NCBI GenBank assembly: GCA_963965975.1
Contig: OZ014412.1
Span: forward strand, 8,990,708 to 9,054,707
Length of the DNA: 64,000 bases
Source: Xestospongia bergquistia
Lineage: Eukaryota > Porifera > Demospongiae > Haplosclerida > Petrosiidae
Direction of reading: 5' to 3'
Part shown: one piece after another, positions 1 through 64,000 of the stretch
Layout: each line of letters starts with the position of its first letter
Position numbering within the stretch: position 1 is the stretch's first letter
Position numbers and translations under genes: made by a program
The notes under the pieces: model-generated
Seen by the model: the letters and a program-made list of their open reading frames with translations, nothing else
Told to the model about the DNA's origin: nothing
Databases searched by the model: none

Positions 1-413
1 CGGATTTTACTGAACACAAAATTATGCAAGGATCATTTTGAAGTCAGTGTTTCTAATCAATAGTTTACTATTTGTCCAATCAAATTATACTCTTAGTGCG
101 ACATTTCATAGATAGCTTCACATAAAGCAACATATAAAACCAGAGAGAATTATTAGATTTATAATTATGGGTTTATTAACAACCTTGCCCAAGACTTTTC
201 CTACTATTATATGCCATACAATTTTAGCTACATTGCTTTGGCAGTGTCTAAGTTATTATTCTTTACATGCAGATTCACATGCTCCCCAGCTAGGATTACA
301 TGTGATATGTGATGATGGGATTATACAGAAAGTAGTCAGCAGAATACATCACTATAAAATTAGTGGGATTTGCTCTCAGTTTTACACAACTTGATAATGT
401 TAGAATCAAACAT
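1..413. other. intergenic, no gene seen
   Basis: AT-rich sequence with only a short open frame (167-394, + strand) that lacks recognisable domains or coding signals. No RNA gene or repeat was recognised. Recognisable NLR sequence begins only at about 414. Confidence 0.5.
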
Positions 414-1605
414 GATAATGCAAAGAGTCACGATTTTCATTAAGTAAAGGTGGTGATGTGTTTGTTTATAATTTTCTTCACTCAACTATTCAAGAGTTTC
501 TGGCTGCCTACCATATACATTTTCGAGACAAGAAATGATGCTATTGCTTCCAAGCTTTTGTGAGAGCAAGAAATAATGGAAGTATGTTGTCTTAAACCAG
601 TTCCTATTCTATCAGATATGTATGTGATAGGATCTTGTATAGCTTTAGGAAAATGTAAGTGGAGACTTGGTTTTACATTATGTAGTATTATTAGTGAGCA
701 TGTGGAAATATTTGTATCTGGGTTGTTTTCTAAAGGTGAGGTTAAAGGTGAAATTGAGAATCTTAGTTTTTCTCTTCACAATAATGGTTTAAGCTCTTTT
801 TTCAAATTACCTAAGTGTATTCTAAACAACTTACACTATCTCAATTTGTGAGGTGTTGAAGTTGATGTAGGCTGTTTACATGATCTAGTGTCAGCAACTC
901 CAGAACTTGTTATTTTGAACAAATTTCTTTTTCATGATAACAATTTCAAAAAAAAGAGCAAAAAGATTTTTTTGAAGCACTCTGTCACTCTAAATCTCTT
1001 GAACATGTTTCGTTCTCTACACTTAGTCCTGGTGAGTGTGTGTTATTGTTAACTAATTCACATACTCTTCACACAATAGAACTTTACCAACTTTCACCTC
1101 ATAGTGTTGGAGCTGTTCTTGGACACTTATCAAAAAGTACTAATCTTAAAAACCTTCAAATTCACCAGAGTCAATACTGAGTTTGTTTGTAGCCTTCTGA
1201 CAACTTTACCTTCCTCTTATCTCAAGTCACTTGAGTTTATTAATTGTGCTATAGACTCAGCTAGTTTGTATTATAGCTAATGCAGTGATGAACACCCCAT
1301 CATTAGAGAAACTAAACATCAATAATCTAATAGATGATGAAGGGGGCCATCATCTTGTTGATATGATACAATCACTGACTATAACAAAATCTTCAAACCA
1401 TCCTGGTATATGGAAATCTCAGTTCAGTGAAGTACATCTAGATTGCAATCCTTTTACTGAAAGAACTGTCTTGAGGCTCTTTGATGATTTCTTATTATAT
1501 CAACCACAACCATACATACATCTTCATTTATCATCGCAATGGCAAGAATATGTAACATCCAAGTATGGTAGAGTCTGAAAATATTTGCAATTTGGTAGAG
1601 TATAA
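414..1605 (+). pseudogene. NLR C-terminal (NACHT tail plus LRR) relic
   Basis: This is a decayed 3' fragment of an NLR closely related to the gene at 52401-57262. It starts with the post-NACHT helical motif (F-L-H-S-T-I-Q-E-F-L-A-A-Y-H), then jumps across an internal deletion to the segment beginning E-V-C-C-L-K-P and on through the leucine-rich repeats to the C-terminus. Stop codons and frameshifts occur throughout, for example TGA near 561, TGA near 848, and several between 950 and 1270. The last LRR segment (1285-1578) is still open. There is no NACHT P-loop and no upstream exon, so it cannot encode a receptor. The likely origin is partial duplication of the neighbouring NLR family, followed by decay. 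Confidence 0.85.
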
Positions 1606-1608
1606 AAG

Positions 1609-1678
1609 AATTAGCTATAGTAACAATCTAACAAACTGTAATATATTACAGTTTGTTAGATTGTTACTATAGCTAATT
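1609..1678. repeat. perfect 70-bp palindrome
   Basis: Two 35-nt arms (1609-1643 and 1644-1678) are exact reverse complements with no spacer. The arm begins AATTAGCTATAG and ends CTGTAATA. It lies just after the NLR relic. It could be a cruciform-forming site or a tiny foldback element. It is not a bacterial-type terminator. Confidence 0.95.
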
Positions 1679-2026
1679 ATATACATTATATAATGTATTG
1701 TTTTATATACATATATATACATGTATTTTATTTTGTAGTTTTTTGACTCTTCTGTCTGAGCTAGTTATTGGACTTTGTATGAAATTCTTAATTGAAGCTA
1801 ATGAATGCTAATTGTATTCATACTGTGTAGTGTCAATGTGAGTACACCAGTGCCAGCTTATTTTACTTACTTTGTAGTATGGATTTACACGACATATCAA
1901 ATTACAAAAAAATATAACATTTTGCTCAAGGATGAGATGACAAAACATCAATTTTGTAAAGATCTTGACATGTGATTCTTTAAATACAGTAGTGCTCTTA
2001 TATGTCAGGAATCACACGAATCTGGC
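1679..2026. other. intergenic, upstream of the NLR at 2144
   Basis: AT-rich spacer with TATATA-type runs near 1680-1720. No coding signal or repeat was recognised. Confidence 0.4.
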
Positions 2027-2035
2027 ACCGGAAGT
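2027..2035 (+). promoter_or_regulatory. ETS-type site (ACCGGAAGT)
   Basis: An exact ETS/GABP-like core lies 109 bp upstream of the predicted ATG at 2144, in the expected promoter-proximal position. ETS factors occur in animals generally. Function here is inferred from the match and its location only. Confidence 0.4.
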
Positions 2036-2143
2036 TGCTTGCTGTAAAATGAAGTCATACATGGGGGAAATCCGTCGACAAGGTGGAGTTGCCGGCAAGT
2101 CAGCGTTTTTTATCACTGTAGAACCGACACTCGTAAGGTTTCT

Positions 2144-5100
2144 ATGGCTCACTCTGATAAAAGTAAATTATTTGATCATATCGTATGTATTATTTCTTTC
2201 CATTATACGATCATTTTTATATAGAGAGTTCACTAGAACAAGAGATATTTCAATGTCATTATTCTAAACTTTATGACTACTTGAGTAGCTCTGATAGTGA
2301 AGTCATTAGCCTTACAAATAGTCTGTACAGTGAACACATTGTTGGTAAACCAATAAAAGATAAGATACACACAAGTATAGGGACATCAGCTGGTGACAAA
2401 GCCTGTATACTACTGGATTCTGTTGAATTGACAATATTAACTCATCCCAAACATTTTCGGACCTTTTGTTCTATTCTAGCAAAGGTTTCAGACAATTTGA
2501 AGAAGTTATCTGATGAGCTAATAAGTAAATATGGTGAGTTCTAAATAATGCTGATCATTATTTATTAAATAATGACATTTTAGATGCCAGACAGAAATCT
2601 AGAGTCAAGAAATATGAAAGCTGTAGTGAAGTTTTGCCATCATCAAATGAAGGTGAGGTGACTATTAATAATGTTCATATTGACATTAAGTGTAGATGAA
2701 ATCCAGGTAGAATGGCACCAGCTTTCAAATTCAACTAGCTCTCAAATTCTTTGTGATGATTTGAAAGAGCATGAAGTCAAAGGTATAACTTCAACAATTG
2801 AAGAGTCAGAAGATAAGCCAGAACCAAATAATACTCCCTTACTTTCTGATAAGCATTCTATTCTGCAACCTGAATATCATTCTCAGTACTCCTTTCCCAA
2901 AACAAAACAACCAAATATTTCTGTCAACTTTGATCGTTCAAAAAGTGATCCTGCTTACATTCCTAAGATACCAAAGTCTCCCTATACAAAACAATTGAAC
3001 AATCCTGCTTGGCAAGTCTTTGATAAATTCTTTGATCAAATTGTTAACATTATTAGCAGTGATGAGGTTCTTTGTGCAAATGTTCTTGAGCAATTATCTG
3101 CAACGTTTCTCATATATGTTGCCAATAAAGAAGTTGTAGATCAGTTGACTTGTCTAGAAATTAAGAGCAGAGCAATGATGAATGCTGTAGGTAGCTTTAT
3201 AAGTAGAGGAAAAGGTCACTACCACTCACTAAGAAAACTTGTGAAAGTGCTTTCATGTTTCGATGAAATGAGACCTTTGGTAAAGGAAATGACAGCAGAA
3301 GGTGAGACTATGATTGTTGTTAATCTATTACCTAATATATATATATATATAGCTATAAAATATGGAGTGGACATGCAGAGACAAACACAAAAAAGTATTC
3401 CACAAAATCCATCCATTCCTTCAGGTAATGTATGGACATATTGTATATTGTATTTTAAATATTACTATAATTTTGAACATATAGATAATGGTATGGTTTT
3501 TGACTCACAAGATGCACATGCTTCTTCAACTATTCACATTCAGAAGTATGCAGACCACTTAAGAAAATGTTACAAACGATGGTGTGCAGAGTCTTCAACA
3601 AAGCCAGCTTTTTATGTTGACTTGGCTGTTGTTGAAAAGGGTGAAAATTATAGTAGTGATGTGTTTTCTACTTTTCGCGGCTCCATTGATGATGTTACTA
3701 AAATGATAAGGTCGATATCTTTAGATGAACTATGTCAAATTCCTTTTGGTTCTTCAATACTTATAGAAGGTGCTCCTGGTATTGGTAAGTCTCGTCTAGC
3801 TTTTGAAATCTGCAGTCAATGGGTTGATAAACAATCACTTGAACAATACTCATTGCTGTTATTGCTACATCTACGTGAAAAATCTATACATAAATCCGCA
3901 TCAGTTGAAGATCTCCTAGGATGTTTTCTTCTTTCTCAATCATGGAAACAACAAGCCATTCAAGATATTATTGATAATGATGGTAGAGGTGTCCTTATAA
4001 TATTAGAAGGCTATGATGAACTTCCTGACAAAGTCATGAAAGACAAAGAATCTGTATTTTTTAAGCTCACGACTTCACTTCCTGAAGCAACAGTCATTAT
4101 TACCACACGTCCTTCAGCAAAGCAGCATTTAAACCATTATAAGCTTTTCTTTTCACAACACATTGAAGTGATTGGGTTCACAAAATCTAGCATTGTCAAG
4201 TATGTGGAAAACTTTTTTGAGCATAGAACAGAACAGATTCAAAGTTTTCATCAGTATGTTGGTAACTTTCCTCAATTTGCAAGTTGTCTTTACATTCCTA
4301 TTATTCTTGAGATTGTTTTAAGAAGTTTTCAATTTTTATCTGATGAAAAACAGGTGGATATACCGCAGAACATAACAGAGTTGTATACACTACTAATCAA
4401 AATGCGAATATATCGACACCTCAAAAGATTACGCCCAGAAGAAAATATACACTTCACTAACTTAGAGGAGTTACCTAAACCGGAGTTAGAAGCCTTTCAT
4501 TGTCTTTGTGAGATGGCATATCAAGGCATACGATATAAAGAAAAACAATTAATATTCTACCAACCTTCTGACCAATATTTTGAAACACTAGGCTTAATGA
4601 GGAAAGAACAGCAACTACTTCCTACAGAAGGTGATGTATTTGCATACAATTTTGTTCATTTAACTATCCAAGAGTTTCTAGCAGCTTACCATTTGCATTT
4701 ATTACCATGTGATGAAATACAAAATTGTTTTGATAAGTACAGAGGTATTCCTTCTCTCTTTAATATGATGCGATTTTTAGCTGGTCTGACAGGGCTCAAA
4801 TCTATATCTCTTTCTATTCCAGAAAATTTATGTGACTTGAATAGTTTTCATCAACTATTTGAAACTAGAAACAATGCACTTATCAGTCACATTTTAAGTG
4901 GTGGAACTGAAGTAGTCTACAAAGTATCACGTGTTCTACCAATCCCTACTCCATATGATATGTACATGCTTGGTTATTGTATTGCTCTCAGTCAGTGTAA
5001 TTGGAAGCTTACGTTCACACTTCGTAATATAAGTGATGAACATTTAGGAATGTTTAAGGCAGGTTTGGTGGCTGTAGATGAACAACCAAATTATCAAATT

Positions 5101-5973
5101 AAGGACATTAATCTTTCACTAAATCCAGTTGGAAATAAAGGGTTTGCCTCTATATTGGATTTACCCCAACATGTATTAAGTAATCTAGTTAGTCTTTGTC
5201 TAAGAGGTGTTAATGTTGATGTAGGCTGTTTGGATGACCTAGTCAAGAAATTGCCATATTTTTCTAAGTTACAAACCTTTTTGTTTCATGACAATCATTT
5301 CGAAGAGGAAGAACAGTTACCATTGATTACAACAGTTTGTCAATCCAAGACAATTCACCATGTGTCATTTTCTAAGCTTAGTCCAGATGAGTGTTCCCAC
5401 CTGTTGACTAATTCAAAGTTGATTTGTAGTTTAGATGTATATCAACTTTCACCTCCTAGTTTTGAAGCTCTTATTACATGCTTATCTAAGGATACTGCTC
5501 TTGAAATATTAGAAATTCATCAGAGTGAAGTCAAAGCTGAATTGATTGCTTACCTCCCTAAAACTCTACCTTCCTCTCATCTCAAGTCACTTGAGTTTAT
5601 CAATTGTGCTATAAACTCTGTTACAGTTCATGTTATAGCTGATGCAGTGATAAGGACCCCAACATTAGAGAAATTAGACCTCAGTGATAACCTAATAGAT
5701 GATGAGGGTGGACATTATCTTGCTGATATGATACATTCAGTAATACATTCAACTCAGACTAACATGAAAAGCCATTTTAAGGAACTATTTCTAGATCACA
5801 ACCCCTTTACTGAAAGTACTATCTCAAGCCTTATTGACGAGCTCTCATTATGTAATCAAAGATCATTTTTAAAGGTTCACTTGTCCTTAAAGTGGAAAGA
5901 ATATGTACAATCATATTCCAATTACCAAAGTGTTGAAGAATATTTGAAATTTGGTAACATGGAAGAATCCTAA
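2144..5973 (+). CDS. NLR receptor: CARD-CARD-NACHT-LRR
   Basis: An apparently intact cytoplasmic pattern-recognition receptor. Predicted exons are 2144-2182, 2227-2533, 2584-2652, 2696-3301, 3353-3424 and 3485-5973, giving 1193 residues. Residues about 14-116 form a CARD-like death fold and about 240-340 a second one. The NACHT NTPase has Walker A GAPGIGKS (about 460-467), Walker B L-I-I-L-E-G-Y-D-E-L (about 535) and an I-T-T-R-P-S sensor (about 570), followed by the I-Q-E-F-L-A-A-Y-H helical motif. Ribonuclease-inhibitor-type LRRs run from about 870 to 1170. In such proteins the LRRs sense or autoinhibit, NACHT oligomerises on ATP binding, and the CARDs recruit adaptors. The first intron is phase 0 and the others phase 1. 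The introns at 3302-3352 and 3425-3484 are multiples of three without in-frame stops, so retained-intron products would stay in frame. The start was chosen because 13 codons lead directly into a GT donor. The ligand is unknown. Confidence 0.85.
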
Positions 5974-5985
5974 CAAATCTATCTA

Positions 5986-5991
5986 AATAAA
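5986..5991 (+). other. polyadenylation signal AATAAA
   Basis: A canonical hexamer 13 nt after the stop codon of the NLR ending at 5973. Confidence 0.6.
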
Positions 5992-6827
5992 TATGACACA
6001 TGATCAGCTGCTTCTGCTCTGTGTTTCTTTTTCTCTCCATTTTTACATGATGTTTTCTTGAGAATTGTCTCCATAAAAAACAAACTATTATTATAACTTC
6101 TATCGTCCTGTTATTGTGCCAACTTGCTCCCATCTGAGATCTTTTATCACTAACTACTCATCACGGAATACGTTAAAATAATTATCCACAGTTCTTTCAG
6201 TTACTTCTACTACTCTCTAAAGATATTGAAACCCTGGCTCTCATGCAGGCTAAATAACTTTGTTAAATGTGTCAGTAATGCACAAGTGAGCATTGTTGCT
6301 TAACAGGTCTCATTTCCACAACAAGGCAGTGAACTTAAGCAAATAATTGGTTGCAAAATCTTTATGTGTATGTGAAAATTCTTGACTGAGATCTTTTTTA
6401 TGGTATGATATGAAATTGTAGTATAATGCTGTGTGTAGATAAGTCAACAACCAGTCTATATATATATAGTTAATGTACAATCTGTCTTCATTACATGTGT
6501 TACATGTTTGTTTATTTATAACATAAATAAATTTGTTTACTAGTTTATACACCAAATAGTCTCTTATCTGAACTTTTGCCATGTAATTCAAAACCTATAT
6601 ATACCATGCATAAACTCACACACATAGAATAGAGAAAGAATGAACAATGAATGAATTATAGACAAAAACAGACAGCAGGTTACCATATTATAAAATATAT
6701 TAAAGATATTATATTCTTTTTATCATGAACAAATGATTACCACTACTTTGTACAATTAGTGAAGATTTTATAAAAAGTTAATCAAATAAATACATAAAAA
6801 TGATGCATTTTAGTTTGTGAGATACAA
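5992..6827. other. convergent intergenic spacer
   Basis: Lies between the 3' ends of the (+) NLR and the (-) NLR. Short open frames on the minus strand have no recognisable domains. No repeat was recognised. Confidence 0.45.
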
Positions 6828-9800
6828 CTAACTTTCTTCTTTTCTTTTAAATTGGAAATGTTTATCGACTACACGATAGTTAGGATGAACTTGAATGCAT
6901 TCTTGCCATCTTATTGACAAATGAAGTATTAAAGGTGACTCTGGATGACAAAAGAAGACATCTATGAAATTTGAAATTGTTTTTTCACTAAATGGATTGT
7001 GAGCTAAAGTTATTTCTTTTAACTGATGTGTCCAATCAGATTGCTCTGAAGACTGCACTAATATTAATGATTGTATCATATCCACAAGATAATGTCCACC
7101 TTCATCATCTATTAAGTTATCATTGAGGCTTAGTTTCTCTAATGATGGGGTCTTCATCACTGCATCAGCTATAATACGAACTGTAACAGAGTCTATAGTG
7201 CAATTGACAAACTCAAGTGACTTGAGATGAGAGGAAGGTAGAGTTTTGGGGAGGTAAACTATAGAATGAGCTTTGACTTCACTCTGACAAATTTGAAGGG
7301 TTTCAAGATTGCTACCATTTGATAAGCATGTGACTACAGCTTCAACACTAGGAGGTGAAAGCTGACACATTTCTAATGTACAAATCGACTTTAAGTCATT
7401 TAGCAGCATTGAACACTCATTTGGGCTAAGATTAGAAAATGACACATGCTGAAGTACATTAGATTGACAAATAGCTGAAATTAGTGGTTGTTGCTCACCA
7501 CTTTTGAAATGATTATTACGAAATATCATTTTTTGTAACTTGCATAGATGTGGCCATTTCTTGATTAATTCATCCAAACAGCCTACATCAACACCAATAC
7601 CTCTTAGACGAAGGCTAAATAGATTATTTAATACATGTTGGGGCAAGCATAATAGCAAGGTAATCCCTTTATTACCAAGTGGATTTAGTGAAACATTAAT
7701 GTCTTCAATGTGATATCTTGGTTGTATATCTTTATTTGTCAGGCCTGATATAAACATGTCAAAATGCTCATCAGTTATGTGACGTAGTGTGAAGGTAAGT
7801 TGCCAGCTACACTGACTTAGAGCAATACAATACCCCAACAAAAACATTTCTTGTGTATTAGGAATTGGCAAAACACGTGATACTTTTCGAGCTTGATCCT
7901 TGATGCTTAAAATTTCACTGATACGTTCATCGTCCCTTGTTTCATATAATTGGTGAAAAATATTCATGTGAGAAATATCAGGGGGAACATAAAGTAAAGC
8001 TGATTGTAGCCTTGTTAAGCCAGCCAAGAAAAGCATCATAACAGAAAAAGCAATAACGTGATTGTATCTGTCAAAATGGTTTTGTATTTCATGAGGTGCC
8101 ATTAAATGAATATGATAGGCTGCCAAAAACTCTTGAATTGTCAAGTGAAGAAAACTATAAGCAAATGTATCACCACCTTCACTTGGAAGTACTTGTGGTT
8201 CTTTCTGCATTAATCCTAATGTGTTTAAATTGTTTAAATAAAAAACTAATTGTCTTTGTTTTTGGTGATTTAGGAATCCTGAATAAGCAAGATGACAAAG
8301 GCTGTGAAAGTCATCTAACTCAGGTTGAGGCAGGTCTTCTAAACTAGTAAAATTTATGCTTCTGTCAGGATTTTGATCTTTTAAGTGACAATATATAAGC
8401 ATTCTGATTAGCATTTCATATAGCTCTGTGTATGTTAATGTTGTTGATTGAGTAAGGTTTTTATCAATAATAAACTGTTCACTAAACACATCTAATACTA
8501 TAACAAGAATAATAGGGATATGAAGGCACTCTTCTAATTTAGGAAACTGTTGTAAACATTGCTTAAATTTATGAAGAAGCAGATCATTTCCTTCAAAAAA
8601 CTTTGTTACATACTTGCTAATGCTGTCTTTTGTAAAACCAAGCACTTCAATATGCTGTGTGAAGCAAAGTTCTTTCTTTAAATAGGGCTTAGCGGATGGA
8701 CGACTTGTAATTATAATAGTTGCTCTAGGAAGAGTATTAATAAGCTCAAAGAAAACTGATTGACTATTAGCTGCAATATATTCAGGGAGTTCATCAAAGC
8801 CTTCTAAAACAATGAGCACATCCTTACCACTGGAATCAATGATTGCTTGAATGGCTTCTTGTCTCCAACTTTGGGAGCGAAGGAAGTATCCTAGAAGATT
8901 TTCAACAGATGACAATTTCTGCACAGCTTCATCTCTTAGACGCAATAACAAAAGTACTGAGAAATGTTGAAGAGCTTCTTTGTCAACCCAACGATGACAT
9001 AGCTCAAAGGCTAACATAGATTTACCAATACCTGGAGCACCCTCTATAAGATATAATGACTCCAATGGGATTTCACAAAGTTCTTCCAGAGATATTGGTG
9101 TTTTCTTTCTAAGAATATCATCAACAGAATGATGAAGAGTAGACTTAGAAAATTTATCATTATGATTTGGATCATTTCCAACTACAGCCAAATCTACATA
9201 CAGTTTTGTTCTTGCTGGGGACCACTTGGGATCTGGTTTCCATCGTTTATAACATGCCCTTAGATGGTCTGCATATTTGTGAATGCAATCAGGAATAATG
9301 AGAGGAGATTCTTTATCCATGACAACACCTTTAAAAATTAAATAAAAAGCACAGCCATGATGTTATGCAACTTACATGACAAGTCAATGGCTTTTGAAGT
9401 ACTCTCTTGCTTTAATCTGCCAGCATGTTTATAAGCTCCCACTTTTAAAGCTAAGAAAGAGAAAACCATTCTCTTACAGTATATTATCAGTCTAATATTA
9501 CCTTCCTCCTTTAGTTTGTCACTGATCATTTTTGTTTCCTGAAAATTTGAAAATATTTCCACAAGTTTAAGTAGACAAATCTTAAACTTTGTGTGTTTAC
9601 TTATAAAAGTTCCAACAGCCTCCATTATTGCTCTGGTTTTAATATCTGGACATGTCAATTGATCTATGACATACTTTTCAGATATATTGATTAAAAACTT
9701 TTCATGAAAATCTTCAAGAACTTTAGAACAGAGAACTTGATCATGACTGAGAATTTCAACAATTTTGTCATAGTATTTGTCAAAAACTTGCCATGAACAA

Positions 9801-11173
9801 TTATTAGGCTGTTTAAGATAATGGTCACAATTATGTCTTCGACCAGAACGCCTAGGATGACTTTTTGAGCGATTAAAAGGAAATGGTGGTTTGTTACAAC
9901 TAGGCACCGATGACTGAGATTGGTATTCACGTTGAACAAGAGAATGCTTTTCAGATGTTACTTCATGATATCTTAGCTTTGATTTAACTTCAGAGTTATC
10001 TACAGGTGTGTATATCAAGTAAGAGAGAAGGATAAACAACATACCTTGTTGGTTGACATGAACTTTGTTGGTAGCCAATTTTTTAAGAGTAGGACCATCA
10101 AGTTGAGTATTGACACCTTTAAGCATGTAGGAAAAAATTTAAAGTAAACATTAAATACAATTGACCAATATATGGTTATATGATGAAAAAATATATTTGA
10201 TACAAATAACAATTAAGCCTTATACTGTTTTGATTTCTAACGTATATTATACTATAGAAGTGTCTGTAGACTCTGTTCACATATATAGCTGTATAGATAA
10301 CTATGATGAATTGTTTATTGTTAGACAAAATTAGATGCTGTGCCAGGACTGTTACTATGGACATCATAATATACACTTCATTGCATTTTGTAGAGATTCA
10401 TGAGAAGCCAAAATGATTCAATTAAAACAACCAATTTATGCAAGCAATACAATATAAATCATAGCATGTAACCATAATAATAATAAGTTATTTTAACAAC
10501 CGACTTTAGCTTATATATGGGGAATCCAAATGTTTATTCACTATATGGTTTGTTAGCATATTACAAAGGAACAAATTATACAGTCAGTAATTTATATGAA
10601 TTATGGATTTCATAGTAATCTATTCATGTAGTCTACAAATTGTTGGTTAAAGTAACATATTAATTATTACAGTGATCAACCTACTTGATGTATCTTCTAT
10701 AATCTTCTGATTTCCCTGTATTTGACTAATAAAATAGTCCATAACAAACTCAGCTAGTTCAAGTTTTTCATCTTGTATAAAGATCTTCACCAGTGCCAGA
10801 TAGGTAGCATCACTACCATTCTTTTCTAAATAATGTTTCTACTATTCTAGATCTTTCATCATCTTTATCTCGTCGGATCTGTTCTGCATCAGCTCTCGTT
10901 AAGTTAAGACTGAGAGCTAGTATAACAATAGACTGAGATACTTGAGTACTTAGCTTTAGAAACAAACTGTCATCACATTTCTTAGACAAATGTTCATTAC
11001 TAAGATATTTCTTTGTGAGGATTGCATCGACTGTAAAGAGAAATAAATGTAGATCTAGTGATACTAGATTCATGAACAGTATTTAATCAAAATAATCTAA
11101 CTGATTGCAAACTGTATTTAGTTGATTGCTATCATTATCACTTACGTAGCTCTTCATTACTAGGAACAGCCAT
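6828..11173 (-). CDS. NLR: (DEATH, frameshifted)-CARD-NACHT-LRR
   Basis: Predicted exons, in transcription order: 11146-11173 (leader M-A-V-P-S-N-E-E-L), 10685-11030 (DEATH), 10045-10116, 9501-9999 (CARD-like), 9376-9450 and 6828-9328 (NACHT-LRR). The last exon is fully open. It has Walker A GAPGIGKS, Walker B L-I-V-L-E-G-F-D-E-L, sensor I-T-S-R-P-S, the I-Q-E-F-L-A-A-Y-H motif and LRRs. The DEATH exon lacks 8 nt near 10827 relative to the paralogue at 62026-62382, so the frame stops at ...R-K-E-W. Unless this is a sequencing error, the first start yields only a DEATH stub of about 88 residues. The CARD-NACHT-LRR part would then need a downstream start. Close paralogues lie at 14209-17997 and 58161-62515. 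The gene diverges from a DEATH-gene relic with only about 95 bp between start codons. Confidence 0.75.
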
Positions 11174-11268
11174 CGTAACTATGTAACTGTGCTTATATTA
11201 TAGGTGGGCTCCTTTGTCATGTGATATGTGACGTCCCTAACTCCTGCAGGTCACGCCCATGGTAGATT
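11174..11268. promoter_or_regulatory. putative bidirectional promoter, NLR / DEATH gene
   Basis: Only 95 bp separate the divergent ATGs (11173 minus, 11269 plus). Blocks shared with the equivalent gap at 62516-62602 are GTCATGTGAT (11216-11225), GACGTCCCTA (starting 11230, within TGACGTCC), GGTGGG and a CGCCC motif. TGACGT is a CRE/ATF-like core and CATGTG an E-box-like core. Regulatory function is inferred from conservation between paralogous pairs. Confidence 0.55.
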
Positions 11269-11932
11269 ATGGGAAACAATTAAATCATAATGTAAATAGT
11301 CAACTAGGTAAGATGATGCTTGTCAAATTGTTATCAACATTATTTGTCATCACTTTTGTAATTTTTATAAGTATCTAAATGTTAGCTGTTTAAAGGATGT
11401 TAGTTGTTTTAATAAAGAGTTTTTCTTCACTGGGTAAACAGTTTCCCCTTGGCCTCCACTGGGCCTTATGTCACCTACTCTGAAAGCCATTGAAACAGAC
11501 CACAAAGATAGTGTGGAAAGAAGTCTACAAGAATGTTTAACTTGTTAATTGAGTAGAGCTGAAAAAGTTGATGAATATGGAGGTATTTAAGAAATTGGAG
11601 AAGTTTCTACTGCTGACAGTGTTATAAAATCATTAAGTAGAAAATCCACAGACATTTTCAATCATATTTTTTTATCTTTAACCAAAAACTTGTAAAATGT
11701 TACAGAAATGTTTTGATGAACTCATGCCTGATCCTATTCCTATGGAAGTATCCATGCAAGTTATTATGTACAGAGGGAATCATTTCTAAGGAGACATTTC
11801 ATGAAGTAGAGTTCTGGGGGCTTACTATCAGATAGTCCATTAACAGTACTGTTTACTATATTATCTGATGATCCTAGTCTATTGGGAGTACTTGCTAGAG
11901 TTTTATCACAATCAGAAGATACAATACATGTA

Positions 11933-11938
<6 letters not shown>

Positions 11939-11981
<43 letters not shown>
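11939..11981. repeat. (TA)n microsatellite
   Basis: A run of about 21 TA units inside the second death-fold segment of the DEATH-gene relic. It disrupts the reading frame. Confidence 0.9.
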
Positions 11982-11985
<4 letters not shown>

Positions 11986-12772
11986 TATATAGCATAATAT
12001 GTATTCAAACTGTATGGTAAGCTGTTTAAATTCAAAGAAATGTGATCATTATTTCACATACAGAGGAAAGCTTTCCCAAAGCCCCCTTACAATCATCAGG
12101 TAGGTTGTTATTGTACTTTGAACTGAAGTATGTAAAGATGGTTGAACGTTGTAATAAAACTATTTTACATGACATTACTTTGCTGCATATGAACACACTG
12201 ATTACCATTGATTACCACTAACATTGTATTATTAAAACGATGTAATCTGAACAAATAATCACTTTTCTATAATAATGTAGTTGTTCCTTTCAGATGCTAC
12301 CACTCATTATAATACTCAAACTATATCAATGACTGCCCAAAGTTAGTCCATGCGGTATTCAATATGCATTGTAATACCGTAACTTTCTTTTATAGGTACC
12401 ATAACACAGTTTTATCTCTCACCTACTTATAAATACAATTTTGATCAGTAAGAGCAAAACCAGGAAAGTTTTTTTTTGTGGTATGACCTCTTATTGAATC
12501 TGCTGTTACATCCAAATTGAAAGACCTCAAGACATTTCTTTGAATGTGTTTCCCAGAATTAAAACATCTATTGTCTATATCTGAATCATTTGATGATGTT
12601 ATGGATGTAGTACGAGAGAAATGTACAATAATCAATGTAGCTTGCTATTGTCGAGTATTAAAAGATTGAAAATGCTGAAACTCAAATTACATCCTACAAG
12701 TCGGAAGTTGATACGTTCTGTGAATTTGTCAAAGTCAGTGTGTGTGAAAATGAGGACTTCATGCCAGATTCA

Positions 12773-13058
12773 TGTTGAACAGAAAAGGTAGCTATCTTCA
12801 CGTAATACTAGAGTATCAATAGAATGATTATACAGACACAACCAAATAGACTTTACAGAAATAAGTAGAAAAGAATAGAGACAAGAGCATCAATAAACAA
12901 ATACAGACAACAACAATACACGTGCTAAGTCACACATTATATACCCAGTCAAAGTTCTAGAAAGTTCCAGATAGTAACATGTGTTCACACCTAATAACAA
13001 TAATTATAATAAGAGCATACATGAAGTACAATTAGTTAAAACTGTCTTATCTTCAACA
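12773..13058 (-). mobile_element. solo LTR, 286 bp, TSD ATTCA
   Basis: The element begins TGTTGAA and ends TTCAACA (TG...CA ends, 7-bp inverted repeat). It is flanked by the 5-bp direct repeat ATTCA (12768-12772 and 13059-13063). The paralogous sequence near 31530 runs straight through this site, so the empty site is visible. On the minus strand a TATATAA motif sits internally, suggesting minus orientation. These are the hallmarks of an LTR retrotransposon solo LTR. No internal retroelement coding sequence is present. Confidence 0.85.
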
Positions 13059-13689
13059 ATTCATCCTCTCTTCTTAAATGTGAAACTATTGAGTTTGTTT
13101 TGGAATGGAAGACGGATGAACACACCCTTTGTGAAATAAATAATCTGTTATGGAAGGCATTTGGTAGTATGGCTAAAAGAGTTTTAGTTAAAGAAGTAAA
13201 GAAAGGGAACTCCATCATCGTGACCTGCTATGCCCCATGCTATGTAGTTGATGTTTTAGTGATTGGAGTTAAAATGAAACTTGACATATTGAAAGAGATG
13301 GGATTAATTAAAGTCACTATTGGGTATTGGGATCTACATGCCAGGGATAAGGTATAAGAAAATATTATTTGTAGTATTAGTATAATTTTTAAAAGTAATA
13401 TAGGAGATGAGAGTTCTTGAGGAGATTTTTTCATTGAGAAATATATCTGTTAATAAAAGATGAACAACTAATGAAGCTGAAGTCATCTTTGGAACAGTCA
13501 GAAAAAATAAGTAAAAAGAAGTCAATGAAGATACAGCAGTTGACAAAAGTTACAAAAGGTTAGTTGTGTTCTATGAGTAATACATAATATGTATCATATA
13601 ATGTATAATTTGAAATGATAGATTTTAAATATATTAGGATTGTTTTATTTTGTATATGTAGTATGAAGTAATTACAATTACTCTTAGTC

Positions 13690-14037
13690 TAGACTCTGTT
13701 AACAAGTTCACACATTCTTCACACAATAGAGCTTACCAACTTTCATCTCTTAGTGTTGGAGGTGTTCTTGGACACTTATCAAAAAGTATTAATCTTAAAA
13801 CACTACAAATCCACCAGAGTGAAGTCAAATGTGAGTTCATTTATAGTCTCCTAACAACTTTACTTTCCTCTTATCTCAAATCGCTTGAGTTTATCAATTG
13901 TGCTATAGACTCTGTTACAGTTCGTATTATAGCTGATGCAATGATGAACACCCCATCATTAGAGAAACTAAACCTCAGTGATAATGTAATAGATGATGAA
14001 AGGGGACATTATATTGCTAATATGATAAACTCTAAAA
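13690..14037 (+). pseudogene. NLR leucine-rich-repeat fragment
   Basis: A short fragment matching the LRR part of the (+) NLRs (Y-Q-L-S-S-L, H-Q-S-E-V-K, L-E-F-I-N-C-A-I-D-S-V-T-V-R, ending in D-D-E-R-G-H-Y). It is fused to the end of DEATH-gene copy A, with no start, NACHT or C-terminus. The same DEATH-tail/LRR junction occurs near 31220. Confidence 0.8.
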
Positions 14038-14208
14038 TTTACTATTGATATTAATTAAAGACGTTAGAGCCAGATCTGAATAAAAAGATACCATATTCTT
14101 TTAACATGGATACACCACTACTGCTACTGTTGTATAATTAATGAAGATATAAGAATTAATAAAACAATTATATAAAAATGATATAACATTTTAGTTTATG
14201 ATGAACAA

Positions 14209-17200
14209 CTAGCTTTCTTCTTTTCGTTTAAATTGGAAATGTTTATTGACTACATTATAGTTAGGATGAACTTGAATGCTTTCTTGCCATCTTAGTGACA
14301 AATGAAGTATTAAAGGTGACTCTAGATGACAAAAGAAGACATCCATGAAATTTGAAATCATTTTTTCACTGAATAGATTATGAGCTAAACATATTTCTTT
14401 TAACTGATGTGTCCAATCAGATTGCTCTGAAGACTTCACTAAGATTAATGATTGTATCATATCAGCAAGATAATGTCCACCTTCATCATCTATTAAGTTA
14501 TCATTGAGGTTTCGTTTCTCTAATGATGGGGTCTTCATCACTGCATCAGCTATAATACGAACTGTAACAGAGTCTATAGCGCAATTGATAAATTCAAGTG
14601 ACTTGAGATGAGAAGAAGGTAGAGTTGTGGGGAGGTAAACTATAGAATCAGCTTTGACTTCACTATAGAATCAGCTTTGACAAATTTGAAGGTTTTCAAG
14701 GTTGCTAGCATTTGATAAGCATGTGACTATAGCTTCAACACTAGGAGGTAAAAGCTGACAGATTTCTAATGAACAAATTGACTCTAAGTCATTTAGCAGC
14801 ATTGAACACTCATTTGGACTAAGATTAGAAAATGACACATGCTGAATTACATTAGATTGACAAATAGTTGCAATTAGTGGTTGTTGCTCACCACTTTTGA
14901 AATGATTATTATGAAATATTATCTTTGTAACTTGCATAGATGTGGCCATTTCTTGATTAATTCATCCAAACAGCCCACATCAACACCAATACCTCTTAGA
15001 CGAAGGCTAACTAGATTATTTAATACATGTTGGAGCAAGGATAATAGCGAGGTAATCCCTTTATTACCAAGTGGATTTAGTGAAGCATTAATGTCCTCAA
15101 TGTGATAGCTGGGTTGTATATCTTTATTTGTCAGGCCTGATATAAACATGTCAAAATGCTCATCAGTTATTTCACGTAGTGTGAACGTAAGTTGCCAGCT
15201 ACACTGACTTAGAGCAATACAATATCCCAACAAGTACATTTCTTGTGCATTAGGAATTGGCAAAACATGTGATACTTTTTGAGCTTGATCCTTCATGCTT
15301 AAAATTTCACTGATATGTTGATCATCCTTTGTTTCATATAATTGGTGAAATATATTTAAGTGATAAATTTGGTTTGGAATGGAAAGCGAAACAGATTGAA
15401 GCCTTGTAAGGCCTGCTAAAAAAAGCATAACAATGGACAAAGGAATAGTATTGTTGAGTTTGTTAAAGTGCTTTTGTACTTCTTGGGGTTCCATTAAATG
15501 TATGTGATAAGCTGCCAGAAATTCTTGAATTGTTAAGTGAAGAAAACTGTATGCAATTACATCACCACCTTCACTTGTGAGTATTTGCAGTTCTTTCTGC
15601 ATTAATCCTAATGTGTTTAAATTCTCTTCATAAAAAATTAGTCGTTGCTGCCTTTGGTCATTTATCAATCCTGAATAAGCAAGACCACAAAGGCTGTGGA
15701 AGTCATCTAGCTCTTGTTGAGGAAGCTCTTTTAAATAAGCAAACTTTAAATTTTTGCCAGGATTGTGATCTTTTAAGTGACAATATATAAGCATTCTTAT
15801 TAGTATTTCATATAGCTCTGTGTATGTTAATGTTGTTGATAGAGTAAGCTGTTTATCACTAAGAAACTGTTCATTAAACACATCTAATACTATAACAAGA
15901 ATAATAGGGATATGAAGGCATTCTTCCAATTTAGGAAACTGTTGTAAACATTGTTTAAATTTATGAAGAAGCAGATCATTTCCTTCAAAAAACTTCACTA
16001 CATACTTGCTAATGCTGTCTTTTGTAAAACCAAGCACTTCAATATGCTGTCTAAAGCAAAGTTCTTTATTAAAATAAGGCTTAGCAGAAGGACGACTTGT
16101 AATTATGATTGTTGCTCTAGGAAGAGCATTGATAAGTTTAAAGAAAACTGATTGTTTATTATTTGCAATATATTCAGGGAGTTCATCAAAACCTTCTAAA
16201 ATAATGAGCACACCCTTACCACTTGAATCAATGATTGTTTGAATGGCTTCTTGTCTCCAACTTTGGGAGCAAAGAAAGTATCCTAGAAGACTTTCAAAAG
16301 ATGACAATTTTTGCACAGCTTCATCTCTTAGATGCAGTAATAAAAGTACTGAGTAATGTTGAAGAGCTTCTTTGTCAACCCAACGACGACATAGCTCAAA
16401 GGCTAGCATAGATTTACCAATACCTGGAGCACCCTCTATTAGATATAATGACTCCAGTGGGATTTCACAAAGTTCTTCTAGAGATATTGGTGTTTTCTTT
16501 CTAAGAATATCATCAACAGAACGATGAAGAGTAGACTTTGAAAATTTATCACTATAATTTTGATCATTTTCAACTACAGCCAAATCTACATATAGTTTTG
16601 TTCTTGCTGGGGACCACTTGGGATCTGGTTTCAATCGTTTGTAACATGCCTGTAGATGGTCTGCATATTTGTAAATGCAATCAGGAAGAATGAGAGGAGC
16701 TTCTTTATCCACATCATCAACTTTAAATAAACAATAAAAAAATAAATAGCACTGCATGCATTCATGAAACTTACTTGAAAACTCAGATGTTTTTGAAATA
16801 CTCTCTTGTTTTAATCTGCCAGTGTGTTTATAAGCTCCCACTTTTGAAGCTAAAAAAGAGAAAATAATTCTATTGTAGCACATTATAAGTCCAATCTAAC
16901 CTTCTTCCTTTAGTTTGTCACTTAGCATTTTCGTTTCCTTAAAGTTTGAAAATATTTCCACAAGTTTTCGTAGGCAGGACTCAAATTTTCTACTTCTACT
17001 GAAAAAAGTCCCAACAGCCTCCATAATTGCTCTGATTTTAATGGCTGGACATGTCAACTGATCTATCACATACTTGTCAAAATCATTTATCAAAAATTTT
17101 GTATGAAAATGTTTAAAAACTTCAGAACACAGAGCTTGGTCTTGACTAAGACTGTCAATTATTTTGTCATAATATTTGTCAAAAACTTGCCCAGAAGAAT

Positions 17201-17997
17201 TATTAGGATGTTTAGCATAACGAGGAAGTCTTGGACCAGAGTGTACAGGATGACTTTTTGAATGAGTATAGCCAGAAGAAGAGACCCATTGATTAAGATT
17301 GGGCAGAGATAATTGAGAGCGATATTCTGGTCTTGGCTTTGACTTAACCTCTAAATTTACTACAATTGTATATTGTTTATACATAAGGAGAGGAGAGACT
17401 AACAATATACCTTGATTGGTATGAGCTTTGTTAGATGTAAGAGGTTGAGGTATGTCTGATGGTCCTGATGTAGAGCAGTCCACTTGAATTTCAGTACCTA
17501 TTAATAACAACACAATGTCTTCTCTAAAATATTTCCTTGTTGATTTACTAAAATAGTCCATAACAAATTCAGCTAGTTCACATTTTTTATCTTGTATAAA
17601 GACCTTCACCAGTGACAGATAGGTAGCATCACTACCATTTTTTTGTCTCCATTTAAATAACGTTTTTACTCTCTTGGTTCTTTCATCATTATTATCTTGT
17701 TTGATCTGTTCTGCATCAGCTATCGTAAGTTAAGACTGAGAGCTAGTATAACAATAGACTGAGATATTTGAGTACTTAGCCTTAAAAACAAATTGTCATC
17801 ACATTTCTTAGACAACTGTTTTCTACTAAGAGATTTCTTTGTTGTAAGTTCTGTCAGGACTGTGTAATGGAAATAGATTATAGTAGTTGGTTAGGTTGGT
17901 ACCAGTGTATACGATTAATATCATTACAAACTATCTAAGAGATTACATACAATTATTATATTCGCTTACTTAAGTCTTCATTTCTAGGAACAGCCAT
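14209..17997 (-). pseudogene. NLR with frameshifted DEATH and LRR regions
   Basis: Predicted exons: 17970-17997 (leader M-A-V-P-R-N-E-D-L), 17549-17859 (DEATH), 17411-17497, 16901-17359 (CARD-like), 16775-16849, 14209-16720 (NACHT-LRR). The NACHT part is intact: Walker A GAPGIGKS, Walker B L-I-I-L-E-G-F-D-E-L, sensor I-T-S-R-P-S. One missing A near 17725 in the DEATH exon creates an immediate TAG after ...S-L-N-L-R. In the LRR a 1-nt deletion near 14931 shifts the frame, and a 12-nt local duplication near 14667-14690 introduces a TGA. At most it could make a CARD-NACHT protein with truncated LRRs. The close relative at 6828-11173 has a different DEATH-exon lesion. No divergent DEATH-gene partner remains upstream. 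Confidence 0.8.
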
Positions 17998-18050
17998 CAT
18001 TGATTTCCTTAACCACATCAGGTGTGGTAATTATGAACATCATCCCCTAA

Positions 18051-18060
18051 GGGGATTTCC
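18051..18060 (+). promoter_or_regulatory. NF-kappaB-like site GGGGATTTCC
   Basis: An exact match to GGGRNWYYCC, centred about 58 bp upstream of the (-) NLR start at 17997. It sits in a GC-richer block with CCCCTAAGGGG just before it. NF-kappaB is present in sponges, and inducible expression of an NLR from such a site is plausible. This is a motif match only. Confidence 0.5.
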
Positions 18061-18554
18061 CTCAGGCTAACCGTTAATTGCTAACAAGAAGGAGTTAGGT
18101 ATGTTTTATTTGTAATTATATACAACAGTCTTAGAATGTTGTTAGGTTATACTGTTGCTTTTCCAATAGACTTATATATATGTATATATATGGAATGGGG
18201 ATCCTTAGGCTACACTTTCTTTGTGGAGTTGTTTATTAGCTTGTTCTCATTAGTACAGTACAGGATAAATTTTAAATGGTTTCAGATAGCATACTGAGCC
18301 ATTCTTTTTATAAAATAAATTAAAAATTATTAAAAATGATTTTCCAGATAGTATCATAGGATAAACAGTGGATACCCTCTAGCTGCCTGGCTAGTCTAGT
18401 CTTGTGTAGCTAGGAATTGTGCGGCTTTGCAAGACTGTCATGACAAAAGCATTATATAATATATATATGTAGAGAGAGAGAGAGAGAGCTTGCCTCTGTG
18501 CCAACTGTTTCATATTCAATGTGTCATAGTTCTCACAGACCTTCTTCAAGAGTA
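18061..18554. other. intergenic with (GA)n run
   Basis: Spacer between divergent NLR loci. It contains a GA microsatellite at 18471-18488 and TATA-rich stretches. No gene was recognised. Confidence 0.5.
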
Positions 18555-20090
18555 TATGCTGAGAAGGCAGGAGTTAAAGGTACAATGTGATGACAAACTT
18601 TTCAATGTTTTGTCAAATAACTCGCTTTGAGCTACTAGCAAGCAACCTGGGATTAACAAGATCTCAAATAGTAGAAATTGGATGTGATAAAGATAACGAG
18701 AGTAGTAGAATAATGGAAACATTATGGAAATGGAGAGAAAGAAATAGTAGTAGTGCTACATATCTAACATTGATTGAAGTCTTTATTGAAGATGAGAACA
18801 TTGAAAGTGCAGAGTTTATTTTAAATCAGTATAATCAACAAGTAAAACAAAAAACAATGTTATTAAATTATCAAGGTATTCATGACAATTGAAACTGATT
18901 TAGTTACTTCATTATCTGTTTTAGACGAAGTCAAAGGTGACTATAGTTACCATGAAGCTCAAGGGATGTTGTCAACAAAAGCAACAATTCAACAATGTGA
19001 TTGGCAAAGTTGACCAAATCTTAAACCCAGACGCCCTAGTTCTACCATCACTATAACAACCTAGCTGGGATTATATATAAACAAAATCAATACAGATGGC
19101 ACTGGCCTCAATGTGCTAAATATCATAAACCCATAGCATCTTGGAATCCAAAGGACACAAAGTTTTTCTGTTAATCAATTGAAGTGGGATGATCATGAAG
19201 AATTCCATCATCCATTTTAGACTCAAGATTATGGCCAATTTGATAAAGCTTCTTCTAAGATAGTGGGATAGTTGAATCCAAAGAGCCCCTTTTCACAAAT
19301 ATTTGATAAATTCTATGATAAAATAGTTACAATCATTAGCCAAGACATTAATCTGAGCAATCGTTTCATGGAAAGCTTAAATGCAAAGTTTTTTTACCCA
19401 CCACACTAAGAAAACAGTCTTGTTAGGATCCATTTCCTTGTCTAGCCATCAAAAATAAAGCAATAGTTGAATCTGTTAGTACTTTTATTAGCAGAACCAG
19501 AATTCCTTATAAGTCAATTTGCAGGCTCATGAATTTACTAGAACAATTGCCTGAACTGAAAACTGTAGCTGAAGAAATTAGACAAAAAGGTTAGTATTTA
19601 CATATTGTATTGTGTGTATCATTATTCTGTTTCTTCCCCCATAGCATCATCACTTGGAAATATAATTATAATTGATCTAATAACCAAAGCTAATGAAGAA
19701 CATACTAAACATTTTAACATACCAATAGAATCTAGTTTTTCAGGTAAAAGTAAAATGCCTAGATTAGTTCTTGGAATAGTGTTAGTGATTGATTACTTAT
19801 TAATATTATTGTTATGGTGTCACTAGTCGTCCTTCTGTTAAAAGTCAACTGACAGAGAGTAGTAATTTTATGCACCATATTGAGGTACTTGGATTCACTA
19901 ACAATAGCAGAACAGAATAGGACGTTTTATTGTTTGGGGTCATTGTCAGTGGGAACTTGGTTTTACATTACATGGTATAAGTTGTGATCATTTAGAGATG
20001 TTTGTATCTGGTTTGAATCCATTGGTGAGGTTAAAGGTCAAATTGAGCATATTAGTTTATTTTTGAATTCTCTTGGAAATTATCAAAAGT
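18555..20090 (+). pseudogene. NLR relic: DEATH, CARD-like, NACHT and LRR scraps
   Basis: Ordered remnants of a whole NLR. A DEATH segment (18587-18850) retains L-G-L-T, K-W-R-E-R-N and A-T-Y-L-T-L. A CARD-like segment (about 19270-19590: Q-I-F-D-K-F-Y-D-K-I-V-T-I-I-S-Q-D) contains several stops. A NACHT scrap (about 19830-19918) retains R-P-S-V-K and I-E-V-L-G-F-T. An LRR-start scrap (19950-20060) retains W-E-L-G-F-T-L and M-F-V-S-G-L. The P-loop and Walker B regions are missing. It is closest to the (+) NLR at 52401-57262. Confidence 0.75.
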
Positions 20091-20199
20091 TTTGTTATTA
20101 ATTTACATCTTTAGAGTAATTACTGGATTATCATTATAAGTGTAACTCTGTAAGGATGATGCTACTGCCATCTCTGCTGTATATATTGTACATGTTTAC

Positions 20200-21085
20200 A
20201 TTTTATTGGATTTATTAACTTTACATTATCCTTTTTTTCTGCCTGGACTCACAGCATGCCAGATAGGTACCTCAGTGAATTCACTCATTTTTGTTGTTTC
20301 CTCTAAAGTTATATTAGCATGCACTTAATATAAATTGATTTCAGAAAACTTTTTTATATGAAATACAAAAACAAACATCTGCAGTTCAATTGAATAATCA
20401 TATTCTTAAAATACCTGTACAACTTAACAAGAATCCCCAAACATTTGCTCCACCCTCCTTGAATAACAATATTCACTATATTGATCCATTTAACTACTCC
20501 TTTTTTTAGTCCAAGTTCAAATAACTTTACAGAATGTCTTCACAAATCGATATGGTACACTTTGTGACACAATGGATGATGATGGAGTTGATTTTAATCA
20601 GTAGACACAAAATGAAAACAGTAAACTATGACAAAATTATGGATGATTGTCTTTCTGGTTGGAGTGTATGAACTCTGTATGTGTCCTAGAAACTCACTGT
20701 GGGGAAGTTGTTTATATCCTGGTAAATGTTGGTCCAAATCAAATAATAGCTGGGATAGAACTAATAGAGGCTTTATAGAAAGAAGTGTCATTTTTGAATC
20801 ATTTTTTGAAAAAGTAGTGGATGGCTCACATCAATATTAATCAGTCTACAAATTAAGGTGCTGATAATATTATATACCACATATATTCTCAAATAGTTGT
20901 AGTATTAGTTGTATAACATGTGTGTCTTAGAAATTGTCATTTATTATTATTTCTAATGTTTTGCATTGAACATAATTATTTTATATTAGCTTAAAGCTTT
21001 GACTTTCAAATGGTCTGAATGATATTTAGTATAAATAACCCTAACATCTATTTATTGTAGATTACTAAATAGCTTACTCAAGCTA
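20200..21085 (+). repeat. long repeat, copy 1 (partner 23300-24085)
   Basis: About 0.9 kb similar, with indels, to 23300-24085. Shared landmarks are CATCTGCAGTTCAATTGAA, the AATCCCC-AACA block, GGATAGAACTA and AATAACCCTAACAT. Both copies hold a decayed coding stretch reading C-G-E-(V/F)-V-Y-I-L-V and, slightly later, G-I-E-L, broken by stops. The protein family is not recognised. Confidence 0.7.
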
Positions 21086-21169
21086 TAATTAAAGGTAACA
21101 ATGCTTATATGTAGGAGATGTCTATATCTATTCCATCCTTAATTTTGACTACGTAGTAACTCGTTGTAT

Positions 21170-21952
21170 TTCTATTGTAGACACAACTGTTTCTGTCTCT
21201 TTAAAAGTACTACAGCTCATCTTTCTTATACCTATTATACCTTAACTAGTTGACTAGTGCTTGGTATCCTCATCCAAGGAGTGATATCTTTTGGTACTAG
21301 TAATAAGGTATTAAATGGAAGAGATCATGACACAATTAAAGCAAGCAGATTAGTTATAATGCTACATAAGCAAATAAATGGAATTGACATCCTCATAGTT
21401 ATGTTATGAGATTATGTTTTGTTCAAAAAACAAGATGATGAGACTATTTGTGACATTGCAACTAAAAAAAGAAATAGGTAGTTATGATAGCACTAATTTG
21501 CCACATATATACTAGTAATTGAGTGTTGTCATGTAGTGCTTCCACTATCAACACAAAGTCTTAGATGTGTATTTTTTTAAAACCACTACACATCTTAACA
21601 CATACATTTAAACTAATTGTGATTAATAGTATTTTGTGTAATTGACTTATACTACATGAAAATCTATTGTTATAGGTAAAATATCTATTATTTTCATTGT
21701 TATAGCCAATGTCAATGAGGATATCATACAAAAAATCCTTACTGATATAAATCAAGTGATCAGACAGGTGATATTTTGTTATATCAATGGCATATAATGT
21801 AATATATATGTGAATGTTTGGCTCATTATAGAGATTCTACATAAGAAAGTTGGAAGAAAAAGAAAAGAAAAAGCACCACATGTAACATGGTGGTATGTTG
21901 TCTAATTCCAGCTATAATTGGCATTGGGCTTGTTTTGTATCTAAGTAAATGA
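21170..21952 (+). pseudogene. possible GTPase-like, tail-anchored protein relic
   Basis: Fragments suggest decayed coding sequence. At 21315-21420 a stretch reads I-K-A-S-R-L-V-I-M-L-H-K-Q then N-G-I-D-I-L-I-V, resembling the middle of AIG1/GIMAP-like GTPases. Potential exons ending in a basic helix (E-E-K-E-K-K-K) lie at 21705-21768 and 21831-21880. In another frame a hydrophobic segment C-C-L-I-P-A-I-I-G-I-G-L-V-L-Y-L ends at a TGA near 21951, as in a tail anchor. No P-loop is visible and the frame is broken. The family assignment is tentative. Confidence 0.3.
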
Positions 21953-22314
21953 GTTAGTTATGGCATCACTAAGAGATCAGGACAGACTACATTGTAATAT
22001 ATCATAAATTTAGGTAGTGACTTTGATTCATCATGTGTTAACAGCATATTTCAGATTAGATATCATACATTATGTGGGTGTGTAGTGATAGTCATTATTC
22101 AAAAAATTGTCAGACATTCAAATTTTGACTTTGGATTTGGAACTATTTATTAATTCTTTATAATTGTAAATCAGTTATAATCAATGCAGTAAATATTATA
22201 ACAAAAGAAGTCATTCCATATATCATGCAAATAGTTTAGAGAGTCTGATGAATCAAATTTACAGAAGTCAAAACTTATGCGCAACTAACACTGGTAAATG
22301 TGTAGTAGATTTTC
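21953..22314. other. intergenic, nothing recognised
   Basis: AT-rich sequence without open frames, repeats or motifs that I can support. Confidence 0.4.
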
Positions 22315-22755
22315 TTTCTCTCTCTCATATTTTATACTACCGTGTGCAATAGCATGAAGTCCTTGTGAATGGTTAACATAGTACTATTATCTCCCTCCCT
22401 TTGTTTGTTCAGCTGTAGTGATAATGAAACTGTGCTTCCTCTTTTGTGATTCTTATATAACGTAAATGAATCAGATTATGCACATACTATTTACTACTTT
22501 AACAGTATGGTTACCAAAGTAACACAAGGACTGCTTTGTTTCTATTTTAAAGTACTCTGTCTCTCTCTCTCCATTTTTCATGCTAATATAGGTATTATTT
22601 CCATGGCAACTTGACAACTACGATACAGCTATTTCTCTTTAAGTTCTTGAATCGTGTCCAATGCATATTGTATGGTCACAAGTAGACTTTCAACTCTATT
22701 ATATTCTTATGCATTAGTTAACTATAGCTAGTAAGTTGTATCTTCTATTAATGTC

Positions 22756-22788
<33 letters not shown>

Positions 22789-23216
22789 ATATTTTATACT
22801 ACTGTGTAGCAATAGCATGAAGTTCTTGTGAATGGTACTATTATCTCCCTCCCCTTTGTTTGTTCAACTGTAGTGACAATGAAACTGTACTTCCTCTTTC
22901 GTGATTCTTATATAATGTAAAGGAGTCAGATCATGGTTCCTTTAACCATGTGGTTATACTAAGGCAACACAAGGACTACATTGTTTCTATTTTAAAGTCC
23001 ACACTCTCTCTCTCCATTTTTCATGCTATTAGGGGTGTCATTGCCATGGTAAATAGGTAACTAAGACATTGAGATTTCTCTCTATTTTTGTTGTAACACA
23101 GAGTTCTTGAATTGCATCCAATGCATATTGTATGGGGACAAGTAGACTGTCAACTCTATTATATTCTTCCACATCAGTCAACTATAGCTAGTAAGTTTTA
23201 TCCTCCACTAATATCC
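22315..23216 (+). repeat. tandem duplication, about 440-bp unit
   Basis: Two diverged direct copies at about 22315-22756 and 22772-23216. Each begins CTCTCTCATATTTTATACTAC and runs through AATAGCATGAAG, TTATCTCCCTCCC, GAATCGTGTCCAATGCATATTG-like sequence and CTATAGCTAGTAAGTT. They are joined by a CT microsatellite at about 22754-22788. No coding content is seen. Confidence 0.8.
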
Positions 23217-23299
23217 TGTATAACTTAACAGGAATCCCCAAACATTTGCTTCTCCCTCCCTCCATGAATAAAGATACTCACTATATTGATCCATTGCAT

Positions 23300-24085
23300 T
23301 GTATTGGATTTTTCAACCTTGTATTATCTTTTTTTGTCCTGGCATAGGTATATACCTTAGTGATTTGCTCATTTGTCATTTTCTCTAAAATTCTCTAAAA
23401 TTATATTAATATGAAATATATAATTTCAGAAAAAAATTAAATAAAGTATAAAAAGCCTCCCAAACATCTGCAGTTCAATTGAATAATAATACTGTCGAAA
23501 TATCTGTAAAACTTAACAGGAATCCCCGAACACTTGCTCCACCCTTCATGAATAAAGATATTCACTATATATATTGCCATTTAACCACTCCTTTTTAGAA
23601 ATGGATAATTATTCCAAGCTCAAATGACAATAGAGAGTGTCTTAACATGTCAATATGCTCAACTTTGTGATACAGTGGAGGACTGTGTACAATTAATTGA
23701 TAAAATGATCATGGGGTCTATGTTAATCAGTAGACATGCACGCAATGAAAACAGTAATAAACTATGACAAAATTATGAATAATTTCCTCTCCAGTTTGGA
23801 ATGAATGAACTCTGTACTTGACCTAAAACTTCCTAGCTGTGGAGAATTTGTTTATATCCTTGTAGATACTGTTCTAAATCAAACAACATCTGGGATAGAA
23901 CTAGTACCATTCATTGTCACTGCTAAATGTTTAATTTTTTGCTTAAAAATAAAATTTTTTAACATGGCTTAAAGGTCTGACTTCCAAATGATCTGAATAA
24001 TATTTAGTATTAACAACCCTAACATGTATTAATTGTAGATTACTAAATAGATAACTCAAGCTATAATTAAAGTAAACAATGCTCT
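23300..24085 (+). repeat. long repeat, copy 2 (partner 20200-21085)
   Basis: The downstream partner of the repeat at 20200-21085, separated from it by the GTPase-like relic and the 440-bp tandem duplication. A further short copy of the internal AACAGGAATCCCCAAACATT block lies at about 23226-23295. Confidence 0.7.
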
Positions 24086-25040
24086 AATTGATATAAAGTA
24101 TATATAAAGTTATAAAAGGGATTTTTAAAATCATTTCAAATTTATTTATACTATTAAATAATAGTAATCTGAGGATTATAACAATAGCATATGCTATATC
24201 TTATAACATCACAGCTTTATGATCCATATAGCAAACAGTGGTTCAAGCATTCAATAGCAAATTTGTAGAATATTGCTGTTAATGGTTACTTATAACCACA
24301 AATATTTGCAGCAATAACCATAAATGCTGGTATATATTATATTTATAGTCTTAAAAATTATGTAACTTAAAATTGTAATTATCTAACATGATTGTCGTGT
24401 TTATTGCAATATTCTTTATTACAGGTAATAATATTAACAAAACTCTCATCAAGAAACCTAATCAGGGCCATGAACTGTTGTTTGACTATGTATATCAATA
24501 GATATATGATGTTTTCTTTGGCTTCATTTATGTATAGTCACTGGCGGATCTAGGGGGGGTTCCAGGGGTGCACAGGGCACCTCCCTTTTTATTCTATAAT
24601 AATATTCATAGTCAATCATTCAAGTCACACCCTGTGGTATATAATTATTACTTTAAGTATATTCATAGCAAATTCTTGCAACCACACCTTACAATTAAAA
24701 GGGAATGCTATGAATAATAAATTTATGAATATTTATTAGGGTTAAAAATTTAGTTACGCACGAGGCCCTTATTTTTACACGCCGGTGATAGTAGTCTATT
24801 TGCTTAATAATGATAACCTAAAACCTTTAGTTTCAACAAGAATCCAGATCTCATGCTGGATTTCAGACCTTCACTTGCTATTTTTGGGTGCTTCTAATCT
24901 CGCCACCAGTATCTCAAATTTTCCCTCTGCTAACAGAACGAAAAAAGTTGATGTGGCTTTATATATGTCTAGTTTAGCTACAATTATTTTCGTTTTCCAC
25001 TTTTTATAAAAGTCAAACCATGTGAAAGACCTGACTGTAA
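24086..25040. other. intergenic, possible transposon debris
   Basis: No gene. A G-rich block at 24544-24575 (GGCGGATCTAGGGGGGG) resembles ends of dispersed elements seen in marine invertebrates, but no matching second end was found. An open frame at 24785-25009 shows no recognisable domain. Confidence 0.4.
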
Positions 25041-25044
25041 TGGT

Positions 25045-26310
25045 GATTATTAGGCGTATACAGGGATGGGACTGTCATGGAAAATTTGTTCCTAGTTAAA
25101 ATTGGACCTAGGTCCAATTTTTGCATGCAAAATTTGGACCTAGGTCCAATTTATGCAAGTTAAATTTGGACCTAGGACCAAATTTTGCTGCCTAATTTGG
25201 ACCTATATTGCAAAATTTGTTCCTAGAGATAGGTCCACTTTTTGCAACAAAATTTGGACCTAGGTCTACTTTTGGCAGCAAGACTTGGTCCCAAGTCCAA
25301 TTTGATCTGATTATAATAAGATTTAGCATTTAATCTAAATAAAGTCAGTACAAGTTATGTAATTATAGGTTATATTATATAGATAATGTTACAATTAATT
25401 AAGAGTTTTTATACAAGAGTCACATATCCATGATATGTGACTGTTGGTCTGCCAAATGACACTTGGGACTTCAACACAATCTTCATGATACCATTCTTTG
25501 CAGTCTTCGCACTCAATCATTCTACCCTCTTCTGGTTGACGACGCTTGCAGTATACTCTGAATTTCATATCAGCAACATATTGCTTTGCTTTCTTTCTTT
25601 GCTGCTGACAAGGGAAAGGGGTAATTGTCTTATTTTCAAGACAGTGACAAAGGTGGTCCCTCAATTGATGTTGAATGTAGGTTATTTGTGTTGGGGTTTG
25701 TCCACGCAAAGAGATGTGGCAAAAGCCAATGAAAAAAACCCACAATCACTTGTACCATGTTGTAGTTGAACTGGCTGAAAACACAAAGAAACTGAGAAAA
25801 TAATACAAACTTGTCCTGGTTTCTTCTCATAGTACACTTCTCCTTCTTTCATTGCTAGTTTGCCAGCCTTTTTCCTAATGCTTCTCTTCCTGTTAGCGGA
25901 ACAATCTGAGCCATAAGTTCCATTTTCTATGTAGTTTATTGCTTCCTCTGTCAGGTTCCCATCTTCTCTCTGCTGTGACATCGCTTTTTTGACACTTTGA
26001 AAACTTCACCAGGTGGCTAAAGCTCTCCATTTAAGTACATACAACATAAGAAGTGATAAATCAATTTGTATGTGTCAAATTCCACTTCTCTTTACCAAGT
26101 TATACAGTCTGAGACGCCTGGGTCCAAATATTGCAAGGCGGAATTAATTTTGCAGACTTTTTGTTGCCAAATTTGGTCCTAGGTCCAAATTTTGCACCTG
26201 GACCAAATTTTTCGTGACAGGACATCGATAAGGACATCCGGAAAGGACCGGAATTAAAACCTCTGAAAAAGGCGCAAAAAATCATAAGACTCTATACGCC
26301 CTATTAAGTG
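25045..26310. mobile_element. putative DNA transposon with palindromic subterminal repeats
   Basis: The left end (about 25045) reads TTATTAGGCGTATACAG. The right end (about 26310), reverse complemented, reads TTAATAGGGCGTATAGAG, an imperfect inverted repeat. Inside both ends lie copies of the palindrome TTGGACCTAGGTCCAA. There are several degenerate units from 25096 to 25300 and two or more at 26120-26215, as expected for transposase-binding subterminal repeats. The interior carries minus-strand Ulp1-like/PHD remnants. I could not define a clean target-site duplication, so boundaries are approximate. Confidence 0.5.
25395..25981 (-). pseudogene. Ulp1-like (C48) peptidase tail plus PHD finger relic
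   Basis: On the minus strand, a short 5' exon (25981 down to about 25812) precedes an exon carrying H-G-T-S-D-C-G-F-F-S-L-A-F-A-T, the catalytic-Cys segment typical of C48/Ulp1 peptidases. A one-base frame break near 25700 separates this from the downstream frame. That frame ends in a PHD-type zinc finger, with C-K-R-R, C-E-D-C, W-Y-H-E-D-C and W-I-C-D-S-C spacing, and a stop at 25395. The His/Asp part of the peptidase is missing. The sequence lies inside a putative transposon, so it is more likely mobile-element cargo than a host gene. Confidence 0.6.
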
Positions 26311-26312
26311 CC

Positions 26313-26318
26313 TGACGT
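26313..26318 (+). promoter_or_regulatory. CRE-like TGACGT upstream of the TIR gene
   Basis: TGACGT lies 28 bp before the TIR start codon. The same core occurs in one of the NLR/DEATH divergent promoters (11229-11234). Weak evidence, motif only. Confidence 0.25.
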
Positions 26319-26345
26319 TGTGTTTACAACGAGAGGCAAGTTGTC

Positions 26346-29302
26346 ATGAAGATCTTTATTAGTTACAGTAGTCCAATTAAGGAGGTTGCTGAGTTTGCTA
26401 AGAAACTGGAATCAAAGCTCGACAAGGTTAGCGAAACTTTTATCTTTCAAAACCCGAAGAAACATCCTGCTGGTGTTACATGGGGCAGCAATCTTGCTGA
26501 GAAAATACGCGATTGTGACGCTTTTATTGCTATAATAACCCAGGGATATCTTGACTCTGATATGTGCCATAAAGAATTTCATGCTGCTCATTTTATACAC
26601 AAAAAGTTGATTATACCAATTGTCTTTGAAGACCCAAAGTTTAAGGCTGATTATAAAAAAGGTCAATATGGAGCTGCTATAGAAATGGTAGTCAAGCCAA
26701 TACAATGGGTGATATTCAAAACTACAGACGTGGAGGAAAGTGCTTCAGAAGGCAAAATGTCTCCATATGAGCAAGTTCTTAATGGCTTAGGGCTTAAGGT
26801 TGTACCAGGTAAGTCACTTGATGTTATTATTAATGTTAGTTATTGTGTTTGCTTTTTTGCATTATGTACAGATGAAACAGAAGGTTCATCAATACAAGGA
26901 ATGTGTATTTTAATTATTATGAAGAGTAGACAAAGGGTAGAGGAATGTCAAACATTGGATAATACCATGAAAACTTTGTTGTAAAGTATGACGTAACAGG
27001 CACTTGTGTGTAAAATTTGTGTAAAGAGGATGATGGTTTTCTCTCACATTCTCAAGTGAGACTATAGGCTTTATTCATACTTTCTTAGAGATTTTCACAC
27101 AAATTCAGAGGCTACAACTTTAAAATAAGTTAATGAAAAAATTAAGAGCTTGTTTAGGGAAATGCTTTATGTGAATATCATTACTTTACACAAATTGATT
27201 CCATGGTACTTTGTGACATTTGACCTTTTATCTACTCTTTGTCTTATAGACCACTTAAATTGTAATAATTCTGTGTTGCATGTCTAGGGTGATGTGTGAA
27301 GGGTGAAGGATGTTAAAAATTTACACATTTAATTATAATTATTCACAATTGTGGTCTAATAGTTTATAATAATTATTTCATAAATACAAATTGGGGGTGT
27401 GACGCTATATAAACAGGGTGGACTTAAGCCAGTTATGCCCTCCTTTTTCTTTGTAAGCCATGCTGTTGAAGTACTTTTTAAGAGTTAATTTTATTGGCAT
27501 GCCTTCTGATGTCTTTATGACAATCCTTCTGATTGCTTAATTGTATTATAGTAATATGGTAATTTGTAAAACCGTGCATAGATACTCTAAAGCTTTTGTA
27601 CCCTAAAATATATATATGATTAATTTTCATGACTCAGTAATTGAAGTCACTGAACAGTTTTTATATATAACCATGTAGAATTGAGATTGTATCATTTTGT
27701 AATCTGTTATGTGGATAGTGTGCTGTTTAACAAATAGTTGATAAAAATAAGAAACTCTTACACAAAACTCAATACTACAAAAGATGCTTCCATACCAGAT
27801 AGAATAATAAGACCAAATAATGTTTGATGTTATTAGTTAAGATTAAAAATAAACTGCTATGGTCTTGTTTGTACCATCATTCTTCTTTCATTTTATTTTC
27901 TTGTATGCTGATACCTAGCTAGCTTGATAAACTATTCAAACTTTTAAAACTCCTATATATGGAAGCCTAAGGTGGACATACAAATCTACTTTGTAATTTC
28001 CAATTCTACCTCATAATTTCATATTCTACTTTGAATTTTTCCAAAAATATTCTAATTCCAATTCTATTGTCTATCCTTCAATGGAATATTTAGCAACTAA
28101 AATCCTATACTCCCACCCTAACTGGAAACATGTCACTTTGCTCCATTCTAAGAGACAGTTTGCAGTGCTCGCTTCACTCATTGAACTCAATGAAGTGAAG
28201 TGTGAGCACCGTGAGCTGTCTCTTAGAATGGAGTGAAGCGACATGTTTCCAATTAGGATGGGAGTATACGATTTTTTGTTAAATATTCCATCAAAGGATA
28301 GAAAATAGAATTGGAATTAGAATATTTTTGGAAAAATTCAAAGTAGAATATGAAATTACGATGTAATTATGGATTGCCGCCTTCGGCTTTGGTACCTATG
28401 AGGTATCGACATCTTCGAAATGGTTATTTTTGTTAAAAATTAGTTTGTATCACTGTGTATTTGTCATTAAAATAGCTGTCAGTATTGTCTTTGAATTGCT
28501 GCATTCCCAGCAAAGAACAGTTAAAATTACCATTAATTAAATAGTCTTGTCATATATGTTCTTAATTATAGGACAGTTTTTAATAACTGTAGTTTTTGTT
28601 TTGGCCACATGTTATGGATAATGTAATATGATATATATTATTATACTGAAAAATAAAAGATTTAAAAGTTGTCATGTATTAAAAGCAATGGCATCATCAA
28701 AAATTCGCAAGTGCTTTTGTTCTAGAAGATTCACAATATGAGATTTCTCTAGTTAACAAATATTAAATCGCTATATATAATAACATTACCTTATTACAAA
28801 TTATAATCAATTTTGTTATGTCATTATATAGAAGCTGAGAAACAGACAACTCCCACTCCCACAATGGTTTCACCAGTTTCTCGAGAGTTGTCAGGTAAGT
28901 TTTAGCTTAATTTTTATAATTTACCCCAAATAGATTGATTTAATGAATTTATTGTGATTGTGATCATTTTTTATTGTAGTTTTGGAAAAGCTTCTTCAGA
29001 CAAAATCACTCACTGAAGAAAGGTTGTCACTTGCATGTGATGAGAAGTTGTTTCTAGAGCTAAGTAGTCAGATACCACGATGTGATTTAACACTAGTTCT
29101 TAGTCTTGGATTAACATATGCTGATGAACAACATATCAAAAAAAATAAAGACAATGAGAAAGACAGGATAATTGCAACTTTAGTAAAATGGAAAGAAAAA
29201 AATGGCAGTGATGCTACTTACCTGGCATTAGTTAAGATCTTTATACGACATGAAAATCGTGAATTGGCTGAGTTCATATTGGATTACTTTATTTCTTTGT
29301 AA
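26346..29302 (+). CDS. TIR-DEATH protein
   Basis: Exon 1 (26346-26808, phase-1 end) encodes a TIR domain: F-I-S-Y-S at the N-terminus, a D-A-F-I-A-I-I-T strand, then S-D-M-C-H-K-E with Glu77 at the position of the NADase glutamate of catalytic TIRs, then L-I-I-P-I-V-F. Predicted exons 28832-28894 (linker) and 28980-29302 (DEATH, stop TAA at 29300) follow in phase, giving 282 residues. The linker and DEATH exons are near-identical to those of the NLR at 44829-45330. The likely role is cytoplasmic immune or cell-death signalling. TIR plus DEATH recalls MyD88, but the order is reversed. If the first intron is not removed, exon 1 reads on to a stop at 26984 as a TIR-only protein of 212 residues. 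The splice from 26808 to 28832 is inferred from phase and from the paralogue. Confidence 0.65.
27862..29284 (+). repeat. segmental duplication, partner 44216-45283
   Basis: Intron sequence, linker exon, 85-nt intron and DEATH exon are shared with the NLR locus at 44216-45283. From about 28818 to 28993 the two copies look identical, intron included. The upstream intron differs by substitutions and indels, and this copy additionally holds a MITE that the other lacks. Confidence 0.85.
27961..28390. mobile_element. foldback MITE, about 430 bp, in the TIR-gene intron
   Basis: Long inverted arms (about 27961-28165 and 28195-28390) pair over most of their length. The outer ends are GGAAGCCTAAGGTGGAC and the imperfect complement of CCGCCTTCGGCTTTGG. 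The homologous intron at about 44397 lacks it, so insertion followed the duplication. A second member of the family is at 42833-43243. No clear target-site duplication was found. Confidence 0.8.
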
Positions 29303-29337
29303 AGCCAAACTTTTTTCTAAATGATTTGTTACAATAC

Positions 29338-29343
29338 AATAAA
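29338..29343 (+). other. polyadenylation signal AATAAA
   Basis: A hexamer 36 nt after the stop of the TIR-DEATH gene. It supports a gene end here. Confidence 0.45.
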
Positions 29344-29892
29344 CAATAATGAATAAACAGTTTGTTGTTAATAATAAAAATAATTAGGTAAAACTACTAA
29401 ATTTTGAACACAGTAGTTTTTATATTTTTTTAAATAACTTTTTAATGATTCATAGCCTAGATTAAATAAGTAAGTGGTTTTGCCTGTTACGTTTTGATCA
29501 AAAATTGCTGGCATCTCTCTAAGAAATCTTCATAATAGATCTGTGGGCAGGCTCTTTCAGTCTTTTCATGTGACAGTGAATAGCAAAAAAATTCATCTAA
29601 ACATGTTCCACTCAAAGTTAAGTAAAGCCCACAAAATGTATTAATTAATTTTTGGTATTATCACTGTTCTATCCTACATGAAGTAATAATGGAGGAATGG
29701 GTAATATGAATATATATATAACAAGAATTACTGCTAAATATTCCCATTTATATCATTACTTTATTTATTGGTCAAATCATAAGCATATTTAGCTTCTTTG
29801 TTTATTCTAAATCTTTATATTCTGTAACTACAAATATTTTGGACATCACCTTCACAAGGATAGTAAACTTAAGAAGAAAAGTGGTAGTGTAG
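29344..29892. other. intergenic, nothing recognised
   Basis: AT-rich spacer. No open frame, repeat or motif that I can support. Confidence 0.4.
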
Positions 29893-32240
29893 GTCTTGTT
29901 TTAACAGAGGGAATCATCACTAAGGAGACACAAAGTCAAGAGTACTGGGGGCACTCTATCAGATAATCCATTGAGAGCATGGCTTACTAAATTATCTGAG
30001 AACCCAAGTATATTGGGAGTACTTGCTAGAATTTTATCATAATCAGAAGATACAATACAAATTATGTACTCAAAGTGTATGGTAAGTGGTTAATGTGATC
30101 ATTATTTCATATAGAGAGGAAAGATTTCCCAAATAAAGCTCATCAGGTAAGTTGTTATGTACTTTATACTTTAAGTATGCTTGTAAAGTTGCTTGAATGT
30201 CATATATAATAAATCTTTTCTACATGGCTCTACTTTGCTGTGTATGAACACTGATCCTCACACTCGTTACCTTAAACATTGTATTATCATATGTAATCTG
30301 AACGAAAAATCACTTTTCTTTCATAACGTAGTTGTAATACCATTCATCATAGTACTCAAGTTATACCAGCTTATCTTGTATTCAATATGCATTGTAATTA
30401 TTTTCTTTTATAGGTACCATAACACAGTTCATCTCTCACCTACTTATGAATACAATTTTGATTGGATAAGAGCAAAATTGGGAGACCTTTTTTGTGGTGT
30501 CACCTCTTCTTGAGTCTGCTGTTATGTCCAAATTTTGAAAGAGCTTAAGACATTTCCTTTGAATGTGTTTCCCAGAATTAAAACATCAATTGTATTTAAC
30601 TGAATCATTTGATGATGTTATGGATATAGTATGAGAGAAATGTACCATGATTAATGTCACTTGCTTTGAGACTATTGTTGAGTATTTAAAGATTGAAAAT
30701 GCTGAAACTGAAATTACATCCTACCCTTGCTAAAAGAGTACTAGTTAATTAAGTAAAGAAGGGCAACTCCATCATTGTGACATACTGTGCTTCATGCTAC
30801 ATAGTTGATGTTTTAGCGATCAAAGTTAAAATGAAACTTGACTTGCTGAAAGAGATGGGATTAATTAAAGTTACTTTTAAGTAACATACCATTTGGGGAT
30901 CTACATGCTAGGGATAAGGTATAAGACAGCATTATTAATAACTTAATTTTTAATAATAATACAGGAGAAAGAACTCTTGAGATGGAATTGTTTAATTGAT
31001 AAATATATGAGTTAAGAAAGATCAGCAACTATTGGAACTGAAATCACCTTTGGAACAGTCAGATAAAATGAATAGAATGAAGACATTTGGAGATTGAGCA
31101 GTTGACAAAAGTTACAAAAGGTTAGTTATATTCTGTGAGTAGTACATAATATGTATCATAGAATGTATAATTTGAAATGACAGATATTAAATATATAGGA
31201 CTGTTGTATTTTGTATATGTAGCATGAAGAAATTACACTTGGTTCAGATGAGTGTGTGTCTCTGTTAATTAGTTCACATACTCTTCACATAATAGAACTT
31301 TACCAACTTTAACCTCATAGTGTTGGAGCTGTTCTTGGACATTTATCAAAAAAGTACTACCTTTTAAACCCTTAAAATTCACCAGAGTAAAGTGAAGGCT
31401 GAGTTTTTTCATGACCTCCTAACAACTTTACCTTCCTCTCATCTCAAATCACTTGAATTTATTACTTGAATTACGTTTTGTGAAGTTGTTAAACTCAGTG
31501 TGTGCGAAAATGAGGACTTCATACCAGATCCATCCTCTCTTCTTAGATGCGAAACTATTGAGTTCGTTTTGGAATGGAAGATGGATGAACACACACTTTG
31601 TGAAATAAACGATCTGTTATGGAACACATTGAATGTATGGCTAAAGTTTTAGTTAAAGAAGTAAAGAAAAGGAACTCCATCATTGTAACATGCTATGCTT
31701 CATCCTATATGTAGTTGATATTTTACTAATCAAAGTTAAAATGAATCTTGGCATACTGAAAGAGATGTGATTAATAAAAATCACTATTGGTTATCATACC
31801 ATTTGGGATCTACATGCTAGGGATAAGGTATAAGACAATATTTTTCATAGTATTAAACATATTTTTTTAATAATACAGGAGATGAGAGCTCTTGAAGAGG
31901 AGATTGTTTCATTAAGAAATATACCAGTTGAGAGAGATCAGCAACTATTGGAGCTGAATTCATCTTTAGAACACTCAGAAAAAACGAGTAAAAAGAAGAC
32001 ACTAAAGATTGAGCAGTTGACAAAAGTTACAAAAGGTTAGTTATGTTCTGTGAGTAATACATAATATATATCATATAGTGTATAATTTGAAATGATAGAT
32101 TTTAAATATATTAGGAATGTTGTACTTTGTATATGTAGTATAAAGTAAATACAGTTACTATTGTCTATGTAGGTTATGTGATTGACGAGACAAGAAAAGA
32201 AAAAGAAGAGATAAAACATTTAATTAAACACTTAGAAGGT
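29893..32240 (+). pseudogene. DEATH-CARD gene relic, copy B, with duplicated tail
   Basis: The first exons, including the DEATH domain, are missing. It begins in the second death-fold segment (29893-30080, with stops), followed by remnants of the short exon (30117-30144) and the large exon (30415-30730). The C-terminal region is present twice, at 30727-31122 and 31470-32036, separated by an NLR LRR fragment (31232-31460). The second tail ends in a charged helix (E-E-I-V-S-L-R, T-K-V-T-K-G), and a further coiled-coil-like exon lies at 32172-32240. Frameshifts and stops are present in all parts. It derives from the same family as 62603-64000. Confidence 0.8.
31232..31460 (+). pseudogene. NLR LRR fragment inside DEATH-gene relic
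   Basis: A short LRR piece (S-D-E-C-V-S, Y-Q-L, L-P-S-S-H-L-K-S-L-E-F) joined to the intron after the first DEATH-gene tail. The junction resembles that at 13660-13700, implying a shared chimeric ancestor. Confidence 0.7.
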
Positions 32241-32463
32241 AAGCTAAAATTGACAGTACATGTATATATTATAAACATTTGTCATCATATGTGGGCAAAG
32301 GCTACAGTACTGTGTCTACTTTTGTAGACCTTTCTCATGAGTTAGCAAAAGGAGGGTCTAGCTCATTAGACTATATATTCTATTATGCTTAGAAGCCATT
32401 TTCTTTAGTCACCTATGTGAAACCAATGTGGGCCATTCCCTAGACTCTTGTACTATATAAGCA

Positions 32464-33152
32464 CATAGGCGTATTTAGACCCGGGCCAGCACGAGCTTTG
32501 TCCGGGTAAACTTGCTCAGACCAAAATTAATTACATTTTTCAAAAAATAAATTCATTGCTTTAACCAAAATAAAATTCATAATCTGTTTATTTACACGAA
32601 GATTAACCACTAACACATACCAGTCCAAATTATGACTTCACAGTTAGCAATTAGCACCTGCACCGAGTTTTGCCTTATAGTTTCTTTTGAGTGAGCTTTG
32701 AACACTTTGAACTGTGATCTGAGTCAGACTGAGTGCCAATATGAAAAGAACTCTTAAAGACTTTTGAGCTTCTAGTAATAGCAGCAGTAGTGGTGTAAGT
32801 CCATCACAATGTTCTAGAGAGTGAGGAAGATGACAGTGGAAATGACAGCAATGAAGAAATTGACAGAGAAATTAGAGGATTAAATGATCAAGATGGTTCG
32901 GTGTGAATCTAATAACAAAGTAATTTGAAATTATTCTTTCTACTTTTCTTGTACTGTACAGATACAGATGATGATGGTGTTAATCTAGAGAGTCCGCAGG
33001 GTTTAGTGATATACCCACAATACCACAAGTTAATGTACATGTACATGGTTGAGTAAAGGTTTAAAATTGTTAATAACTATTAATAACCACTAATTAATAA
33101 TGATGAATAATTAATAAGCCCTAGTACTATTAGAGACGTAGATACGCCTATG
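32464..33152. mobile_element. non-autonomous DNA element, 689 bp, 8-bp TSD
   Basis: The terminal inverted repeats start CATAGGCGTAT, with 13 of the first 14 bases matching. The element is flanked by the 8-bp duplication TATAAGCA (32456-32463 and 33153-33160). The 8-bp duplication fits hAT-type elements. No transposase is encoded. The TAGGCGTAT terminus resembles the ends of the putative element at 25045-26310. Confidence 0.8.
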
Positions 33153-33186
33153 TATAAGCATAGTGACATAGACTTTGTTGTTAGCT

Positions 33187-33223
33187 CTCTGATATTTTGC
33201 TTTAATAAAGCAAAATATCAGAG
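33187..33223. repeat. perfect hairpin, 18-bp stem with 1-nt loop
   Basis: Arms 33187-33204 and 33206-33223 are exact complements (arm CTCTGATATTTTGCTTTA). No associated gene was recognised. Confidence 0.9.
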
Positions 33224-33445
33224 ATATCGTCGGTTGTTGGTATATATGGCTTCCTCCTCCTTTTGCTTTTCGTAATTAATTTTAGCTATACTGTGACCTT
33301 TTGTAGACCTTTCTCATGAGTTAATAAAAAGGAGGGTCTAGCTTAGACTATATATTCTATTATGCTTAGAAGCCATTTTTTAGTCACCTATGTGAAGCCA
33401 CTATGGGCCATTCCCTAGACTCTTGTTCTATATAAGCATAGTGAT

Positions 33446-34489
33446 AGGCTAGGGTATTACTAGGACACTATATAATATATGATTTATATATTCACTGTCA
33501 CTCACCTTGTACATGTATGTAGTTTGCTAGGACATGCATGCATATACCATTATGGTTAATGCCATTTATTCATTATTTGATTAAAAGTATGGGTATGTGT
33601 TCAATCCTAATAAAGCTTTTAAACAGCTATAATATAAATCATACATCAACAAAAGTTTATATATGCTGGAGCCAAAGTTTTGTTCAATATCATGTGGTTT
33701 TGTCAGCATATACTTAGTCAATTATTGTTGTTTTGGTATATCAAAACTAAAACTAAAATTACTTTTAATTACTAAATTAAAATTACTAAAGCATTTGCTT
33801 TTGGTAAACTATAACTAAAACCCAATTACTGCATAGGTGGTATATTTTGCGGGTATAAATGTTCACAATTTCACCCAAAGTTCATATTTGCAAAAAAATT
33901 TCGCGAATTAAGAGAGATCTATTTTTGGCGAGGTGTGTGCAACAGATTATTAATAGGGGTTCACCATATTCACAACACCTGAGGTGCACTCACATGATCA
34001 CAGCAGTTATTAGCATGTAAAATTAATTATTATTAATAGCAGCATACCAACATTCTTAAGTTGAATACACACCTTCTTATAAAGTGATGCCAGCCTGATG
34101 TTGTTGCTTTGAGTTACTGATCGTGATGGTCTGAGGAAAGTCAGTGTCAAGTGTTAATTAAAGTAAGATTTTGGCTATGTATGATATATACATAAAGAAG
34201 CAGTGTCAATCAGTAGACAGTTGAAAACATTACAGTACAAATGCATTCAGGAATATTATTTAGTCACAAAACCAAAAAAAATTAGGATATAGACTGACAT
34301 ATTATGAATTACACAGATTTCACATAATTTCAAAAGGTCTTTAAATAAGTCAATTAAGCATAGTCGGGTATTGTAGTTCTCATCAGTGTTGAAGGTTATC
34401 TGTAAAAATTGATCACATAGGAAGTGTATAACATAAGAGTGTGTACATTGTGTACTTATTATCTGGGCTATACATGTACCTGATGCTGT
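33446..34489. other. intergenic, no gene seen
   Basis: AT-rich. A stretch at 33860-33930 (TTCGCGAATTA and nearby) looks like dispersed-repeat sequence, but no ends could be defined. Confidence 0.4.
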
Positions 34490-37290
34490 CAACTTTGTAC
34501 AATTCCGTCTTATGTATATATCTTTTCTTCTTCCATCCAGGACCACCAAACTTGGGCTTATCCTTACAGAATAGGCACTCTCCACAATCATCCTTAAGAC
34601 AGCCAGTGCACTGACCACATACTCTTTTCCTCTTAATTCCTTATAATGTATAACAAGTAAGTTTAAGCAACCCATCTATATATATGTGTACATGCACAAT
34701 TGTTGATCTACATGTACATGTAGCTTCTATCACTTTTAAAAACAAAGAGTACAGTATATGCTTGTTTTACAATGTGTTTGTACATTTACCTATATTACAA
34801 TACCTTACCTATTTTGAAAACCTTTCTTGTCTGATTGATCGGAATTGACACACCTTCTTCAAAAAAATAAATTCAGTGAATTACTAACAGATGGCTATGT
34901 AAATTGTTAATTTACTCACTGTCACTGTGAGTATAGTTGGAACATACTGGCTGGGTGTGTCCTTGTTTTTATGCTTTCTACAAACAACAATAATAAAATA
35001 TTATTAATATTTGCACATGGTATTATTTTGTCTAAGTTACTATGTAACACTATATATATGCACCTTCCTAAGATTGGTAGCCTTTGTTCCAACACGACCT
35101 TTTAACGCCAGTCATTCTTAGTACGACATCTCTCTTTACTGAATATGGCAGAAGTTTGTACTTCCAATTTTTTGTGCTCTTTTTCTCATAGCTTTTATTG
35201 CTTCAGGTCGCAATATTAGGCCTTCATGTCTTGGGATGTTTTTACTGATTGACTTGATCAGCTCTTCTACTTTCACAGTTAGTTCATTAAGATCACTTGG
35301 GCTTGTACAACTATAGGTGAGAGTCTCTAGCACCTTTAAAGATACTCTAGCATGTTCTCCCTCTTGCTTGAGTGACTGGATCAGTGTATATAGAGTAGTG
35401 AATAGCTGTTTACAGTGTACCAACATGAATTTTTTAAATCAATGCCTTTGATCATTCCATGTACTGTACAGGTTTATACACGTACAAGTACATGCATAGT
35501 ATCATAGACCACATATATATACATGAATGGTACACATACAAGGTGGGACAACGTTGTTCTACATGTGTATGTACATCTAAGCTATATATACATTTATCTA
35601 CATGTACATATACCTTTTTCACAGGAATGGTTGAATGCATAGGTTTTTCATTGGGAATGGGGGTTGAAATGGAACTCTCTTCTTGTACTTCAGTGCTGCC
35701 TGTTCCCTGAAAGTAATCATTAATAGCTATGCTGTCTGTACTCAGGTATGCACTACTCCTATAAGCTTCTGGTAGGCTTTCCCAATCCCAGTTCCTGAGC
35801 AATCGAAAAATGGCAAAAAATGCTTTCATCGCAGATGCCATGTGATCCAATCACGGCATGTGAATGAGGGTGTATCAAATTGAACTATGTGATTTTTGTC
35901 ACCTGTTCCTTTCACAATGAAACTGCCAGTTGTATCATCAATAATATCAACATCTTCACTTGTATATTTAAGTGATTTCTGTCGTCTTTCCAGGCAATGA
36001 GATATGGTCAGTTTTGGCCTTCCATGTAGGTATGAAGGCACTACAGCTCTGTAACAACAATACTCGCCACTTTGTTTGTAGTTTAGAAATAAGTTTTTGG
36101 TGGCTCTCTGGTAAAAACACTTCCACAAGAAGAGTAATAATGGATGACAGCATCATCTTTTTTTCTGAGGTAAATAATTGTACTTAAGTACTTTGTTCAG
36201 AGATTCAGTGCCATTGTTTGTAATAACAGCACTATGAAATTCTCTATCTCTGTAAGCTCTTGGCCAAAGCTTAAGTAATAAAAAGTATAAGAAATACACT
36301 TCTAGTTAATCTTGATGTATATGTTCAATGAAAATTTACTGATAACATAAATAGACTTTCCTATGTGAAACATACATGTAGTTTACACATAAAAGTACTA
36401 CATATATATAGTAATGTAAACTCTTTGTACTATTTCAGTTGATACATGTATATACATTCAATTATAATTATTATAATTATTCATGAAATGGCTTGTCCAG
36501 TAAATGTAACTATGTGAATGCTCAACAAGACAACTATATACATGTACCTCTGGTGAACAGAGCCATTTCCCCTCAAGCCATTCTCTAACAGAAGGTTTAT
36601 TTTGTCATATTTCACTGTCCTTTATGTTTTGCAATTGATAATGATAGTGGTGGTCAATTAGGAGGTCATCCAACACGGGAGAGGGAGCCAGGGTTATATC
36701 TCGAAGAAAAGAGAGAAGTAAATCACCTTCTTCTGAAGTCAAACCATGCTTGTGGTCCTTAACCCAGCGCTCCCATGACTGCTCTTTGTGGAAGTCACAC
36801 AGGTATACTTTGCATATGGGGAATACTGTATTGATGGCTGAGATCTCAGCTTCTGTCATGAAATATGGTGGACTCCAATCTGTATTGAGTTTGATGAAAG
36901 TTGTGATGGGCTTGTTCAGTAGGCAACAGTAGGTGGTATTTAGTAACCTGGTTTACATTTTTACCTTTTGTAAGAACTTGACGAAGATTTTGTATTTTTG
37001 TCTGTTTTAGTTTTTTTAGGCCTCTAGCTGACAGTCTGCTCTTCTCTTCATCAGTGATGCAATAATCAGTGAACAGGACTAGAAAGCAAACAACAATGTG
37101 AGCTTTGCAACCTATTTTACGTGTACCCTGTAAAGACACTCGACTTGATTAACCACTCTGCTTCTCCTTGTAGTAGTGGGTTCTAAACTGGCAGTCTAAC
37201 CTTCGGATGTCTTGTACAGCAAAGGGAGTGTTGTTGAACTCCACTGTTTGTCCTTCAATTCTGTGTTGCCAGAAGATTTTGTTTTCCTAT
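34490..37290 (-). pseudogene. MULE-type transposase with SWIM and C-terminal CXXC finger
   Basis: Ordered minus-strand remnants: an N-terminal block (about 37290-37145, I-E-G-Q-T-V-E-F-N-N-T-P-F); G-C-K-A-H-I (about 37100); a MULE catalytic-core segment (36859-36605, V-Y-L-C-D-F-H-K-E-Q-S-W-E-R-W); and a SWIM finger (36128-35800, F-T-C-R-D-W-I-T-W-H). Exons near 35850-35450 and 35426-35136 follow, then small exons near 34990-34910 and 34865-34815. A CXXC zinc finger (about 34645-34500, R-V-C-G-Q-C-T-G-C-L then C-G-E-C-L-F-C) completes it. Lesions include an in-frame TAA near 37160 and TGC to TGA at the third SWIM cysteine (near 35838), followed by loss of a T. The small exons join in phase (donor near 34817, acceptor near 34650). 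MULE proteins move DNA; CXXC fingers bind unmethylated CpG. Inactive here. Confidence 0.75.
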
Positions 37291-38171
37291 GAGAGTATTA
37301 ATTTTAGCATTTCCGTATTCAGTTTTTAATTATTTATATATATATATAGCTTTGTATACCTTATCCTTCAGGTTAGCATTTTTTCCTTGATTTTCCTTAT
37401 TTTCCTACACAATAAATGTACTAATTAATGATCTAACAAAGTATTTCTTGTCATTTCTTTATGAATTCATTTAATGTTTTGTTTGTTACATAATTATTAT
37501 GTATATTCAAATACCCAATAAAAATAATCAATAGAATTAATGCCAATGACAATGCTATAGTTATCGTTCTCTACTCAATTGTACTTTTTCAAATATCAAA
37601 CAGAGGCTTTTCTGTGACGTTCTTGTACCAAAGCAAGATTGTGTTTCTTGTTTATGCTTCTCCAGTACACTTTCTGCATCATCTACAACCCCACAAAAAT
37701 AGTATGGTAAAATAGTAATGAAGACCTACAGTCCAGTTATGTATAAAACTCATCACAAAGCCAAGAGAGCACACCAACAATCCTGAATATTCCCGCTCTA
37801 AGCCTGAAATTTTAATACAAACCGTTACACGTGAATTAGCATGCTGTATTAAAATGTGTGAGGGTGTGTAATCCACGTGACTTCCGCACTTCAGATGTTG
37901 TGAAAGTAGTGAATCCATTATTAATAGGCGTGACCGCCCAATTATTAATTTGTGTGGCTTAATAGTTAACGACTGCCTACAGTACACGCGTGTTCTCTCG
38001 AGTCAGTTCTCTTCTCTTCGTTATCAACGATTGTCTACCTCATTCTTTGTGGACTCTGCAATACGTTGCCACTACATTTATAAAGAAATTTGGAAACCGT
38101 AGAAATCCTTTACATGACACGCCCATTTTTCTAAGGAATATAAATTTTCCCGGATTTTTAATTTCGCGACA
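37291..38171. other. intergenic, possible 5' exon of the MULE relic
   Basis: The minus strand at about 37680-37585 reads A-E-S-V-L-E-K-H-K-Q-E-T and onward, and could be an N-terminal exon of the MULE gene (weak). The remainder shows nothing recognisable. Confidence 0.3.
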
Positions 38172-38405
38172 AAATAGAAAGACTCACCTCAAGAGTATCA
38201 ATGTAAATTGCAATCCAATTGGAAAGAAATTATTCGAAAAAGTCATGAGGAAACAAGTCAGATTATCTTTAAAATGGAAAAAACAAATCCATTCTCATTT
38301 ATTTGATATAGTAATCAAATTTATAAGCTAGATAACTAAAACAAAGTAGCTACATTTTTTGTTTGCTATTTAATTTTCATTTTAAATAATCAACATGGAT
38401 TATTC
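38172..38405 (+). pseudogene. duplicated last LRR and 3' UTR of the NLR at 42327-49449
   Basis: The segment from about 38172 matches 49283-49515, covering the final LRR (K-T-H-L-K-S-I-N-V-N, then N-P-I-G-K-K-L-F-E-K-V) and the following non-coding sequence. It is open but has no NACHT or upstream exon. The upstream in-frame sequence (37990-38171) is unrelated to NLRs. It is a 3' fragment copy. Confidence 0.85.
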
Positions 38406-39120
38406 ACATTACAGCAGGCTTGTGTATTATTTATATATATACATATCACCTGCAGTGCATGGAGGAACTTCAACCTGTACAGATTGTCACTAAAGAGCTG
38501 CAATGATTGCTTAGTGAATAAATAACTTAATAAAGTAAAGTAACAGCAGAATGATACTGGGTAAGTCCGTATAAATTTGTGTATGATGGTATCAGTTAAG
38601 TATTAGATGATATACGGCATTGCAATTCAAAATGTGACCATTTTAGGTAAAAATAGCATAGGGAGTGCAGAAACTAACTATGAATCTTATTTAAGTAGTT
38701 AGTAGTTTATGAATAAAGGATTTTTAAAAATAAGAAAATCTTTTCCTGTGATATGCTATATTCATAGCATGTGTTTATGATGATATCTGTTACAAACATT
38801 GTGTTGTTACCTACCACATGGTAGTATATGTAAACAATAATTTAAACACTTTGTATATGAGGAAAAACAACATATATGCTATCAGTAGTTAGGCTTAAGT
38901 AATAAACCATGAATTTATGTAGATTTAAGTGCCAGAAGGCTGTCCATATTATAATATACATGATACTTTTTATGCGCATCTATTTACAACTAATGATGAT
39001 CATATTCTAGCTAAGCCACAAACCTTGAATAAAATATGAAAATTTAATTAATGAATTAGAAAGTGAAACCTAAATAGAGTATGAACAATTATGAAATGAC
39101 AGTTGCTGTTTGAAGAGTTC
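38405..39120 (+). repeat. dispersed repeat, copy 1
   Basis: Begins ACAGCAGGCTTGTGTATTAT. It matches 50392-50820 closely and 39965-40610 less closely, sharing GATTGTCACTAAAGAGCTGC, GTAACAGCAGAATGATACT and GATATGCTATATTCATAGCA. Here it directly follows the NLR-tail copy, as if the stretch corresponding to about 49520-50390 had been deleted. Confidence 0.8.
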
Positions 39121-39799
39121 ATTCCTAAATAGATAAATTAAGGTCCATGGCCCCTTCATTGTGGAACCCAAGGCAAATTTTTCCTGGTGTTCTCTTTTAC
39201 AGCCCTGCACACCATCACCTCTTTTCTTGATAAAATAGCAGGGGGGTTGAACTATATTTCACTAGAAAATCCCAAGTTAGCATATATATGGACCAAAGAA
39301 CCGTGATTAAAATAATATTGTTTGTTGTGAGATTCATACTAACGTGCCTTCTTGTAAAGAAGTCACCCTTTAAAAGCTGTTTAAGAGATTGTATGTTATA
39401 TAAATGCAAGTGGTCAAAATGGGAGTAGGTATATATCCTGGTTCATAGCCAATACAGACAGGGAATGTCAGGTTTGGACCTGTTAGTATAATTACTAGCT
39501 GTCATATTTGTGGTGTTAGATTTGTTAAAGTATTTTCCATTAATAAAAAATGGTACTTTTGATCATTTAGAGGGCAAAATGGGAGTAAAGAAAACAAAAG
39601 TAGGTGAACAAGGATATCACTGATAGTGATAAGCTGGTATTCTAAGGGGCTAGTCATACCAGACTACAATAGTGGTAGATTACCATGAATAGATCTCATG
39701 TATATTATTTTAGATATAACATAATTTAAGCTGAGGTAAGTCTATCATTTCAGAAATATATATTTTATTAAATTTTTCAAACCAGACACTAAAGGTGTT
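39121..39799. other. intergenic, nothing recognised
   Basis: Non-coding, AT-rich. Contains a homopurine stretch near 39590. No supported feature. Confidence 0.4.
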
Positions 39800-40610
39800 A
39801 GTTTTGATGAATCCTTAGAAATTATGCCCTGGTACAGAACTCATTCATATAGTATAGCCCTGAGAATTATAATAATATCCATGAAAGTATCTCTGATTTA
39901 ATGTTATCATTTGTTTGATATTATGAGTAAAAGTAAGCTATGCATGTGGTGAGAAGATGTTCTCTATTATAGCAGGCTCATGTATTGTTTATGTATACAT
40001 ACCACCTGTAGTAAATGGGAGAGCTTCAACCTATACAGATTGTCACTAAAAGCTGCAATGATTGGTTAGTGAGTATATAATAAAGTAAGGTAACAACAGA
40101 ATGATACTAAGTAAGTCCTTATAAAGTTGTGTATGATGGCATTAGTTATGTATTAGATGATATATGGCATTACAATTCAAAATATGACCATAAAACTAGC
40201 ATAGGGACTGCAGAAACTAACTATGAATCTTGTTTAAGTAATTAGTAGTTTATGAATAAAAGGATCTTTAAAAATAAGAAATTCTTTTCCTGTGATATGC
40301 TATATTCATAGCATGTGTACCATGGTGATATCTGCTACAAACATAGTGTTGTTACCTACCACATAGATGGTATAGTGTATTGTAAACAATAATTAAAACA
40401 CTTTGTATATGAGGACAAAAAACATATATGCTATCAGTACTTAGGCTTAAGCAATAAACTCCGAATTTATGTAAAAGTTAAATGCCAGGAGACAGCCCAT
40501 ATTCTAATATACATGATACATTTTATGCACATCTATTTACAAGGAATGATGATCAGACTCTAGCTAAGTCACAAACATTGAATAAAATATGAAAATTTGC
40601 CTTATTCTAG
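39800..40610 (+). repeat. dispersed repeat, copy 2
   Basis: Collinear with 50240-50820, from GAAATTATGCCCTGGTACAG through the GCAGGCT and GTGATATGCTATATTCATAG blocks. More diverged than copy 1 is from copy 3. Confidence 0.8.
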
Positions 40611-42174
40611 ATCTATTATTATGTTATGTATGAGTATTTAGATGATTTGGTCATGCCTATGATCTACATGTATGTAACAATGTCATTGTAACAGGCTTTA
40701 TGTATATAGGAAGTTTTGAAAATCAATAAATAGTTGAAGCAGGATAATGTGATAACACACTTAAGCCATTTTACTAGTTTAAATTTTGTTTACTGAATTA
40801 ATGTCATCTATGATGGCTATATAATACTTGTTAATTAGATAATAGCTATATGCAACTCAAAAATTTGTAAGAGTTGGTAAGGTCAACTATGATATCTTAG
40901 ACTAGTCTCAGTCTGAGGTATGCATAGGTTAAATTCTGAACTAACTTATCACTACTGGTGATTGGAATACTTATAGTATCTCCAGACAATAACTTCTGAT
41001 GGACATATTGTGAATTAGAAGAAAGTGAGACCTAAATAGAATATGAGCAATCATAAAGTGCATGACAGTTGCTCTTTTAAGAGTTCATTCTGAAATAGAT
41101 GTGATCATGACAGGCTTTTATGAAAACACCTATTCCATATTGGGTCATAGCATTATAATAATGAGCTTACAGTAAAACTCAGTATGCTGTTCTTACTTAG
41201 GAACTTAATAGATACAGTGATATATCTTTTACAGCACTTGATACTGTGGGGACAATGATTGCTCGTAGTCCTTACATTGCTGAACTGTATGTTAACACAA
41301 CAGTTTGGTAATCCTCAGTCAAAATTGACATTTTGCAGAAGGGTCTGTTTCTGGTCAGTCCATATTTTGTGTGGATAAAGCTGACAATGATTTCAAAATC
41401 TGTCCTTTGAATTTGTCAGGTTTGATTGTTATATATACATGGATGATAATGTTACTATCCTGCATTATAGTTATTGTATGATGCACTAAAGCTTATTCTG
41501 ATTAGTATTAATATTTAAAACTTAGTGTTGTTATCCATGCATCCACAGCTATACCTTTGATGCCTTCTAATTTTACTCTAATTACTCATTTGATAGCAGC
41601 AAATAACTGGCTGGTTATTAGATACTATCTCATTCTCCAATAGACAATGAATACTGTATGACCGAAGACTGTACATGAAATTGTACAAGCATTGTATTTG
41701 AAGGTTTTATTTTTTTAAACATCTATTTATGTTTTGTTTTGGCTATGAAGTGTATTGGTAATATCACAACTATTACTACCTCTGTTGTGTGGCCATCTTT
41801 CACAATGACAGGTTTATTAAACACAAGTACAGAGACCTATTCGAACAAAATAATGGGTTAGTGACTGAATCTGACCAGAACGATAATAATTGTATTCAAT
41901 ATTTTAATTTATAGCTATAACAACTCATGCATCTGTAAGTCTATTAAGTAAAACATCATTTTCCATGATATCAACACTACTTATTGCAAAATTGATTTGT
42001 GTGCTGTTCTAATTATAAATCTTTTCAACATGTTTTATTATCTTCTAATAAATACGTGATCATGTTAGCTAATTCACATATTAACACAACAGAGTTTTAC
42101 CAACTCTTATTAAAAATCACATATATATATGTTAAATTTTATAATACAATTGTCAACTGTCTGGCAAGCACGAC
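40611..42174. other. intergenic upstream of the triple death-fold NLR
   Basis: No gene recognised. A stretch at 41234-41420 has partly open frames after an acceptor-like site, but no family could be assigned. Confidence 0.4.
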
Positions 42175-42183
42175 TGCGCATGC
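42175..42183 (+). promoter_or_regulatory. NRF1-like site TGCGCATGC
   Basis: Lies 144 bp upstream of the ATG at 42327 in a locally GC-richer stretch. It matches the NRF1 core. Motif evidence only. Confidence 0.35.
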
Positions 42184-42326
42184 TCCCATTCGTCATCTGT
42201 GGCTACGCCCTAATTCCATATTGGACTATAAGTTTACGAGTCCGAGTCATCGCGAAGTAGTTCAACGCCCTTTTGAAATCTATACTGAACAAATCAATAG
42301 TGAAATACCACCACCGAAAAACTACT

Positions 42327-45300
42327 ATGGAGTCTTTTAATTCTCAAGCCGCCTATCAAGCTCTTTGTGACAACACAGCAAACATATTGGAAGCTAAACT
42401 TGATCTGCATTCAATAGCAGACAAACTAATTAGTCTTCGGATAATCGGGGATACCGATAAAGAGCGTATTACTGATAGATGTTCTGGCCAAACAACTAGA
42501 GACTGTACGGAACATTTGCTTCAAATTCTTATAGCTAACGTTAAAATTAATGGAATCGTGTTTGGTAAATTTATCGAAATTCTAAGAGAAGATGAGCATG
42601 AATGTAACCAGAGAGAGAAGGACCTCGCTGAAAAATTAATGGCAAGTTACAAAGGTAATAATCATTGATTGATAAAAAAATGCTAAAAAATATACTGTTA
42701 GTTGTTACACATATAGAATGACTAAAATATTTTCTATATGGAACACACATGTGCATATAAAACTTGAAATGATGTGCCTCTCCCTAACAATGCCTAAATA
42801 TGAGTTACTCCGAAGTGAGATCCCACAGTTACGGAAGCCGATGGCAGACATCCAATTCTACTTCGTAATATCATATTCTATTTTGAAGTTTACTGAAAAT
42901 ATCTGAAAGGAATTGGATGTCCGCCTTCCGCTTCCGTAAATTCTAGTTCGTATTTTCACATTCCGCTTTGAAGTTTTCCAAAAATATTGCAATCATTTCC
43001 AATTCTATTTTCAATCGCTCAATGAAGTGAAGCGCAAGCACCACGAGCCGTATGGTGGGAAGTCACATGTTTCCTGTTAGGTTGGTGGTATAGGATTTTA
43101 GTTATTAACTATTCCATGGAAAATAGAATTCGAATTGGAAATTTTGTGGAAAACTGTAAAGTAGAATTGGATATTTTCAAAAAACTTAAAAGCACAATAT
43201 GAAATAATTACAAACTAGAAATGGATGGCCGCCTTAGGCTTCCATATACACAGTTTATTCATATGGTGAACTCACATGATTATTAACATTATGAATTCAA
43301 TTAAATCTTGATTGTACAAGCCTAGCAGATCAAAAGTTTGAACATCATTCTTATGGTTGCAAAGATTGTATAATTAGCACTAGTGTCTATTAGAAGACTA
43401 TAGTTATAGAATGCTAGAAATACGGGCAGAGAGATGTTAGCCATTTTCTAAAACTCATGAAATATGTCGATGGGGATCAGGGATGGGGTCTAATACATTG
43501 AATAGTATTTAAATACAAATACAAATACTCTCAAAATATGAAATACAAAATACAAATACAAATACTTCTAACAGGAATGTATTTTAAATACAAATACAAA
43601 TACTCTCAAAATATGAAATACAAAATACAAATACAAATACTTCTAACAGGAATGTATTTTAAATACAAATACAAATACTTTGAAAAGTATTTAAATACTT
43701 TTCAAATACTTCTTTGTACTATCGCAGAACATCCCATTATGTGATTTTACATATAATTAACTAATCATTACAAATTATTGACTGCATCTAATAAACAGAA
43801 GTTCTTCAAATGTTTTGTCACAGATAGTCAGATAGTGTATATAACTTGTTGGTACTTATAGGTGTCAATTGATCTTACACATAATCTTGCAGAAGAAACA
43901 AAAAATTTAAAAAGGAGTATTTGAAGAATTCACAAAGTATTTGAAATACAAATACAAATACTTCCTGTTTCAAAAATTCAAAATACAAACACAAATACAA
44001 ATACTTTATAAAAGTATTTAAATACAGCTAAATACAAATACTCATGTATTTGACCCCAAGCCTGATGGGGATACAACATCTGAAAGAAGACCATAGTAGA
44101 AATGGGAGCATAAAAATCACACCATAATAACCACAACTTAATGCGCTCTACATGTTTAGTAAGACCTTAGTGTGTGGCTAAAATGTAGGAACTTTTATAC
44201 CACAATTTCTGCTATGGTCTTCTTTGTACCACTATTCCTACTTCTTTCATTTTATTTACTTGTATATAGATTGTGTATTCATTTTGATTTGTTTATTCAA
44301 ATGTTGGATAATATATTAATAACTTGAAGGCAACGAACAAGAATTAACATAAACACCTAGCTAGCTTGCTACACTTATCCAAACTTTAAAACTTTTACGA
44401 GATATTGTCAAAATGATTATTTTTGTTAAAAATTAGTTTGTATCACTATGATTTTGTCATTAAAATAGTTCTCAGCATTGTTCTGTAGTCTGGTGCTTGA
44501 ATTGCTGCATTCCTATCAAAGAACAATCAGTGTTACTATTAATTAAATCATCATGTCATATATGTTCTTAATTATAGGACAATTTTTAATAACTGTAGTT
44601 TTTATTTGGGCCATATGTTATGGATAATGTAGTATGATATATAATTTCTTAAAATCAAAGAAATACTGAAAAATAAGAGATGAAAGTTGTCATGTAGTTA
44701 AAGCAATGCCATCATCAAACATTGGCAAACTTGAGAATGTGTCTAGTTAACAAATATTACGTCACTAAATATAATGACATTACCTTATTCTAAATTATAA
44801 TCAATTTTTTGGTTATGTCATTATATAGAAGCTGAGAAACAGACAACTCCCACTCCCACAATGGTTTCACCAGTTTCTCGAGAGTTGTCAGGTAAGTTTT
44901 AGCTTAATTTTTATAATTTACCCCAAATAGATTGATTTAATGAATTTATTGTGATTGTGATCATTTTTTATTGTAGTTTTGGAAAAGCTTCTTCGGACAA
45001 AATCACTCACTGAAGAAAGGTTGTCACTTGCATGTGATGAGAAGTTGTTTCTAGAGCTAAGTAGTCAGATACCACGATGTGATTTAACACTAGTTCTTAG
45101 TCTTGGATTAACATATGCTGATGAACAACAAATCAAACAAAATAAAGACAATGAGAAAGACAGGATAATTGCAACTTTATTAAAATGGAGAGAAAGAAAT
45201 GGCAGTGATGCTACTTACCTGGCATTAGTTGAGATCTTTATACGACATGAAAATCGTAAATTGGCTGAGTTTATATTGGACTATGCTATTAAAAATGTAT

Positions 45301-48300
45301 GTTTGGTGCCTACAAGTAAAGACACATCAGGTAGTTATAACTATAGTATTATAATTATTAGCTAATAAGATACTAGAATACTATTTTGCATAGCTTGTGT
45401 ATCATAATTTAATTATTTTATTTCCTTGCTAAACTAAAAATTACCAGGTATATTGTAAATTGAATTACCATTAATTGAAATACTAATGTTGGAATTGCCC
45501 CAATTATACTAGGAATAGTTACATATGTTCAGTGATATACGACATATTTGGGACTAACATGTATTTCCAAAAGTTATCACAAAGAAAGGAGGCATAAGTG
45601 ATGAAAGTCAAGATTATATTATTGCTTTAATTCCCTATGACTGCATGTTTAAAATGTAACTGTAACTGTCATGATATGTGAAGTGATCTAGGTTACTACT
45701 ATATTTCATGCTGTACATTTTATACTACAGTTTTAGTTACAAATATTAAGTGACAAACAAACAGTAGTAATCCTTACTGACATATAGAGATGTGTACAAT
45801 TATTATGCTTTCAATATAACTCTATATTAATAAACCTTTGTTTGTCATTATGTTACAGAAGCTAAAAACCACGTTGTGGATCCCAAACCATCATGTCAGT
45901 CATTATCGAGAGCTTTCAGTTCTCAATTATCAATCACGCTACCCATTGAAATTAAATTTAACTTTAAATAGTAACAAGATTATTTTAATTGAACAAGCTA
46001 TAATTATTTTGGAAGATAATGACTTCATTAATTAGAGCTACAAAGATTGTATAATTAGTAATTGGTTCAATTGTAATAGGAATAGTTTCTTGTGTTCAGT
46101 GATATATGGCCAATTTGGCACTAATATGTATTGCTAAAAGTTATCACAAAGAAATGAGGTTTGAGTGATGAAAGTCAACATTAAATTATTGCTTTGATTC
46201 CCTATGACTGGATGTTTAAAATGCTGAGGCATGGAAGCTATTTCACAAACACAAAAAACCAAAATACTGTAATTGTCATAGTTTACGAAGTGATCTAGGT
46301 TATTATATTCATTAATACAATGCTGTACATGTAATGCTATAGTTTTGTTGCCAGGGTGACAGACAAAGGGTAGCAATCCTCACTAACTTAAAGATGTTTA
46401 CAATTATTATACTTTCAATATAACTCGAACCTTTATTTTTCATTATATTATAGAAGCCAAAAAACTAATTATGGATCCCAAACCATCATGTCAATCATTA
46501 TCAAGAACTTTCAGTTCTCAATTATCAGACATTCCAGATACAGCTGATGTTCCTGATCTTAACAATCCAGCTTCACAAATTTTTAATCGACACTACAATG
46601 ACCTTGTCAATGCCATAGCCAATTTGGGTCCCAAAATAGCAGATGAAATGGCTGATCTACTCTCCACACACAACCTTATAAGTATTGCAGAAAAGGATCG
46701 TGTTTATCAGTTATCATCAGTTCCAATTAAAGTAAAATCAATCCTTAGTTCATTAGGAGCTAATATTGAAAGAGGAAGAAAAGACAACAATCAACTTATT
46801 AGGTTTTTAGCTGTTTTACATGACAACTGGCAACATGTACCTACTTTAACAATATTAGAGGAAAAAATGAGAAGAGAGGCCAGTAAGTTGTGATTGGTTA
46901 TAATTGAACACACTTCACTTACGTTTTCTAAAACAGTTATCTCTGCTACAGAACAGACAGAAACAATAGTTGTAAATACATCAACATCTACAGTAGAGGG
47001 AGCAGGACTAGATATGACAACTGAGAGTAAGTAAATGACAAATTGCATTGTGGTTTATATCTAATTCCTTGCTTTATTAGGTTCTAAAAATCTTTCAAAA
47101 CATGATGATGATTATTCAGTCATTTCTGAATATGCAGACTATCTAAAATCACAGTATAAAATGGATCAAAAACCAGACAACAAATGGCCTCATCTTTTTA
47201 AAAAGTTCATTAATACTGACCTTGTCGAAGTCTCAGAGTCAGATGATGGATTTTCAAGGTCTACAATTCCGGGCAATTGTGAGGATGTTATTCGTAAGAA
47301 AGTTAAATATTTGCAAAGCAAAAGGAAAAACAGTTTACGCATTCTCTTGGAAGGGGCTCCTGGAATTGGAAAATCTACACTAGCACTCGAATTTTGTAGA
47401 AAATGGGCGAATCGAGAGCTTTTTACTGCTTATTATCTCGTTGTTTTGTTACCTCTAAGAGACAAAACAGTCCAGAAAGCCAAATGTCCAAGTGATCTGT
47501 TTTCTAATGAAGGTAATGAGTCAGGAAAAAATGTTTCCAAAGCTCTAAGTAGGTGTGGAGGTAAAGGGCTATTTATTATTTTAGAGGGTTTTGATGAGCT
47601 TTCAAAAGAATTTCAGGAGAAAGATTCTATTTTCATCAAGTTGCTTGATGGTAAAATGTTTCCAAATGCCACAGTAATGGTTACTACACGTCACAGTGCT
47701 ACAGCGCATTTACGAAGTTTAACTAAAGCCAAGTTTCAACTTCATTTAGAAATATCAGGCTTCAGTGAAAGCACAATAAAAGATTATGTTTCTGCATCAT
47801 TCAAGAGTAAAGCCAACATTATAACTTCATTCAATGACTATCTCGACCAATTCCCTCTCATAAAAGGTTGTCTCTATGTACCTCTTAATTTAGCAATTTT
47901 AACAGAAATTTTCTCTCAGAAGCAACGTCCAGAAACATTAACTGAGCTTTACACAGCTATAGTGAAAACACAACTGTTAAGATACCTTCATGAGCATGAT
48001 ATAAACTTTAAACTTGAAAAGATTGAGGATTTATTAAAATATCCAGAGATTTTTAAGAAGTTTTGTAAAGTCTGTGAGTTTGCCTATGAAAAGCTGTGTG
48101 ACCAAACTCTAGTTTTTGATGAACTACCAGAGGGATTAGATACTCTTGATCTAATTCAAAAAGAGTCTCAATCTCAAATACATTCAGGTATTTCCTACTC
48201 ATACAGCTTTCTTCATCCTACTTTCCAAGAATTTCTTGCTGCATATCACATGTCTCAACTTCATGAAGATGACCAGCAAAATTTATACAATTTTTTGACA

Positions 48301-49449
48301 AAAAAACAATCTTTTATTGTTGTTCTTCGTTTTTTTGCTGGTTTAACTGGTTTGAAATCAATAAAACTTACTTTTCCTAGAAAAATCTCTGACTTCAACT
48401 TAATTCAACAACTTTTTGAATCTAAGAACGAAAGATTAACAAAGCATCTACTTATAAACCCTGATAAACTTCAGCACATATTTCGAACATGGCCAACACC
48501 AACATTACAAGACTTTTATGCTCTAGGTTGGTGCATAAGACTAAGTAATTGCAAATGGGATCTGGGATTTCGTTTTCGTGGTTTGTCAAGTCATCATATT
48601 GCAATGCTTAAGAAAGGATTAGGTGAAGATCCAACAGGTCAGATTGAAATGATAAAAATTGGGCTAAATCCAATAGGAAATGAAGGTTTTAACCATTTAT
48701 TGGAAATTGCACCAAAAGCACTTGAAAATGTCTCTATTCTTGGCCTGAGGGGGATAAATCTGGACTCTTCTGCTAGCAATCAACTTGCTAAAAAACTTTC
48801 TCACACATTTTCACACCTAAGAAAGTTACATTTTCATGACAATCCTATTGAATGTGGTGGTCATGAACAGTTAATTAAAGCATTGTGCAATGTCCCATCA
48901 TTAAAAGAAGTATCTTTTTCTAAGCTTTCACCTGTAGAATGTTCTACTTTCTTGACAAAAACAAGTATTCAAAAAATTGAGCTTTGGCAACTACCTCATG
49001 ATAGTTTACAAGCAATTTCACTTTCTATTGCTAATGCTCAAAGTTGCTTTTTGCTGCGAATACATGACAGTGAAGTTACCAGTGAGAATGTTGCCAGTTT
49101 GCCACAAGTGCTACACAAAAACATTAAATTACAATCATTGGAGCTAATCAACTGTAGTATATCACGTGAAACTACCGAAATGATTACCAATGCAGTTACC
49201 ACCAATACCAGCATTAGAAATCTCAATCTTGATAATAATATGATTTGTGATAAAGATGCTTATCACATACTAGATATGCTTAAAAATAGAAAGACTCACC
49301 TCAAGAGTATCAATGTAAATCGCAATCCAATTGGAAAGAAATTATTCGAAAAAGTCATGAGGAAGCAAGCCAGATTATCTTTAAAATGGAAAAAACAAAT
49401 CCATTCTCATTTATTTGATAATAATCAAATTTATAAGCTTGATAACTAA
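42327..49449 (+). CDS. NLR receptor: CARD-DEATH-CARD-NACHT-LRR
   Basis: Predicted exons 42327-42654, 44829-44891, 44977-45330, 46454-46882, 46952-47026 and 47081-49449 join in phase 1 throughout, giving 1205 residues without a lesion. Residues 1-110 form a CARD (M-E-S-F-N-S-Q start), about 131-235 a DEATH domain (L-S-L-G-L-T-Y-A-D, G-S-D-A-T-Y-L-A-L) and about 285-385 a CARD-like fold. The NACHT has Walker A GAPGIGKS (508-515), Walker B I-I-L-E-G-F-D-E-L and sensor V-T-T-R-H-S, then Q-E-F-L-A-A-Y-H and LRRs to the C-terminus (about 900-1190). A cytoplasmic immune sensor with three N-terminal adaptor-type domains is inferred. Intron 1 (2.2 kb) carries two MITEs. The linker-DEATH exon pair is duplicated in the TIR gene at 28832-29302. 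A dead copy of exon 4's start lies at 45857-45930. Confidence 0.85.
42833..43243. mobile_element. foldback MITE, second member
   Basis: Ends GGAAGCC and GGCTTCC. The internal sequence matches the element at 27961-28390 (TTCCAATTCTATTTTCAAT, GAAGTGAAGCGCAAGCACC, ACATGTTTCCTGTTAGG). An internal right end plus left end at about 42905-42945 suggests a nested or partly tandem copy. It lies in intron 1 of the NLR at 42327. Confidence 0.8.
43478..44064. mobile_element. hAT-type MITE, 587 bp, TSD ATGGGGAT
   Basis: The terminal inverted repeats CAGGGATGGGGTC and CAGGCTTGGGGTC extend to 21 bp with 18 matches. They are flanked by the 8-bp duplication ATGGGGAT (43470-43477 and 44065-44072). An 8-bp duplication and CAGGG-type ends are classic for hAT. 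The interior is built of AAATACAAATAC-like repeats, including a 75-bp unit with starts at 43511, 43586 and 43661. No transposase. It lies within intron 1 of the NLR. Confidence 0.9.
44216..45283 (+). repeat. segmental duplication, partner 27862-29284
   Basis: The NLR-side copy of the linker-DEATH segment. It shows the MITE-free (empty) site near 44397. Confidence 0.85.
45857..45930 (+). pseudogene. truncated copy of NLR exon 4 start
   Basis: After an acceptor-like TTACAG, the sequence repeats the beginning of the CARD-like exon at 46454 (V-D-P-K-P-S-C-Q-S-L-S-R, F-S-S-Q-L-S). It then runs into a repeat and a stop at about 45970. If included by splicing it would truncate the receptor. Confidence 0.7.
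45927..46062 (+). repeat. dispersed repeat, also at 52964-53092
   Basis: Both copies run from ATCACGCTACCCATTGAAAT to GATTGTATAATTAGTAAT. The second copy lies in intron 1 of the NLR at 52401. Confidence 0.85.
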
Positions 49450-50238
49450 AGCAAAGTAGCTACATTTTTTGTTTGCTATTTAATTTTCATTTTAAATAAT
49501 CAACATGGATTATTCACATTTGTTGTGCTAATTACATAGTGCTACTGTGACTTGTTGCTATAATTTCACACAGACTTGAGTCCTTGTTACCATAAATTGA
49601 ATAGCTGTTGTATATAAAGTATTTTGTCCTAGTTTTGATTATTTTAATCATTGAAAATACATATTTGTGTATTAACATGGTATTTATAGTCTTCATTGAT
49701 ATTGATGCTGTAAACCATCTCCTTACATTAGGAAATCAAGTGATTAGTGGATTATGTATAAAACCCAAAAATCTGTTTTCACTCAAAGATTATTCAAATA
49801 CTGGCAGACATTTAAATAATATGAGTTTGGGGCACACATAAGGTCTACAAGTATATAGTGTGAAATTAGTTGTGTAGTATTATGTGTGGGAATTTTAATA
49901 CTGATATTCCTACTGTGGTGGTATTGGTATATATATATATACTACCATACCTTAAATAATTATACACACACACATATATATATATTATGAATGAAGAAAT
50001 TCAAAAAAGAACTCTAATTAAGAAATTAGTTAGGTTGTGGTCATAAATAATTATATAGTGGTTTTGATACTGTCATTCCTAATATGGTCTTGTTTCAAAA
50101 TGTTTCGTACAGCCATCCATACTTGTTCATGTTATTTTTCAAGAAAATAAAACAATAATTGTTGACATAGAGATAGAAAATGGATGTGCCAAAATTTTGT
50201 GACCTGATTTGCACTAATGGTGTAGATTTGATGAATTG
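49450..50238. other. 3' flank of the NLR, non-coding
   Basis: Contains sequence repeated at 51000-51190 (TATAAAGTATTTTGTCCTAG) and TA/CA microsatellites near 49928-49985. No gene recognised. Confidence 0.5.
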
Positions 50239-50239
50239 T

Positions 50240-50820
50240 TGGAAATTATGCCCTGGTACAGAACTCATTCATATATAGCCCTGAGAATTATAATAATATC
50301 CATGCAAGTATCTCTGATTTAATGTTGTTATTTGTTTGATATTATATGAATAAAAGTAAGCTATGCACATGGCTAGATGTTCTTCCATTACAGCAGGCTT
50401 GTGTATTATTTATATATATACAACTCCAACCTATACAGATTGTCACTAAAGAGCTGCAATGATTGCTTAGTGAATATATAACTTAATAAAGTAAAGTAAC
50501 AGCAGAATGATACTGGGTAAGTCCGTATAAATTTGTGTATGATGGTATCAGTTAAGTATTAGATGATATACGGCATTGCAATTCAAAATGTGACCATTTT
50601 AGGTAAAAATAGCATAGGGACTGCAGAAACTAACTATGAATCTTATTTAAGTAGTTAGTAGTTTATGAATAAAGGATTTTTAAAAATAAGAAAATCTTTT
50701 CCTGTGATATGCTATATATTCATAGCATGTGTTTATGATAATATCTGCTACAAACATTGTGTTGTTACCTACCACATAGTAGTATATGTAAACAATAATT
50801 TAAACACTTTGTATATGAGA
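50240..50820 (+). repeat. dispersed repeat, copy 3
   Basis: Collinear with 39800-40610, and near-identical from about 50392 to 38410-38880. It ends abruptly at the NLR-tail copy at 50819. Confidence 0.85.
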
Positions 50821-51190
50821 CCTCAAGAGTATCAATGTAAATCGCAATCCAATTGGAAAGAAATTACTCGATAAAATCACGAAGAAGCAAGCCGGATTAT
50901 CTTTAAAATGGAAGAAAGAAATTCATTCTCATTTATTTGATAGTAATCAAATTTATAACTATTATAACTAGAAAAACTAGCTATATTTTTTGTTTGCTAT
51001 TTAATTTTCATTTTAAATGATCAACTTACATTTTCACTTTTGTTTCTAATAACATAGCACTACTGTGACTTGTTATTTCTATAATTTCAAGCAGAATTGA
51101 GTTCTTGTTGCCATAAATTGAATAGCTGTCATATATAAAGTATTTTGTCCTAGTTTTGCTTATTTTAATCATTGTAAATACATATTTTTG
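50819..51190 (+). pseudogene. second duplicated NLR tail and 3' flank
   Basis: Matches 49310-49680: the last LRR codons (L-K-S-I-N-V-N-R-N-P-I-G-K-K-L), the stop region and about 230 bp of 3' flank. It has lost all upstream coding sequence. Confidence 0.85.
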
Positions 51191-52400
51191 AGTATTAACA
51201 TATGCAAAATATTCAATTAGAATGTCATCTCATGCCGTTTGTACCTGCATGAATATGAGCCATCTATAGGAGACATTGATGTCTTCATCAAAGTATGCTG
51301 ACATATATCTTATTAAAATCATTAATTGATATACATGTACTATGGACTAAGAGGATTTTAATCATATTAAAAGAGATAGTTGCTGTGTTATATATGTAGG
51401 TTGAAAGATATGTTGTACCTGTGACCACTTACGACTTAATCTCTACTGGTGTCGTCAAGTGTCTTGTGTAAAGGATTTAAGTCTCACTTGAGTCTAAGAT
51501 ACTGTAATTAACCTGATTCTTTATTATTTGTCTGTAGTGTCCTGTAGTATTTACATCCCACGCATTCAGCCACACCTCACTTAACCTCAAGCCCACGTGG
51601 AATAGTGACTATGTGGTTTTTCTGTAATTTTAGAGAGTTAGTTATTTAGTTGTGTTCGTGTGTTTCTCTCTCTTTCTCTCTGGTTTGTGTGTTCTAAATA
51701 TAGAGTTAGTTTACATTTATGGTCAATACTCTATATGTCATTAATTTTTTGTGATATGTTGCTGTTCTGCTAGTGGACAAATACATTTGGATGTTTTCCT
51801 TAATTATGATAATGAAATAAAGGTGAAATATTAAAATGCTCCTTGTTCTCTATGTAGGTCTATTGTATGTGGTAACAGGATTCACTCATTACATGTTCTA
51901 TTCTCTCTCTTCATGGAGTTTAAAAACTGACACATTTTAATACTTTACCTACTACTAATACTCTTGATGATTATATTGTACAATAGTTTATTATCATTAT
52001 TTTAATCCCTATGGTCAACACTTAGTAGATTGAGCACTTTATTAGCATATACTCCTCTTTCATCCTTTTGCAGTACAACATACAGTATAAAGTTTTGTGC
52101 TTAATTTTTGAGACTAAGAATAGACACAAATGTAACCTGATAGCTCATAAAAATCATATTTGTATTGCTCCAGAGGTGAATTTTTTTACTAATTAAAAAA
52201 ACACATCACGTGATTCTTGAAGTTGAATTCTGGGCTTGCTTCTCTAGACTCAAGAGAGTCTGTTCGCTCCATTGGTACACATAGACACTGAAGATCATCC
52301 CAATTATTATTATTTTATTTACTAGTTTGTAGAAAGCAAAAACAAAGATAGGCTTATCAGTGAGTAGATCTCGGCGTGACTTTCCACCTCTCCATCAGTC
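51191..52400. other. intergenic and promoter region of the NLR at 52401
   Basis: No gene recognised. A CT-rich tract lies at 51661-51680. The region just upstream of 52401 is slightly GC-richer, but no specific motif can be defended. Confidence 0.4.
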
Positions 52401-55400
52401 ATGGCTAACGCTTCTGATGATGTGAAGGACTACAGAAGGAATGTTGACGACATTTTCAGGATGTACTTTGATCGTCTTAATTCAGTACTCGATGACCCCG
52501 CAACTATGAAGTCGTTTGCTAGCAAAGCATATTCAGCTGATATAATAGGATTTGAACTTGTGAAAGATGCTAACTTTGCAAGTATTTTCCGTCAATTTAA
52601 AACAGGACTAGAGTTGTGTAAAAGTATTTCGGATATACAGAAACGATGCGAAAGTTTGATTGACATTCTATTGGACTTTGGTGGACCAGTAAGAGATGCT
52701 GGGAAGGATATTAAACAACAGTTGTCAGGTTCGTCTAATGACAGAATCAATTTATTATGTACAGGTTAAATTTTATTTTAAAATGAACCTATGATATGTT
52801 AATTATAAGGTCTTACAGTTCTTAAACAGATAGGCATGCAATAGCATATTATGTGCAATAATTACCACCCTTAAATTTGATTACTTTTCAGCAATATTTG
52901 GGTGGTTTGTTATCACTGGATCAGACCACACTTTTGTAAAAAGCATATCAGTACTGACCACAAATCACGCTACCCATTGAAATTAAATTAAATTTTAAAT
53001 AGTAACAAGATTATTTTAATTGAACAAGCTATAATTATTTTGGAAGGTAATGACTTCATTAATTAGAGCTACAAAGATTGTATAATTAGTAATGGTGTCT
53101 GTGAAAAGTAATTGCTATAGAATCCTGGAGATATAAGAAGAAAAGCAAACTAGCAAAAAGTTTTAAGCATTGTTAATCATACCCATTGTATTAAAATTCA
53201 TTGGTTGCTATAGGTGTTAGTGGTTATAGGAGGTAATTTAATTTTATTCATTGCTTTCAAAAGTCACATACAACAATATAATAAAATATTGAAAGTGAAC
53301 ATAATACATAATATACACATATGCATAACCATTGTCCAAAACAGTTATAGGACATGTGCAATGTGCCAGATAGTAATATTTTTTATAAAAATATAAAGAG
53401 ACAAATTAAAGAATATTTCTATTATAATTGTAAAGTATTTACTTGCTTTGGGATCCATGTAGAAAAGTAGCTCAAACAATCTGGACGCAAACAATTTATC
53501 ATCAATGCATGATGGTTTCATATGATATATCACACAGTCAGTATTTTGCTGCCCAGGCATGCCAGGCTATATTTGTTTTGGACGATGTGTTATGTATGTA
53601 TATATATATATATATATATATATTGTATATCGTATATGCATGTATGTGTAAGAATATGTATTCACTTTAGTAAATGATCTAATACGTGTGGAAACAAACT
53701 TTGTAGCGCCTAACTTTATTATTTATTACTTTGACCTCTAGTTATTGATGCAAACGTTAATTCTAAAACCTCCAGACTAACTGAATGCCAAGGTATGCTG
53801 ATGTGTTTATTCTGTATAGCATACAAGGTGTATGTAGGCCTTACACTTCCATTGCAAGTGTCAAGCAATCTTAGGATATTTTGTAATTATATATTTTTTA
53901 TAATTATGTATTAATTTTCAGATGTTTCTGAAGTTAAATCAAAACCAAGAAACCATTCCTTCAGACAAGATGGTACACATTTTACAACAAACACATCAAC
54001 ACCCAAAAAAGGAAAAAGTATGTTATGTTTTATCTTGTCACTTCATATTAACTAATGACTATAGACATTGATGGTTCTAAAACTAAATCAAAATCTGAGA
54101 GTATACCTCATGCAAGGAAGCTATTACAAACTCCTATGGGAAGAATGGAACCAAACAATTTCTTTTCATGCATTTTCGACAAGTTCTCTGAGAGACTTGT
54201 AGCTATTATGAGTATGGACAATAATCTCAGTATTAATCTTGCTAGGCGTTTATGTGCAGAGTCACTTTTGTCATCTATGGAAAAAAACCAGGCTGATCGA
54301 TTGTCTTGCCCAGCTATTAAGAACAAGACGATTGTTAGAATAGTTGGTACTTTCATCAGTAGAGGCAGAAATCCTTGTGATTCACTTACCAAGCTTTTAA
54401 ATATACTTACACAGTTTCAGGAGCTGAAAGCATTGTCTGAAGAAATTAGCACTGAAGCTAAAGGTAATAAGTTTGAACAAATTATCAAAATAATCATATT
54501 AAACATTATTTCATTAGTTGAAATTAAGCTGAAAGATACAAGTGATGTGCTGCAATGTAAGATCAAAAAGGAACCTACATGGAAATCACAAAGTAAGTAA
54601 TTAGTCAGAATTTTAATAGGAAGGATATTTAATACTCTAACAATGCATATATCTTTGTGTCCATATATCAATTGTGTATGTTAATTCTAGAACTGAGTAA
54701 TTTGCAAATGAAATCAAAATATCCATTTACTACTACTTTGCACTTTTTTTACAGTTGCTGATCCAGAGTCTACAATGACAGAGTCAATCAAAAAATATGC
54801 ATGTCATTTACAAAGTTACTATGAACATCATTTACTCTATGATACTCCACGACCTTCATATTGTAAACTATTTTCTTTTACTTCAGATATGTTTGTTGAC
54901 TTAAGTTTAGTTAAGACCGACCATGATGATACTTCTCAAGCTATTCTCCAGTGTGTTCTTGATGACAACATTGAAAACAAGACACAGATATCATTCAAGG
55001 ATTTATGTCTAATTCCACATGGCTCATCAATACTTATAGAGGGTGCTCCAGGTATTGGTAAGTCTACACTAGCCTTTGCACTGTGTTATCATTGGGTCAG
55101 CAAGGTTGATCTGAGTACCATTGATGGGAAGGTTGACTCTGATATCAAGGATGATCCCAATAGCATGGCACTCCAACATTATTCTTTGCTATTGCTATTC
55201 CAACTAAGGAATGAATCAGTACAAAAGGTGTTGTTATCAGTTGAAGATTTATTAGGATTTTTTTCGCGTTCTAAGTCATGGCAAAAACAGGCCATTGAAG
55301 ATATCATTGATAACGATGGTAGAGGTCTCATGATTATTTTGGAAGGCTACGATGAACTTAATCAATGTAATAAGTTGATCTTTGATAAAATTAAGCAATG

Positions 55401-57262
55401 CATTCCACAAGCAACGATTATTGTCACTTGTCGTCCTTCCCATAAACATCACCTGACACAGATTACTCAATTTAGACACCACATTGGGATAGTAGGATTT
55501 ACAAAATGCAGCAGAACTGAATACATACACAATTTCTTTAAAGGAGATGAGACTTTACATACAAAATTCTTTCAATATTTAAAACACTTTCCTAAAATTG
55601 AAGGATGTCTCTATGTTCCCATCAATCTTGTAATTATTTTAGAAATATTTCGTTCTCGCATCAATGATGATGACTCCTGTCTACCAGAAACTACTACAGA
55701 GCTATATGATGCTTTAGTAAAAATGTTAATATGTCGACATTTAAAAGGTTTGGATCATTATTTGGATGGTGTTAACATTAGCAGCCTCAAAACATTGACA
55801 GAACCAACATTATCTGCATTTACCAATCTTTGTAAAGTTGCATATGACAATATTGGCAACAAGAAAATTTCTCAACCAGAAAGTTTTGAGACACTCAGCC
55901 TAATGCAAAAAGAGTCACAATTTTCATTAAGTGAATATGGTGATGTGTTTGTTTATAATTTTCTTCACTCAACTATTCAAGAGTTTCTGGCTGCCTACCA
56001 TCTACATGATAAACAGGATGAAGTAGTCCAGATATTCAGCAGTAATGAACCTAAATCATCTAATTTAGTGTGTTTCTTAGCTGGGCTAACAAAGCTGGAA
56101 TCAGTACACTTCCAAATTCCAGGCAAAGTATATAGTTCTAATATTTTTCATCAGCTTTTTGAGACAAAAAATGATGCTCTTGCTTCCAAACTTTTAGAAG
56201 AGCAAGAAATAATAGAAGTATGTTGTCTTAAACCAATTCCTATTCCATCAGATATGTATGTGATAGGATCTTGTATAGCTTTAGGAAAATGTAAGTGGAG
56301 ACTTGGTTTTACATTACGTAGTATTACTAGTGAGCACGTGGAAATGTTTGTATCTGGGTTGTCTTCTAGGTGAGGTTAAAGGTGAAATTGAGAATCTTAG
56401 TTTTTCTTTGAATCCACTTCACAATAATGGTTTAGGCTCTTTTTTCAAATTACCTAAGTGTATTCTAAGCAACTTACACTATCTCAATTTGCGAGGTGTT
56501 GAAGTTGATGTAGGCTGTTTACATGATCTAGTGTCAGCAACTCCAAAACTTGTCAATTTGAACAAGTTTCTTTTTCATGATAACAATTTCAAAGAAGGTG
56601 AGCAAAGACATTTTATAGAAAATCTCTGTCTCTCTAAATCTCTTGAACATGTTTCGTTCTCTACACTTAGTCCAGATGAGTGTGTGTCATTGTTAACTAG
56701 TTCACATACTCTTCACACAATAGAACTTTACCAACTTTCACCTCCTAGTATTGAAGTTGTTATAAAATCCTTATCATCAAGTAAAGGACTTAAAACTCTT
56801 CAAATTCATCAGAGTGAAGTCAAAGATGACTTCATTGATGACCTCCCCATGATTCTACCTTCCTCTTATCTCAAGTCACTTGAATTTATCAGTTGTGCTA
56901 TAGACTCTGTTACAGTTCGTGTTATAGCTGATGCAGTAAAGAGGACTCCATCATTAGAGAAGCTAAACCTCAGTGATAACCTAATAGATGATGAAGGTGG
57001 ACATTATCTTGCTGACATATTGCAGTCCATGATTGGTGCAGTGTCTTCAAAACAACATCTTAGTTCAAATTAAATGTACCTATATATAGATTACAACCCA
57101 TTCACTGAAACTACAGTCTCAAGTCTTATCGACAAACTTTCATCATATCATCAACAATCGCTTAAAATTAAGCTTCATTTATCCTTAGGATGGGAGGACT
57201 TCGCTAAATCACATCGTAAGCATCTTAGGGTTCAAAAATACCTGCAATTTGGTAGAAACTAG
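52401..57262 (+). CDS. NLR: CARD-CARD-NACHT, LRRs frameshifted
   Basis: Predicted exons 52401-52728, 53742-53792, 53922-54017, 54065-54463, 54518-54592 and 54755 onward, all joined in phase 1. The first exon is 328 nt, the same length as exon 1 of the NLR at 42327, and encodes a CARD-like domain. Exon 4 holds the second CARD-like fold. The NACHT is intact: Walker A GAPGIGKS at about residue 413, Walker B I-I-L-E-G-Y-D-E-L, C-R-P-S sensor. It carries an insertion of about 20 residues just after the P-loop helix (K-V-D-L-S-T-I-D-G-K-V and onward). The frame stops at 56373 (855 residues) because 2 nt are missing relative to the relic at 414-1605. LRR coding continues in another frame to a TAA at 57071 and ends at 57262. 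The gene therefore encodes either an LRR-less NLR or a young pseudogene. Confidence 0.7.
53598..53624. repeat. (TA)n microsatellite
   Basis: TA dinucleotide run in intron 1 of the NLR at 52401. Confidence 0.85.
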
Positions 57263-57722
57263 CCAGTGGTTTAATTTTACAAAAAGACATAATTTATATC
57301 TAGACTCTTCTAGTTCCTTCATCTCTTTATTATGTATATTATCCTTGTATTGAGTTTATTTGTATACATGTGATTATTGATTGTTCTTTATATAAATCTT
57401 GTACAAACATGACTTCATAGTTTACTTACACATACTGTTTGATATTTCCTTTGTAAAATATAGAATATTAAGCCAATAATATTAACAAATTCACAAATTT
57501 AAACAGTATATATGACTGAAATAATATTAATTTCCTCAATTAGGAGGGTGACTTAATTGGTTCTTATTATTTTTTTTCTTAGTTCAAGAAATTTCCAGCT
57601 ATTTCACTTTAAACTGATGATGAATAGATCTGTATTATCTTCCACAAAGTACAACAAAAATTCAAACTGTATAGAGTACTAGACTGGCTCCCAATTGAGC
57701 TTATTTAACATTACATATATAA

Positions 57723-57775
<53 letters not shown>

Positions 57776-58160
57776 TATAATATGTATATTCAACACTGTT
57801 TTGGAAGTCTTTTTGTACTTTAGATACCTATTACCTTAATTTTCACTTTAATTTTTTGTGGTGAAGCTGCTTGTAATTTATGCTTACCAATATCTACTTT
57901 TCTCCAATTGTTTCCCCACAACTCTGGATCCAGTTTGTGACTGTTCTGGGTTTATGTACCAAATAAATTTCACCCATTCGTGATGACATTATTTTGTTAA
58001 TACTGGTGAAAAAGACTGCTAGATTCTAGATCCACATAAAATATTACCATATATAAGATATTGCCATTATTTCTTTATTTACTAAAGTTAAGGAATATAA
58101 ACACATACACATTGCAATGACATAAGAAAGATATAAGTTAATTGATTTTATGAGGAACAA
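57263..58160. other. convergent intergenic spacer with (TA)n
   Basis: Lies between the tails of the (+) and (-) NLRs. Contains a TA microsatellite at about 57731-57770. No gene recognised. Confidence 0.5.
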
Positions 58161-61100
58161 CTAGCTTTCTTCTTCATGTTCAAACTGGAAATGTTTATCA
58201 ACTACATGATAGTTAGGATGAACTTGAATGCATTCTTGCCATCTTAATGACAAACGAAGTATTAAAGGTGCCTCTGGATGACAAAATAAGACATCTATGA
58301 ACTTTGAAATCGTTTTTATACTAAATGGATTGTGAGCTAAACTAATTTCTTTTAACTGATGCATCCAATCAGATTGCTCTGAAGACTGCACTAATATTAA
58401 TGATTGTATCATATCAGCAAGATAATGTCCACCTTCATCATCTATTAGGTTATCACTGAGGTTTAGTTTCTCTAATGATGGGGTCCTCTTTACTGCATCA
58501 CCTATAATACGAACTGTAACAGAGTCTATAGTACAATTGATAAACTCAAGAGATTTACATGAGATGAAGGTAGAGTTTTAGGGAGATAAGTAATAAAGTC
58601 AGCCTTCACTTCACTGTGATGAATATGAAGGGTTTCAAGATTGCTAGCATTTGATATGCACATCACTACAGCTTCAACACTAGGAGGTGAAAGCTGACAG
58701 ATTTCTAATGTACAAATTGACTTTGAGTCATTTAGCAGAATCGAGCACTCATTTGGACTAAGACTAGAAAATGACACATACTTAATTACATTAGATTGAC
58801 AAATAGCTGCAATCAGTGGTTGCTGCTCATCACTTTTGAAACAATTGTCACAAAATTTTTTTTTTGTAACTTGCATAGATGTGGCAATTTCTTGATTAAT
58901 TCATCCAAACCGCCTACATCAACATCAATACCTCTGAGACGAAGGCTAAGTAAATTATTTAATACATGTTGGGGCAAGCATAATAGCGAGGTAATCAATC
59001 CCTTTATTACCAAGTGGATTTAGTGAAGCATTAATATCCTCAATGAGATAGCTTGGTTGTATATCTTTTTTTGTCAGGCCTGATATAAACATGTCAAAAT
59101 GTTCATCAGTTATGTTGCGCAGAGTGAAAGTAAGTTGCCAACTACACTGACTTAAAGCAATACAATATCCCAACAAAAACATTTCTTGTGTATTAGGAAT
59201 TGGCAAAATTAAACACGTGATACTTTTCAAGCTTGATCATGGATACTTATATTTTACTGATACGTTCATCATCCCTTGTTTCATAAAATTGGTGAAAAAT
59301 ATTAATGTGAGAAATATCAGGAGGAATGTAAAGCAAAACTGATTGCAGCCTTGTTAATCCAGCCAAGAAAAGCATTATAACAGAAAAAGCAATAACGTGA
59401 TTGTATCTGTCAAAATGGTCTTGTATTTCACGAGGTGCCATTAAATGAATATGATAGGCTGCTAAAACTCTTGAATTGTCAAGTGAAGAAAACTATAAGC
59501 AAATGTATCACCACCTTCACTTACAAGCACTTGTGGTTCTTTCTGCATTAATCCTAATGTGTTTAAATTGTTTAAATAAAAAACTAATTGTCTTTGTTTT
59601 TGGCGATTTATGATTCCTGAATAAGCAAGATGACAAAGGCTGTGAAAGTCATCTAACTTTGGTTGCGGCAGGTCTTCTAAACTAGTAAAATTTATGCTTC
59701 TGTCAGGATTTTGATCTTTTAAGTGACAATATATAAGCATTCTGATTAGCATTTCATATAGTTCTGTGTATGTTAATGTTGTTGATTGAGTAAGGTTTTT
59801 ATCACTAATAAACTGTTCACTAAACACATCTAATACTATAACAAGAATAATTGGGATATGAAGGTATTCTTCTAATTTAGGAAACTGTTGTAAACATTGG
59901 TTAAATTTATGAAGAAGCAGATCATTTCCTTCAAAAAACTTCGCTACATACTTGCTAATGCTGTCTTTTGTAAAACCAAGTACTTCAATATGCTGTGTGA
60001 AGCAAAGTTCTTTCTTTAAATAGGGCTTAGCAGATGGACGACTTGTAATTATGATTGTTGCTCTAGGAAGAGTATTAATAAGCTCAAAGAAAACTGATTG
60101 ACTATTAGCTGCAATATATTCAGGGAGTTCATCAAAGCCTTCTAAAATAATGAGCACACCCTTACCACTGGAATCAATGATTGTTTCAATGGCTTCTTGT
60201 TTCCAACTTTGGGAGTGAAGAAAGAATCCTAGAAGATTTTCAGTGGATGACAATTTTTGCACAGCTTCATCTCTTAGATGCAGTAATAAAAGCACTGAGT
60301 AATGTTGAAGAGCTTCTTTGTCAACCCAACGACGACATAGCTCAAAGGCTAACATAGATTTACCAATACCTGAAGCACCCTCTATAAGATATAATGACTC
60401 CAGTGGGATTTCACAAAGTTCTTCCAGAGATATTGGTGTTTTCTTTCTAAGAATATCATCAACAGAATGATGAAGAGTAGACTTAGAAAATTTATCATTA
60501 TGATTTGGATCATTTCCAACTACAGCCAAATCTACATACAGTTTTGTTCTTGCTGGGGACCACTTGGGGTCTGGTTTCCATCGTTTATAACATGCCCTTA
60601 GATGGTCTGCATATTTGTGAATGTAATCAGGAAGAATGAGAGGAATTTCTTCATCCATAACATCGGCTATTAAAAACAACATCAAAATAAACAATACAGC
60701 CATTTGCTTTCGTGAATAATCAGATGCTTTTGAAATACACTCTTGATTTAATCTGCCAGTGTGTTTATAAGCCCCATCTTTTGAGGCTAAAGGGTAAAAT
60801 TCTTGAATTATGGTAATTATACTAGTTCAATCTAACCTTCCTCCATTAGTTTACTACCTAGTATTGTAGTTTTCTCAAAGTTTGAAAATATTTCCACAAC
60901 TCTTAGTAGACAAATCTCACTCTTTGTGTGTTTACTTATAAAAGTTCCAACAGCCTCCATTATTGCTCTGGTTTTAATGGCTGGACATGTCAATTGATCT
61001 ATCACATACTTTTCAAACTTATTGATTAAAAACCTTGCATGAAAATCTTCAAGAGCTTTAGAACAAAGAGCTTGATCTTGGCTGAGAATTTCAACAATTT

Positions 61101-62515
61101 TGTCATAGTATTTGTCAAAAATTTGCCATGAACAATTATTAGGCTGTTTAAGATAATGATCACAATTATGTCTGCGACCAGAACGTCTAGGATGACTTTT
61201 TGAATGATTAAAAGGAAATGCTGGTTGTTGGTCAAAACTAGGTAATGATGACTGAGATAAGTATTCACATTGAATAAGAGAATGCTTTTCAGATGTTACT
61301 TCATGATCTATTAGCTTTGATTTAACTTCAGAGTTATCTACAAGTGTGTATATTAAGTAAAAGTGAGAAGGGTTCACAACATACCTTGCTGGTTGACATC
61401 ACCTTTGTTAGTTTTAAGGGAGTTTGGGGATATCAAAGCTGGAATGGAGCCATCAAGTTGATTATTGACACCTTTAAGTATGAAGGTAAAATTTAAAGTA
61501 AACATCACTAAAAACAATTGACCAATATATGGTTATATTGCAGGTTGTATGATATTTGATACAAAGAAATAAACCTTCTTATGTTTTAAATTCTAACATA
61601 TAACATACTATAGAAATTACTGTTCACATAACTGTATAGACAACTATGATGTTTTATTAATTCCCAGACAAAAGATGTTGTGCCAGAGGTGTTACTATGG
61701 AAATCATAATATACACTTCAATGTATTTTGTATAGATTCATGAAACCAAAATGATTCAGTTAAAACAACCAATTTTTGTTAATAATAATTATGATACACG
61801 TTATGGTATGTCACTGTAAAAATAAAAAGTTATTTTAACAATCAATTTGTAGCTTACATTTGTGGAATCCAAATTCTTTACTTACTATATGGTTTGTTAG
61901 TATTACAAAGGAACAAATTATACAGTCAGTAATTCACATGAATTATGGATTCCATAGTAATCTATTCATGTAGTCTACAATTGTTGGTTAAAGTAACATA
62001 TTAATTATTACAGTGATCAACCTACTTGATGTATCTTCTATAATCTTCTGACATCCCTGTATTTGACTAATAAAATAGTCCATAACAAACTCAGCTAGTT
62101 CAAGTTTTTCATCTTGTATAAAGACCTTCACCAGTGACAGATAGGTAGCATCACTACCATTCTTTTCTCTCCATTTAAATAATGTTTTTACTCTCTTGGT
62201 TCTTTCATCATTATTATCTTGTTTGATCTGTTCTGCATCAGCTATCGTTAAGCCAAGACTGAGAGCTAGTATAACAATAGACTGAGTTATGTGAGTACTT
62301 AGCTTTAGAAACAAATTGTCATCACATTTCTTAGACAACTGTTCTCTACTAAGAGATTTCTTTGTTATAAGTTCTGTTAGGACTGTGTAATGGAAATAGA
62401 TTATAGTAGTTGATTAGGTTGGTACCAGTGTATACGATCAATATCATTATAGACTACAACAGGTTAAATACAATTATATTCGCTTACTTAAGTCTTCATT
62501 TCTAAGAACAGCCAT
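58161..62515 (-). pseudogene. NLR pseudogene: DEATH-CARD-NACHT-LRR
   Basis: Exons correspond to those of 6828-11173: 62488-62515 (leader M-A-V-L-R-N-E-D-L), 62026-62382 (DEATH, intact here), 61385-61471, 60837-61337 (CARD-like), 60712-60786, and 58161-60666 (NACHT-LRR). Lesions: the donor after the exon at 60712 reads GAAAGC instead of GTAAGT; Walker A is GASGIGKS (CCA to TCA at 60371-60373); one lost base makes a TAG in the Q-E-F-L motif near 59462; a 5-nt insertion lies near 59210 and a 4-nt insertion near 58995, with further breaks to 58555. Unlike its two paralogues the DEATH exon is open, so a short DEATH or DEATH-CARD protein is possible. It diverges from the DEATH-CARD gene at 62603. 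Confidence 0.85.
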
Positions 62516-62602
62516 TGTAACTAGCTTATAATTAGGTGGGGCTCTTTTTGTCATGTGATGAGGACGTCCCTAGCTCCAGCTAGCTACGCCCCATAGTAGA
62601 TC
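62516..62602. promoter_or_regulatory. putative bidirectional promoter, NLR / DEATH-CARD gene
   Basis: An 87-bp gap between divergent start codons. It shares GTCATGTGAT (62550-62559), GGACGTCCCTA (62562-62572), GGTGGG and a CGCCC block with the gap at 11174-11268. Confidence 0.55.
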
Positions 62603-64000
62603 ATGGCAGAAAGAGAAGAACAATTGTATCATAGTATAAATAGTCAGCTAGGTAAGATTATGTTTGTCAAATGGTTATCAAAATCACTTATTGTCACATT
62701 TTCTAATTTTTAAAAATAGATGTTAGCGGTTTAAAAGATGTTACAGATGCTTTGATAAAGAGTTTTTTTCCACTGGATAAATGGTTTCCCCTTGGCCTTC
62801 AACTGGGCCTTTTGTCACCTACTCTGAAGGTCATTGAAACAGACCACAAACATAGTGTGGAGAGACGTCTACAAGAATGTTTGACTTGTTGGTTGAGTAA
62901 AGCTGACAAGGTTGATGAATATGGAGGTCCTACATTGGAGTCACTAGCTAGAGCTCTCAAAGAAATTGGAGAAGTTTCCACTGCTAACAATGTTATAAAA
63001 TCATTAAGTGAGAAAACCCATAGACATTTGCAATTTAAAATTGTTTATTTTCAAACAGAAACTTGTAAAATGTTACAGAAATGTTTTGATGAACTTATGC
63101 CTGATCCTATTCCTATGGAAGTATCCAAGTTATTATGTACAGAGGGAATCATCTCTAAGGAGACATTTCATGAAGTGGAGAGTTCTGGGGGCTCATTACC
63201 AGATAGTCCATTGAGAGTACTGTTTACTAAATTATCTGAGGATCCTAACATATTGGGAGTACTTGCTAGAGTTTTATCAGAAGATACAATACGTGTAGCA
63301 AAATATATACTTAAAGTGTATGGTGAGCAATTTAAATTCAAAGAAATGTGATCATTATTTCATATACAGAGGAAAATTTTCCCAAAGCCCCTTTACAAGC
63401 ATCAGGTAGGTTAATTGTTATTGTACTTTGTACTTTAAATATGTAAAGATGTTTGAATGTTGTAATAAACTATTCTACATGACTCTACTTTGCTGTGTAT
63501 GAAATGAACACAGATCCTCACACTCATTAACTTAAAGGCTTAGACATTATATTATCATTAAAAAACTATGTAATCTGAATAAATAATCACTTTTCTTTAA
63601 TAATGTAGTTGTTCCTTTCAGATGCTACCACTCATCACAATACTCAAGCTATATCAATGAATGTCCAAAGTCAGTCTATGTGGTATTCAATGTGTATTGT
63701 AATAATTTTCTTTTATAGGTACCATAACACAGCTTCATCTCTCACCTACTTATAAATGCGATTTTGATCAAATAAGAGCAAAATTGGGAGAACTTTTTCT
63801 TGTGGTGTCACCTCTTATTGAATCTGCTGTTACATTGAAAGATCTCAAAAGATATCTTCGATTGTGTTTCCCAGAGTTAAAACCTCAATTATCTTTAGCT
63901 GAGTCATTTGATGATGTTATGGATGTAGTACGAGAGAAATGTACCATAATTAATGTCGCTTGCTTGGAGGCTATCGTTAAGCATTACAAGATTGAAAATG
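62603..64000 (+). CDS. DEATH-CARD protein with unknown C-terminal region (partial)
   Basis: Exons 62603-62651, 62720-63322, 63370-63405, 63622-63669 and 63719 to the window end join in phase 1 without lesions. Residues about 20-105 form a DEATH domain (W-F-P-L-G-L-Q-L-G-L-L, C-L-T-C-W-L-S-K, G-G-P-T-L-E-S-L-A). Residues about 120-215 resemble a CARD (C-F-D-E-L-M-P-D-P-I-P, G-I-I-S-K-E-T-F-H). The exon from 63719 starts a further region (F-D-Q-I-R-A-K-L-G-E-L-F, C-T-I-I-N-V-A-C-L-E-A-I) whose continuation is seen only in the relics at 11269 and 29893. An adaptor-like signalling role is inferred. The protein continues beyond the window. The exon 4 donor (GTCAGT at 63670) is the only phase-compatible choice that I found. 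Confidence 0.8.

Follow-up and report, generated by a model that had tools for sequence, protein, structure and literature searches.

The 64-kb stretch of DNA analysed here (the window; C2:8990708-9054707 of a 146-Mb assembly of 21 contigs, possibly a demosponge's from its NLR make-up) lies in a cluster holding 29 of the 95 NACHT matches listed genome-wide, and we tentatively read one of its loci as a chimeric TIR gene that has acquired the DEATH domain of this NLR cluster and that would act as an effector or adaptor addressed to NLRs. In it, a C5-type TIR gene continues, through phase-1 introns, into linker and DEATH exons that belong to the local cluster.

The gene model comprises three exons on the forward strand. 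The TIR exon (26346..26808) starts with an ATG at 26346, spans 463 nt (154 codons plus one base) and, as the initial annotation had proposed, ends in phase 1; its donor is CCAG/GTAAGT. It is followed by a linker exon of 63 nt (28832..28894, phase 1 to 1) and by a DEATH exon (28980..29302) closing with the stop codon TAA. Spliced at these consensus sites, the three exons would encode an in-frame product of 282 residues, phase 1 throughout, with about 21 linker residues outside the two domains. The expected order, TIR followed by DEATH, holds for the spliced model and reverses that of MyD88, in which DEATH is N-terminal and TIR C-terminal. The TIR scores above the Pfam cut-off for TIR_2 (PF13676: 54 bits, E 3e-14, cut-off 28) and slightly below that for TIR (PF01582: 21 bits, cut-off 21.3), while the DEATH is above the cut-off for Death (PF00531: 6.1e-8, 33.1 bits, cut-off 22.6). 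PF13676 is described in a TIR atlas as a TIR marker, uninformative on subtype (PMC13142454). Upstream of the ATG there is a leader common to the C5 TIR copies (26232..26345), and a pattern scan located an AATAAA resembling a poly(A) signal 36 nt 3' of the stop (29338..29343), in an AT-rich region. By eye, a donor-like GTAAAG (29299-29304) overlaps the DEATH stop codon. No Rfam family matched within the 64-kb window.

Genes of this family can have a short second exon, which is 27 nt long in the window gene as in the C5 copies, and similar in C1b, C10a and C10c. In the window this mini-exon (DETEGSSIQ, 26872..26898, phase 1 to 1) is followed by GA at 26899-26900, where C5a, C5b and C5c have the GT of a donor. 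Loss of an internal donor mostly leads to exon skipping, and here it favours a direct splice from TIR to linker that keeps the frame, so that the mini-exon is probably skipped in the window gene. We give transcription and splicing of the TIR-linker-DEATH model a probability of a little over one half.

Counterparts of the last two exons can be seen in the NLR gene downstream, on the same strand. This gene has a CARD-like exon (42327..42654; phase-1 end G/GTAATA; Pfam CARD_2 18 bits, below the cut-off of 28.2), a linker exon (44829..44891), a DEATH exon (44977..45330) and a NACHT frame with an LRR-like C-terminal part (47065..49449; NACHT 1.8e-23; LRR_1 13.2 bits, below the cut-off of 20.6). The claim that the TIR gene has near copies of the NLR's linker and DEATH exons is borne out, with a likeness beyond chance: the linker (63/63) and the linker-DEATH intron (85/85) are identical to those of the NLR 16 kb downstream, and the DEATH shares 92% protein identity with the one at 44977, placing it in the DEATH subtype of its neighbour. 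The linker is entered through the same junction, E-AEKQTT, after the window TIR exon and after the CARD-like exon, both in phase 1, meaning that the TIR occupies the place of the CARD-like exon in the NLR. Between its DEATH and NACHT exons, the NLR also shows a duplicated exon (45857-45930, EAKNHVVDPKPSCQSL; 46452-46530, EAKKLIMDPKPSCQSL), the first copy of which soon diverges.

Pairwise comparison of both genes delimits a tract of 336 bp (28798..29133), spanning the acceptor, the linker, the intron and the first half of the DEATH exon, with one substitution (28998) and one 3-nt indel relative to the NLR, intron included. In the flank (28415-28810) differences amount to 0.131 per bp (about 13%), with more gaps besides. 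A nearly identical tract next to such a divergent flank points to recent gene conversion with the NLR, which would have produced the linker and the 5' part of the DEATH exon as they stand. Diversifying selection was also considered from the pairwise DEATH differences and dropped, these differences resembling a mosaic of paralog tracts.

This DEATH type hardly occurs outside the cluster. Close copies were taken to be matches with 50% identity or more over almost the whole length, a definition that retained 16 of 85, the window gene included. Fifteen of the 16, again counting the window gene, are found in C2:8.92-9.15 Mb, and 14 lie within 10 kb of a NACHT among those listed, a neighbourhood covering 0.8% of the genome. 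For one of these 14, the second copy described below, the nearest listed NACHT is on the opposite strand. The remaining two are the window gene itself, 13.0 kb from a listed NACHT, and a copy on C5.

About 20 genes in this genome make up the family of this TIR. A search with the window TIR gave 33 matches, some partial or broken, and 13 of them were aligned, leaving out near-identical C4 copies together with the partial or broken ones. The TIR exon ends in a phase-1 G/GT[AG][AT] at 11 of the 13 loci, window included (9 of 13 as G/GTRAG; the donor of C1c is GTATGC and that of C4e GTGAAT), the two non-matching loci being C10a, with A/GTAAGT, and C4a. Third exons vary. Those of C5b and C10a, both read as starting in phase 1, probably encode a DEATH, with Pfam Death scores of 17-18 bits; since these are below the cut-off of 22.6 and L083 has no Pfam Death match, the name is probable rather than certain for this group. 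In C1b the third exon is CARD-like, 38% identical to the NLR exon (both below the Pfam cut-off), in C1a the CARD-like frame is interrupted, and the candidate third exon of C1c matched neither Death nor CARD in Pfam. C10b and C10c have what looks by eye like a membrane helix, and a DEATH exon of this kind is absent from the stretch read for C5a. The 28 best CARD matches all lie more than 10 kb from any listed NACHT, and closer than that are just three chosen from the cluster, so the CARD series lends no support to a general match with NLRs. As for other arrangements, C4:6012656-6018579 contains five tandem TIR matches of equal score spaced by 1.2-1.5 kb, with more TIR matches nearby, and C9:634039-634950 is a single open frame of 810 codons with two TIR_2 matches.

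In this family, a TIR with a DEATH behind it is probably the older arrangement, since a probable DEATH lies downstream in phase 1 both in C10a, where the TIR is open, and in C5b, where it is frameshifted. The initial annotation regarded the gene as TIR-DEATH built from an NLR exon pair. The TIR does precede an NLR-derived pair and the DEATH does match its neighbours, but the layout itself probably came earlier; what changed in the window gene would be the type of DEATH that its TIR carries. DEATHs of the C5b type gave no hit in C2:8.8-9.2 Mb among the 150 scored of 795 candidates. Elsewhere, a listed NACHT is no more than 10 kb away for 16 of the first 85 matches, so that this type also occurs beside NLRs. 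By BLASTP the window DEATH did not match the C10a exon (E 0.52); a profile of C5b, C10a and L083 aligned to the NLR-type DEATH profile with 86.5% probability over 67 columns.

The junction of the chimera can be located within intron 1. Homology to the C5b TIR gene extends from 26232 to 27856 (85%), homology to C5a ends at 27372 (84%), and sequence of the NLR-cluster type begins at 27854, so that a stretch of the intron (27007..27856) derives from the TIR gene. A second copy (C2:8945722-8949447) is homologous to 27007-30831 and lacks the TIR exon; at its left edge the homologue of 31582 is joined to that of 27007. It has TIR-derived and then NLR-derived sequence, in the order of the window, with about 114 bp more at the join that were seemingly lost in the window, and it alone preserves the exact breakpoint. 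Similarity to the window is 92% on the TIR-derived side and 98.3% from 27854 onward. The shared order argues that the chimera is probably not newborn, and its TIR frame is open all the same; the join would be older than the split of the window gene and the second copy, and the right-hand part would have been homogenised later. However, in 27007-27340 the second copy (92.4% identity to the window) is hardly closer than C5c (92.0%), and with the breakpoint preserved in no other copy, two independent joins of TIR and NLR sequence are possible. The DEATH exon of the second copy (L040:1681-2003; C2:8947597-8947919) has kept its frame open; it differs from that of the window gene in 10 codons, and 9 of these differences change the residue.

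A dispersed repeat lies directly upstream of the leader (26100..26229; at least 34 other copies with 88-99% identity, from 40 of 109 candidates scored), and the sequence becomes homologous to the C5 TIR genes just after it, at 26232, so sequence more than 114 bp upstream of the ATG is not C5-like. A near-palindromic foldback element with arms 86-93% complementary (28007..28365) is found within intron 1, and also in the second copy. By eye, frames on the reverse strand at 25395-26005 look transposon-derived, with PHD-finger-like and protease-like motifs, and 29876-31700 contains degenerate-looking fragments of another immune-type gene, related to frames near 62707-64000.

From such surroundings one can suspect a decaying pseudogene, a TIR fragment in a turbulent NLR cluster whose exon pair is an untranslated passenger kept young by conversion. 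We consider this somewhat unlikely, yet a good part of the evidence fits it. Against its nearest paralog, C5a, the window TIR has a dN of 0.114 and a dS of 0.104, a ratio of about 1.1 that leaves room for this reading, and substitutions are as frequent in the TIR exon (0.104) as in the flank downstream of it (0.099). The C5 TIR subfamily decays, as seen in C5b, which has a frameshift, and in C5c, where most of the TIR is gone. The lost donor of the mini-exon, the repeat where C5-like sequence would be expected, the second copy without a TIR and the degenerate-looking gene pieces downstream point the same way. An open TIR frame is unremarkable alone, with a probability of about 0.35 of staying stop-free after 24 random substitutions. 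Indels, however, are under-represented: relative to C5a the TIR exon has a single one, which keeps the frame, and a comparable length downstream has 10 (Poisson 5e-4). The core of the domain is spared too: at all 24 columns on which the other 11 paralogs agree, the window gene has the common residue, and of its 35 differences from C5a just one is inside these columns (P 0.011). Moreover, the donors, acceptors and DEATH frame of the model are intact. Compared with 11 more distant paralogs, dN is well below dS (ratios of about 0.2-0.45). Among close pairs, dN also exceeds dS in C4a-C4b and C4d-C4e, and is about half of it in C1a-C1c and C10b-C10c.

If the gene works, its TIR could be an enzyme or a scaffold. 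The initial annotation had singled out a glutamate, Glu77 in C-H-K-E (codon 26574..26576), as the equivalent of the catalytic residue of NADase TIRs. Its position is as stated there, and the residue is invariant across the 13 aligned paralogs and across the 12 bacterial relatives, the latter retrieved by patterns that did not contain it. Gly43 is likewise invariant in the 12 bacterial relatives. As a sign of catalysis Glu77 is weak. In the SARM1-type pocket, W71 and E75 bind the ligand (PMC7075850); the Trp at -4 from the Glu is replaced by Met73 in the window and is absent from all 13 paralogs, while by eye three of the 12 bacterial relatives have it. According to the cited part of a TIR survey, this Glu is present in more than 70% of TIRs with no strict link to NADase activity, frequent in TLR1/2/6/10 and rare at the equivalent position of MyD88 (PMC7075850), so by itself it says little about catalysis.

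Structure prediction had been proposed as a check. A model from the single sequence was too poor (mean pLDDT 56) and was replaced by one from the 13-row alignment (mean pLDDT 76.9), which has a TIR fold and whose best matches among solved structures are the SPARTA TIR-APAZ and plant RPS4, SARM1 also being below 1e-3. TLR15 and MAL are below 1e-3 as well and MyD88 reaches 2.8e-3, all with modest TM-scores (best listed 0.65), showing that NADases cannot be told from other TIRs by this fold. As a single sequence against the PDB, the window TIR reached a best E of only 0.15. The profile of the family is closest to the CRISPR TIR Cat1 (7.5e-8), which has NADase activity, followed by MyD88, flax TIR, SIGIRR and TLR1, with SARM1/tir-1 at 0.0067. 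NADase activity of the window TIR is possible. A catalytically dead TIR that relays or blocks DEATH assembly, as a MyD88-like adaptor or a dominant-negative decoy, would agree with the missing Trp, with a Glu that alone is not diagnostic (PMC7075850) and with MyD88 ranking second in the profile search; we find it unlikely in view of Glu77 and Gly43 being invariant in the bacterial relatives and of the proximity to Cat1, although, as the non-enzymatic branch of our preferred explanation, it overlaps with it in probability.

That the locus is a TIR-only gene, with transcripts ending near 26984, unspliced or with the mini-exon last, and DEATH exons that belong to nothing, is quite improbable: the unspliced frame does run on to 26984 (222 aa), the end point that the initial annotation had named as refuting, and by eye a mini-exon included without its donor would reach the same stop, but the GTAAGT donor at 26808 is placed as in the paralogs, donor loss mostly gives skipping, which here preserves the frame, and a pattern scan found no AATAAA or ATTAAA between 26984 and 27842.

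Under our preferred reading of a chimeric TIR gene addressed to the NLRs, an activated and oligomerised DEATH-bearing NLR of the cluster would recruit the TIR-linker-DEATH protein by DEATH-DEATH contact. Recruitment would bring TIRs together, and once clustered they may consume NAD as an executor or serve as a TIR scaffold. Through the exchange of DEATH, a TIR output that formerly answered to a different set of DEATH proteins would have been redirected to this NLR cluster. The plausibility of such recruitment gains from a DEATH-fold adaptor of the sponge Amphimedon that, when tested, can hold a nucleation barrier (PMC13012725). A more specific version, in which the cluster has its own TIR NADase, triggered through a near-private DEATH subtype whose members are kept matched by gene conversion, seems doubtful to us at present. 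If true, animals would have here an equivalent of the plant TIR-NLRs and the bacterial STAND/TIR pairs, arrived at through phase-1 exon exchange.

The nearest concept to the window gene, by analogy, is the rule of effector-associated domains in bacteria, where a bDLD3-STAND NTPase adjoins a bDLD3-TIR (PMC8195603). In these pairs, as in the window, one death-like domain is present on a STAND NTPase and on a nearby TIR, and homotypic contact could link them; in contrast, the window gene is animal, has a PF00531 DEATH and introns, and has exchanged exons with an NLR; the comparison is one of layout. MyD88 shares with the window protein one TIR and one DEATH. The opposite order sets the window protein outside MyD88, together with a TIR that scores better as TIR_2 than as TIR, the presence of the Glu and a DEATH like that of the local NLRs. 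The sponge Dysidea avara has a single TIR-DEATH gene, which has been called a MyD88 orthologue (PMC12909245), and Mnemiopsis has one TIR2-plus-death protein named 'Myd88-like' (PMC11797021). Sponge and ctenophore TIR2 genes resemble the window family in having a PF13676 TIR and in being expanded, but the window gene has partner exons matched to NLRs, and none are named for TIR2 genes in the cited parts of these studies (PMC12909245, PMC11797021).

The TIRs of SARM1, plant TIR-NLRs and SPARTA have in common with the window TIR the fold, the conserved Glu and a place among the best structure matches. They differ in that the Trp at -4 of SARM1 is absent and the receptor is a separate protein in the window. 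SARM1 has ARM and SAM domains alongside its TIR; Pfam searches of the TIR and DEATH exons found no ARM, SAM, NB-ARC or APAZ in the window gene, setting it apart from SARM1. In the cited part of a 2020 survey, SARM1 is named as the one metazoan TIR for which NADase activity is known (PMC7075850).

We found no description of a TIR gene with the DEATH of an NLR cluster in the open-licence papers searched. To our knowledge, NLR signalling in animals outside vertebrates is largely open. A DEATH nearly confined to one cluster, and partly near-identical to that of a neighbour, yields the testable prediction that NLRs there would signal to a TIR by homotypic DEATH contact. More broadly, a TIR family with probable DEATH, CARD-like and membrane-helix exons behind phase-1 introns would offer a natural series on how TIRs are re-addressed.
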